Of a stretch of DNA of 44,613 bases, positions 1 through 44,613 are shown piece by piece. Origin of the DNA: Magnetococcales bacterium (GTDB taxonomy: Bacteria; Pseudomonadota; Magnetococcia; Magnetococcales; DC0425bin3); NCBI GenBank assembly GCA_015231175.1, contig JADGBZ010000001.1:82407-127019 (forward strand). The letters are read 5' to 3'. Numbering within the stretch: position 1 is the first letter of the stretch; each line of letters starts with the position of its first letter. Made by a program: the position numbers and the translations under genes. The notes beneath the pieces were generated by a model. That model did not search any database. It had not been told where the DNA came from and was given only the letters and a program-made list of their open reading frames with translations.

Positions 1-497
1 GAGTCGATCTCGGCATCGCCAGTCCAGGTTTGCAACGCAAGTTCGGAGTCTTTCTCAGCCCAGGCCAAACGAAGCTTGGCCAGAAAATCAAGGATCAGCC
101 GCGACATGGGAAGGATGTCGGCAATCCCCTCGACCGGGGTGTAATGGGTCAGGATGGCCACGCGCTTGGCAATATTTTTGGCCATATCCCCCATGCGTTC
201 AAGATCGGAAGATGACTCCAACGCGGCGATAACCCAGCGCAGGTCAACACCTTTGGGTTCACGCAATGCCAGGATGCGCACTGCCAGCTCTTCGACCTTC
301 AGCTCAAGCTCGTCGATGGCGCGGTCGCGTTCGACCACGGTCCGGGCCAGACTTTGATCGATGGTGGTCACGGCTGTCACGGCATCCTGGAGGAGAGATG
401 CGACCAGGTCACACATCTCCAGCACCATGGCATCCAACTGCTCCAGATCCTGGTCGAAGGCGTGATGAATATGTTTTTCCGCAGTGAAATTTTTCAT
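1..497 (-). CDS. phoU: PhoU phosphate-signalling protein, 3' end outside window
   Basis: PhoU is a cytoplasmic helical-bundle protein that links the Pst transporter to the PhoR/PhoB phosphate response. Only the first 165 residues lie in the window; the gene runs off its left edge. The protein starts MKNFTAEKHIHHAFDQDLEQ. It contains the PhoU metal-binding type motif SSSDLERMGDMAKNIAKR near residues 94-111, inside an all-helical sequence. The ATG is preceded by AAGGAAAG, a good ribosome binding site. It begins 8 nt after the pstB stop, so it is the last gene of the pst operon. Identity is secure from motif and context. Confidence 0.95.
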   Translation of the reverse strand, partial: MKNFTAEKHIHHAFDQDLEQLDAMVLEMCDLVASLLQDAVTAVTTIDQSLARTVVERDRAIDELELKVEELAVRILALREPKGVDLRWVIAALESSSDLERMGDMAKNIAKRVAILTHYTPVEGIADILPMSRLILDFLAKLRLAWAEKDSELALQTWTGDAEID

Positions 498-505
498 GTC
501 TTTCC

Positions 506-1288
506 TTAACCGAATCGACCCGTAATGTAGTCCTTGGTCTGCTTCTCCCTGGGTTCAACAAAAATCTGGTCGGTGGGACTGAATTCAACCAACTCCCCCA
601 GGTACATGTAGGCAGTAAAATCAGAGATGCGCGCCGCCTGTTGCATGTTATGGGTGACGATGGCGATGGTAAACTCGGTCTTGAGTTCGGCGATAAGCTC
701 TTCGATGTGCATGGTCGAGATGGGATCCAGCGCCGAGGTCGGTTCATCCAGCAGCAACACCTTCGGCTTGACGGCAATGCCGCGGGCGATGCACAGGCGC
801 TGCTGCTGCCCGCCCGAGAGCTTCATCCCGCTTTGGCTCAGATTATTCTTGGTCTCTTCCCACAACGCAGCCTTCCTCAAGGCCCACTCGACACGTTCGT
901 TCATGGCCTCCCGGGAGAGTCTTTCGTGCAGACGGACACCGAAGGCAATATTTTCATAGATCGACATGGGAAAAGGGGTCGGCTTTTGAAACACCATGCC
1001 GACCTCGGCGCGCAACAGGCTCACGTCCACGCCCCGATCAAGAATATTTTTACCATCGAGCAGCAGCTCTCCGGTCGCCCGTTGCTCTGGATAGAGATTG
1101 TACATGCGATTCATCGTGCGCAGCAACGTCGATTTTCCGCAGCCGGAAGGCCCGATGAATGCGGTGACATGGCGCTTGTATATTTCAAGATTGATATTTT
1201 TCAGGGCATGGTGCTTGCCGTAGTAGAAGTCGAGGTTTTTGAAAACCATCTGCGCTTCCAATGCAGGTTTTTTTGCGTTCGCTGGCAT
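506..1288 (-). CDS. pstB: Phosphate ABC transporter ATP-binding protein PstB
   Basis: ATPase subunit of the high-affinity phosphate importer PstSCAB, acting on the cytoplasmic face of the inner membrane. The 260-residue length matches the family. Visible motifs are Walker A GPSGCGKS, the Q-loop region [14 protein letters not shown] typical of PstB, signature LSGGQQQR, Walker [13 protein letters not shown] and the H-loop IVTHNMQQA. The open frame extends upstream into pstA, but the start [14 protein letters not shown] gives the normal family length, so that ATG was chosen. No strong Shine-Dalgarno precedes it, which suggests translation coupled to pstA 41 nt upstream. Confidence 0.96.
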
Positions 1289-1329
1289 CGATCGACTCGT
1301 TCTATCCAAAGTTTGGGTCAGACAACCCC

Positions 1330-2175
1330 TTACTGCTCGTGTTGTGCGCGGAAGAGAACCCGCGCCAGGATGTTCAACCCCAAAATTCCCATTGTAATCA
1401 AGAGGACGCCTGCCCAGGCAATCTCCTGCCAATCCTTGAAGGGGCTCATGGCGAATTTGAAGATGGTCACCGGCAGGTTGGCCATCGGTTTATCCAGACC
1501 GAGGCTCCAAAACTGGTTTGACAAGGCGGTAAAAAGCAGAGGCGCCGTCTCACCGGCGATGCGCGCCACCGCAAGGAGAACGCCGGTCACCACACCAGCC
1601 ATGGAGGCCCTCAACGTCACCCTGGTGATGGCGATATATTTGGGCGCACCAAGGGCATAGGCCGCTTCGCGCAAACTGTCCGGAACCAGCCCGAGCATGT
1701 TCTCACTGGTCGAGACCACCACCGGCAGGACAATCAGGGCCAGGGCCAGAACACCTGCCATGGCGGAAAAATTTCCCATGGGTGCAACATAAACGGCATA
1801 GACGAAGAGACCTATGACGATGGAGGGAGCCGACAGCAAAATGCCATTGATGAAATGGGTGACGTGACCGAGAAGGGAGTGTCTGCCATATTCGGCCAGA
1901 TAGATGCCGGCCAGGATGCCGATGGGCGTTCCCAACGCCGTCGCCATGGTGATCAAGATCAGGCTGCCCACGATGGCATTGAGCAGACCGCCTGGTTCAC
2001 TCGCCCCGGGAGGCGGGGTCATCCGGGTCAACAACTCCCAGGAGAGGCCCGTCATGCCGAGCTTCAGGGTGGTGAACAACACCCATGTCAACCAGAACAG
2101 GCCAAAGGCCATGGCGAGCAGCGACATGGTCAGGGCTATTTTGTTGACCAGCTTGCGTTTCTTTCTGAGATCCAC
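1330..2175 (-). CDS. pstA: Phosphate ABC transporter permease PstA
   Basis: Inner-membrane permease of the Pst phosphate importer, partner of PstC. About six hydrophobic segments are visible. The EAA-type coupling loop reads [18 protein letters not shown] and is followed by the conserved [12 protein letters not shown]. The chosen start is a GTG ([10 protein letters not shown]) with AAAGG about six bases upstream, giving 281 residues. A TTG at 2199 would add eight residues and overlap pstC. The gene starts 10 nt after the pstC stop, consistent with one transcript. Confidence 0.95.
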
Positions 2176-2185
2176 AAGGCACCTT

Positions 2186-3292
2186 TCAAATCTTGGCAAC
2201 TTCCTGCCTTGAGAGGCGCAGGAGCAACAGTTTGGATAGACTCAACACGATAAAGGTTATCACGAACAGAATCAAACCCAGTTCCAACAGAGAGGAGGTA
2301 TAGAGCGGGGACTCGGCCTCCGCAAATTCGTTGGCCAACGCCGAGGCGATGCTGTTGCCCGGCAGAAAAAGCGAAAAACCGTTGAAATAATTTGTATTGC
2401 CGATCAGGAAGGTCACCGCCATCGTCTCCCCGAGCGCCCGCCCCAACCCCAGCATGATGCCACCGATGACACCCACTTTGGTGTAGGGCAACACCACATG
2501 CCACATCACCTCCCAGGTGGTGCTGCCGACGCCATAGGCCGATTCCTTGAGCATCGCCGGCGTCACGGCAAAGACATCGCGCATGACAGATGCGATGAAC
2601 GGAATGATCATGATTGCCAGGATGACCCCGGCGGACAGGATGCCGATACCCATCATGGGGCCTGTAAACAGTTCGCCGATGATGGGCAATGAGCCCAGCG
2701 TCGCAGACAAGACCGGCTGTACATATTCGGCAAAGATGGGCGCATAGTAAAGCAGGCCCCACATGCCATAAACAATGGACGGAATGGCCGCCAGCAGCTC
2801 GATGGCCATGCCCAACGGAACGCGCAACCAGGGGGGGGAGAGTTCGGTCAAAAACAAGGCGATGCCAAAGCTGACCGGGACCGCTATGATCAGGGCGACG
2901 ATGGAAGTCGCCAAAGTGCCGTAGATCGGAATCAGGGCGCCAAAATCATCCGCCGGCGGATTCCATTCACCCGACCAAAGAAAAGCGATGCCAAAGCGCT
3001 GAATGGATGGCCAGCTACCGTATATCAACGAAATGATGATGGCCAACAACAAAACAAGGGTCAACAACGCAGCCAAACGGGCCATGTTGAAAAACACCGC
3101 TTCCTTCAACCGAAAGCTGCCTGGATCCACCCCGCCAGACCCCTTTGCGAACACACTCGACCTTTCATCAGAACCGTTCAGAAGGTAAGGATGGTCCAAG
3201 AGTTTCTGTGCCCTCTCCGCTGGTGTCCCGGTCGCGTGCCAAGCACCGGACCCACCCAGACTCTCTTCGTTACCAACACGATTTTTGCTCAT
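2186..3292 (-). CDS. pstC: Phosphate ABC transporter permease PstC
   Basis: Inner-membrane permease of the Pst phosphate importer. The start [14 protein letters not shown] gives 368 residues, with a hydrophilic N-terminal extension of about 75 residues before the first membrane helix ([20 protein letters not shown]). The coupling loop [18 protein letters not shown] and the motif [16 protein letters not shown] are typical of PstC. The frame stays open for 92 more codons upstream, but that stretch is a copy of the dispersed 147-bp repeat and is not coding. The 279-nt gap to pstS holding that repeat is unusual for this operon and may lower downstream expression. Confidence 0.95.
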
Positions 3293-3415
3293 AAATAAGC
3301 GAATGTTCCAAAGTTGACTTTGCCTCGACACCAACAACCCGGAGGGTTCCGCAGCGGCCCGCGCCGTAACGACCCAAACGACGCGGGCTTTACGCGGCAC
3401 AACGATTCGGCGCCC

Positions 3416-3562
3416 TTCACCATTCAACAACCTTGCAAAAAAAGCCTGGACAGGAAAGCCTTTACCGGAGCTTCGTTCCGGATCCCGCCAGGACGCTGTC
3501 CAAGGCCCTGCCGGAAGGCCGGACCCTGGACCTTGATGCGTTACCAGGCGATGAATGGTGAC
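3416..3562 (+). repeat. 147-bp MITE-like repeat, diverged copy between pstS and pstC
   Basis: An older copy of the dispersed element. The left end TTCACCATTCAACAACCTTG corresponds to GTAACYATTCAGCACCCTTG in better copies, and the right end GATGAATGGTGAC corresponds to GCTGAATAGTTAC. The interior keeps AAAAAAAGCCTGGACA, GAAAGCCTTT and the CCAGGACGCTGTCC hairpin. The length of 147 bp equals the intact copy at 27530. It lies in the intergenic gap of the pst operon and is read in reverse by the operon transcript. Confidence 0.8.
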
Positions 3563-3571
3563 CGGCAAAGC

Positions 3572-4624
3572 TCATTGACCAGCCGGATAAACCGGTTTCC
3601 CCGACGCATCCTTGATCTGTCCCCAGGAGGTGCGCACCAGCTCGATCAGGTCTTCCGGCAGCGGAACGTATTTGAGTTCAGTCGCCATCTTGCCGCCGTT
3701 CTTGAAGCACCAGTCAAAAAATGCCAGGGATGCAGCACCTTGTTCCGGCTTGTCCTGTTCCTTCTGCATCAGAATGAAGGTGGCCCCGGTGATCGGCCAG
3801 GACTCCTTGCCGGGGTTGTTGGTCAGGATTTCATGGAAAGCGGACTTGGTCCAATCGGCGTGCGAGGCAGCAGCCTTGAAGCTCACCTCATCCGGCTTGG
3901 GATAGACCCCATCGGCATTTTTCAACAGGGCATAGGTCATCTTGTTTTGCAGCGCATAGGCATACTCCACATAACCGATGGCGCCCGGCAGACGTTGCAC
4001 GAAGGCGGAAACCCCTTCGTTGCCCTTGCCTCCCAACCCCACGGGCCACTGCACGGCAGTACCCTCACCAACCTTCGTTTTCCACTCGGAGCTGACCTTG
4101 GAGAGGTAATTGGTGAAGATGAAGGTGGTACCGGAACCATCCGAACGCCGCACCACCGCGATCACCTGCTTCGGCAGTTCGAGGCCCGGATTCAATGCGG
4201 CGATGGCCTTGTCATCCCACTGGGTGATTTTGCCCAGGTAAATGTCGGCCAGCACCTCGGGACTCAGGTGCAACTCGCCGGGTTTGATCCCTTGCAGGTT
4301 GACCACCAATACTTCACCCCCGATAACAGCCGGAAATTGCACCAGCCCCTGTTTCTCCAGCTCTTCGGATTTGAGCGGCATGTCGGAAGCGCCAAAGTCA
4401 ACGGTCCTGGCCGTGATCTGCTTGATGCCGCCACCGGAACCAATGGATTGATAGTTGATCTTGTGGCTTGTCGCCTTCTGGTAGGCATCCGCCCACTTGG
4501 CATAGAGAGGGGCAGGAAAGCTGGCCCCGGCCCCGGTCACTTCCGCAGCCGCCGCACTCTGCGCCATCAGCACGGATGAAGCGGCAACCAACGATACCGT
4601 CAACCATTTTTTCGCATCGAACAT
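3572..4624 (-). CDS. pstS: Phosphate-binding periplasmic protein PstS
   Basis: Periplasmic substrate-binding protein that captures phosphate for PstCAB. The 350-residue protein starts with a signal peptide ([20 protein letters not shown], then AQSAAAAEV) with likely cleavage after AAAA. Phosphate-binding signatures are visible: [34 protein letters not shown] and [17 protein letters not shown]. The ATG has AGGAG nine bases upstream. The frame extends 30 codons further, but the signal peptide fixes the start. It is the first gene of the operon and is divergent from the sigma-54 regulator. Phosphate-dependent control is expected, though no convincing Pho box was found. Confidence 0.97.
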
Positions 4625-5034
4625 CTGTTGTTCTCCTGGAAACTTTTGCGGCAATTGAGTAGAATCAATAGCCTGTTTCTGTCGAACGCCGCCCCCTGCC
4701 CCCCCTTCCTTCACCCGGGATGGTCAGCCGTGGCCGCGCGAAATCAAATCACGAGATGTCAGAGCGCTCTGAATGTGCAACGTCGTCACAAAGGCAATTA
4801 TAATGCCAAAAATAAATCAATCCATCTCTTCCCGAATCCAGGAGAGATGACACGACCGGTGCGTTTTTTTATGATGCATTTACATAACAACTGTTTGCAC
4901 AACAAACGACCGGTCATTCCAAGCCATGTTTCATCCTTGTCGCACGCCTGTTCATCCCGCACATCACGACGCCATTCTGCAAGAATCGTTGCGATCATGC
5001 GCAAAGATTCTTTGGACCGACCAAGAACCTTTGC
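4625..5034. other. Divergent intergenic region between pstS and the sigma-54 regulator
   Basis: About 410 bases without a credible gene. A TATAAT-like hexamer lies at 4799-4804 within ATTATAAT, which reads as TATAAT on both strands. It could be the -10 of a pstS promoter or of a rightward transcript. No well-formed Pho box or -24/-12 sigma-54 promoter was seen. An open frame (4628-5107, plus) crosses the region but has no recognisable protein character. Confidence 0.4.
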
Positions 5035-5056
5035 CCTCGTGCAGCGAGCCTGCAAC

Positions 5057-5107
5057 ATGAACCTCACATCCATCATCCTCGCCTCGTGCAGCGAGCCTGC
5101 AACATGA
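5057..5107 (+). CDS. Leader mini-ORF 1 (16 codons) upstream of the sigma-54 regulator
   Basis: Encodes MNLTSIILASCSEPAT and lies wholly within the tandem repeat. Its stop TGA overlaps the ATG of mini-ORF 2 as ATGA, the usual sign of coupled translation. GCGAG about eight bases upstream is a weak ribosome binding site. Its sequence duplicates the N-terminus of the downstream regulator, so it could be only a duplication scar. Translation is inferred, not shown. Confidence 0.35.
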   Translation: MNLTSIILASCSEPAT

Positions 5108-5139
5108 ACCTTACATCCATCATCCTCGCATGGACATGA
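5104..5139 (+). CDS. Leader mini-ORF 2 (11 codons) coupled to the sigma-54 regulator
   Basis: Encodes [11 protein letters not shown]. It begins at the ATGA overlap with mini-ORF 1 and ends at a second ATGA overlap whose ATG (5136) is the likely start of the regulator. The main gene lacks its own Shine-Dalgarno, so re-initiation from this mini-ORF could set its expression. Repeat origin without function is the alternative. Confidence 0.35.
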   Translation: MNLTSIILAWT

Positions 5140-6677
5140 ACCCCACATCCATCATCTTCGCCTGGATCAGCGAAGCGGATCTGGAGGCGGCCCGAGCCGA
5201 CAGGAAGAAGGATCAGGGCAACCTGGTCCAGGTTTTACGGATGCGGGAGTTTCATGAGATCCATCTTCTGGCCAGCCAGGACGAGAAGACCGCGCAAGGT
5301 TTTGCCTCCTGGCTGAGCGCCCGCACGACAACCGTGGTCTCCCTGCACATGGCGCCCCTGACCGACGCCAGCGATTACGGAGAGATCTGCCGGGCTGCGC
5401 TGCGGGTGGTGGAACCGGTTGCCACCCGCATGGGCAGTTCGGACCAGATCAGTTTTTTCCTGGGAGCCGGCACGGGGAGCATGGCAGCCATCTGGATTCT
5501 GCTGGCCAAGGCCGGGTTTCCCAACGCCCGTTTGCTGGAGATCACGCCGGAACAGAAAGTCCGGGATGTCACCATCCCCTTTTCCATCAACACCGACATG
5601 CTGCCGGATCTTTTGCGCACCCGGGATCAGCAACTGGTCCGTCTGGCCTCCGAAGGTTTCCGGGTCGAACACCCTGAGTTTGCCTCCATCGCCTTTCAGT
5701 GCGACGCCATGCGGCGGGTGGTGGAAAAGGCCACCCTGGTGGCCAGCCGGCAAATCCCTGTCCTGATCCAGGGTGAGTCCGGAACCGGCAAGGAGTTGCT
5801 GGCACGGGCGATTCACAATACCAGCCTGCAACGAAGCGGCCCGTTTGTGGCCATCAATTGTGGCGCCATTCCGGACAATCTTGTGGAAGCCGAATTGTTT
5901 GGCCATGAAAAAGGCGCCTTTACCGGAGCCTTGACCAACCGCAAGGGGTACTTTGCCCAGGCTGACGGCGGGACGGTCTTTCTGGACGAAATCGGCGAGC
6001 TGCCACCCTCCATTCAGGTCAAACTGCTGCGGGTGCTCCAGGAGCGGGTGGTCACCCCTGTCGGCTCGTGCGACGCGCACCCCGTCACTTTTCGCCTGAT
6101 CGCCGCCACCAACAAAAATCTCCTGGAAGAGATGGTGGAGGGTCGTTTTCGCGAGGATCTTTTTCACCGTATCGCCGTGGCGATTTTGCTGCTGCCACCC
6201 CTGATGGCCCGTGGCCGCGATATCGAACTTTTGACGGATCGCATCCTGGAGCAGATCAACCAGGAGTGTCGGGAACAACCCGGATTTCGCCGCAAATCCC
6301 TGACGGAGAACGCCCGCAAGGTTCTCCAGGAGCACCGCTGGCCGGGCAATATCCGCGAATTGCAGAACACCCTCAACCGGGCCGCCGTCTGGACGCCGGG
6401 GGAGATGATTCGGGGCCGGGACATCCGCGACGCCCTGCTGCCGGAATATTCCGGCGGAGGAGCCAACGATCAGATCCTCAGTCGCCCACTGGGATCAGGA
6501 TTCCGGCTGACGGACCTCCTTTCCGAGGTGGCCGACCACTACATGCACCGCGCCCTGGCCGAGAGTCACAACAACAAGGCCCAGGCCACCCGTCTGGTCG
6601 GCCTGCCCAACGCAACCACCTTTGCCAACTGGCTGAAAAAATATCCCTGGGATGCAGATCGCGGGAAAAAAGATTAA
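5136..6677 (+). CDS. RtcR-like sigma-54 activator with CARF-type sensor domain
   Basis: Sigma-54-dependent enhancer-binding protein of about 513 residues. Residues 1-170 resemble the CARF domain of RtcR, with the ligand-loop region [20 protein letters not shown] near 107-126. The AAA+ domain follows, with Walker A GESGTGKE near 213, the sigma-54 loop GAFTGA near 260, Walker [12 protein letters not shown] near 279 and arginine-finger region [11 protein letters not shown]. The C-terminus ends in a Fis-type helix-turn-helix ([18 protein letters not shown]). CARF domains sense cyclic oligonucleotides or RNA 2',3'-cyclic ends in related proteins; the ligand here is unknown. No rtcB or rtcA is in the window, so the target operon is not evident. 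The ATG at 5136 overlaps mini-ORF 2; ATG 5130 is also in frame. Confidence 0.85.
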
Positions 6678-6684
6678 CGACAGC

Positions 6685-7497
6685 TCAGACAGCATCCTTG
6701 GTCAGATAGTCCTGAATCTCCCGTTCCATGCGCAAAGCCTTGCTGTCTTCGGCGACCAGGGTGCGTTTCCATGCGCCCAACGCCGCCCGGGGAATGAGAA
6801 AATCCTTGCCGAACAGGTAATCTTCCGGAAGTTTCCCCTGTTTTTTCAATATGTTGACATATTTTCCCGGAATATTGTCCGTCAGGGGGATCAGGGGCAC
6901 ATCCGTCGTTCTGCCATCCTTTTCGATGCGCGCCATGCGGCGACCCAGGTAGGTGATCTTATAACCCTCCTCATCATCAAAGATCACGTCGCTTCTGACA
7001 TCACTCTCCTCCAACTTCTTCGCCTCTTCAAACGGATTTTTATGATCCAGAGTCAGAGCAGGGGCCTTGTATTTTTCGATGGTCTCACGCAGAGACTCCA
7101 GATTTTGCACCAGAACCAGGATCATCTGATCCTTGAACCGATCACGGCAGTGCGGAGAGAGATCGAGGAGAAACTTGTTGGTAAAACGAAGAAGAACGCA
7201 CTCCTCCTCGGCCACCACGCTGGTGACGCGGACCCGGGGCGTCAGGAACGAAACCTCACCGAAGACTTGTCCAGGCTTGAGGAACGCCAGAGGATTCATA
7301 AAGGGCTTTTTGAAGACACAGGCAGACCCGCGCAAAAGAATATAACACGTGTCACCCAAATCCCCCTCGTTCAGGATGGGCTGATTGGGGGGAACCCGCA
7401 AAAGTTCCGCGTTGCTGTGTTCGACAATCTCCTCTTTGTACCCTTCCGGGAAGTCCTTGAAAAAAGGAATCCTGTCCAGGAGTTTTTTCTGGATCAT
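6685..7497 (-). CDS. Cyclic nucleotide-binding domain protein
   Basis: A 270-residue soluble protein with one N-terminal cyclic-nucleotide-binding (CAP-type) domain at about residues 8-120. Motifs are ILNEGDLGDTCYILLRGSAC and FLKPGQVFGEVSFL. The C-terminal 140 residues are charged and unrecognised, including ITYLGRRMARIEKDGRTTDV, and no helix-turn-helix is evident. This favours a signalling or scaffolding role over transcription control. The start has a very strong GAGGAGG ribosome site. It ends 7 bases from the convergent regulator and lies downstream of the acetolactate-synthase-like gene on the same strand. Confidence 0.8.
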   Translation of the reverse strand: MIQKKLLDRIPFFKDFPEGYKEEIVEHSNAELLRVPPNQPILNEGDLGDTCYILLRGSACVFKKPFMNPLAFLKPGQVFGEVSFLTPRVRVTSVVAEEECVLLRFTNKFLLDLSPHCRDRFKDQMILVLVQNLESLRETIEKYKAPALTLDHKNPFEEAKKLEESDVRSDVIFDDEEGYKITYLGRRMARIEKDGRTTDVPLIPLTDNIPGKYVNILKKQGKLPEDYLFGKDFLIPRAALGAWKRTLVAEDSKALRMEREIQDYLTKDAV

Positions 7498-7597
7498 GTT
7501 TGCACCTCCTCAACCTGCCCGGGCCAGGCACATCACAAGCCACGCGATCTGTCAATTGGTTCGTTATTGTTGGTATGGCTCCAAGGTGGCTCTGCCC

Positions 7598-9232
7598 TCA
7601 GATCGGGCACACCAGATGGCCCAGCTTCTCTGTCAGCTTGATATTTTCCGCATAATCCACCGGGCAATCTATGATGGTGACCGTTTTGTCGGCAAGCGCC
7701 TGCCGCAGGATCGGCAGCAAATCCTGTGCGGACTCGACTCGACAACCCTTGGCTCCGAAGCTTTCTGCATACTTGACGAAGTCGGGATTGTTGAAGCCTA
7801 TGTGGCTTTCGCGCCCGAAATGGTTCATCTGTTTCCACTGGATCAAGCCATATTTGGCATCATTCCAGATCAGGATGACAATGGGCAGGCCAATGCGCAT
7901 GGCGGTCTCGATCTCCTGCGAATTCATCAGGAAACCCGCATCGCCGGTGACGGCCACGGCTGCACGTTCGGGATGCACGAGCTTTGCGGCCATGGCGCCT
8001 GGAACGGCGATACCCATGGCAGCAAAGCCATTGGAGATGATGCAGGTATTGGGACGCTCCGCCTTGAACATGCGGGCCATCCACATTTTATGCGCCCCCA
8101 CATCGGAAACGACGATATCTTCCGGATCCAGGGCCTGACGCAAATCCCAGATGATTTTTTGGGGTTTGATCGGAAACCCGGTATCCTCGGCATACTGTCC
8201 GATCTCTGCGACGATGGATTGGCGCAGGGTATCGGCCAGACGCTGCCGACGGCTTCTGGCCTCGGCAGCGATCCCTTTCAGTGCGGCGGCAATCTCGCCC
8301 ACGACCCCCACCTCGACAACGTAATGCGCGTCCACCTCAGCGGGACTGGCGTCGATGTGGATGATTTTCCGATTCCGATCCCTGTGCCACAGATAGGGGT
8401 GGTATTCGACGATATCGTAGCCCACACAGATGATCACATCGGCGCGGTCGAAGCCGCACGAGACATAATCATGGGCCTGCAAGCCCACGGCGCCGAGACA
8501 CAAATCGTGCGAGAAGGGAATCACCCCCTTGGCCATGAAGGTGGTGGCGACAGGAATGTTCAACTTTTCAGCAAAGTCCACCAGTTGATCGCCGGCCTTG
8601 CCCCGAATGACCCCATTGCCGGCCATGATGATGGGATAGTGTGCGTCCGAAATGATCCGGGCAGCCTGGCTTATCTTTTCCTGGGGAGGTACGGGTTGGC
8701 GGGCCTGTTGAGCCTTGAGAGGAAACTGGTCGGCGACGACCATTTCAGCCATGTTTTCCGGAAAATCGATGAAGGCGCAGCCGGGCTTTTCCGTCTGGGA
8801 GACCTTAAAGGCCTTGCGCACCACCTCGGGAATCACACCCGGGTCCAAAATTTGCGTGGTGTATTTGGTAATGGGACGAAAGAGATTGACCAGATCCAAA
8901 ACCTGGTGACTCTCCTTGTGCAGACGGGTGGTGGCGGCCTGTCCGGCGATGGCCACCACGGGGGCGCGATCCATGTTGGCATCGGCAACACCGGTGATCA
9001 GATTGGTGGCTCCCGGCCCCAGGGTTGCCAGGCAAACACCGGCCCGACCGGTCAGACGACCATATACGTCCGCCATGAAGGCGGCGCCCTGCTCATGACG
9101 CACCGTGATGAACTGGATCGGACTCCCCAAAAGAGCATCCATGATATCCAGGTTTTCCTCGCCCGGTATGCCGAATATGGTGGAAACACCCTCATTCTCA
9201 AGACACTTTACAAACAATTCAGCAGCTTTCAT
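7598..9232 (-). CDS. Acetolactate synthase large subunit-like ThDP enzyme
   Basis: Thiamine-diphosphate enzyme of 544 residues, of the kind that joins two pyruvates to acetolactate. It has the N-terminal pyrimidine domain with catalytic glutamate near residue 47 (FITVRHEQGAAFMADVYGR), then GRAGVCLATLGPGATNLITG, a central Rossmann-like domain, and the C-terminal cofactor domain with VTGDAGFLMNSQEIETAMRI and IWNDAKYG. Single-gene context without a small regulatory subunit (ilvN) suggests the catabolic AlsS-like type rather than the branched-chain amino-acid enzyme. No acetolactate decarboxylase gene is adjacent, so substrate is not certain. Related ThDP enzymes such as glyoxylate carboligase are alternatives. 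Confidence 0.87.
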   Translation of the reverse strand: MKAAELFVKCLENEGVSTIFGIPGEENLDIMDALLGSPIQFITVRHEQGAAFMADVYGRLTGRAGVCLATLGPGATNLITGVADANMDRAPVVAIAGQAATTRLHKESHQVLDLVNLFRPITKYTTQILDPGVIPEVVRKAFKVSQTEKPGCAFIDFPENMAEMVVADQFPLKAQQARQPVPPQEKISQAARIISDAHYPIIMAGNGVIRGKAGDQLVDFAEKLNIPVATTFMAKGVIPFSHDLCLGAVGLQAHDYVSCGFDRADVIICVGYDIVEYHPYLWHRDRNRKIIHIDASPAEVDAHYVVEVGVVGEIAAALKGIAAEARSRRQRLADTLRQSIVAEIGQYAEDTGFPIKPQKIIWDLRQALDPEDIVVSDVGAHKMWMARMFKAERPNTCIISNGFAAMGIAVPGAMAAKLVHPERAAVAVTGDAGFLMNSQEIETAMRIGLPIVILIWNDAKYGLIQWKQMNHFGRESHIGFNNPDFVKYAESFGAKGCRVESAQDLLPILRQALADKTVTIIDCPVDYAENIKLTEKLGHLVCPI

Positions 9233-9487
9233 GGAAAATCTCCGGTATTGGCATCAAGTGGCCTGGAGCATCTGGAACTGGATCCATCAGCACACATCAC
9301 GGCCCGTCGAACCGCGCATATGGACCATGGCAGTATCGCACGCATGGTGTCCGGTCGTCGATCACTCCCGTTGCAACAATCGCCGGATCGTCTGTCATTG
9401 CGCGGATCGTTCCCGAAGTGATATCGTTCAGCGTCAAACTGTTGCGCCGGACATTGAGTATTCAGCCGCCAAGAAAGATTGCAAAAC

Positions 9488-11734
9488 ATGCCGCTCCAAC
9501 CCGAGCTGTTGAGCCAAATTCTCGTCTTCCGTGGCGTGGACTCTCGGGAACTGGCTCAATTCCTGGGCGAATGCCCGCTCCTCGATACCGGGGCAGGGCA
9601 TGTGCTGCTGGATCCGAACCACCCATCCAGCAATATGTACGTTGTTTTATCCGGTATTTTAGGCGTCCATCTTGGCCACGAGGCCATCGGGGAACGAATC
9701 AAGACCATCACCACGGGCGGTTCCGTGGGAGAGATGTCGCTCATGCGCCGACTGCCTCCCAGCGCCTATGTCATGGCCGTGGAGCCTTCCCGCCTTTTGG
9801 TCATCGATGAGGCGCTTTTTTGGCCCCTGCTGGAACGATTTCCTCTTGTCGCCCTCAATCTCATACGCATGTTGTCCGACTGGCTGGGCGAAAGCTCCGA
9901 TCTTCTGCTCGAACGTCAGAACCGGTTGATCAGACGTTCCCAGGAGTTGGCCTGGGAGCACGCCAAGTTGGAACACATGGTCCGTCTGGGGATCTCCCTT
10001 TCCGGCGAGCGCGACGAGGCAACGCTGCTGGAACTGTTTCTGAACGGCGCCATGGAGGTCTCCGGAGCGGACGGCGGCGTCCTGTACGTATGCACACAAG
10101 AAAAAAAACTGGAGTTCCGCATCGTCCGCGCCAACTCTCTGGGCATCCATCTGGGTGGCAAGGGAACCTACCCGCCACCTTTTCCCAGTCTTCTCATGTA
10201 TGATACGCCCCATGGTCAGCCCAATCATGCCCATGTCGCCACGCATGTGGCCCATTTGCGGCAGGTCGTCAACGTTGCGGATGTGTATGCGGCCCAGGAG
10301 TTCGACTACTCCTCCATGCACCGTTTCGACAAATTGACTGGTTATCAAACCCGATCCCTGTTGGTCGTACCCCTGATATCACGGCGTGGCGAAATTTTGG
10401 GCATCCTGCAACTCTTCAACGCCCACGATTCCCAATCCGGGGCGATCGTCCCTTTTTCGATGGATATCCAGAAATTCATCGAAGCCGTGGCAGCCCAGGC
10501 CGCCATTTCCATTGAGGTGCAAAACCTCGTCGTTTCTCAGGGTCAGCTCATGGATGCCTTCATCGAGATGCTCGTGGCAGCCATCGACGCCAAATCCCCC
10601 TATACCGGAGGGCATTGTTCACGGGTACCAGAACTGGCGCGCATGCTCGCAGAGGCAACCTGTGCCCAGAAAGATGGACCATTGGCCGATTTTGCCCTAA
10701 CCACGGATGAAGAGTGGCACGAGTTCAAGGTCGCCTCGCTGCTGCATGACTGTGGCAAAGTGATCACCCCGGATACTATCGTGGACAAAGCCACCAAACT
10801 GGAAGCCGTCTACAATCGCATACACGAAGTTCGTACCCGCTTTGAAGTGTTGTGGCGCGATGCCGAGGTGAGTTATTGGCGTCGACGTGCCCTGGAAGCC
10901 CCCTCTCCAGAGCAACTGGTGACCATGGAGCAGGAGTTGGCGGCAACCCGGCAAACCTTGCAGGAAGAGTTTGCCTTTGTGGCCGAATGCAATGTTGGCA
11001 GTGAATTCATGGGTTCCGCTGCCCAGAAACGGCTGCGGGAGATTGCCTCCCGGCGTTGGGTACGCCATTTCGATCATACGTTGGGACTTTCCCACGAAGA
11101 GTTGCGCCTGCACCCTCCCCCCCATGACAGAACCCCGCCACCCGTTGAAGAGTCTCTGCTCGTCGACCGCCCTGAACACGTCGTTCTCCGCGAGGGCGCC
11201 CATCCCTATGGCAAGAATCCATGGGGCTTCAAGACACCCGTGCCGCCCGCAGTGTCCAACTTCGGTGAATTGTACAACCTCTCCATTACCCGGGGCACCT
11301 TGAACACGGAAGAACGGTTCAAAATCAACGAGCATGTCATCCAAACCTACATCATCCTGAAACACCTTCCCTTCCCCAAGGAACTCTCCCGGGTTCCGGA
11401 GTATGCCGGATCCCACCACGAAAACATGATCGGGACTGGTTATCCCCGCCAGTTGACCAAAGAACAACTGCCCATACCTGCCCGCATCCTGGCCATCGCG
11501 GACATCTTCGAGGCATTGACTGCCTGGGACCGACCGTATAAAAAGGCCAAGAAACTGGGAGAGGCGTTACGCATCATGGCATCCATGGCCAAAGAGGGGC
11601 ATGTTGACCCGGATCTGTTCAATCTGTTTCTGACCAGCGGGATCTACCGTGCCTATGCCGAACGCTTTCTCCACCAGGAGCAGTTGGATGCCGTGGATCC
11701 CCAGGAGTTTCTCCTGCCGGTCGGCACGGAATAG
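9488..11734 (+). CDS. cNMP-binding / GAF / HD-GYP signalling protein
   Basis: A three-domain cytoplasmic signalling protein of about 748 residues. A cyclic-nucleotide-binding domain (about 15-125) is followed by a GAF domain (about 170-345) and an HD-GYP phosphodiesterase domain. HD-GYP domains hydrolyse cyclic-di-GMP. Visible motifs are GGHCSRVPELA, LLHDCGKV (the HD pair) and HHENMIGTGYP. The usual motif is HHExxDGxGYP, so the aspartate is replaced by isoleucine. About 220 residues separate HD from HHE, roughly 150 more than usual. A TTG at 9479 could be an alternative start. It is divergent from the synthase gene and followed by a hemerythrin gene. Confidence 0.85.
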   Translation: MPLQPELLSQILVFRGVDSRELAQFLGECPLLDTGAGHVLLDPNHPSSNMYVVLSGILGVHLGHEAIGERIKTITTGGSVGEMSLMRRLPPSAYVMAVEPSRLLVIDEALFWPLLERFPLVALNLIRMLSDWLGESSDLLLERQNRLIRRSQELAWEHAKLEHMVRLGISLSGERDEATLLELFLNGAMEVSGADGGVLYVCTQEKKLEFRIVRANSLGIHLGGKGTYPPPFPSLLMYDTPHGQPNHAHVATHVAHLRQVVNVADVYAAQEFDYSSMHRFDKLTGYQTRSLLVVPLISRRGEILGILQLFNAHDSQSGAIVPFSMDIQKFIEAVAAQAAISIEVQNLVVSQGQLMDAFIEMLVAAIDAKSPYTGGHCSRVPELARMLAEATCAQKDGPLADFALTTDEEWHEFKVASLLHDCGKVITPDTIVDKATKLEAVYNRIHEVRTRFEVLWRDAEVSYWRRRALEAPSPEQLVTMEQELAATRQTLQEEFAFVAECNVGSEFMGSAAQKRLREIASRRWVRHFDHTLGLSHEELRLHPPPHDRTPPPVEESLLVDRPEHVVLREGAHPYGKNPWGFKTPVPPAVSNFGELYNLSITRGTLNTEERFKINEHVIQTYIILKHLPFPKELSRVPEYAGSHHENMIGTGYPRQLTKEQLPIPARILAIADIFEALTAWDRPYKKAKKLGEALRIMASMAKEGHVDPDLFNLFLTSGIYRAYAERFLHQEQLDAVDPQEFLLPVGTE

Positions 11735-11812
11735 GGTTTCCCCCTCTCTCCGGAAAATCCCCTTCCGGGGAGAACGCACAACGCACCAGCTGTCGTCACA
11801 AGGAGCGTAGCC

Positions 11813-12202
11813 GTGTTCATGGGACATGCGAAATGGTCGGAAGAGTTGAGCGTCAACGTTCCCACCATCGATGCGGATCACAAAAAGTTGTTTATCCTTC
11901 TCAATGACCTGTTCGCCGCCTGTTTTGCCGGTGTCGGCAACGAGGTCGTCCATGAAACCCTGCAAGCCCTGACCGATTATTCGCAATACCATTTTTCCCG
12001 CGAGGAATCCCTTTTGCAGGAGTTGGGTTGTCCGGATATTGAAAAACAGATCCACGAACATCGTTATTTTATTGGCCAACTCGGGGACATTGCCCGGCAG
12101 GGCACGGCAACGAATGGTGAGGAGGTCGTGCTTTTCCTGAAGGATTGGCTGTTGCACCATATTCTGGAAGTGGACAAACTGGCCTTCGCCTCACGAAAAT
12201 AG
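11813..12202 (+). CDS. Bacteriohemerythrin
   Basis: Small oxygen-binding or oxygen-sensing di-iron protein, 129 residues, the standard single-domain length. Expected ligands are seen: His23 (TIDADHKKLF), His60 and Glu64 (YHFSREESLL), His83 (HEHRYF), His116 and Asp121 (HHILEVD). In the third helix the family normally has His-x3-His. Here the first position aligns to Gln79, with a His at 81 instead, so one ligand may be lost or shifted. A GTG start is chosen because AAGGAG lies seven bases upstream; ATG 11819 is too far. It follows the HD-GYP gene by 78 bases, so a redox and c-di-GMP link is possible. Confidence 0.87.
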   Translation: MFMGHAKWSEELSVNVPTIDADHKKLFILLNDLFAACFAGVGNEVVHETLQALTDYSQYHFSREESLLQELGCPDIEKQIHEHRYFIGQLGDIARQGTATNGEEVVLFLKDWLLHHILEVDKLAFASRK

Positions 12203-12262
12203 CCAACAGCTGCACTCCATTCTGCCCCATGGACCCACACCCCTCCGCCCCTCGCAGGTGAT

Positions 12263-14158
12263 ATGCCTCCCGCCCAGCCAGACCCGGAACTGATGCTACA
12301 GGAAGGGGTGCGGCTACATCAGGCGGATCATTTGGACTTGGCAAAAGGTCTCTATCGCCGGGTGTTGGATCAACAACCCGGACATCCCGACGCGCTGCAT
12401 CTGCTGGGCCTGGTTTGCCATCAACAAGGGGATCCGGCCCAGGCCATCCAACTGATCTCCCAAGCGATTGCCGGTTGGCCTGATCACCCGGTCTATTACG
12501 CCAACCTGGGGCTGGTGTTGCAGAAAAGTGGAGAACTGGCTGGGGCCGTGGCGTGTTATCACAAGGCATTGTCCATCAAACCGGACTATGCCGAAGCCTG
12601 CAACAATCTGGGTACGGCCCTTCTGGAACAGGGAGACCCGGTCGAAGCCGGGGTATTGTTGCATCGGGCCGTGACGCTGCAACCCGATTATCCGGAGGCG
12701 CACAATCATTTGGGGTTGGTCCTTCAGCAGTTGGGGGATCTTGCGGGCGCCATCTCTGCCTACCGCCGGGCGTTGCATCTGCGTCCCGAGTGGCCGGAGG
12801 CCCAGCTCAACCTGGGATCTTCCCTGCGCCAACAAGGGGAATGGGCTGCTGCAACAGCCTGTTATCAACGCATTCTTGCCAAAAATTCGGATTATCCAGA
12901 GGCTTGGTTCAATCTTGGCAACGTCCTGCGTGACCAGGGCAATCCACAGGATGCGGTCCACTGTTATCGTCAGGCCCTCGTCCAATCTTCAAATTATTTC
13001 AAGGCGCACAACAACCTGGGCTGCGCACTGCAAGATCTGGATGAACCGGATGCCGCCATGGCCTGTTTTCGCCGGGCCCTGGCCATCGCCCCGAACCACC
13101 CCGAGGCCCACAACAATCTGGGCATTCTGCTGCACCAAAAGGGTGACGCAGAAGGCGCCCTGGCGTGTTTCCAACAGGCCCTGGCCCTCGCGCCGGACTA
13201 TGCGGATGCCCACTGCAACCGGGCCATGATTTGGCTCGGCGGCGGAAATTTCGCCCAGGGATGGCAGGAATATGAGTGGCGCTGGCGGCAGGAAGGCACC
13301 CGTCATCCCCCACCCCCCCCAGCCTCCTCTCTCTGGCGGGGAGAGCCCTGTGCCAACCAAAACATTCTGCTGCAAGCCGAACAAGGTTTGGGAGACACCC
13401 TTCAGTTTATCCGCTATGTCCGCCTGATTCGTCAGCAAGGTGGTCGGGTCAGCGTCACCTGCCAGCCTCCCTTGGCCCGGCTGCTGGGTGCGATGGCCGG
13501 AATAGACGCCACCTTTCCTCCAGAATCCACCCCGCCCGATTTTGCCTGGCACACTCCCCTGCTCTCTTTGCCTGGTGTGTTCGGCACCACCCTGGCAACC
13601 ATTCCGGCGGAGATACCCTACATCCACCCGGAGACGGCGCTGGCCGCCACCTGGAAAAAGCGTTTACAGCCCAAAAAACGTCTGCATGTGGGTCTGGTCT
13701 GGCGCGGCTCGAAAAGCTATCGGCACAACCGGTTCCGTTCCCTCTCCGCCAACCTTTTTTCCGGGTTTTTGCGCCATGCGGAGGCGGCCTTCTACGGGTT
13801 GGTCAAAGAGCCCCTCACCAATGAAATGGATGCTCTCCTGCATAAGAAAAATTTCATCCACTGCGGTCCCGATCTCCAGGATTTCGCCGATACAGCCGCC
13901 CTCGTGACCCACCTGGATCTGATCATCAGCGTGGACACGGCCATGGCTCATCTGGCCGGGGCCATGGGCAAACCGGTTTGGTTGCTCCTCCCCTTTGCCG
14001 CCGATTGGCGTTGGTTGCGCACGACAACCCGCTCACCTTGGTACCCCGGCATGCACCTGTTTCGCCAACCCCGACCCGGCGACTGGCATACCGTGATCGA
14101 TCAGGTGGCGCATCAATTGGATGAAGCGATGCGCGACCCCTCCTCCCCTCTGCCTTGA
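12263..14158 (+). CDS. TPR-repeat protein with glycosyltransferase family 9-like domain
   Basis: A 631-residue protein. Residues about 10-330 form roughly nine consecutive tetratricopeptide repeats with units such as PEAHNNLGILLHQKGDAEGA. The C-terminal part (about 365-620) resembles heptosyltransferase-type GT9 enzymes, with ILLQAEQGLGDTLQFIRYVR, HVGLVWRGSKSY and LIISVDTAMAHLAGAMGKPV. There is no signal peptide or membrane helix. The architecture is known in proteobacteria, where such proteins are suspected to glycosylate or organise envelope components. The acceptor is unknown. AGGTG precedes the ATG. It is 60 bases after the hemerythrin gene. Confidence 0.85.
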   Translation: MPPAQPDPELMLQEGVRLHQADHLDLAKGLYRRVLDQQPGHPDALHLLGLVCHQQGDPAQAIQLISQAIAGWPDHPVYYANLGLVLQKSGELAGAVACYHKALSIKPDYAEACNNLGTALLEQGDPVEAGVLLHRAVTLQPDYPEAHNHLGLVLQQLGDLAGAISAYRRALHLRPEWPEAQLNLGSSLRQQGEWAAATACYQRILAKNSDYPEAWFNLGNVLRDQGNPQDAVHCYRQALVQSSNYFKAHNNLGCALQDLDEPDAAMACFRRALAIAPNHPEAHNNLGILLHQKGDAEGALACFQQALALAPDYADAHCNRAMIWLGGGNFAQGWQEYEWRWRQEGTRHPPPPPASSLWRGEPCANQNILLQAEQGLGDTLQFIRYVRLIRQQGGRVSVTCQPPLARLLGAMAGIDATFPPESTPPDFAWHTPLLSLPGVFGTTLATIPAEIPYIHPETALAATWKKRLQPKKRLHVGLVWRGSKSYRHNRFRSLSANLFSGFLRHAEAAFYGLVKEPLTNEMDALLHKKNFIHCGPDLQDFADTAALVTHLDLIISVDTAMAHLAGAMGKPVWLLLPFAADWRWLRTTTRSPWYPGMHLFRQPRPGDWHTVIDQVAHQLDEAMRDPSSPLP

Positions 14159-14234
14159 ACCGTGGTTCATCATGGGGCTTTGTCCCTCTTTGTCGAAGTG
14201 GACCAACCGACATGATTTGAAGTGTTCACTTTTC

Positions 14235-14381
14235 GTGACTATTCCGCACTCTTTCAAGAAAAGCCTGGATATGAAAGCCTTTGTCAGGGCTTCGCCCCGA
14301 ACCCCACCAGGACGCTGTCCTGGACCTGCCAGGGAGCCAGCCCCCTGGACCCCGATTCATGGTTGAGCTGTTCCCGGAGCA
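14235..14381 (+). repeat. 147-bp MITE-like repeat, copy with decayed right end
   Basis: The left end GTGACTATTCCGCACTC matches the terminal repeat with few changes. The interior is near-identical to the intact copy: AAGAAAAGCCTGGATATGAA, GTCAGGGCTTCGCCCCGAAC, CCAGGACGCTGTCCTGG and CCAGGGAGCCAGCCCCCTGG. The right end, after CCCCGATTCATGG, has diverged and its boundary is approximate. It lies between the converging ends of the TPR gene and the oppF-like gene. Confidence 0.85.
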
Positions 14382-14429
14382 TTGGTACATTTCTGCACAT
14401 CAGACCAACACGGTTGAGCCAGTAGTCGA

Positions 14430-15419
14430 TCATTCCGCTGCCCCCCAAGGCCGTTGGAAAAGAGTCTGCTGATCCAGGTGACACACCACGATCCGGCCAT
14501 CGGCCCAGGTCACCGGTCGAGGAGGCACCTGGTGGCAATGTGGCATCACCTCGGGACAACGGGTTGCGAAGCGGCAGCCAGATCCAAGGTTGATCGGCGA
14601 GGGAATCTCTCCCCGTGCCAGCGGACGTGGACGCTGCCGCTCCCGCACCGGATCCGGCACCGGATTGGCCGCCACAAGCAGGCGGGTATAGGGGTGACAC
14701 GGCTGGAAATAGATCAAATCGGCAGGACCGCTCTCGACGATGCCCCCCAGATACATCACCGTCATCCGGTCGGAGACGTGACGCACCATGGCCAGATCAT
14801 GGGCAATGAACAACATCGACAAGCCCAGGGTGGCTTTGAGTTCATCCAATAGACGTATGATCTGCGCCTGCACGGAGACATCCAGGGCCGAAACGGGTTC
14901 ATCACACACCAAGAATCGGGGTTCGACGGCCAGAGCGCGGGCAATCCCGATGCGCTGCCGTTGCCCGCCGGAAAATTCGTGGGGATAGCGGGAGATGTGA
15001 TCCGGGTGCAACCCCACCCGCTCCAGCCAGTAGGCCACGCGCTCCCGCACCGCCGCATCCCCCCGCACCACCTCCTGCAAACGCAACCCCTCGCCGATCA
15101 ACTCCGCAACAGTCATGCGCGGATTCAGGGAGGAGAAAGGATCCTGAAAAATCATCTGCATCTGCCGACCCAGGCGTTGAAAATCCTTCGGGGTCAGACG
15201 ATCGGGCCATTTTTCCCCCGCAAAATGGATCTCGCCGGAGGTCTTCGGCAAGAGCCCGACAATGACACGAGCCAGAGTGGACTTTCCCGAGCCACTTTCG
15301 CCGACAAGGCCCATCACTTCGTGCGCCTGGACCTCCAGGGAGACCCGGTCAACTGCATGCAACATGCGTTTCCGGCCCAGGCGGAAATGTTTGCTCACCT
15401 TGTCGACGGTGAGAATCAT
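14430..15419 (-). CDS. Opp/Dpp-type ABC transporter ATP-binding protein (OppF-like)
   Basis: Second ATPase of a peptide/nickel/oligopeptide-type importer, 329 residues. Motifs are Walker A GLVGESGSGKSTLAR, Q-loop MIFQDPFSSLNPRM, signature EFSGGQRQRIGIARAL and Walker B LVCDEPVSALDVSVQAQ. The family-specific C-terminus FATRCPEVMPHC carries the iron-sulfur-type cysteines found in OppD/F proteins. The start MILTVDKVSKHFRLG overlaps the upstream gene stop by four bases (ATGA), indicating coupled translation. The frame extends upstream inside oppD only as an overlap. Substrate cannot be assigned from sequence. Confidence 0.92.
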   Translation of the reverse strand: MILTVDKVSKHFRLGRKRMLHAVDRVSLEVQAHEVMGLVGESGSGKSTLARVIVGLLPKTSGEIHFAGEKWPDRLTPKDFQRLGRQMQMIFQDPFSSLNPRMTVAELIGEGLRLQEVVRGDAAVRERVAYWLERVGLHPDHISRYPHEFSGGQRQRIGIARALAVEPRFLVCDEPVSALDVSVQAQIIRLLDELKATLGLSMLFIAHDLAMVRHVSDRMTVMYLGGIVESGPADLIYFQPCHPYTRLLVAANPVPDPVRERQRPRPLARGEIPSPINLGSGCRFATRCPEVMPHCHQVPPRPVTWADGRIVVCHLDQQTLFQRPWGAAE

Positions 15420-16432
15420 GGAGCCACACCCGCCGGCTGGCATGTCGCCAGCCGTGGCGCCAAGGGGTGGTGCAGCCAGCACCGGGCAACATGATTGTCG
15501 CCAACAGGCAGCAGTTCGGGCATATGTTCCCGGCACGCCCGCATCGCCTGGGGGCAACGCGCGTAAAAACCACACCCCACGGGGGGAGCGAACAAATCCG
15601 GTGGAGATCCGTCGATGGGTTGTGGCGGATGCCTGTGAAGCGGGTCCAGATCGGGAATCGCCCGATGCAGTCCCAGGGTGTAAGGGTGCGCCGCCGTGGC
15701 AAAAATGGCCGCCACCGGGCCGGACTCCACCACCTGACCGGCATACATGACCGCCACAAAATCGGCCATGCGCGCCACCACACCCAGATCATGGGTGATC
15801 AAAATCAGGGCCATGCCCCGGTCGCGCTGCAAAGAGGCCAACAGATCGAGAATCTGCGCCTGGATGGTGACATCCAGGGCCGTGGTCGGTTCATCGGCGA
15901 TCAACAGCCGGGGCTGGCATGCCAAACTCATGGCAATCAATACCCGCTGCAACATGCCACCGGAAAATTCAAACGGGTATTGCCGCAAACGCCGGGCAAC
16001 ATCCGTGATCCCGGTCATGTCGAGAAGCTCTTCCGCCCGCCGCCAGGCTGCCACACGACCCATCTTCAGGTGGACCTGTAAAGGTTCGGCGATCTGCGCT
16101 CCAATCCGCATGGTCGGGTGCAAAGCGCTCATGGGATCCTGAAAAATCATAGCCATCTCGACACCCCGCAGACCTCTGGCCATGGCAGGCGAAAGATGAA
16201 GAATGTCGCGCCCCGCCAGGTGCAGCGACTGCGCCGTGACCCGTCCCGGGGGCGAGGAGATCAACCCCATCACCGCCAGCATGGAGGCCGATTTGCCACA
16301 ACCCGACTCCCCGACGATCGCCAGGGTCTGCCCGGCTGCGACCTGCAAATCAACGCCGCGCACCGCCTGTACCACCCCGCCATGCAGGTCAAACCCCACT
16401 TCCAGACCGGCGACCGACAATAGGGGCATCAT
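15416..16432 (-). CDS. Opp/Dpp-type ABC transporter ATP-binding protein (OppD-like)
   Basis: First ATPase of the importer, 338 residues. Visible are Walker A IVGESGCGKSASMLAVMGL, Q-loop AMIFQDPMSALHPTMRIG, signature FEFSGGMLQRVLIAMSLA, Walker B LLIADEPTTALDVTIQAQ and the C-terminal cysteine cluster CGFYARCPQAMRAC. It overlaps oppC-like upstream and oppF-like downstream by ATGA junctions, so the three are translated as a coupled set. It probably pairs with the OppF-like ATPase beneath the two permeases. Confidence 0.93.
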   Translation of the reverse strand: MMPLLSVAGLEVGFDLHGGVVQAVRGVDLQVAAGQTLAIVGESGCGKSASMLAVMGLISSPPGRVTAQSLHLAGRDILHLSPAMARGLRGVEMAMIFQDPMSALHPTMRIGAQIAEPLQVHLKMGRVAAWRRAEELLDMTGITDVARRLRQYPFEFSGGMLQRVLIAMSLACQPRLLIADEPTTALDVTIQAQILDLLASLQRDRGMALILITHDLGVVARMADFVAVMYAGQVVESGPVAAIFATAAHPYTLGLHRAIPDLDPLHRHPPQPIDGSPPDLFAPPVGCGFYARCPQAMRACREHMPELLPVGDNHVARCWLHHPLAPRLATCQPAGVAP

Positions 16433-17832
16433 GACCGTCTGTCACTGCGCGTGTCCAAGGCATCCCGCAAGCCATCACCCAACAGGTTGAAGGCCAACAC
16501 CGTCACACTGATGCACAAGGCGGGAAACAACAGCTCGTGGGGATGGTTGAGCATGCTCTTCACCCCCTGCTGACAAAGCGAACCCCAAGAGGGTGTGGGC
16601 GGCGCCACTCCCATGCCGATGAAAGAGAGAAAGGCCTCGGTGAAAATGGCCGAGGGCACGGCAAAAGTCAGGGAGACCAGAATCACCCCCAACACATTGG
16701 GAAGCAGGTGATGCATGAGAATATATCCCCTCCCTCCCCCCAGCAACCGGGCAGCCTGGACGTAACCCTGTTCGCGGATCTGCATGACCTGGCCACGCAC
16801 CAGACGCGCCGGTCCGGGCCAGCCCAGGAGAATCATGGCAACCAGCAAAGGCGCCAGGCCGCTCTCCCCGGATTCGACTCCAAAAGCAATGCGCAGCAAA
16901 ATCATGAAAAGCAAAAACGGCAAAGCCACGACAAAATCGGCAAAACGCATCATCCACTCATCGAGCCACCCGCCGGTATAACCGGCCATGCCACCATAGA
17001 ACGTACCCAACAATATCGAGCACAAGGGAGCCACGAAACCGATAAACAGGGAAATCTGGGCGCCCCGCAGCAGCCGGGCCAACATGTCCCGTCCCAGATA
17101 ATCCGTCCCCAGCGGGTGAAACGGAAGCATGATGGTTTCACCAACCCGGCTCTCCGGATCGATGCGGTGCGCCTCGGCCAGACTGATGGCCGATACCGGC
17201 TGCACCAGCAACGTGGCAAAACGTGGCGCATCGTCCACCCCATCCGTGGCCACGACCGAATAGTAGTAGGTTGTGGGTTCCAGGCGCAGGCGGTCCACAA
17301 AGCCGGTCCGGTTGCCCGCACGGATCTCCCCCAACGGCATGCCAAGATCCGCACTCCCGGTGGGAAAATGGTCATTGCGATAGATCAAATAGCCAGAACT
17401 CCCCGGCACAGGCAACCAGGTCAGGCGAACCTCCTGAATGGTGGCCTTGCCAGCCAGGGAAAAATGTTGCGCTGCGGCCAGATCCTCGGCACGACTCGCT
17501 GACCCGGTCGGATGGTCCGGCCACAGCGGAGGGGACCAAGGTTGCAAAGGAGGCACCACCAGAGCCGGTTCGGACCACCCCGGAGGACGGGAGATACGAT
17601 CCAGATCCTGAAAGTCCGCATCCATGGACCAAAGCCATGGACCCGCCACGGTTGTCAGCAGAAGAAAAAGAATCAACCACAGGGAGAAGATCGCCTGACG
17701 ATTGCCCCGCAGATGGAACCAGACATCCTCCCAAAAAGAACGGGACGGACGCAACGGGCCGGCAACCCCTCCCCGGAAACGCTCCGGTTGAAAATCAGCC
17801 GCCTGGGGTATGAACGATGGCCGGAGATGCAT
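16429..17832 (-). CDS. Opp/Dpp-type permease (OppC-like) with fibronectin-III-like insert
   Basis: Inner-membrane permease of 467 residues; OppC proteins are usually about 300. After the first membrane helix (IFSLWLILFLLLTTVAGPWL, about 48-67) there is an extra periplasmic region to about residue 230. Its core (about 130-205) reads like a fibronectin type III fold: VRLTWLPVPGSSGYLIYR and TTYYYSVVATDGVDD. The normal OppC sequence resumes at HPLGTDYLGRDMLARLLRGA, with the coupling loop QAARLLGGGRGYILMHHLLP later. The gene starts 4 bases after the oppB stop and overlaps oppD by ATGA. The insert may contact the missing binding protein or the cell wall; that is inference. Confidence 0.9.
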   Translation of the reverse strand: MHLRPSFIPQAADFQPERFRGGVAGPLRPSRSFWEDVWFHLRGNRQAIFSLWLILFLLLTTVAGPWLWSMDADFQDLDRISRPPGWSEPALVVPPLQPWSPPLWPDHPTGSASRAEDLAAAQHFSLAGKATIQEVRLTWLPVPGSSGYLIYRNDHFPTGSADLGMPLGEIRAGNRTGFVDRLRLEPTTYYYSVVATDGVDDAPRFATLLVQPVSAISLAEAHRIDPESRVGETIMLPFHPLGTDYLGRDMLARLLRGAQISLFIGFVAPLCSILLGTFYGGMAGYTGGWLDEWMMRFADFVVALPFLLFMILLRIAFGVESGESGLAPLLVAMILLGWPGPARLVRGQVMQIREQGYVQAARLLGGGRGYILMHHLLPNVLGVILVSLTFAVPSAIFTEAFLSFIGMGVAPPTPSWGSLCQQGVKSMLNHPHELLFPALCISVTVLAFNLLGDGLRDALDTRSDRRS

Positions 17833-17836
17833 GGCG

Positions 17837-18772
17837 TCAGCCCGTCAACCGCATGCGCGGATCGACCCAGGCATAGAGAACATCCACCATCATGACCATG
17901 GCCACCAGAAAAGCCCCATAAAAAACCGTTGTTCCCATGATGACTGTATAATCCAACTGCTGCACCGCCTGCACAAAATAACGTCCCAGGCCAGGGATGG
18001 CAAAGACCAGTTCGACAACAAAACCGCCCGTGGTGATGGTCGCCACAGCCGGCCCCAAAACAGTGATCACAGGCAGGATGGCGTTGCGCAGGTGGTGCCG
18101 CACAAAAATCCGTCTTTCGCTCAAACCTTTGGCCCGTGCCGTGCGCAAATAATCGGCTCCCTGGATCTCCAGCATGGAAGCGCGCAACAGACGGGTCAGA
18201 TAGGCCATGGTCCCCATCCCCAAGACCAGGGCAGGAACAACGACATGTTGCGGCGTTCCCCAACCCGCCACAGGAAAAACGGTCACACCGAACGCCTGGT
18301 TGATGTGGATCAGCGCCAGCTGGCCCAGGGCCGCAAAGACAAAGCTCGGTACCGAAATACCCAGGATCACCAAAAACATGATGATCAAATCGGGCAGTCG
18401 GTTGTGAAAACGCGCCGTCAGCGACCCCCAAAGAACACCGCCAGCCACAGCCAGCAACAGGGCCACCACACCCAGGGTGGCGGAGATGGGAAAATGCTCC
18501 CGGATGATATCGTTGACACGCCGATTCTTCTGGGTGTAGGAGATACCAAAATCGCCACGCAGCATGTTGCCCAGATAGATGAGGTATTGGCGAAAAACCG
18601 GCTGATTGAGGCCATACTGCCGTTCCAGATTGGCACGTATGGCAGGGGAAATGGCCCTGTCATGCAACAGGGGATCCCCAGGCACGGCATGCATGGCCAC
18701 AAACGTAGCTGTCGCGATAAACCAGACAGTGACCAGACCCGCAAAAAATTTCCGCCCCACGTAACGCAGCAT
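17837..18772 (-). CDS. Opp/Dpp-type permease (OppB-like)
   Basis: First permease of the importer, 311 residues with about six membrane segments. The family N-terminus MLRYVGRKFFAGLVTVWFIA and signatures MHAVPGDPLL, LNQPVFRQYLIYLGNMLRGD, DYLRTARAKGLSERRIFVRH and VFAIPGLGRYFVQAV are present. The ATG at 18772 fits the family start; a TTG seven codons upstream is in frame. It is the first gene of a four-gene minus-strand operon that lacks a substrate-binding protein. A repeat fragment lies just upstream, at 18855. Confidence 0.93.
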   Translation of the reverse strand: MLRYVGRKFFAGLVTVWFIATATFVAMHAVPGDPLLHDRAISPAIRANLERQYGLNQPVFRQYLIYLGNMLRGDFGISYTQKNRRVNDIIREHFPISATLGVVALLLAVAGGVLWGSLTARFHNRLPDLIIMFLVILGISVPSFVFAALGQLALIHINQAFGVTVFPVAGWGTPQHVVVPALVLGMGTMAYLTRLLRASMLEIQGADYLRTARAKGLSERRIFVRHHLRNAILPVITVLGPAVATITTGGFVVELVFAIPGLGRYFVQAVQQLDYTVIMGTTVFYGAFLVAMVMMVDVLYAWVDPRMRLTG

Positions 18773-18854
18773 GAAACAGCCTGGATCCAACACCTTGCAT
18801 CGTTAGAAAAATCGGCGCTCTCGCAAAAAAAGCTCCGGCGCGAAGAGATTTTAT

Positions 18855-18885
18855 GTGACCACTCAGCCCCCTTGCAAGAAAAGCG
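18855..18885 (+). repeat. MITE-like repeat, left-end fragment
   Basis: GTGACCACTCAGCCCCCTTG followed by CAAGAAAAGC matches the left terminus and first 30 bases of the dispersed element. The rest is missing. It sits between the oppB-like start and the end of the membrane glycosyltransferase gene. Confidence 0.6.
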
Positions 18886-18922
18886 CAGTGACATCTCTTG
18901 TCAACATAGCGCCTCCCATCGA

Positions 18923-20902
18923 TCACGGCAACGCCCAAGAGAAATCGGATCCCAAAGGCCTGGTTTCGCTGAAGGCGCCATTGCCCCCTGCCGGAGCCGG
19001 GTTGGAAACGGCTACGGAGTGGCTGCGGTTTGCAGCAAGGATCATCAGACCAGGGATATCGGGACGGCGCGAAAGCGGCAGTTTGATCGTCTCCTGGAGA
19101 TGATAGTGCCGAAACAGCCACGTCCATACCGTGCCTGCATAGTCGCGGAGAGAGGAAAATCCATACTCCGGCATGGGCCGAAAAAGCAGGAGGATGAAGT
19201 CGGGATGGGCCTTTTCCAGGATGCCAATAACCTCATCCTGGGAATACACAGTCAAATCCGGGGGCAGCAGTTTGATCAAACGGGACGGATTCGTTACCTG
19301 GTGAAGAAAATTGAACATGACGCCCTCGGGCAGGACAACGAAGGTCTGCCAGGGTTTCAAGCTCTCCCGGACCCACCTGTCCACCTCGCCGTGAAGGTAC
19401 CAGTAGGGCTGTTTTGCATGGGCCATAAACTGATTGCAGCCCGTACCGATACTTTTTGTCATATCGCGGGTTCTGTGGTGGTTCAACCCTGCCATCATGC
19501 ACAGGACCAGGGAGAGAAAAATCACGGCGAAACGACCGAGCCAAATCGGTTCATGACCTGACTTTGGTTTCAAGCGACTCCAATCGCCAACGAGGAAGGC
19601 GGCCAGGAACACAACGCAGGGCGTGGACAGGATGATACCAAAGCTGTAGATCCCGGGATTGAGCAGGACACGCCCCTCCAAAGTCAGGGCGAAGGCGCCC
19701 CATGCCAGCATCATCAGGCTCCGCATGTCGAACCGGCTCCCCTTGCAAACCGGGAACCCCCTGACCAGGTACCAGAAGAGAACCCCCAACGCCAGCAAGG
19801 ATCCCCCCCGGAACCCCCCATCGAAGAGATACGCATCCAGGTCCGTCCAGATCGCGGCCAGCACGGCCAAAAAAACCGCCATGACGGGTTGCGTCCGGCT
19901 GAGTCCGCTCCCTGGGGGGTAGAGCGGGTGGAGAAGTTTCCGGGACACAGCCATGATCAGGCCAAGAACCGCAGCCGAAAGCGCCATGAAAGCGATATGG
20001 CGCAAGGGGGCGTCGGTTCCCATCGATTTTTCCTGGAAGTAGGTGCCCACGTAGTGGTGGCCGTACAGATGGCTCCAGGAACCCGAAATGACCTTGAGGT
20101 TGATGACAAGGGATTGATCCGGGTAGAGAAACTTGAACAGAAGCAAAAACGAGAACGCCGGCGCCAGGGCGAGCCCCAGCGCCCCGGGCAGAAGGGGAAT
20201 GATGCGCGGAAAACCCGGAGACGGCCTGACCATCAGAAGGGTGACCACCAGCAAAAAAGCAACCATCACAGCAAGAAAAGGCTCTGGCTTGGTGAGAAAA
20301 ACCATGCCGACCAGCAGCGCCGCAAGATAAAAGAAAAGGGATTTTCGGGTCGTCGTGAAGAGGGAGAGGGACAACAGACAAGAGATGGCCAGGATGAATC
20401 CATGGGTCAGCGCATTGGCATAGGGGGCCACGAAATTGAAGAGGGAAGAGTCCGACAAGGAAAACACGGGAATCAGGATGAACGACAATGCGGCGAACAA
20501 TCCCGCCAATACCCCCTGGCAGCGCAGGAAATACCAGTAGATGGCCATACTGCCCCATGCCGCCCAGACCAGGTTGGACCACAGCAGGGTCTGCACACAG
20601 GCGCCGAACAGGTGGTACATCAGGGCGTTGTAATAAGTCGAGAAGGGACCATGGTCCACATGGATATCCGTCAGCGGTCGCTTTCCGTCCAATACCGCCC
20701 AGGGAAGGTAGAGTTCGCGACCGAAATCAATGACGGGATTGACCCACATGAGCCAGCTGTCCCAGGCCATGACCAGAAAGAGCGTGGCTATCAGGGCAGG
20801 AGCCAGGATATGCACGAAATGCCCTGCCGGGTTCCCCGGAAAAAAACCTGATCGGGGTTCAAAGTTTGATGACATCATTTCGTGGCACGCCTGCATCGAC
20901 AT
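18923..20902 (-). CDS. Polytopic membrane protein, GT-C glycosyltransferase-like
   Basis: A 659-residue inner-membrane protein with about ten or more hydrophobic segments and a soluble C-terminal part. Near the N-terminus, after the first helix, it has VNPVIDFGRELYLPWAVLDG and HVDHGPFSTYYNALMYHLFG. This acidic first-loop arrangement is typical of lipid-linked-sugar-dependent (GT-C/PMT-like) glycosyltransferases. Acceptor and sugar are unknown. The first ATG is taken; ATGs at 20878 and 20875 (MMSSNFEPRSG) are plausible because no strong ribosome site decides. It lies upstream of the importer operon, on the same strand. Confidence 0.7.
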   Translation of the reverse strand: MSMQACHEMMSSNFEPRSGFFPGNPAGHFVHILAPALIATLFLVMAWDSWLMWVNPVIDFGRELYLPWAVLDGKRPLTDIHVDHGPFSTYYNALMYHLFGACVQTLLWSNLVWAAWGSMAIYWYFLRCQGVLAGLFAALSFILIPVFSLSDSSLFNFVAPYANALTHGFILAISCLLSLSLFTTTRKSLFFYLAALLVGMVFLTKPEPFLAVMVAFLLVVTLLMVRPSPGFPRIIPLLPGALGLALAPAFSFLLLFKFLYPDQSLVINLKVISGSWSHLYGHHYVGTYFQEKSMGTDAPLRHIAFMALSAAVLGLIMAVSRKLLHPLYPPGSGLSRTQPVMAVFLAVLAAIWTDLDAYLFDGGFRGGSLLALGVLFWYLVRGFPVCKGSRFDMRSLMMLAWGAFALTLEGRVLLNPGIYSFGIILSTPCVVFLAAFLVGDWSRLKPKSGHEPIWLGRFAVIFLSLVLCMMAGLNHHRTRDMTKSIGTGCNQFMAHAKQPYWYLHGEVDRWVRESLKPWQTFVVLPEGVMFNFLHQVTNPSRLIKLLPPDLTVYSQDEVIGILEKAHPDFILLLFRPMPEYGFSSLRDYAGTVWTWLFRHYHLQETIKLPLSRRPDIPGLMILAANRSHSVAVSNPAPAGGNGAFSETRPLGSDFSWALP

Positions 20903-21312
20903 GCGGCGGACACATTCCCGTCAGTGTACCGCATGTCATGTGATCGTCATTCGGGGACATTTTTTCCGGGTCTTATCGTCAGCCCTGCCTGGCTCACTCC
21001 CGCATTGTGCAACCCGCCGGTCGCGCCATGTCGAAAAGGACGGATGTTTCGGTGAATGACGATTGGATTCGGGCGATGGAGACACACCTGCCTCAGGAGC
21101 AGAGTATCAGAAACAAAACACAAAGATCATCCGGAAAAAGAAACTATCAGGGAAATCGCAATTGTAAAGAACGTGCCGCCGATCCCTGTTTTCACACCTG
21201 CAGTGCGTCCGCATTCTGGAAAGCGATCATGGCATCGGGTGTGTCCATGTCAAATGCGACTGCCCTGAACGGAAGTTATACAGACTTGACTTGCTGAGAG
21301 TCCGCCCGCATC
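20903..21312. other. Intergenic region with a 43-bp shared repeat
   Basis: About 410 bases between divergent genes. It must hold promoters for both, but none is clear by eye. Bases 21225-21267 match 27287-27330 on the opposite strand with about six differences. No credible gene was seen. Confidence 0.5.
21225..21267 (+). repeat. 43-bp dispersed repeat, copy A
   Basis: The segment contains GTCCATGTCAAATGCGACTG. It recurs in reverse orientation around 27287-27330 as CCCATGTCAAATGCGATTGC. About 37 of 43 positions agree by eye. It is unrelated to the 147-bp element and is perhaps a remnant of an insertion sequence or lost gene. Confidence 0.6.
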
Positions 21313-22521
21313 ATGTCTGGATGGGGGATTTGGCGTCTCCGGCAACGTGGCTGGTTTCGGATCGCCCTCGCTTCGAGGAACATGCGCGAACGTTACCGTC
21401 ATACCGCCTGGCTCCATCTCAAGAGAGGCGATGTCGGCTGGTTGGTTCGTCAGGCCGTGAAGGGGCTGGCGATCCCCCTGTCGCGGCGTCTTGGACGACC
21501 TCTGTGTGGACCGGTGGTCGCTGTTGTTTCCCCTTCCTTTCGCTGCAACCTGCGCTGCTTCATGTGTGGCATTCGTCGCCCCGAAACTGCGGTGGAAAAG
21601 GGAACCGGAGATCTGGCTGCCTGGACCGATGTTTTACGCCAACTCAACCGTCTTGGCGTCAGCGGCATCGCCTTCAGCGGTGGTGAACCTCTGTTGTTGC
21701 CCTGGATCCTTGATCTTTGTTCCGTGGCCCGCGACTTGTCGTTGCCGTTTCACCTCAATACCAATGGTCTGCCGATGACCGAAAAGATCGCGGATGCGCT
21801 TTTGCGCATCGGTCCGACCTCGGTGGCCGTATCCCTTGACAGCTCCGACCCGGAGATCAATGACCGGTTGCGTGGTCCAGGCGCTTTTCAAGGAGCTTGC
21901 CAGGCGCTGAAATGGCTGGTGGCCGCCCGGCGCCGCACCGGTGCCGAAAGTCGTATCTCCCTGGCCTCTGTCATCAGCCGCCCATCCCTGCCGACACTTT
22001 CGGAGACTTTTGACTTGGCACGGAAACTTGGCGCCGATACCGTTTCCCTGGTGCCGGTGCGCCCGACCTTTGGTTTCACAACCCCATCCGGGAAGAAGGA
22101 CGACACCAGGGAGGGGAGGACGGGTTGGACGGAGGAAGAGGCACGCACTGCCATGAAAATACTCCGAACCCGGGAAGCAGCCGGTCAGGCCGACATTTCC
22201 GCCGGATTGATCGACACTTTGCCGGATTTTTTTGCTGACCGTCCCTTTCCCGGTCCCTGTTTTGCCGGCTATGCAAGCCTGGTCATCGGACCGGAGGGGC
22301 AGGTTCATCCCTGCCTTCCTTTCATGGAGAAGGGCATCTCCAGCGGATCGGTGTTTGACCAGGGCGTGATCGAAATCTGGAAATCGTCGGCTTATGCGGC
22401 TTTGCGCGGGCAGACCACCACCTGTCGAGCCTGCTTTGTTCCCTCCCATCAGGAACTCAATCTGACACTGGGTCGCTGGTCCTCCGGCGCAGGATTTTCC
22501 GCCGATCCGCCCGTTCCCTGA
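21313..22521 (+). CDS. Radical SAM protein with SPASM-like C-terminus
   Basis: A 402-residue cytoplasmic radical S-adenosylmethionine enzyme. The cluster motif CNLRCFMC (Cys78, 82, 85) follows VVAVVSPSFR. FSGGEPLLLPW and HLNTNGLPM are the SAM-binding strand motifs. The C-terminal region has PCFAGYASLVIGPEGQVHPC and CRACFVPSH, resembling a SPASM/twitch auxiliary-cluster region. The N-terminal 65 residues are basic. Substrate is unknown. The neighbouring membrane glycosyltransferase and UDP-galactopyranose-mutase-like gene suggest a role in glycan or lipid modification. The ATG lacks a clear ribosome binding site, so the start is uncertain. Confidence 0.82.
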   Translation: MSGWGIWRLRQRGWFRIALASRNMRERYRHTAWLHLKRGDVGWLVRQAVKGLAIPLSRRLGRPLCGPVVAVVSPSFRCNLRCFMCGIRRPETAVEKGTGDLAAWTDVLRQLNRLGVSGIAFSGGEPLLLPWILDLCSVARDLSLPFHLNTNGLPMTEKIADALLRIGPTSVAVSLDSSDPEINDRLRGPGAFQGACQALKWLVAARRRTGAESRISLASVISRPSLPTLSETFDLARKLGADTVSLVPVRPTFGFTTPSGKKDDTREGRTGWTEEEARTAMKILRTREAAGQADISAGLIDTLPDFFADRPFPGPCFAGYASLVIGPEGQVHPCLPFMEKGISSGSVFDQGVIEIWKSSAYAALRGQTTTCRACFVPSHQELNLTLGRWSSGAGFSADPPVP

Positions 22522-22556
22522 AAGGGCGGAGGTAATCGATCAGACACCCCATGTCA

Positions 22557-22704
22557 GTAACCATTCAGCACCCGGCAACGAATCGGGATCCAGGGGACTG
22601 GCTCCCTGGCTTAGTCCAGGGCAGCGCCCTGGTGGGGTTCGGGGCGAAGCCCTGACAAAGGCTTTCCTGTCCTGGCTTTTCTTGAAGGGGTACTGAACAG
22701 TTAC
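22557..22704 (-). repeat. 148-bp MITE-like repeat, near-intact copy
   Basis: Bounded by GTAACCATTCAGCACCC and, at the other end, the inverse of GTAACTGTTCAGTACCCC. The interior is the element in reverse orientation, with the CCAGGGCAGCGCCCTGG hairpin and GGTTCGGGGCGAAGCCCTGA. No target-site duplication is visible, so the insertion is old or was rearranged. It fills most of the gap between the radical SAM gene and the flavoprotein gene. Confidence 0.9.
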
Positions 22705-22789
22705 GGTCGGAGTTCTCCTCCGGCGCAACAGGAAAGATCTGCCATGATCTCTCACGCTGTAGCTCCATGGACAATGGCAGGAGGCCATG

Positions 22790-24247
22790 ATGGCTGATCA
22801 CAGTTTTCGATCCATATCCCCATGGACCGCATCATCTGCCCCCCCTTTTACCATCCTGGGTGGCGGCGCCGCCGGTCTCATGATTGCCTGGTCGCTTGTT
22901 CGCCGGGGAGAGCATTACCTGCTCCTGGAGAAAGACCGCATCCTGGGCGGAAATGCCATGACCTTTCAGCACGGCCCCTTTCGCTATGATTCCGGCGCCC
23001 ATCGTTTCCACGACAAAAACCCGGAGGTGACCAAAGCATTACGGGCACTGATGCCTGGAAAGCTGAGCCGGATTCATATGCCCAGCCAGATTCTCGACCA
23101 GGGGCGACGTTTCGATTTTCCCCTGACCTCCCTCAATCTTGTTGGCAATCTCGGCGCAGTGGAGGGGTGGCGGGCCTTGCGTGACTGGCTGCAACGTCCT
23201 TCCCTGCCTGATTCCCGGTCAACCCCCAGTTTCCGATGCGAGGCGGAGGCGGCTTTTGGCACTTACATCGCCGAGAGGTTCCTTTGTCGATATTCCGAAA
23301 AACTTTGGGGGATCCCGGCCCATCTCTTGTCGTCGGCGGTGTCTGGTTCTCGAATCAAGGGCTTGACGGCCAGCGGCCTTGTCAGGGAGGCCCTGCTGGG
23401 AAAAAGGCGCCATGTGACCCACCTGGATGATGCTTTCCTCTATCCCCGTGATGGCATCGGTGATCTCGTCCATGCCCTGGTACGGGAGGTCGAACAGGCT
23501 TCCGCCGCTGGTCCCGTGCCGGGTTGGGGGCTGCGCCGAGCTGCACCGATCACCCGCCTGTTCCATCGGGAAGGACGGATCACCGCAGTTGAGATCGCCG
23601 GCAACCGGCAGCGGCAGCCGGTACGAGAGGTCATTTCGACTCTTCCGATCACCCACTTGGTCAAAATGCTTGATCCAGCACCGGAAGCAGCCACTCTCGC
23701 CGCTGCCGGCGCCCTGCGTTTTCGCCATGTGGTGCTACTGGCCCTATTTCTTGATGTCGACCAGGTCTCGAACCATGGCTCCCTTTATTTTCCCGATAAA
23801 CAGATCCCTTTTACGCGCGCTTGTGAACCCAAAAACCGCTCCGTGGCCATGGCCCCGGTCGGCAGGAGTTCCCTGGTCCTGGAGATCCCCTGCCAACGAC
23901 GTGATCCCTTGTGGACCACCTCCACCAAAGAGTTGACGGCAATGATGACCACTCATCTGGAAAAATTGCAGCTGATCAAGGCAAGCACCATCATGGGCGC
24001 CGCCAGCCACCGTATGGTCCAGGCCTACCCGATCCTGGACCTTGCAAGCATCCCGGCGCTGGCTACCCTGCGGCAATATCTGGGTGGTTTTGCCAACCTT
24101 CATCTCTTTGGCCGGAATGGCACCTTCACTTATCTCCATCTCCACGACCTCTTCCACCAGGCCGGGAAGCTTGCCGACCGACTTGCCGGCCAATCCGGGC
24201 CGATCGGAGCCGGCCTGGACCGATCTTTCTCCTGCATGGACGGTTGA
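22790..24247 (+). CDS. FAD-dependent oxidoreductase, UDP-galactopyranose mutase/protoporphyrinogen oxidase-like
   Basis: A flavoprotein of about 485 residues. It has an N-terminal FAD-binding Rossmann motif, ILGGGAAGLMIAWSLV, then LLLEKDRILGGNAMTF. The motif YSEKLWGIPAHLLSS and YPRDGIGDLVHALV are common in NAD(P)-binding amine-oxidase-type proteins of polysaccharide clusters that are related to UDP-galactopyranose mutase. AGGAGG lies five bases before the second ATG (22790) and two before ATG 22787, so the second is preferred. It probably rearranges or oxidises a nucleotide sugar or lipid. The radical SAM gene precedes it on the same strand. Confidence 0.78.
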   Translation: MADHSFRSISPWTASSAPPFTILGGGAAGLMIAWSLVRRGEHYLLLEKDRILGGNAMTFQHGPFRYDSGAHRFHDKNPEVTKALRALMPGKLSRIHMPSQILDQGRRFDFPLTSLNLVGNLGAVEGWRALRDWLQRPSLPDSRSTPSFRCEAEAAFGTYIAERFLCRYSEKLWGIPAHLLSSAVSGSRIKGLTASGLVREALLGKRRHVTHLDDAFLYPRDGIGDLVHALVREVEQASAAGPVPGWGLRRAAPITRLFHREGRITAVEIAGNRQRQPVREVISTLPITHLVKMLDPAPEAATLAAAGALRFRHVVLLALFLDVDQVSNHGSLYFPDKQIPFTRACEPKNRSVAMAPVGRSSLVLEIPCQRRDPLWTTSTKELTAMMTTHLEKLQLIKASTIMGAASHRMVQAYPILDLASIPALATLRQYLGGFANLHLFGRNGTFTYLHLHDLFHQAGKLADRLAGQSGPIGAGLDRSFSCMDG

Positions 24248-24259
24248 CACATGAACATG

Positions 24260-24406
24260 GAGACTCCTCGCCACCCTTGCAAGAAAAGCCTGGACATGAA
24301 AGCCTTTGTCAGGGCTTCGCCCCGAACCCCACCAGGACTCTGTCTCAGGCCCTGCCAGGGAGCCAGCCCCCTGGACCCCGATGCGTGGCCGGGTGCTGAA
24401 CAGAAC
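24260..24406 (+). repeat. 147-bp MITE-like repeat, ends partly decayed
   Basis: The interior CTTGCAAGAAAAGCCTGGAC, GTCAGGGCTTCGCCCCGAAC and CCAGGGAGCCAGCCCCCTGG is close to the intact copy. The right end GGGTGCTGAACAGAAC retains most of the terminal repeat. The left end GAGACTCCTCGCCACCC matches about 11 of 17. It ends one base before the lipB stop codon, between converging genes, where its hairpins could end transcription. Confidence 0.85.
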
Positions 24407-24407
24407 T

Positions 24408-25046
24408 CTACTCCACCCAGCATGCGGAAAAAACCCCTGCAAACACCCGCAGGAAAATCTCTTCGAGCGTTTCCCGATCCACCCGGTATCCCAACGCCGC
24501 CAGAGAGGTCACCGGTCGATCGGTAAACCCGCAAGGAATGATCCCGGCAAAGTGGCGCAGATCCGGTTCCCGATTGAGGGAGAGCCCATGCGAGGTCACC
24601 CGGCGCCGGATCCGCACGCCAAGGGCGCCGATCTTGGCCGTTCCCACCCAGATCCCCGGGCCAGCCGAATCCCGGACCGCCGTCACTCCCAAAACGGCCA
24701 GGGTCTGGATGACACACTCCTCCAGACGCCACACATGTTGCCGCACATCCCGGGCCTGCGCCCCAAGGTCAAACAATACGTAGGCCACCAGCTGCCCCGG
24801 ACCATGATAGGTGACCCGACCGCCCCGGTCGGTCTCCACAACCGGAATGGACTCCCCCACCGGCGATGCATCAAGCACTTCCGTCCGCCGACCGGAACGT
24901 CCCATGGTATAGACTGGCATATGCTCGGTCAAAATCAGCGCATGGGGGGAGTGTCCGGCAAGAATCGCCTCCACAATCCGCCGTTGTTCGGCCAGGGAGT
25001 CGGCATAGGCCTGCCGCTCATGCCGGATCAGGCGAAACGCATTCAT
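24408..25046 (-). CDS. lipB: Lipoyl(octanoyl) transferase LipB
   Basis: Transfers octanoyl groups from acyl carrier protein to lipoate-dependent enzymes, the first step of lipoyl cofactor assembly. The 212-residue length is normal. Motifs are [20 protein letters not shown] near 74-93, catalytic Lys138 in GTAKIGALG and catalytic Cys172 in [14 protein letters not shown]. The start [14 protein letters not shown] overlaps the lipA stop (ATGA), so the two are coupled. The upstream open frame is only the lipA repeat read in another frame. It acts with LipA, encoded next door. Confidence 0.95.
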
Positions 25047-26008
25047 CGATCCGATTGCCGCGCTGCGGCCACTTGGGAGGAGGCGCCATAAAGCTGTGCT
25101 GCGGCCACTTGGGAGGAGGCGCCATAAAGCTGTCGTGCCTGATGCGACGAGCGCGCCAAAGGGTGGCTCGCAACCCCGGTAAAACCCAGAGCCAGGGCCC
25201 GTTCCCGCAGTTGTGCGAACCACTCGGGGGGACGGTAGGACAGCACCGGATGGTGCGCCAGGGAGGGGCGCAGGTATTGACCCACGGTCAACAAGGTCAC
25301 GCCGGCCTGACGTAAATCGACCAGCAACGCCTCCACCTCGTCATCCTGCTCACCCAGCCCGACCATGAACCCGGATTTGATCGCCAAACCGGGAGCGAGA
25401 TCCCCCGCCCGCCGCAAAACCCCCAGCGAATAGTCGTAGCCAGAGACTGGCCGCACCGTGGCATAGAGCCTCGGCACCGTCTCGATATTGTGGTTGAAAA
25501 TGGTCGGTCCGGCTGCCACCACCTGCTCCAGGGCGCCTGGTTTGTCACGAAAATCCGGGGTCAACACCTCCACCACCGGCTGGATATCCAGGGTGTGCAA
25601 TTGCGCGATACAGGCGGCAAACTGGCCCGCTCCCCCATCCGGCAGATCATCCCGATCAACCGATGTGATCACCACATGGGCAAGCCGCATCTCCCGAACA
25701 GCCGTTGCCAGCCGCACGGGCTCATCTGGATCCAGAGGTCCAGGCCGGGCTGTGGTCACGGCGCAAAAGGCGCAACGACGGGTGCAGAGATTGCCCAAAA
25801 TCATGAATGTGGCCGTTCCGGCATGCCAGCACTCTCCCATGTTCGGACAGGAAGCCGATTCACAGACCGTATGCAACCGGTGCCGGCGCACCACTTCCTG
25901 CACCGAACGAAATCCCTCCGAAGTCGGCGCCCGAACCTTGAGCCAGTGGGGTTTGCCGGCCAGAGAACCAACCCCCTGGGAAGGCCCGGTGCGCTGTCCG
26001 ATAGCCAT
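25043..26008 (-). CDS. lipA: Lipoyl synthase LipA with duplicated C-terminal tail
   Basis: Radical SAM enzyme that inserts two sulfurs into protein-bound octanoyl groups. Length is 321 residues. The auxiliary cluster cysteines are at 49, 54 and 60 ([12 protein letters not shown]) and the radical SAM cysteines at 75, 79 and 82 (CTRRCAFC). The C-terminal serine motif ARSSHQA is present. After it the protein ends in two identical 12-residue units, [12 protein letters not shown], from a 36-bp tandem duplication. It overlaps lipB by four bases and follows the DHH gene by three, forming one operon. Confidence 0.96.
25062..25133. repeat. 36-bp tandem duplication in the lipA tail
   Basis: Two perfect adjacent 36-bp units at 25062-25097 and 25098-25133, each beginning GCTGCGGCCACTTGGGAGGA. 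They are in frame with lipA and repeat [12 protein letters not shown]. Copy number could vary between strains. Confidence 0.93.
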
Positions 26009-26011
26009 ATC

Positions 26012-27145
26012 TCAGGACTCCACACCCATTTTTTGAAAAAATTTGTGGCGAATCTTGTTGCTGAAAGCCTCCCATTTGACATCGGCCAAGGCGGGGTCAT
26101 CATGACCGGAAAGAAACCCCAGGGGAATTTCAAACCCTCCAGCATTGCTCTTGCCGCCACCATAATAGTGCCCTTCCTCGTCCTGTCCCAAAGCCTCTTT
26201 CAGAAAGGCATCCGGGGCAAGAGTTTGCTTGTTGGTGCGCAACGAACCCTGGATCACCTCCCGCCCCTCCGGGTAGGTGATGACGCCGTAGACGATCGCC
26301 GTATGGACCGTCTCTTCGGTGATCAAAAAATCGGCGGCCTGGGGAATGGCATCCCGATCATCGGAACGCAGGTAACCTATGCCGGAAATACAAAAATTTT
26401 CCCGCATGACGCGATGGGCCAAGGCGATGCGAATCACCTCCATGACCTTGTGGTTTCTCTTTTGGTGCATGATTTCAAACAACAGAGACTGGTCCACCAG
26501 GGGTTGGAGAAACATGGCCGCATGAAAATCCAACGGTTTGGCATACACCAGGGCATGCGTGTCGGAGATGATGCCATGCATCAAGGCCGTAGCCAGACGC
26601 CGATGATCCGAACGTGAGTTTTTCAACTCCAGCAGGCCACACTGAAGATAGCTGGTGAAAATCGACGCGCTTGCCCCCACCATACGCAGATCCAAAAATT
26701 GCGGGTGCAACCGCTCCTGATCCACATGGTGATCCACCACCATCAGCACCGGCACCCCGGCGCGTTCCAAAAATTCCGTCATGTGGGACGTGGTCCCCTG
26801 ATTATCAAAAAACACGGCCCCTTGATAGCGGCCCCGAGGAATCTCCGCCTCCTTCCACTGGGTCAGGGAAATGTCCAACAAGTTGATGAGAGCCAAATTT
26901 TCCTGATGACTGATGCGGCCTGCATAAAGCAGTTCCACCTCGATGCCAAAATTTTCCGACAACAATTTGTACCCAAAAGCGCTGGAGATGGCATCAGGAT
27001 CCGGAAAATCCTGCAATATCACGGCATGTCGCTCCCCATTGCGCCCCTGCAACAACCGCCGCAATTCGGCTGCTTTCTCCTCGCCGACATCGCCGGCGGG
27101 TGAACACGGTGGTGGAGACTCCTCCCCGGCATTTTTCTGGGTCAT
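26012..27145 (-). CDS. DHH-family phosphoesterase
   Basis: A 377-residue protein of the DHH/DHHA1 superfamily, which includes nanoRNases, c-di-AMP/pApA phosphodiesterases and RecJ. Metal-binding motifs are visible: ILQDFPDPDAISSAFG, FFDNQGTT, VVDHHVDQERLH, HGIISDTHAL and the C-terminal GGGKSNAGGFEIPLGFLSG. The ATG at 27145 is chosen; the frame opens nine codons earlier. It is the first gene of a tight operon with lipA and lipB, three bases before lipA, but no direct link with lipoate is known to me. The substrate is probably a short oligonucleotide or cyclic dinucleotide product. Confidence 0.85.
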   Translation of the reverse strand: MTQKNAGEESPPPCSPAGDVGEEKAAELRRLLQGRNGERHAVILQDFPDPDAISSAFGYKLLSENFGIEVELLYAGRISHQENLALINLLDISLTQWKEAEIPRGRYQGAVFFDNQGTTSHMTEFLERAGVPVLMVVDHHVDQERLHPQFLDLRMVGASASIFTSYLQCGLLELKNSRSDHRRLATALMHGIISDTHALVYAKPLDFHAAMFLQPLVDQSLLFEIMHQKRNHKVMEVIRIALAHRVMRENFCISGIGYLRSDDRDAIPQAADFLITEETVHTAIVYGVITYPEGREVIQGSLRTNKQTLAPDAFLKEALGQDEEGHYYGGGKSNAGGFEIPLGFLSGHDDPALADVKWEAFSNKIRHKFFQKMGVES

Positions 27146-27286
27146 ATCCACCCCCTGGCCAGGGTGCAGCACCCTGGACTGCTTGTTTTATCCCATGCAA
27201 CGAACCCGGTACAAACGGCCCACAGTATCCGAGGGCACACGCCCGTGGATTGTCCCGGCAAACCACCACCTTTGTCCAGAGATCAT

Positions 27287-27330
27287 GCAGGGCAATCGCA
27301 TTTGACATGGGCATACCCAAGGCCACGATC
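27287..27330 (-). repeat. 43-bp dispersed repeat, copy B
   Basis: The minus strand reads through CCCATGTCAAATGCGATTGC and matches copy A at 21225-21267 with about six differences. It directly precedes the truncated MITE-like copy. Confidence 0.6.
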
Positions 27331-27335
27331 CACTT

Positions 27336-27452
27336 TTGATATGAAAGCCTTTGTCAGGGCTTTGCCCCGGCCCCCTCCTGGACACTGTGCAAGGCCCTGT
27401 CAGGGTGCCAGCCCCCTGGACCCCGGTGCGTGACCGGGTGGTGAATGGATGC
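27336..27452 (+). repeat. MITE-like repeat, left-truncated copy
   Basis: Begins inside the element at TTGATATGAAAGCCTTTGTC, so about 33 bases of the left end are missing. It continues through CCAGCCCCCTGGACCCCGGT to a decayed right end GGGTGGTGAATGGATGC. It lies 77 bases upstream of the intact copy, in the same orientation. Confidence 0.8.
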
Positions 27453-27521
27453 GCACGGATTTCCCTTTCCATTGCCCCGGGATCTGCGGCATCCTGCGCA
27501 GGCGGCAGGGTCGTTTTGGAT

Positions 27522-27684
27522 CAGGCAACGTAACTATTCAGCACCCTTTCAAAAAAAGCCTGGATATGAAAGCCTTTGTCAGGGCTTCGCCCCGAACCCC
27601 ACCAGGACTCTGTCCTGGACCTGCCAGAGAGCCAGCCCCCTGGACCCCGATTCGTGGTCGGGTGCTGAATAGTTACCAGGCAAC
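27522..27684 (+). mobile_element. Intact 147-bp MITE-like element with 8-bp target duplication
   Basis: The element spans 27530-27676. The left end GTAACTATTCAGCACCC and the right end GGGTGCTGAATAGTTAC are perfect inverted repeats of 17 bases. It is immediately flanked by CAGGCAAC on both sides (27522-27529 and 27677-27684), a perfect 8-bp target duplication. It encodes no transposase. Internal hairpins include GGGCTTCGCCC and CCAGCCCCCTGG with its partner. GTAA termini plus 8-bp duplications are known for IS66-family elements, so movement by an IS66-type transposase elsewhere in the genome is the best guess. Confidence 0.93.
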
Positions 27685-27754
27685 AATATCTTCTGGTCCG
27701 CCGGACCCATAACGGTGGAAAAATCGGCAGGTTCAATGTATCGGGAGATCTGGC

Positions 27755-28198
27755 ATGGCGGAACTGACTGCGCGCGTCAAGTTGATCGAAGGCATTCAAA
27801 TGTTGGGGGAGTCCGGTTCCGGCCACACGGTGGTCATGGATGGGGCCGAAAGCGTCGGTGGACGCGATATGGGAGTCCGTCCCATGGAGCTCTTTCTGAT
27901 CGGAATGGGCGGATGCACCTCCATCGATGTCCTGCAAATCTTGCGCAAGGGGCGCCACACGGTCGAGGATCTGGAGCTCTCCATCCGAGGCGAACGAGCC
28001 GAGGATGATCCCAAGGTTTTCCTTAAAATCAAGGTCCACTACAAGATCACAGGTCGCGACATCCCTGTCCAGGCCCTGGAACGGGCTATTCGGCTCTCGG
28101 AAGAAAAATATTGTTCGGCATCCATCATGCTCGGCAAAACCGCCGTCATCGAATCCAGTTACGAGGTGATCGACCCTCACGCTGCGGCAACATCCTGA
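27755..28198 (+). CDS. OsmC-family protein
   Basis: A 147-residue cytoplasmic protein of the OsmC/Ohr superfamily, whose members reduce organic peroxides using two cysteines. The two expected cysteines are Cys54 (LIGMGGCTSIDVLQIL) and Cys119 (EEKYCSASIML). The sequence resembles the YhfA-like subgroup of unknown substrate more than true Ohr. GGAGA lies just before the ATG. The next gene, a DsbA-like protein, follows on the same strand after about 40 bases, consistent with a thiol-redox pair. Confidence 0.87.
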   Translation: MAELTARVKLIEGIQMLGESGSGHTVVMDGAESVGGRDMGVRPMELFLIGMGGCTSIDVLQILRKGRHTVEDLELSIRGERAEDDPKVFLKIKVHYKITGRDIPVQALERAIRLSEEKYCSASIMLGKTAVIESSYEVIDPHAAATS

Positions 28199-28239
28199 CA
28201 CCCCTTCCCCTCCTGGCCTTTTGCTCCAAGGTTCAAGCC

Positions 28240-28941
28240 ATGTTTCGATTTTGCTCCATGTCCCTCTGGGCGCTTCTGATCGCCTGGCTCGTGGCCATCC
28301 CCCCGTCGGCGCAGGCTGAAACGGGAGCGACCGGCGAAAAGGCAGTCCCGATCGCGCCCCCGGCAGCCAACACCTCATCCTTGCCACGCTTTGCGGATCT
28401 GGTGCCCGGGCAACACTATATCCGCATCCAGAATCCCTCCCCCATCCCGGGCAACAAGCCCCAAATATCGGAGGTCTTCAATTTTAAATGCCCGCATTGT
28501 TTCCATCTGCATGCCGTGTTCGAGGTTTGGGCGGAAAAAAATCGGGGGCGTTTTGACATCCACTCCCTCCCCATGGCCTTCGAACCTCAATCGGATCGGC
28601 CAGTTCGAGCCTATTTTACCGCCCTCTTCATGGGCAAGGGCAAAGAGATGAAAAATCTCCTGTTCAAAGCCAACTTCGTTGACAGCCTGGACATTGAAAA
28701 CCAGGATGTCATCGCCTTTCTGGCCGAAGAGATCGGTTTGAAAGTCGACCCCTTCAAGGAGCAGATGAGCAGTTTCGGCGTCGTGGCCAAAGTGTCCCAG
28801 GCCAAAGCCCAGGCCCACGCTTTCGGCATCACGGGAACGCCCTCGGTCGTGGTGAATGGACGCTATCTGGTCCACGGCTCACACACCGGTGGTGACTGGA
28901 ACCGGCTGCTGGCCATCGTGGAAACATTGTCTGAACATTGA
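28240..28941 (+). CDS. DsbA-like thiol:disulfide oxidoreductase
   Basis: Periplasmic disulfide-forming protein of 233 residues with an N-terminal signal peptide (LWALLIAWLVAIPPSAQAE). The catalytic motif is CPHC (Cys84 and Cys87), the classic DsbA pair, in EVFNFKCPHCFHLHAVF. The cis-proline loop ITGTPSVVVNGRYLV is present. The ATG at 28240 is selected because it begins the signal peptide; the longer frame starts inside the upstream OsmC gene. A DsbB partner is not in the window. Confidence 0.92.
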   Translation: MFRFCSMSLWALLIAWLVAIPPSAQAETGATGEKAVPIAPPAANTSSLPRFADLVPGQHYIRIQNPSPIPGNKPQISEVFNFKCPHCFHLHAVFEVWAEKNRGRFDIHSLPMAFEPQSDRPVRAYFTALFMGKGKEMKNLLFKANFVDSLDIENQDVIAFLAEEIGLKVDPFKEQMSSFGVVAKVSQAKAQAHAFGITGTPSVVVNGRYLVHGSHTGGDWNRLLAIVETLSEH

Positions 28942-29042
28942 GTTCTCGGAAAAGGGGTTTCCGGCGTCTGGCAGGTCCGCGAGGATTCGAAGTCCGTCGG
29001 GAACCGCTCCTTTTCGTGTCCGGTTCGATTGCAAACAACGAC

Positions 29043-29174
29043 ATGAGACCGCGCATCCACCTTGAGACAAGCATCATCAGCTACCTGGCCGCCTTACCAA
29101 GCCGGGATTTGATCGTTGCCGCCCACCAGCAAATCACCCACGATTTTTATTTTCTTCTCCATCTTCTTCCCTAA
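29043..29174 (+). pseudogene. N-terminal fragment of a PIN-domain (VapC-like) toxin
   Basis: Encodes 43 residues beginning MRPRIHLETSIISYLAALPS and continuing RDLIVAAHQQIT. This is the start of a well-known group of PIN-domain ribonuclease toxins that usually have about 160 residues. After HQQIT the homology stops and the frame ends at a TAA. Only the first acidic catalytic position (Glu in ETS) is kept, so no activity is expected. No antitoxin gene was recognised upstream. It lies between the DsbA-like gene and etfB. Confidence 0.72.
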
Positions 29175-29212
29175 ATTCTTCCCCTGTCAATCTCAAAAAA
29201 CTGGATCATTGA

Positions 29213-29974
29213 GTGAATAGTTGCAAAATTTTGGTTCCGGTCAGGAGCGTTCCCGACCCGGTCCATCCGGTTCGCCTGGATCCGGAAACCGGCGCACTGG
29301 ATCTCGTCGGCGTTCGCACCTGTCTCAATCCGTTTGACGAGATAGCCCTGGAAGAGTCCGTTCGTTGGCGGGAGCGCAACCTGGTCAGTGAGGTTCTGGC
29401 CGTCAGCGTCGGTCCCGCCGCCTGGAGCGAGGGGCTGCGCACAGCCCTGGCCCTGGGCGCAGATCGGGCCATTCTGGTCGAAACACCACAAACCCTGCAA
29501 CCACTGGAGGTGGCCCGCTGCCTCCAAAAAGTGGTCGAACAGGAACAACCCGGGATCGTCCTGGCCGGCAAACAATCCGTGGATGGCGACCACGCCCAGA
29601 CTGGCCCCATGCTGGCTGGGCTGCTGGGATGGAACCAGGCCACCTGCGTGGCCGCGCTGGAACGGGTGACCACCGAAGAGATTCAGGTGGTGCGAGAAGC
29701 GGATGGCGGTCGGCAGCGGCTGCTCCTGCCCTTGCCTGCCGTCATCACCGTCGAGTTGCGCCTCAACCAGCCCCGCTACGCCAGCCTGCCCGCCATCATG
29801 CGGGCGCGCAACAAGCCCCTTTTACATCTGCCCATCGATGCATGGGGCATCGTCCCGGCCCCGCGGATCGAGTTGCTCGCGCTTGCCGAACCCTCCCCAC
29901 GTCCACCGGGTCGGCGCGTCACCAGCACAGTTGCGTTGGTCCAGCATTTGCGCGAGGCCGGATTGTGGCGATAA
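29213..29974 (+). CDS. etfB: Electron transfer flavoprotein beta subunit
   Basis: EtfB carries AMP and, with EtfA, passes electrons from acyl-CoA or amine dehydrogenases to the membrane quinone pool. The 253-residue protein has the family N-terminus KILVPVRSVPDP, then CLNPFDEIALEESVRWRE, LALGADRAILVE and the signature LAGKQSVDGDHAQTGPMLAG. A GTG start at 29213 is the first available, with no strong ribosome site. Its 3' end overlaps etfA by ten bases. Confidence 0.93.
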   Translation: MNSCKILVPVRSVPDPVHPVRLDPETGALDLVGVRTCLNPFDEIALEESVRWRERNLVSEVLAVSVGPAAWSEGLRTALALGADRAILVETPQTLQPLEVARCLQKVVEQEQPGIVLAGKQSVDGDHAQTGPMLAGLLGWNQATCVAALERVTTEEIQVVREADGGRQRLLLPLPAVITVELRLNQPRYASLPAIMRARNKPLLHLPIDAWGIVPAPRIELLALAEPSPRPPGRRVTSTVALVQHLREAGLWR

Positions 29975-30912
29975 AACCTTTCGTCATCGCAGAACTCGAC
30001 CAGCAGGGGGCATTGACCCGAGCAACCCGCCACGTTCTCACCGCAGCCACTTCGCTGGGGACACCCACCATCCTGGTGGCTGGCGCGGATTGTATCCCAG
30101 CCGCCCGGCAGGCAGCCTCCCTGGCAGGAAGCCACAAAGTCCTGCTCGCCGATCACCCCACACTCGCCTTCCAGATGCCGGAAAACCTTGCCGATCTGAT
30201 CCTCGCCCTGGTCGCGGATCATACCCATCTGCTCATAGCCGCCAACACGTTTGGGCACAGTTTGCTTCCCCGCGTGGCTGCCCTGCTGGGGGTTCCCATG
30301 GTCAGCAACGTCGTCGAAATTCTGGACCAGGATGTTTTCGTACATGTCATCCATGCCGGAAACATCCGCGCCACCGTGCGCCCGCATGGCCAACCCATCC
30401 TCCTGAGCATCCGCACAAGCGCCTTCCCGGCGGCCCCGATGCAACAAGGGTCAGCACCGCAACAAGTCGTTCCCGTCTCTCCCGGTCGCCGCCTCACCCG
30501 CCATGTGGCGTTCGAACCCTCACCCCACACACAGCGGGATCTGCTGTCGGCCCGAGTGGTGGTCGCTGGCGGGCATGGCCTGGCCGCCGGAGGCAGCTTT
30601 GCCCCCGTTGAGGAGTTGGCCCACCATCTGGATGCTGCCATCGGCGCCACCCGCGCCGCTGTTGACGCCGGATTGGCACCCAACGACTGGCAGGTGGGCC
30701 AGACCGGCAAAATCATCGCCCCGGATCTCTACCTCGCCTTGGGCATCTCCGGCGCCATCCAACATTTGGCAGGCATCAAAGACGCCAAAACCATCGTAGC
30801 CATCAACAACGACCCCAACGCCCCCATATTCTCCGTCGCCGACTACGGATTGACAGCCGATCTGTATGAGGCCATACCAGAGTTGATACAAACTCTTGGA
30901 GCGAAGAGTTGA
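29965..30912 (+). CDS. etfA: Electron transfer flavoprotein alpha subunit
   Basis: FAD-binding partner of EtfB, 315 residues. The N-terminal domain starts at a GTG ([15 protein letters not shown]) with GAGG seven bases upstream. The C-terminal FAD domain is clear: [55 protein letters not shown] and [15 protein letters not shown]. No electron-donating dehydrogenase or ETF-quinone oxidoreductase gene is near. The open frame extends far upstream only as a shadow of etfB. Confidence 0.94.
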
Positions 30913-30933
30913 GGGGCTGTTGAGAAGCTGGGG

Positions 30934-31905
30934 TCATAAATTTTGGGCAATCACCCTGGAACCCTCCTGCGCCACGCGAAAAGGGAGGGTGCGACAGGAC
31001 AAACGTGCGGCAATCTCCGGGTGGTTGTCCGCCTGGAGCAGCACGAACCCTCCAGCCCCTGCCCCCAACAGCTTGCCGCCGGTCGCACCGAGCCGTAGCG
31101 CCTCGGCCATGAAAGCCTCCACCCGCGCATTGCTGATGCCAGCCGCCATCTCCTGCTTGTATCGCCAACCCTGAGTCAATATTTGGCCCAATCGATCCAC
31201 TTGCCATAGATGAAAATGGTCCCGTAGTTGGTCAGCCAGGGCGGTAATCTTGTCCATGCAGGCCATCTTGTCCGGTTTGTGCAAGTTTTGGCGCTGCTCA
31301 GCCAGAATGGTTCCGGCTGCACGATCGTTGCCGATGTAGTAGAGACACAGTTTCTCTTCAAGGCTGCGCAGACCCTCCTGATCAAGGGATACCGGAGCCA
31401 CGTGGACGGTCTCATCCCTGGCAAAACGGATATAGTTGACCCCACCAAAGGCGGATGCATACTGGTCCTGTTTGCCGATGGGTTCCTTGAGTCTGTCGAT
31501 TTCAATCTGGCAGGCCTCCGCAGCCAACCGGTCAGGGGTCACCGCTTCTCCCTGAAAGGCGTAGAGTGCGTGCAACAAACCCACCGTGAATGCGCTGGAA
31601 GAACCAAGCCCGGTGCCAGCCGGAACATCCGAAAACGAGGCAATTTCGACACCGGCTCCCAACTTGACCTTGCGCAGCGCCTCCCGCACCAGAGGGTGAC
31701 GAATTTCGTCAATACAATCGACATCTTCGGTCTTTGAATATTTGATGCGGATCTTGTCATGAAAATAGGGGTGAACGACGATATACATGTAACTCTGGAT
31801 GGTGGCACTGACCACGGCGCCGTAAGGGCGTGCGGCATAGTAGTCACGCATGTCGCTGCCGCCACCGGCAAAGCTGACCCGCAGCGGGGTTCGGGTAATG
31901 ATCAT
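30934..31905 (-). CDS. GHMP-family sugar kinase (heptose-7-phosphate kinase-like)
   Basis: A 323-residue ATP-dependent kinase of the GHMP family. Motifs are TRTPLRVSFAGGGSDMRDYY, the phosphate loop VPAGTGLGSSSAFTVGLLHA and the C-terminal KLLGAGAGGFVLLQ. The FAGGGSD start and the KQDQYASAFGGVNYIRF segment are typical of D-glycero-D-manno-heptose-7-phosphate kinases (HddA) and related fucose-type kinases. It probably activates a heptose or similar sugar for surface glycan synthesis. It converges on etfA, 21 bases away. Partner genes for GDP-heptose (gmhA, hddC) are not visible. Confidence 0.82.
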   Translation of the reverse strand: MIITRTPLRVSFAGGGSDMRDYYAARPYGAVVSATIQSYMYIVVHPYFHDKIRIKYSKTEDVDCIDEIRHPLVREALRKVKLGAGVEIASFSDVPAGTGLGSSSAFTVGLLHALYAFQGEAVTPDRLAAEACQIEIDRLKEPIGKQDQYASAFGGVNYIRFARDETVHVAPVSLDQEGLRSLEEKLCLYYIGNDRAAGTILAEQRQNLHKPDKMACMDKITALADQLRDHFHLWQVDRLGQILTQGWRYKQEMAAGISNARVEAFMAEALRLGATGGKLLGAGAGGFVLLQADNHPEIAARLSCRTLPFRVAQEGSRVIAQNL

Positions 31906-31919
31906 GCCCGGTACGCTCC

Positions 31920-32053
31920 TGAAAAACGATTGAAAAACTGGGATGGAGGTCCAGGAGGAAGGGCTGCGCCCTTCCTCCTGGTGGGGTTCGGGGCGAAGCC
32001 CTGACAGAATTTTTCATGTCAAAGCCCTTCTTGAAGGGGTGCTGAATAGCGAT
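31920..32053 (-). repeat. MITE-like repeat, variant with a different right half
   Basis: Read on the minus strand it begins with CTATTCAGCACCCCTTCAAG and GTCAGGGCTTCGCCCCGAAC, as in the main family. It then carries a longer hairpin GGAGGAAGGGC/GCCCTTCCTCC in place of the usual two. The far end is unlike the main family. Similar hairpins recur at about 39325 and 40910. It lies between divergent genes, and boundaries are approximate. Confidence 0.75.
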
Positions 32054-32146
32054 GCTTGCTGCGTCGTGGGTGACAATGACGATGCCCCTGTGCTACCGTC
32101 GCCCCAGGATAAAGAGTCATGGCAATGGGATACAGGCCTTTCGGGA

Positions 32147-32785
32147 ATGGCAAAATCTTGGCAACAGGCACTTGACCAACGCTGGGAGCAGCACTGGCAG
32201 GCGACAGGACACAACCCCGGCATCTCCCGTCTGGGCAAGCACATGTTTCGCGCCAAGGAGGCAGGGTTGCGTCATGTCCTGAAAAATCTTGACGCAAAAG
32301 CCACGCAACTTTTGGAAGTCGGGTGCGGGCCTGGACACATTCTGGCCATGTACCAACGCATGGGCTTCAACTGCCTGGGAATCGACATCTCCCCTACAGC
32401 AGTGGCCATCTGCCAGGAACGCGGACTCAACGCCATCGAAAAAAACGTCATGGAGGAGTCCAACCTCTACGACCTGGTGACGAGCGATGGCATGCTGGAA
32501 CACTTTCTCCACTTTGAACCCATGGCCGCGCAAATGATGGCATTGAGCCGTCGTTTCGTGCTTTTGATCCAGCCCAACCATGGCTCCTTCTGGGGCAGGG
32601 TTCTGCCCTGTCTGGCGGAGCTCATCAAGGGGGAAGAGAACATGCTGGAATACAACTATCGCATCGCCGACTTTGTCGATGTTTTCCATCACCACGGTTT
32701 TACTGTCGTGGCAAACAGACCTGTCTTTGGTGATGTTTTCCGCATTTTGCTGTTTCAGCGTCACGCCAGCCTCCCCACTCCTTGA
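32147..32785 (+). CDS. Class I SAM-dependent methyltransferase
   Basis: A 212-residue soluble methyltransferase. The SAM-binding motif is QLLEVGCGPGHILAMYQRMG near residues 50-70, followed by LGIDISPTAVAICQERGL and YDLVTSDGMLEHF. The start MAKSWQQALDQRWEQHW is chosen because the longer open frame upstream passes through the repeat element. It is followed 25 bases later by the B12-binding radical SAM gene and a glycosyltransferase, so it probably methylates a sugar or lipid intermediate. The substrate is unknown. Confidence 0.85.
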   Translation: MAKSWQQALDQRWEQHWQATGHNPGISRLGKHMFRAKEAGLRHVLKNLDAKATQLLEVGCGPGHILAMYQRMGFNCLGIDISPTAVAICQERGLNAIEKNVMEESNLYDLVTSDGMLEHFLHFEPMAAQMMALSRRFVLLIQPNHGSFWGRVLPCLAELIKGEENMLEYNYRIADFVDVFHHHGFTVVANRPVFGDVFRILLFQRHASLPTP

Positions 32786-32810
32786 GCGACCCGGGAAAGC
32801 CGTTTCATTG

Positions 32811-34277
32811 GTGAACATTCTTTTTTTGAATCCGCCATTTTTACCGGGTTTTTCCCGGGCGTCCCGCAGCCCCGCCGTCACCAAGGGGGGAACGCTTTAC
32901 TTTCCCATCTGGTTGGCCTACGCCACCGGAGCCGCAGAGCAGGCCGGACATGCCGTCCGGTTGATCGATTGCGCCGCATCCGCATACTCATTACAAGATC
33001 TGTTTTCCGTCCTGGGTTCGTGGCAACCGGAGCTGGTGGTGATCGATACCAGCACGCCCAGTATACTCCACGATGTCCAGGTGGTGGAGAAGATCAAGGC
33101 GCGTTTCCCGAAAACCTTTACCCTGCTGGTCGGTTCGCACCCGTCAGCTTTACCCCGGGAGAGTATTGCCCTGAGCGCCGCCGTCGATGGCGCCGCCCTG
33201 GGCGAGTATGACGCCACCGTGCCCGATCTGGCGGATGCCCTGGAAAAGGGGCGGGAGTTGCAGGAGGTGCCCGGCCTGGCCTACCGCCAGGGTGAGACGA
33301 TCTTCCGCAATGCCCGACGTCCCTTGCTTGAAGCGTTGGACCCCTTGCCGTTTGTGAGCGAGGTCTACGCGAAACATTTGCGCGTCGCAGACTATTTTTT
33401 TGCCGCCGCCAACTATCCGCTGGTGCAGATCATGACGGGACGTGGCTGCCCGCATCGTTGTTTTTTTTGCGTTTATCCACAAGTCTTTCACTCCCGGCGC
33501 TATCGGGTCCGTTCCGCCGGGAACGTCGTGGATGAATTGGCCTTCATCCAACGAAACCTTCCCGATGTGCGGGAGGTCGGTTTTGAAGATGACTGCTTCA
33601 CCGCCAGTCCCAACCATGTCCGGCAGATTTGTCAGGAGATCCTGGCGCGGGGCATGCGGATCAAGTGGTATTGCAATGTCCGTGGCGATGTCCACCCCGA
33701 CCTGTTGCGCCTCATGAAGCAGGCCGGCTGTCGCCTGGTTACCGTCGGATTTGAAAGCGGCCACCAAAAAATTCTGGACGGCATGGGCAAACACGCCAAA
33801 CTGGAAAAGTATGAAAAATTTGTCCGTGATGCCAAAAACGCCGGTCTGATGGTCCATGGCTGCATGATGGTCGGCAACCCCGGCGACACCCGGGAGACGG
33901 TCGCCATCAGTTATGCATTCGCCACCCGCGCCAATTGCGACAGCATGCAGTTCTACCCGCTCTTCGTCTATCCCGGCACGGAGGCCTACGATTGGGCCCT
34001 GACCAACAACTACCTCAAGACCACTGATTTCACCCAATGGTTGACCCCGGATGGGAATCACAACTGCATCCTGGATACGCCGACCCTCTCCGCCCGGGAG
34101 ATCGTCGAACTTTGTGACCACTATCTCAAAAAATACCACCTGCGCCCCCGCTATATTCTCATGAAATTGTGGCAAGCCCTGTGCCATCCAACCGAAGGGT
34201 ATCGTACCCTGCTTTCGGCAAAGACTTTCTTTCTGCATCTCCTCCGCCACCGCTCCGGGAGCGCTGCCGATGATTGA
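32811..34277 (+). CDS. B12-binding-type radical SAM protein
   Basis: A radical SAM enzyme of 488 residues with an N-terminal cobalamin-binding-like domain (VNILFLNPPFLP, LVGSHPSALP, GEYDATVPDLADAL). The catalytic domain has MTGRGCPHRCFFC (Cys213, 217, 220), then FEDDCFTASPNHVRQICQEI and VGFESGHQKILDGMGK. Family members methylate or rearrange unactivated carbons. No clear DxHxxG cobalamin ligand was seen. The GTG start at 32811 is chosen at the first family-like residue; upstream frame overlaps the methyltransferase. It overlaps the next glycosyltransferase gene by eight bases. Confidence 0.84.
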   Translation: MNILFLNPPFLPGFSRASRSPAVTKGGTLYFPIWLAYATGAAEQAGHAVRLIDCAASAYSLQDLFSVLGSWQPELVVIDTSTPSILHDVQVVEKIKARFPKTFTLLVGSHPSALPRESIALSAAVDGAALGEYDATVPDLADALEKGRELQEVPGLAYRQGETIFRNARRPLLEALDPLPFVSEVYAKHLRVADYFFAAANYPLVQIMTGRGCPHRCFFCVYPQVFHSRRYRVRSAGNVVDELAFIQRNLPDVREVGFEDDCFTASPNHVRQICQEILARGMRIKWYCNVRGDVHPDLLRLMKQAGCRLVTVGFESGHQKILDGMGKHAKLEKYEKFVRDAKNAGLMVHGCMMVGNPGDTRETVAISYAFATRANCDSMQFYPLFVYPGTEAYDWALTNNYLKTTDFTQWLTPDGNHNCILDTPTLSAREIVELCDHYLKKYHLRPRYILMKLWQALCHPTEGYRTLLSAKTFFLHLLRHRSGSAADD

Positions 34278-35295
34278 CGTTTCCGTGGTGGTGATCTGCA
34301 TGAATGAAGTCGGCCATATGCGCCGCTGTCTGGAGACCCTGGTGGCCCAGGGTTATCCGGCAGCGCACTTTGAGGTGCTCGTGGTCGATGGGGGATCCCA
34401 GGATGGCACGACCGCAATTCTGGACACCTTTTCCCGGCAACAGGCACATGTTCGCTGGATCACGGAGCCGCGCCGGGGCGCAGCCGTGGCGCGCAACACC
34501 GGCCTGCTGTCAGCACGGTTCCGGCATGTCGCCTTCATCGACGCCGATTGCGAGGCCTCCCCGGATTGGCTGGAACGCCTCGTCCATCACTTTCAGGATC
34601 AGCAAAGCCGGGATCCCACCGTCGTGGCGGTGGGCGGGGGCAATGTTCCCCTCCCCGACGCCCCTCCCTTCATCCAGGCCATCAGCATCGCCATGGACTC
34701 CTATGCCGGCAGCTTCAACAGCGTCCAGGGGCGTCGCATCCAGGAAGCCAGAGAGGTTTCCAGCCTCGCGACGCTCAACGTCCTGTATGACCGGGAGCCG
34801 CTCCTGAAGATAGGCGGCTTTGACGCGACCCTGGGCAGCGATGCCGAAGACGCCGACCTCAACTATCGGTTACGCCAGGCCGGTCATCGCCTGATCTACA
34901 TCCCCGAGCTGCCGGTATTCCACAAACTGCGTGCCACCCCGGCGCTCTGGAGCCGGAACATGTTCCGCTATGGTCGAGGCCGGGCCCGCCTTCTCAAACG
35001 CCACCCCGCCATGTGGAGCCTGGCTTATCTGCTTCCCCTCCTCTTCCTGGCCGGCATGGCGACACTGCTTCTGTTTCCCTTCTCTCCGCTCTTTGGGCTG
35101 CCACTGCTCTATGTCCCCACGATTGCCATCTTGTCTGCTATCCTCTGTTGGCGGCACAGTCGTCTCGACCTGATGGCGCACGTATGCATCATCTTTGTCG
35201 TGCAACACTTTGGGTACGCGCTGGGGGAGGTGGTTGGTTTGTTGAGAAGGGAAAAAATCCGGGTATCCCTCCAGCATCACCCAAAAACCGACTGA
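34270..35295 (+). CDS. Family 2 glycosyltransferase with C-terminal membrane helices
   Basis: A 341-residue GT2 enzyme. The N-terminal GT-A domain shows SVVVICMNEVGHMRRCLETL, VVDGGSQDGTT, EPRRGAAVARNTGLL, FIDADCEASPDWL and GSDAEDADLNYRLRQAGHRL. Two or three hydrophobic segments follow (LAYLLPLLFLAGMATLLLF), which anchor it in the inner membrane. It is translationally coupled to the radical SAM gene (ATG inside its last codons). Likely it adds a sugar to a lipid carrier; donor and acceptor are unknown. Confidence 0.88.
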   Translation: MIDVSVVVICMNEVGHMRRCLETLVAQGYPAAHFEVLVVDGGSQDGTTAILDTFSRQQAHVRWITEPRRGAAVARNTGLLSARFRHVAFIDADCEASPDWLERLVHHFQDQQSRDPTVVAVGGGNVPLPDAPPFIQAISIAMDSYAGSFNSVQGRRIQEAREVSSLATLNVLYDREPLLKIGGFDATLGSDAEDADLNYRLRQAGHRLIYIPELPVFHKLRATPALWSRNMFRYGRGRARLLKRHPAMWSLAYLLPLLFLAGMATLLLFPFSPLFGLPLLYVPTIAILSAILCWRHSRLDLMAHVCIIFVVQHFGYALGEVVGLLRREKIRVSLQHHPKTD

Positions 35296-35544
35296 AAGAG
35301 TGGTTTGTTATTTTTCTTGCAAAGGGGTATTCGTGCATCTAAGATCCGCACCCAGTAGGGTCCGGGTGGGTGCAAGGGTACGGGTATCCACACCAGAATC
35401 CCAGTCAGCGTACCCACAAAGCCAGGATCCAAACGGACTGCGCTGCGGAATGGGTCACTGTCGTGGTTGCGCGTATCGGTGCTGTCTTGCCGGGGCGCGT
35501 GTGTCCTCAAAGCCCGGTGTTATTAAATTTTTACAGGTGAATCA
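35296..35544. other. Intergenic spacer with GGGTAC/GTACCC inverted motifs
   Basis: About 250 bases between the GT2 and radical SAM genes. It contains GC-rich short inverted motifs, GGGTAC and GTACCC about 40 bases apart. It ends in AT-rich sequence before the AGGTGA ribosome site at 35534-35539. No gene was seen. A promoter for the following genes may lie here. Confidence 0.35.
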
Positions 35545-36843
35545 ATGGGCAACATGGGTGAGTTCGATCCAAAAAAGAGTGTTCTGGACGCCATGAGTCT
35601 TGATGTCGAAAAGGTGTTCAAGGATCCTGCGGATCGTGTTCGTGTCATGGACATGCTGCAACAGGCCAAGGAACAAACCGCGAGACGGCAGATTGTTAAA
35701 ATTCGGGAAGAGGATCCCCTGAAAAAATTTCTGACGCTGTGGAGGATTCGCTTCCGCTACGGCATCCATTGGTCCAAGCCGTTTTATCCCTTTCGCCTGG
35801 CACGGAACGTTTTGCTGGGAAAGACGTATCATTTCCTGAAATTAAAAAAATATGTCCTGAGAGGCATTGAGTTTGCCGGAACCTACCGTTGCAATTTTCG
35901 CTGCCACCACTGTCTCTGTATTCGACTGGATGAGAGCAGCAAACGCCGTGAGATGGAACCAGAGGATTACAAAAGAGTCGTCAAGGAGGCGATGAAGCTG
36001 GGCGCCACCACCTTCGGCCTTGAAGGGGGTGAGCCCTTTGTCTCCCAGTTCTGGGCCGAAATCATTGCAGCCTGCCAATCCAAGTACAACCATATCGTCA
36101 TTTCGACCAACGGATTTCTCTTCGATGAGGAGAAAGCCAAGATATGTGCTAACCTTGGTGTCGATACGATCAATTTCAGCCTGGACAGCGGTGTCGCTGA
36201 GATACACGATCTTTTTCGGGTGCGCTATGGCAGCTTCAACAAGGTGATGGAAGGCATTGCCTTGTGCCGGAAATATGGCATCAAGGTGATCATCAACTCA
36301 GTGGTCCATAAGGAAAACATCTATACCGAGCACTACCGCACGTTGCTGGAATTTTGTGAACGGGAGAAACTGCTCATCAACACACTGTTTGCGAAGGGTG
36401 TCGGCAACTTCAAAGACAAAGACGTGATGATGAATGACGAGGATATCAAGAACTACCACGAGTTGATCCGTCCTTACAACTGGGTACAAAGACACCTTAA
36501 TTACAATTACGGCAAGCAGTTCGGCTGTCCCGGCACCAAAGAGATGATCAATATGACCCCTTACGGGGATGTATTGAACTGCGCCAACATGCACATTTAT
36601 ATGGGCAGTGTCATGGAGGAGCCTTTGGAGGTCATCCGGAAAAGGGCATTGGACCATACGCCGTTCGGCGCCTATCACGCTTGTTTCCTGGCTGATGACA
36701 GACACTTCATGAATGTCTATTACAACCTCCTGAAACAAAAGCCACACTTTACCATTCAGGAATTTCGGGAAGACCTGACAAAATACGAAAAGGAGACCGG
36801 CAAGGTCGTCTATCCGGAGTTGAGTAAGGACTACCCCTCATAA
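35545..36843 (+). CDS. Radical SAM/SPASM-domain protein
   Basis: A 432-residue radical SAM enzyme. The cluster motif AGTYRCNFRCHHCLC (Cys116, 120, 123) lies after a 110-residue N-terminal region. FGLEGGEPFVSQFW and IVISTNGFLF follow. The C-terminal portion has FGCPGTKEMINMTPYGDVLN and CANMHIYMGSV, with a later YHACFLADD, resembling SPASM auxiliary cluster sites. The ATG has AGGTGA five bases upstream. It lies between two glycosyltransferase genes, so modification of a glycan precursor is likely. Codon use is already less GC-rich than upstream genes. Confidence 0.85.
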   Translation: MGNMGEFDPKKSVLDAMSLDVEKVFKDPADRVRVMDMLQQAKEQTARRQIVKIREEDPLKKFLTLWRIRFRYGIHWSKPFYPFRLARNVLLGKTYHFLKLKKYVLRGIEFAGTYRCNFRCHHCLCIRLDESSKRREMEPEDYKRVVKEAMKLGATTFGLEGGEPFVSQFWAEIIAACQSKYNHIVISTNGFLFDEEKAKICANLGVDTINFSLDSGVAEIHDLFRVRYGSFNKVMEGIALCRKYGIKVIINSVVHKENIYTEHYRTLLEFCEREKLLINTLFAKGVGNFKDKDVMMNDEDIKNYHELIRPYNWVQRHLNYNYGKQFGCPGTKEMINMTPYGDVLNCANMHIYMGSVMEEPLEVIRKRALDHTPFGAYHACFLADDRHFMNVYYNLLKQKPHFTIQEFREDLTKYEKETGKVVYPELSKDYPS

Positions 36844-36910
36844 CATGTCTCATATGTTGTGGTGCATCCGAGTCAAGTCGATGGGATAACATCGCGGGGA
36901 AACAGGTTCA

Positions 36911-37633
36911 ATGGTGTGTCCTGCCGAAGATGTGGCGATTGATCAGTATCTGGTGGTCATTCCAGCCTTCAACGAGGAGCATTCCATTGCCAGCGTGATC
37001 CGTCCGATGGTGGAGCGGGGGTTTGGCGTCCTCGTCATCGACGATGGATCTCATGATCAAACTGCGTTGTGTTCGGAAGTTGCCGGAGCCTCGGTTGTTC
37101 GCCACTGCGTCAACCTTGGCTACGGCAGTGCTTTGTTGACTGGATACAAGTACGCGGTCGCAAACAGTTACGCGGGAGTCTTGCAACTGGATGGTGATGG
37201 GCAGCATGACCCGGTGCGAGCCATCGATCTGTTGCTGCCCCTACAGAATGGCGAAGCGGATGTCATCCTTGGCAGCCGCTTCCTGGATGCCGAAAGTTAC
37301 CAGGTACCCAGGTTTCGTCGCATGGGTCAGGAGTTTTACCGTTTTGTCATCCGGTTTTTGACGGGCATGCATATCACGGACCCCACCACAGGATGCCAGG
37401 CTTTATCGGGGTCCGTTCTGCATTTTTTGTGTCGGCATCCCTTCCCTGATGATTTTCCCGATGCTAACATTCTCCTCATCTTGCACCGAAAACGGTTTCG
37501 CATCATTGAGAAGCCCTTGCGCATGTTTGCAAGTCAAGGCAAATCCATGCACCAGGGAGTTCTGAAGCCTGTTTATTATCTCGTCAAGATGACCATTTCT
37601 ATTTTTCTCGCCATGACCATGAAGTTGCATTAA
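36911..37633 (+). CDS. Family 2 glycosyltransferase (DPM1/polyprenyl-phosphate mannose synthase-like)
   Basis: A 240-residue GT2 enzyme. Motifs are YLVVIPAFNEEHSIASVI, LVIDDGSHDQT, NLGYGSALLTGYKYA and LQLDGDGQHDP, then LGSRFLDAESYQVPRFRRMG and MHITDPTTGCQALS. These are typical of dolichol/undecaprenyl-phosphate sugar synthases. It probably charges a polyprenyl carrier with a sugar for the membrane glycosyltransferases encoded downstream. It is followed after nine bases by a DUF2304 gene, a common pair. Confidence 0.88.
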   Translation: MVCPAEDVAIDQYLVVIPAFNEEHSIASVIRPMVERGFGVLVIDDGSHDQTALCSEVAGASVVRHCVNLGYGSALLTGYKYAVANSYAGVLQLDGDGQHDPVRAIDLLLPLQNGEADVILGSRFLDAESYQVPRFRRMGQEFYRFVIRFLTGMHITDPTTGCQALSGSVLHFLCRHPFPDDFPDANILLILHRKRFRIIEKPLRMFASQGKSMHQGVLKPVYYLVKMTISIFLAMTMKLH

Positions 37634-37642
37634 GGTAAGGAT

Positions 37643-38011
37643 GTGACCCCAAGACAGGTTTTTCTCATCATTGTATTGGGTTTATTGTTCCTTGGCATGG
37701 TGTTGATTTTGATTCAGCGCCACATGTTTCGTGAAAAGTATGCCATCCTTTGGCTGGGAAGCAGCATTTTATTTATTTTAACTCCTCTTTTTTATGATTA
37801 TTTTATTGAAATCGGGATCTTTTTTGGCATCATGAACCCTGCCTCATTCTTTTTCTTTTTTGCAATTGTTGAGATTTTTTTGCTGTGCATTCAATTTACA
37901 GTGGCATTAACAGTATCGTTTAATCAGCGCAAGATAACGATTCAAAATCTGGCGCTTCTTGAACAGCGGGTAAGGGATCTGGAAAGCAGGGTTGGCTTGC
38001 AAGGCAAGTAG
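37643..38011 (+). CDS. DUF2304 membrane protein
   Basis: A 122-residue protein with three hydrophobic segments (VFLIIVLGLLFLGMVLILIQ, YAILWLGSSILFILTPLFYD, FFFAIVEIFLLCIQFTVALT) and a short C-terminal coiled-coil-like tail LALLEQRVRDLESRVG. This is the DUF2304 pattern, often next to polyprenyl-phosphate glycosyltransferases. A role as membrane partner is inferred. The GTG start follows AAGG. From this gene rightward the sequence is clearly AT-rich. Confidence 0.82.
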   Translation: MTPRQVFLIIVLGLLFLGMVLILIQRHMFREKYAILWLGSSILFILTPLFYDYFIEIGIFFGIMNPASFFFFFAIVEIFLLCIQFTVALTVSFNQRKITIQNLALLEQRVRDLESRVGLQGK

Positions 38012-38061
38012 TTACGTTGTAACATGGCGGGATTTAAGGCTTTTTCTGTTGGATTATCAAC

Positions 38062-39258
38062 ATGCATCACTCAATGAATGGAGTTCGTGGTTGGGCATCA
38101 TTGGTTGTATTTGTATATCATAGCGTTCCATTGTTCTACCCAGTCATTTCAACCCAAAAACATGGTGTCGCAAAGGGGTATATCGACTTATTTTTAGCTA
38201 AATCGCCTTTGTACGTCCTAACCAATGGCACTTTTGCCGTATTTGTGTTTTTTGTGCTAAGTGGTTTTGTGTTAAGCGTTAAATTTTTTGAAGAAAAATC
38301 AAGAATCTACGTCGTATCGTCCATGCTAAGAAGGTATTTTAGACTTGCTATACCTGTGTTTGCCTCAAGCCTGATTATTGTTATCTGCATCCGTTTTAAT
38401 TTGTTCCATGAAAATGAAATGGTAAAAATAGGCTTGTTAAAGACTGAGCAACAGAGATATATTTTTCAATTTTATTTCCATGATATTTTTCAAGAGTCTC
38501 TTATTCGTGTATTTACAGAGAGAAGCGCATTGCTAAACCTTGTCCTCTGGACTATGCAGTATGAACTGGTTGGTTCATATATTGTATTTTTATTTATCAT
38601 CCTGTTCGGCACATCAAGACTTCGCTTTGCTATGTATTTTATTTTTTTGGCATTTGCCGGCAAAACAGGATATTATGTAATATACTACAAATGCTTTATT
38701 TTTGGAGTGGTTCTAGCAGATATTTACACTAACTTTCCAGCAATAAAAAGATTGAATAAAATATTTTCCCTAGAAATAATGTTCATTTTTACAGCATTAT
38801 CAGGTCTCGCGTTAGGCTCAATGCCCATGTATATTGAAGAGCCGTCAGCATACCAAAAATCTTTGCAATACGTCATGCGTGGTGTTAATTTTGATGGGGT
38901 TTACGCTTTAGGGAGTTGTTTGGTTGTCCTTGGGGTTTTATTCTCCAAAAATCTAGAAAGAATATTCAGCTCAAAAGTGTCTTTGTTTCTAGGAAGGGTT
39001 TCGTTCAGCATTTACCTTTTACATATATCCATTATATTTACTTTTGGATACTACCTATTCAGCATATTGGAGGCGAACAAGGTTTTGCATGATTTTGCAT
39101 TCGTCATTTATTTTGTACTAACAACGTTTTTCGCAATAACGGTATCGCACTATTTTGAAAAATTCATAGACAGGCCAATAAATGGGTTTTCCCAGAAAGT
39201 TGTCTGGAAAGTCATCGACGTTGCAATATCCGCAAGACACGCAACACAATCAAGGTGA
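38062..39258 (+). CDS. Acyltransferase family 3 membrane protein
   Basis: A 398-residue inner-membrane O-acyltransferase with about ten helices. The N-terminus MNGVRGWASLVVFVYHSVPL has the conserved Arg and His region of the family, followed by FAVFVFFVLSGFVLSVKFFE and MLRRYFRLAIPVF. The C-terminus ends ISIYLLH-like (VSFSIYLLHISIIF). Such enzymes add acetyl or other acyl groups to surface sugars. The start MHHSMNG or the internal MNG four codons later are both possible. Base composition is strongly AT-rich compared with the left two-thirds of the window. Confidence 0.88.
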   Translation: MHHSMNGVRGWASLVVFVYHSVPLFYPVISTQKHGVAKGYIDLFLAKSPLYVLTNGTFAVFVFFVLSGFVLSVKFFEEKSRIYVVSSMLRRYFRLAIPVFASSLIIVICIRFNLFHENEMVKIGLLKTEQQRYIFQFYFHDIFQESLIRVFTERSALLNLVLWTMQYELVGSYIVFLFIILFGTSRLRFAMYFIFLAFAGKTGYYVIYYKCFIFGVVLADIYTNFPAIKRLNKIFSLEIMFIFTALSGLALGSMPMYIEEPSAYQKSLQYVMRGVNFDGVYALGSCLVVLGVLFSKNLERIFSSKVSLFLGRVSFSIYLLHISIIFTFGYYLFSILEANKVLHDFAFVIYFVLTTFFAITVSHYFEKFIDRPINGFSQKVVWKVIDVAISARHATQSR

Positions 39259-39319
39259 CTGCACAGCTTATTAAAAGGGCAACAATCATCGTTTCGTCCA
39301 CCGTGAATTGGCGTTCCGC

Positions 39320-39405
39320 CCCAAACCCTGCAAGGTGGAAGGGCACAGCCCTTCCACCTGGATATCCATCCCGAACCATTCAAAACTCTCCAAGAAAGGA
39401 TTTGA
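39320..39405 (+). repeat. MITE-like variant fragment
   Basis: Contains the long variant hairpin GGTGGAAGGGCACAGCCCTT/CCACC and then GAACCATTCAAAACTCTCCA, which resembles a family left end. It is GC-rich within an AT-rich area and lies directly upstream of the next membrane protein gene. Boundaries are approximate. Confidence 0.5.
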
Positions 39406-39448
39406 CTACAAATTGGCCTTAAACCTAACAGATATATCAAGGATGTTT

Positions 39449-40834
39449 ATGAAAAGCAGTCTCATTAACCTATCGTTTGTATTTTGCATGCTTGTGTTCT
39501 GCGTAGCCTTGTCGATGAGTCCGCGACCCTCCGATGATGTGGCCAGCAGTCGGGGATATTCAAATTTAAGGTGGGGACCATTTGTCGTCACAATGAACTG
39601 GGATGGTCTCGAAGCACTTCTGTGGGCAAACGAACCATCCAGGCTTTTATATAGCAGTAACAGAGCTGGCATTCAAAACAGGCCCATGCATATTATCCCA
39701 TATTACATCGTCAAGCAGCCTCTCGACCTATTGCTTAAATTGTGGGATCCACAAATAAAATATAATAAACAAGGGTTTAACATTCAACAATCAAACCAAG
39801 AGAACGGTAAAAACCTTAACGCCCCATTGTGGATTTCTGGATTCCTCGCTTACCTATTTGGCGATTTTGTTTTTTTATATATCGCATTTATTTTATACTG
39901 GGATATTCTTGACAAAAACGGCATACTATCTAACCGCACCAATAAAATTTTGGCCTTTTTTATTGGACTCTTAATTATATTTAATCCAACTGTTTCTAAA
40001 ATAATTTTCACCCCACACTGCTCACTCCTCAACGTTACTTTGCCAATATATTTTGCGTGGGTGTTCCATGAGTGCGCATACGGAGATATGTTGATAAAGA
40101 ATAACATATTTTCCATATCTGTTTTATTTGGACTTCTTGTTCTGCTATACCCTTTAGCCATACTTTATATACCTATTACAATTACTGCATTCTTCTGGAG
40201 AGCAATTCTTGATAAAAATGCAAGCGAAAACAAAAAATATTTCTCAAAAATATTAATATCTTCTTTGATAACAATTTTCCCTGGTATTTTCTGGGTTGTT
40301 TTCTATTATCTCTATACTGGAAACAGTCTATGGATGGGAAATTACAACAACGACAGGTCAATTATTTGGATGTACTATGCCTGGCAATCAGGATGGATAA
40401 ACTTGATTAATGAGCTGATGAGGAATATTTTGTCTATTTTTGTTGCATCACTTTCAAAAATGCCTGCACAAGGCATCATTTTGACAGCATCTCTCTTACA
40501 TGGAGCGTTCAATAAACAAAATTTTAACAAAACCATGTCAAAATTGTTTGGTGTCGGCCTGACAGTAAGTGGGATCATCATGACATTTTACGTTATTGTT
40601 GGAAACAGAGGGTCAGGCCTTATGAGAAGTTACGCTCTTATTCCAAGTTTTCTTCCATTTCTGGCACATGCTGCATGCACAGCATTTGAAACATCTAGCA
40701 AATCTAATAAAATAATAATTTATACCGTAACACTGGCTGTTGTTGGAGTTGGAATATACACATCATATTTTATCGATTTTTTTGAACTTACAGACGGCTA
40801 TCAATTCTATGATAAATTTCCGCCTGTGTATTAA
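39449..40834 (+). CDS. Large polytopic membrane protein, unknown (possible GT-C type)
   Basis: About 461 residues with roughly ten hydrophobic segments. I do not recognise a family. The first helix (SLINLSFVFCMLVFCVALSM) is followed by a soluble loop of about 130 residues containing WDGLEALLWANEPSRLLY and MHIIPYYIVKQPLDLLLKLW. Further helices follow, and then a short tail. This outline resembles undecaprenyl-linked glycosyltransferases or O-antigen membrane enzymes. The ATG at 39449 has AAGG six bases upstream; ATG 39443 and the longer frame from 39308 (inside the repeat fragment) are less likely. AT-rich. Confidence 0.65.
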   Translation: MKSSLINLSFVFCMLVFCVALSMSPRPSDDVASSRGYSNLRWGPFVVTMNWDGLEALLWANEPSRLLYSSNRAGIQNRPMHIIPYYIVKQPLDLLLKLWDPQIKYNKQGFNIQQSNQENGKNLNAPLWISGFLAYLFGDFVFLYIAFILYWDILDKNGILSNRTNKILAFFIGLLIIFNPTVSKIIFTPHCSLLNVTLPIYFAWVFHECAYGDMLIKNNIFSISVLFGLLVLLYPLAILYIPITITAFFWRAILDKNASENKKYFSKILISSLITIFPGIFWVVFYYLYTGNSLWMGNYNNDRSIIWMYYAWQSGWINLINELMRNILSIFVASLSKMPAQGIILTASLLHGAFNKQNFNKTMSKLFGVGLTVSGIIMTFYVIVGNRGSGLMRSYALIPSFLPFLAHAACTAFETSSKSNKIIIYTVTLAVVGVGIYTSYFIDFFELTDGYQFYDKFPPVY

Positions 40835-40902
40835 CAGATACTCAATAATAACCATCTGGCATTCGACACCAATCGTCGTTTTAGCCATAGTAAATTGGGA
40901 CT

Positions 40903-40970
40903 CTGCCTAAAACCCCGTCAGAAGGAGGAGCACAGCCCTTCATCCTGGACATCAAGCCCTTTTTTTTAAT
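40903..40970 (+). repeat. MITE-like variant fragment
   Basis: AACCCCGTCAGAAGGAGGAG then CACAGCCCTTCATCCTGGAC resembles the variant hairpin seen at 31920 and 39320, with mismatches. It ends in a run of eight T, so it could also act as a terminator after the preceding gene. Neighbouring bases 40835-41076 hold no gene. Confidence 0.45.
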
Positions 40971-41076
40971 AACTTTTTCGGGGGGAACGACCGAAACGAT
41001 GATTAAGGAGCGGTACTCTGTCACCCAACAAATCAGTATCTTCATTTAGCATTGTTACAAAATTGGGTAAAAAATA

Positions 41077-41718
41077 ATGAAAGCAATGTTTGTTGAGTTT
41101 TTAAACATATTTAATGACCAACACGGCGTTTACTCGCTATCAGCGATGCTAAAAAAAAACGGGATCGATGTTGGGTATGTAAAACGGATGCATTTACGAA
41201 ATTCCATCTTTATGATTAAAAATAATCCTCCAGATGTCCTTTTATACTCTTCTTTTACAGCATCCATTCCAAGAATTATAGATTTTGACAAGAAGATTAA
41301 AGAACTACACACAAACATCAAATCTGTGATTAGGGGGCATGGCGTTACATTCGATCCTTTTGTTGTTTCAGGATCAACAATTGATGCCGTTTGTATAGGT
41401 GAAGGAGAAACTGTTTTCCACGAGTTTATTTTAAATGGATTTAAACCCATTCGCAACATTTTTGTAAACGGTATGAGTCCGCCAACAGATTTTTCTCCTC
41501 TAATAAATCCTGACAGCCTGCCTTTTCCAGACCGAGATTTAGTTTACAATAACGATTCATTGCTTCGCAATTTACCGTCTAAGCAGTTTTTTTCAGGACG
41601 AGGGTGCCCATACCGTTGCAGTTACTGTTTCAACCGCAAATACAATGATATGCTCAAAAATTGCGGGCCTGTTATAAGAAAAAAAGCGTTGATTATCTCC
41701 TTGAAGAAATCAATTTAG
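41077..41718 (+). CDS. B12-binding-type radical SAM protein, N-terminal part (frameshifted)
   Basis: The first 203 residues of a radical SAM protein. They start with a cobalamin-binding-like domain (SLSAMLKKNGIDVGYV, DVLLYSSFTASIPRI, GEGETVFHEF) and reach the cluster motif GRGCPYRCSYC (Cys177, 181, 184). At a run of seven A (41679-41685) the frame leaves the family sequence and ends after ALIISLKKSI. The rest of the enzyme continues in the -1 frame, from SVDYLLEEINLV. The break could be programmed frameshifting, phase variation, an inactivating mutation or a sequencing error. Confidence 0.8.
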   Translation: MKAMFVEFLNIFNDQHGVYSLSAMLKKNGIDVGYVKRMHLRNSIFMIKNNPPDVLLYSSFTASIPRIIDFDKKIKELHTNIKSVIRGHGVTFDPFVVSGSTIDAVCIGEGETVFHEFILNGFKPIRNIFVNGMSPPTDFSPLINPDSLPFPDRDLVYNNDSLLRNLPSKQFFSGRGCPYRCSYCFNRKYNDMLKNCGPVIRKKALIISLKKSI

Positions 41719-42476
41719 TTAAAGATAAATATCCTTTAAAAAATGTTCATTTTAATGATGATATCTTTATTATTAATAAAAAATGGTTTTTTGAATTTGC
41801 TGAAAAGTTTCCGGAATTAAACCTGTCATACACATGTAATATTAGGGCAAACCTTCTAACTGAGGATATTGCTGAAGCATTGGTGGCGAGTCATTGTCGC
41901 AATGTAACATGGAGTATTGAGTCTGGAAACGATGAGATGCTTAAGAATATCTTGCGAAAAACTATGACAAAAAAACAAATTTTAAAAACATCCGCGTGTC
42001 TTCACAAACATAAGATCCCGTTCCGCGTTTCCAACTTGATAGGACTTCCAGGCGAAACGATCGACGAAATAAAAGAAACCATCGAAGTCAACATTAAATC
42101 TCAGCCATCCCTATCCCTAGCCAACATTTTTATCCCTTACCCGAATGTTGACCTTACAAAATACAGTATTAAGCATGGTTATTTTTATCAAAACTCCATC
42201 TTGCCAAGAAACTATTTTTCAAGAAGTCCATTAAATTTTACTAAAAACGAACACGACATTATTTATAAAACTTTTTGTTTGTTTCCAGCTCTAGTAAAGT
42301 TTCCAGTTTTATTTTACTGCAATATGTGTTTTAAATTTATGTATTTCTTGCCAAAAATATTTTTGCGTTTAATTTATGAACTATTCTATGCTGCCGGATT
42401 ATCAAAATGGTACGCCATAAAAACACCTATGCTTTTAAAAATAAGAATGGCATTTCGCTATATTCTTTATTACTAA
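41661..42476 (+). CDS. B12-binding-type radical SAM protein, C-terminal part (frameshifted)
   Basis: Contains the remaining radical SAM barrel: NVHFNDDIFIINKKWFFEFA, LSYTCNIRANLLTEDIAEAL, WSIESGNDEMLKNILRKTMT and FRVSNLIGLPGETIDEIKET, then a C-terminal tail. It is in the -1 frame relative to the N-terminal part, and joined they give about 466 residues, a normal size. The apparent start MRACYKKK at 41661 is inside the upstream coding sequence and lacks the cluster cysteines, so separate translation would give an inactive piece. AT-rich, like its neighbours. Confidence 0.8.
   Translation: MRACYKKKSVDYLLEEINLVKDKYPLKNVHFNDDIFIINKKWFFEFAEKFPELNLSYTCNIRANLLTEDIAEALVASHCRNVTWSIESGNDEMLKNILRKTMTKKQILKTSACLHKHKIPFRVSNLIGLPGETIDEIKETIEVNIKSQPSLSLANIFIPYPNVDLTKYSIKHGYFYQNSILPRNYFSRSPLNFTKNEHDIIYKTFCLFPALVKFPVLFYCNMCFKFMYFLPKIFLRLIYELFYAAGLSKWYAIKTPMLLKIRMAFRYILYY
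41679..41685 (+). other. A7 slippery heptamer at the radical SAM frame break
   Basis: The zero frame reads AGA AAA AAA GCG, giving the heptamer A AAA AAA in the correct phase for -1 slippage. After slippage the next codons AGC GTT GAT TAT restore the radical SAM sequence. A possible weak stem TTGATT/AATCAA follows. No strong stimulatory structure was seen. Confidence 0.6.
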
Positions 42477-42507
42477 CACCAACACGCCATCTGTGAATCG
42501 AGTTATT

Positions 42508-43776
42508 ATGAAAGCAGACTATTCAAGTTCGTCTTTCAAGGCGGGTCTATATTGGATTCTCCAATGTGGAAGCAGAGGTGTAAATCTCTATATCCGCATC
42601 ATATTCTATATTTTGATTGGGGCATTTCTCATATCAACATATTTTTTCCGTGACGTGCAAACATCAGGTGACACTGTGCGGTTTTCTGAATCGGCCGACG
42701 TACTTATAAGATCAAATTTTAATCCCTCAATCTATTTTAAATCGTCTATAGAGTCGCAATTATTTTATTATTTTTGGCTTGCTTTAATTGGAAAAATGAA
42801 ATCAATTGCAGTGAATGACTGGAAAGCATTTCTTGTTTACACCAACATAGCCGCCGCCTATCTGACAATAATCATGACGATTGAGGCCATATTGAAGGTC
42901 GTTAATACAAGATCCGCCTTGATTTTTTCTTCATTGCTTTTCATGACTTCAACTGAATACTTACAATGGATTACGTGGGTATTGTCTGATATAATTTATA
43001 CATTTTTAGCAAGCTTGGTTTTTATGCTTCTCCTAACGAGCGTCCATATGACAAAATACAATTCTATGGTTAAATGGAGTGGACTTATCATGGCGATAAT
43101 ATCCTTTTTTTTTAGACCAAGCGGGATCCCCATTTTATTTTTTTCTATCGTCTTTATATTAATAACCCCCACATTATTTGATAAAGATAGAGTTTTTCAT
43201 AAAAGAGTAGCGGGATTTATTTTAGCATTACTTATTGTATCAGGATTAATATTATCGTTATTATGGGGATGGCTCATGAAAGATCCTGAATTGCTTCCCC
43301 TGAAGATCTTACACCCATCTTTCACCCAACTAAGTAATGAATATAAAACTGGCATCGTTGTATATCTAAAAGAAGAGACATACCAACCACCCCCAGTTAC
43401 AGTTATTGACTTTACAACAATCACTCTGTTGAAAATTTTTTACTACCTCCAGGTTATCTCAAAAAACCACAGCATATTTCACAACGCATCAAACCTATTG
43501 ATTTTTTCCTTTTCTGGATTTGCAGGCATTTACTCGGCCTCGCCTTGGAGTTGTTGGTCTGACAAAAAAAAGCATGTTACGTGGTGGGTGCTGTTTGTTA
43601 TGCTGTCCTATGCTATATTTTATGGTACACAATACGTTGATTATGATTCTCGCTATCGCATACCATTAATACCTCTCATGATCTTATCTTCTTCGATAGT
43701 TTTTAATGAGATATGGATGTTTATCCACAATAAATTCGGCGTTGACACTTGTAGAAGTCAGCTTTCCTGGCTATGA
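42508..43776 (+). CDS. Large polytopic membrane protein, glycosyltransferase-like
   Basis: About 422 residues with around ten membrane helices, beginning after a short cytoplasmic tail (LYIRIIFYILIGAFLISTYF). The loop after the first helix has TSGDTVRFSESADVLIRSNF. The last helices contain YVDYDSRYRIPLIPLMILSS, a pattern common in PMT/GT-C-like sugar transferases of O-antigen clusters. Substrate is unknown. The ATG at 42508 has GAG five bases upstream; a GTG at 42493 is also in frame. Strongly AT-rich. It closes the glycan cluster. Confidence 0.68.
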   Translation: MKADYSSSSFKAGLYWILQCGSRGVNLYIRIIFYILIGAFLISTYFFRDVQTSGDTVRFSESADVLIRSNFNPSIYFKSSIESQLFYYFWLALIGKMKSIAVNDWKAFLVYTNIAAAYLTIIMTIEAILKVVNTRSALIFSSLLFMTSTEYLQWITWVLSDIIYTFLASLVFMLLLTSVHMTKYNSMVKWSGLIMAIISFFFRPSGIPILFFSIVFILITPTLFDKDRVFHKRVAGFILALLIVSGLILSLLWGWLMKDPELLPLKILHPSFTQLSNEYKTGIVVYLKEETYQPPPVTVIDFTTITLLKIFYYLQVISKNHSIFHNASNLLIFSFSGFAGIYSASPWSCWSDKKKHVTWWVLFVMLSYAIFYGTQYVDYDSRYRIPLIPLMILSSSIVFNEIWMFIHNKFGVDTCRSQLSWL

Positions 43777-43822
43777 GCATCGTCTCGGCTATGTCCCCAG
43801 AAAATACCCTTGAAAAACAAAG

Positions 43823-43875
43823 ATAACTACTCAGAACCCTTTCGGGAAAAACTTTGACATGAAAGCCTTTGTCAG
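43823..43875 (+). repeat. MITE-like repeat, left half interrupted by a second copy
   Basis: ATAACTACTCAGAACCCTTT and TGACATGAAAGCCTTTGTCA match the first third of the element. At GTCAG the sequence jumps into a second copy of the same element. Confidence 0.8.
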
Positions 43876-43988
43876 GCAACCGTTCAGTACCCCTACCAGA
43901 AAAGCCTGGACACAGGAAAGCCTTCGTCGGGGCTCCCCCCGAACCCCACCAGGGCGCTGCCCTGGACCCGCCAGGGAGCCAGCCCCCT
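43876..43988 (+). repeat. MITE-like repeat, second copy inserted in the first, right-truncated
   Basis: Begins GCAACCGTTCAGTACCCCTA, a clear left end. It runs through AGAAAAGCCTGGACA, CCCCGAACCCCACCAGGGCG and CCAGGGAGCCAGCCCCCT, then stops before the right terminus. The continuation of the first copy is not present on the far side. Confidence 0.85.
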
Positions 43989-44121
43989 TGTATCTTGGAT
44001 CCGAGGAAAAATGAACGCTGGTTTGATATGATTCGTACCACTGGGCGAAACGGAGGCAGGCTCTGCTGGGGAGCAACCTGCCAAGGGATAACTCAGTCCA
44101 AACTCGTCGAGACGGTGAGTC

Positions 44122-44150
44122 AGGGAGTGGAATGGAAAATTCCACTCCCT
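44122..44150. terminator. Hairpin with 11-bp perfect stem
   Basis: AGGGAGTGGAA and TTCCACTCCCT pair perfectly around a seven-base loop. There is no T-run after it, so intrinsic termination is uncertain. It stands between the repeat cluster and the IS110-type element and may mark an element end. Confidence 0.4.
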
Positions 44151-44265
44151 CCAGTCGCCAAAGAGAATACACCGGACGATAGATTTGGCCATGCCTAAAA
44201 AAACCCAACTCAAAGGACATGATGGTTGCACATCACCCTGTTTAATTGAACATCCAAGCGCATCC

Positions 44266-44371
44266 TGGTGTGGCAGATCCTTGCCCTCTTGGTTTAAGAA
44301 ACCGTGGTCCAGCGCCGGTCGCCACACCATTTTCCTTCACTAACCCGAACAGTTGCTTGGGCTTCGAGCCC
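44266..44371 (+). ncRNA. Structured region upstream of an IS110 transposase, candidate bridge RNA
   Basis: TGGTGTGGC (44266-44274) pairs with GCCACACCA (44321-44329), enclosing an inner hairpin GGTTT/AAACC (44291-44303). A further hairpin GGGCT/AGCCC lies at 44359-44371, just before the transposase start. IS110-family elements are known to encode a bridge RNA in the non-coding end next to the transposase, with two internal loops that recognise target and donor. Position and structure fit; expression and loop assignments are inferred. Confidence 0.45.
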
Positions 44372-44398
44372 GTATTTGCAAGGATGGGAGATGAAGAT

Positions 44399-44613
44399 AT
44401 GAACGCACCCAGTGAGACTCCTGTGTTTATCGGTTTGGACGTGAGCAAAGACCGCCTGGATTTAGCTGTACGCCCTTCTGGGCAAAGTTGCTCATTTTCC
44501 AATAACATGGATGGGATTTCCTCCCTTTGTCAATTTGTCAAAACACTGAAACCTACTTTAGCGGTCGTTGAAGCCACTGGCGGATTGGAAACTCCTGTGG
44601 CCGCTGCAATGAA
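44399..44613 (+). mobile_element. IS110-family transposase, 3' end outside window
   Basis: The first 71 residues of a DEDD-type recombinase: MNAPSETPVFIGLDVSKDRL then DLAVRPSG and LAVVEATGGLETPVAAAM. The GLDVSKDRLD motif carries the first catalytic aspartate and VEATG the glutamate region, both standard for IS110/IS1111 transposases. GGGAG lies about ten bases upstream of the ATG. The reading frame is open to the window edge. The element left boundary is not determinable because the family lacks clear inverted ends. Confidence 0.9.

What the first reader, a model, noticed from the sequence alone, without database searches (positions are those of the whole stretch)
27522..27684. Intact 147-bp non-autonomous element with 17-bp inverted ends and a perfect 8-bp target duplication
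Both ends GTAACTATTCAGCACCC are perfect inverted repeats, and CAGGCAAC abuts each side exactly. This is direct evidence of transposition of a gene-free, hairpin-rich element. GTAA ends plus 8-bp duplications are known for IS66-family elements, which suggests the mobilising transposase; no such transposase is in the window.
Basis: partly seen in the sequence, partly recalled or inferred. Interest (0 to 1): 0.72.

Follow-up and report, generated by a model that had tools for sequence, protein, structure and literature searches.

The report
High-copy IS66-type (ISBst12-like) miniature transposon
A 147-base gene-free "hitchhiker" transposon sits intact in this magnetotactic-coccus-group genome, is one of hundreds of related copies, and carries exactly the ends of a full transposon of the IS66 family found in relatives, whose enzyme most likely moves it.

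Summary
It belongs to a large family. In a 430-kb sample of the same genome a profile finds 48 copies or relics (1.3% of the DNA, extrapolating to about 430 genome-wide), nine of them in the window. Of 57 copies of 140-160 bp with both ends, 31 have a perfect 8-bp duplication and at most one has a direct repeat of any other tested length; the chance control is 4 in 11,199. A copy nested in an older copy gives a clean before/after site. The IS66 guess is now supported by sequence: relative G008 (same order, Magnetococcales) carries a 1722-bp element with the identical 17-bp ends, its own 8-bp duplication and a single IS66-family transposase; relative G016 carries a second, 1740-bp one. The window's own genome keeps a 5' remnant of this IS but no intact copy was found. 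Single-gene structure and ends match the ISBst12 group (for example ISDge4, seen to transpose). It is a new member of a known kind, a MITE. One unexpected detail: neighbouring copies often lie exactly 7 bp apart.

The parts
27522..27529 (.). left copy of 8-bp target duplication CAGGCAAC
27530..27546 (+). left terminal inverted repeat GTAACTATTCAGCACCC
27530..27676 (+). intact 147-bp non-autonomous element (ISBst12/IS66-type MITE)
27547..27562 (+). subterminal stretch TTTCAAAAAAAGCCTG resembling the transposase-side end of the full IS
   Evidence: p 0.001-0.03 against most of the IS 5' ends tested, not significant against two; weak
27660..27676 (-). right terminal inverted repeat
27677..27684 (.). 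right copy of target duplication CAGGCAAC
27336..27449 (+). older relic of the same family just upstream (profile positions 32-144)
   Evidence: nhmmer E 3e-24
22557..22704 (-). second full-length family copy (both ends, 1 and 2 mismatches; no intact target duplication)
14235..14367 (+). family copy lacking its right end
24264..24403 (+). diverged family copy
3419..3561 (+). diverged family copy
31947..32049 (-). truncated family copy
43824..43876 (+). truncated family copy
43878..43992 (+). truncated family copy next to the previous one

Best explanation
The feature is a MITE: a short gene-free element that keeps only the two 17-bp ends recognised by an IS66-family transposase of the ISBst12 group (one DDE transposase gene). 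The transposase, made by a full IS elsewhere, binds the ends in trans and inserts the element, making an 8-bp staggered cut that host repair turns into an 8-bp direct repeat. Shown by sequence: the element, its ends, the 8-bp duplications, high copy number, recent amplification, and full IS elements with the same ends in relatives. Inferred: that this transposase moves the MITE in trans, that the MITE arose by internal deletion of such an IS or by capture of its ends, and that the source IS once resided in this genome.
For: Ends and duplication. Family with near-identical young copies: L002-L009 are identical to one another and one base different from this one. 31/57 perfect 8-bp duplications against 4/11,199 control. 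Nested insertion at G000:C4:69564 whose removal restores a continuous older copy with the target once. G008:C27:15467-17188: 1722 bp, identical 17-bp ends, duplication GTCTTTGC, 535-aa ORF = PF03050 E 4e-45 and NF033517 IS66 transposase E 6.5e-88. G016:C88: 1740 bp, duplication GAAGCAGA, 530-aa transposase, 82% identical. 5' remnant of this IS in the own genome at C17:36886 onward. ISDge4, an ISBst12-group element observed to transpose: GTGACTACTCAGCA/GTAACTGCTCAGCA ends, 8-bp repeat, one 449-aa gene (PMC12898284).
Against: No intact transposase of this subgroup was found in the window's genome; the two other IS66-type transposases there are 25-29% identical and show no matching ends. The assembly is in 175 contigs, so a multi-copy IS could be missing. 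Mobilisation in trans was not observed. The MITE core has no demonstrable match to the IS interior beyond a weak subterminal resemblance.
Confidence: 0.9

Rival explanations
1. The element is mobilised by a transposase of another family that also makes 8-bp duplications (for example IS1, IS6, IS256 or ISL3 families).
For: These families also make duplications of about 8 bp (general knowledge), and the own genome has no intact matching IS66.
Against: The 17-bp ends are identical to those of an IS66-family IS in the same order, and a 5' piece of that IS is in this genome. The other families' usual ends differ (recalled, not tested).
Confidence: 0.04
2. The family is a structured functional repeat (regulatory RNA, terminator or REP-like sequence) that spreads mainly because it does something for the host; transposition is secondary.
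For: Strong folding on both strands; the copies in the window lie between or at the edges of long ORFs; this one sits between divergent genes (DHH-like and OsmC-like).
Against: Exact transposon anatomy with 8-bp duplications; core sequences of end-sharing elements in relatives are unrelated; no Rfam match above threshold; sparing of genes is expected from selection against disruptive insertions.
Confidence: 0.04
3. The copies are relics multiplied by recombination or segmental duplication rather than by transposition.
For: Some copies lie close together.
Against: Flanks differ from copy to copy and each intact copy has its own 8-bp duplication.
Confidence: 0.01

Closest known systems
ISBst12 group of the IS66 insertion-sequence family (ISBst12; ISDge4 of Deinococcus geothermalis)
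   Same: GTAAC..TTCAGCA-type ends, 8-bp target duplication, single DDE_Tnp_IS66 transposase in the full partner elements
   Different: The window element has no transposase gene and is 147 bp; perfect rather than imperfect ends
Bacterial MITEs such as MITEAba12 (PMC6382973) and MITEPsy1 (PMC3189936)
   Same: Short, gene-free, ends shared with a full IS, target duplications, several dispersed copies; identity to the presumed parent largely limited to the ends (MITEAba12)
   Different: Different IS family, duplication length and sequence; copy number here is much higher (about 430 extrapolated); MITEPsy1 and MITEAba12 have been caught moving, this one has not
Classical IS66 (tnpA-tnpB-tnpC)
   Same: GTAA start, 8-bp duplication, PF03050 transposase
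   Different: Classical ends start GTAAGCG and are 20-30 bp (PMC11946415); the partner elements here have one gene and 17-bp ends

Membership tests
MITE | short (under about 300 bp), no transposase gene | tested here: met
   147 bp, too short for and without a transposase gene
MITE | terminal inverted repeats | tested here: met
   perfect 17 bp
MITE | target-site duplications of fixed length | tested here: met
   8 bp in 31/57; other lengths 0-1
MITE | multiple dispersed copies | tested here: met
   48 per 430 kb; 55 BLAST matches
MITE | ends shared with an autonomous IS | tested here: met
   identical in G008, 1-2 mismatches in G016
MITE | moved in trans by that IS | not testable with these tools
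   needs a transposition assay
IS66 family, ISBst12 group (partner IS) | PF03050 / IS66 DDE transposase | tested here: met
IS66 family, ISBst12 group (partner IS) | single transposase gene, no tnpA/tnpB | tested here: met
   one 535-aa ORF fills the 1722-bp element; one 530-aa ORF in the 1740-bp element
IS66 family, ISBst12 group (partner IS) | GTAA-starting ends and 8-bp duplication | tested here: met
IS66 family, ISBst12 group (partner IS) | transposase groups with ISBst12 in a phylogeny | not tested
   no ISfinder reference set at hand

The most novel reading that the evidence does not exclude
Resident ends act as preferred insertion targets: the transposase places new copies so that the 8-bp target takes in the terminal base of an existing end, giving neighbours exactly 7 bp apart. 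In addition, one strongly conserved 17-bp end is shared by full IS66-type elements and by MITEs with unrelated cores in several phyla, so that one transposase type may drive many families.
Probability: 0.3. Interest if true: 0.45.

Novelty: new member of a known kind. Interest (0 to 1): 0.33.

Why it matters
It appears to be an undescribed, very abundant MITE family: no paper in the searched library contains this end sequence or pairs Magnetococcus with MITEs, and none that surfaced in the searches describes an IS66-type MITE. It links a genome-wide repeat that makes up about 1.3% of sampled sequence, and that coincides with several contig ends in this assembly, to a definite transposase subgroup whose mechanism is little studied. 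The same end in rumen Lachnospiraceae MITE-like elements of about 164 bp shows that this kind of end has seeded such elements in distant bacteria.

Tried and rejected
Autonomous copy inside the own genome: about 1.43 Mb plus the twenty smallest contigs (C156-C175) were searched for end pairs with matching 8-bp flanks; apart from variants of up to 376 bp nothing longer was found. One search listed 6.9- and 9.2-kb pairings with one-mismatch, A-rich flanks; rejected as chance. The two ends about 1.05 kb apart on C139 turned out to be halves of different copies across a scaffold gap, with non-matching flanks. Own-genome IS66 transposases at C1:61061 and C27:5472: no matching ends, low identity. 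Base-level empty site in the sister species G002: same flanking genes, element and relic absent, but the target region is too diverged to align; the nested copy was used instead. RNA-family explanation: no Rfam match above threshold. L323, an element with near-matching ends around an IS66-like fragment: flanks do not form a duplication and the transposase is incomplete, so it was not used.

Full report
What is there. The window at 27522-27684 reads CAGGCAAC, then a 147-bp element with perfect 17-bp inverted ends GTAACTATTCAGCACCC, then CAGGCAAC again. Seven matches to the end sequence (up to 3 mismatches) occur in the window against 0.07 expected. The element lies between a divergent gene pair, a DHH-domain-like protein (below Pfam's cut-off) and an OsmC-like protein, about 80 bp from an older relic of the same family at 27336-27449.

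It is a family. A BLAST search of the window's own genome (G000, 3.81 Mb, 175 contigs) gave 55 matches even though only 40 candidates were scored; the best copies are full length and 99% identical. L002-L009 are identical to one another and differ from the window copy at one base, which points to a recent burst. The end sequence with at most one mismatch occurs 197 times against 0 for the reversed-pattern control. A profile built from full copies found 48 copies or relics in 430 kb taken mostly from long contigs, 1.28% of the sequence, nine of them in the window. Scaling to the genome gives roughly 430; this is an extrapolation.

It transposes with 8-bp duplications. Of 57 paired-end copies of 140-160 bp in 1.43 Mb, 31 are flanked by a perfect 8-bp direct repeat; lengths 4-7 and 9-12 give 0 or 1; shuffled pairings give 4 in 11,199. 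Duplications have no clear consensus; the duplicated sequences are 45% G+C and their flanks 47%, against 57% for the sampled genome. At G000:C4:69564 one copy is nested in an older copy; removing it and one 8-bp repeat restores an older element that runs continuously along the family consensus across the junction, with the target present once. In the sister species G002 the same gene pair is present and the intergenic region lacks both the element and the relic, but the precise target is too diverged to align.

The partner transposase. Searching 40 relatives for the end found it in 16 of them besides the own genome. In G008 (same order) two exact copies of the end flank a 1722-bp element with duplication GTCTTTGC and one 535-aa ORF. 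The ORF is DDE_Tnp_IS66 (E 4e-45) and NCBIfam IS66 transposase (E 6.5e-88). In G016 a 1740-bp element with ends at 1-2 mismatches, duplication GAAGCAGA and a 530-aa transposase 82% identical was found. G003, in the same family as the window's genome, has a transposase 82% identical next to such an end. The window's own genome has a 5' remnant of this IS, with its end, leader and the start of the transposase gene, at C17:36886 onward, running into a scaffold gap. No intact copy was found. Records with the end in the named genome collection include several Magnetococcales, among them Candidatus Magnetaquicoccus inordinatus and Magnetococcales bacterium DC0425bin3, whose record carries the same element as G003.

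Which group. Single gene, about 1.7 kb, 8-bp duplication and GTAACTATTCAGCA-type ends fit the ISBst12 group. ISDge4 of Deinococcus geothermalis, classified there and seen to transpose, has ends GTGACTACTCAGCA and GTAACTGCTCAGCA, an 8-bp repeat and one 449-aa transposase (PMC12898284). Classical IS66 ends begin GTAAGCG and are 20-30 bp long (PMC11946415). No transposase phylogeny against ISfinder references was possible.

How it most likely works. A full ISBst12-type IS supplies transposase in trans; the 17-bp ends are the recognised part. The ends alone seem sufficient, because other Magnetococcales have MITE-like elements with the same or nearly the same ends and unrelated cores: 254-281 bp in G011, 263 bp in G025, 276 and 393 bp in G026. 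Rumen Lachnospiraceae and Oribacterium have MITE-like elements of about 164 bp with the same ends and 8-bp duplications. The left subterminal bases of the window MITE resemble the transposase-side end of most full ISs tested (p 0.001-0.03 in most comparisons, not significant in two), a weak hint of origin by internal deletion. Trans-mobilisation itself is inferred, not shown.

An unplanned observation. Nine pairs of outward-facing ends lie within 80 bp of each other in the sampled genome; five are separated by exactly 7 bp, and a sixth such pair has one decayed end. In most of these the target duplication of one copy is the 7-bp spacer plus the terminal G, or the terminal C plus the spacer, of the other copy. 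This means the 8-bp target took in the last base of the resident element. It suggests that resident ends attract insertion at a fixed distance. The sample is small, part of it was chosen because it contains copies of the element, and the loci from relatives, which are few, showed no such case.

Verdict. Observation confirmed and interpretation supported, refined to the ISBst12 group. It is a new, abundant member of a well-known kind of element.

Noticed in passing
G000: C4:33660/33668, C4:36866/36874, C3:4045/4053, C3:50806/50814, C61:20198/20206, C139:1931/1939: Adjacent copies of the element separated by exactly 7 bp; one copy's 8-bp target duplication usually includes the terminal base of the other.
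   Followed up: partly
L219, L224, L239, L257, L258, L284: MITE-like elements of 163-167 bp with the same or nearly the same 17-bp ends and 8-bp duplications in rumen Lachnospiraceae, Oribacterium and Clostridiales genomes.
   Followed up: partly
G011, G025, G026 loci (L134-L136, L182, L183, L191): Other Magnetococcales have MITE-like elements with the same or nearly the same ends but unrelated cores of 254-393 bp.
   Followed up: partly
G000:C17:36886-37331 (L212): 5' remnant of an ISBst12-type IS beside Sel1-repeat-like coding sequence, ending in a 10-N scaffold gap.
   Followed up: partly
G000 contigs C11, C34, C55, C78, C126, C144: These contigs end a few dozen bases inside copies of this element, so the repeat appears to break the assembly.
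   Followed up: no
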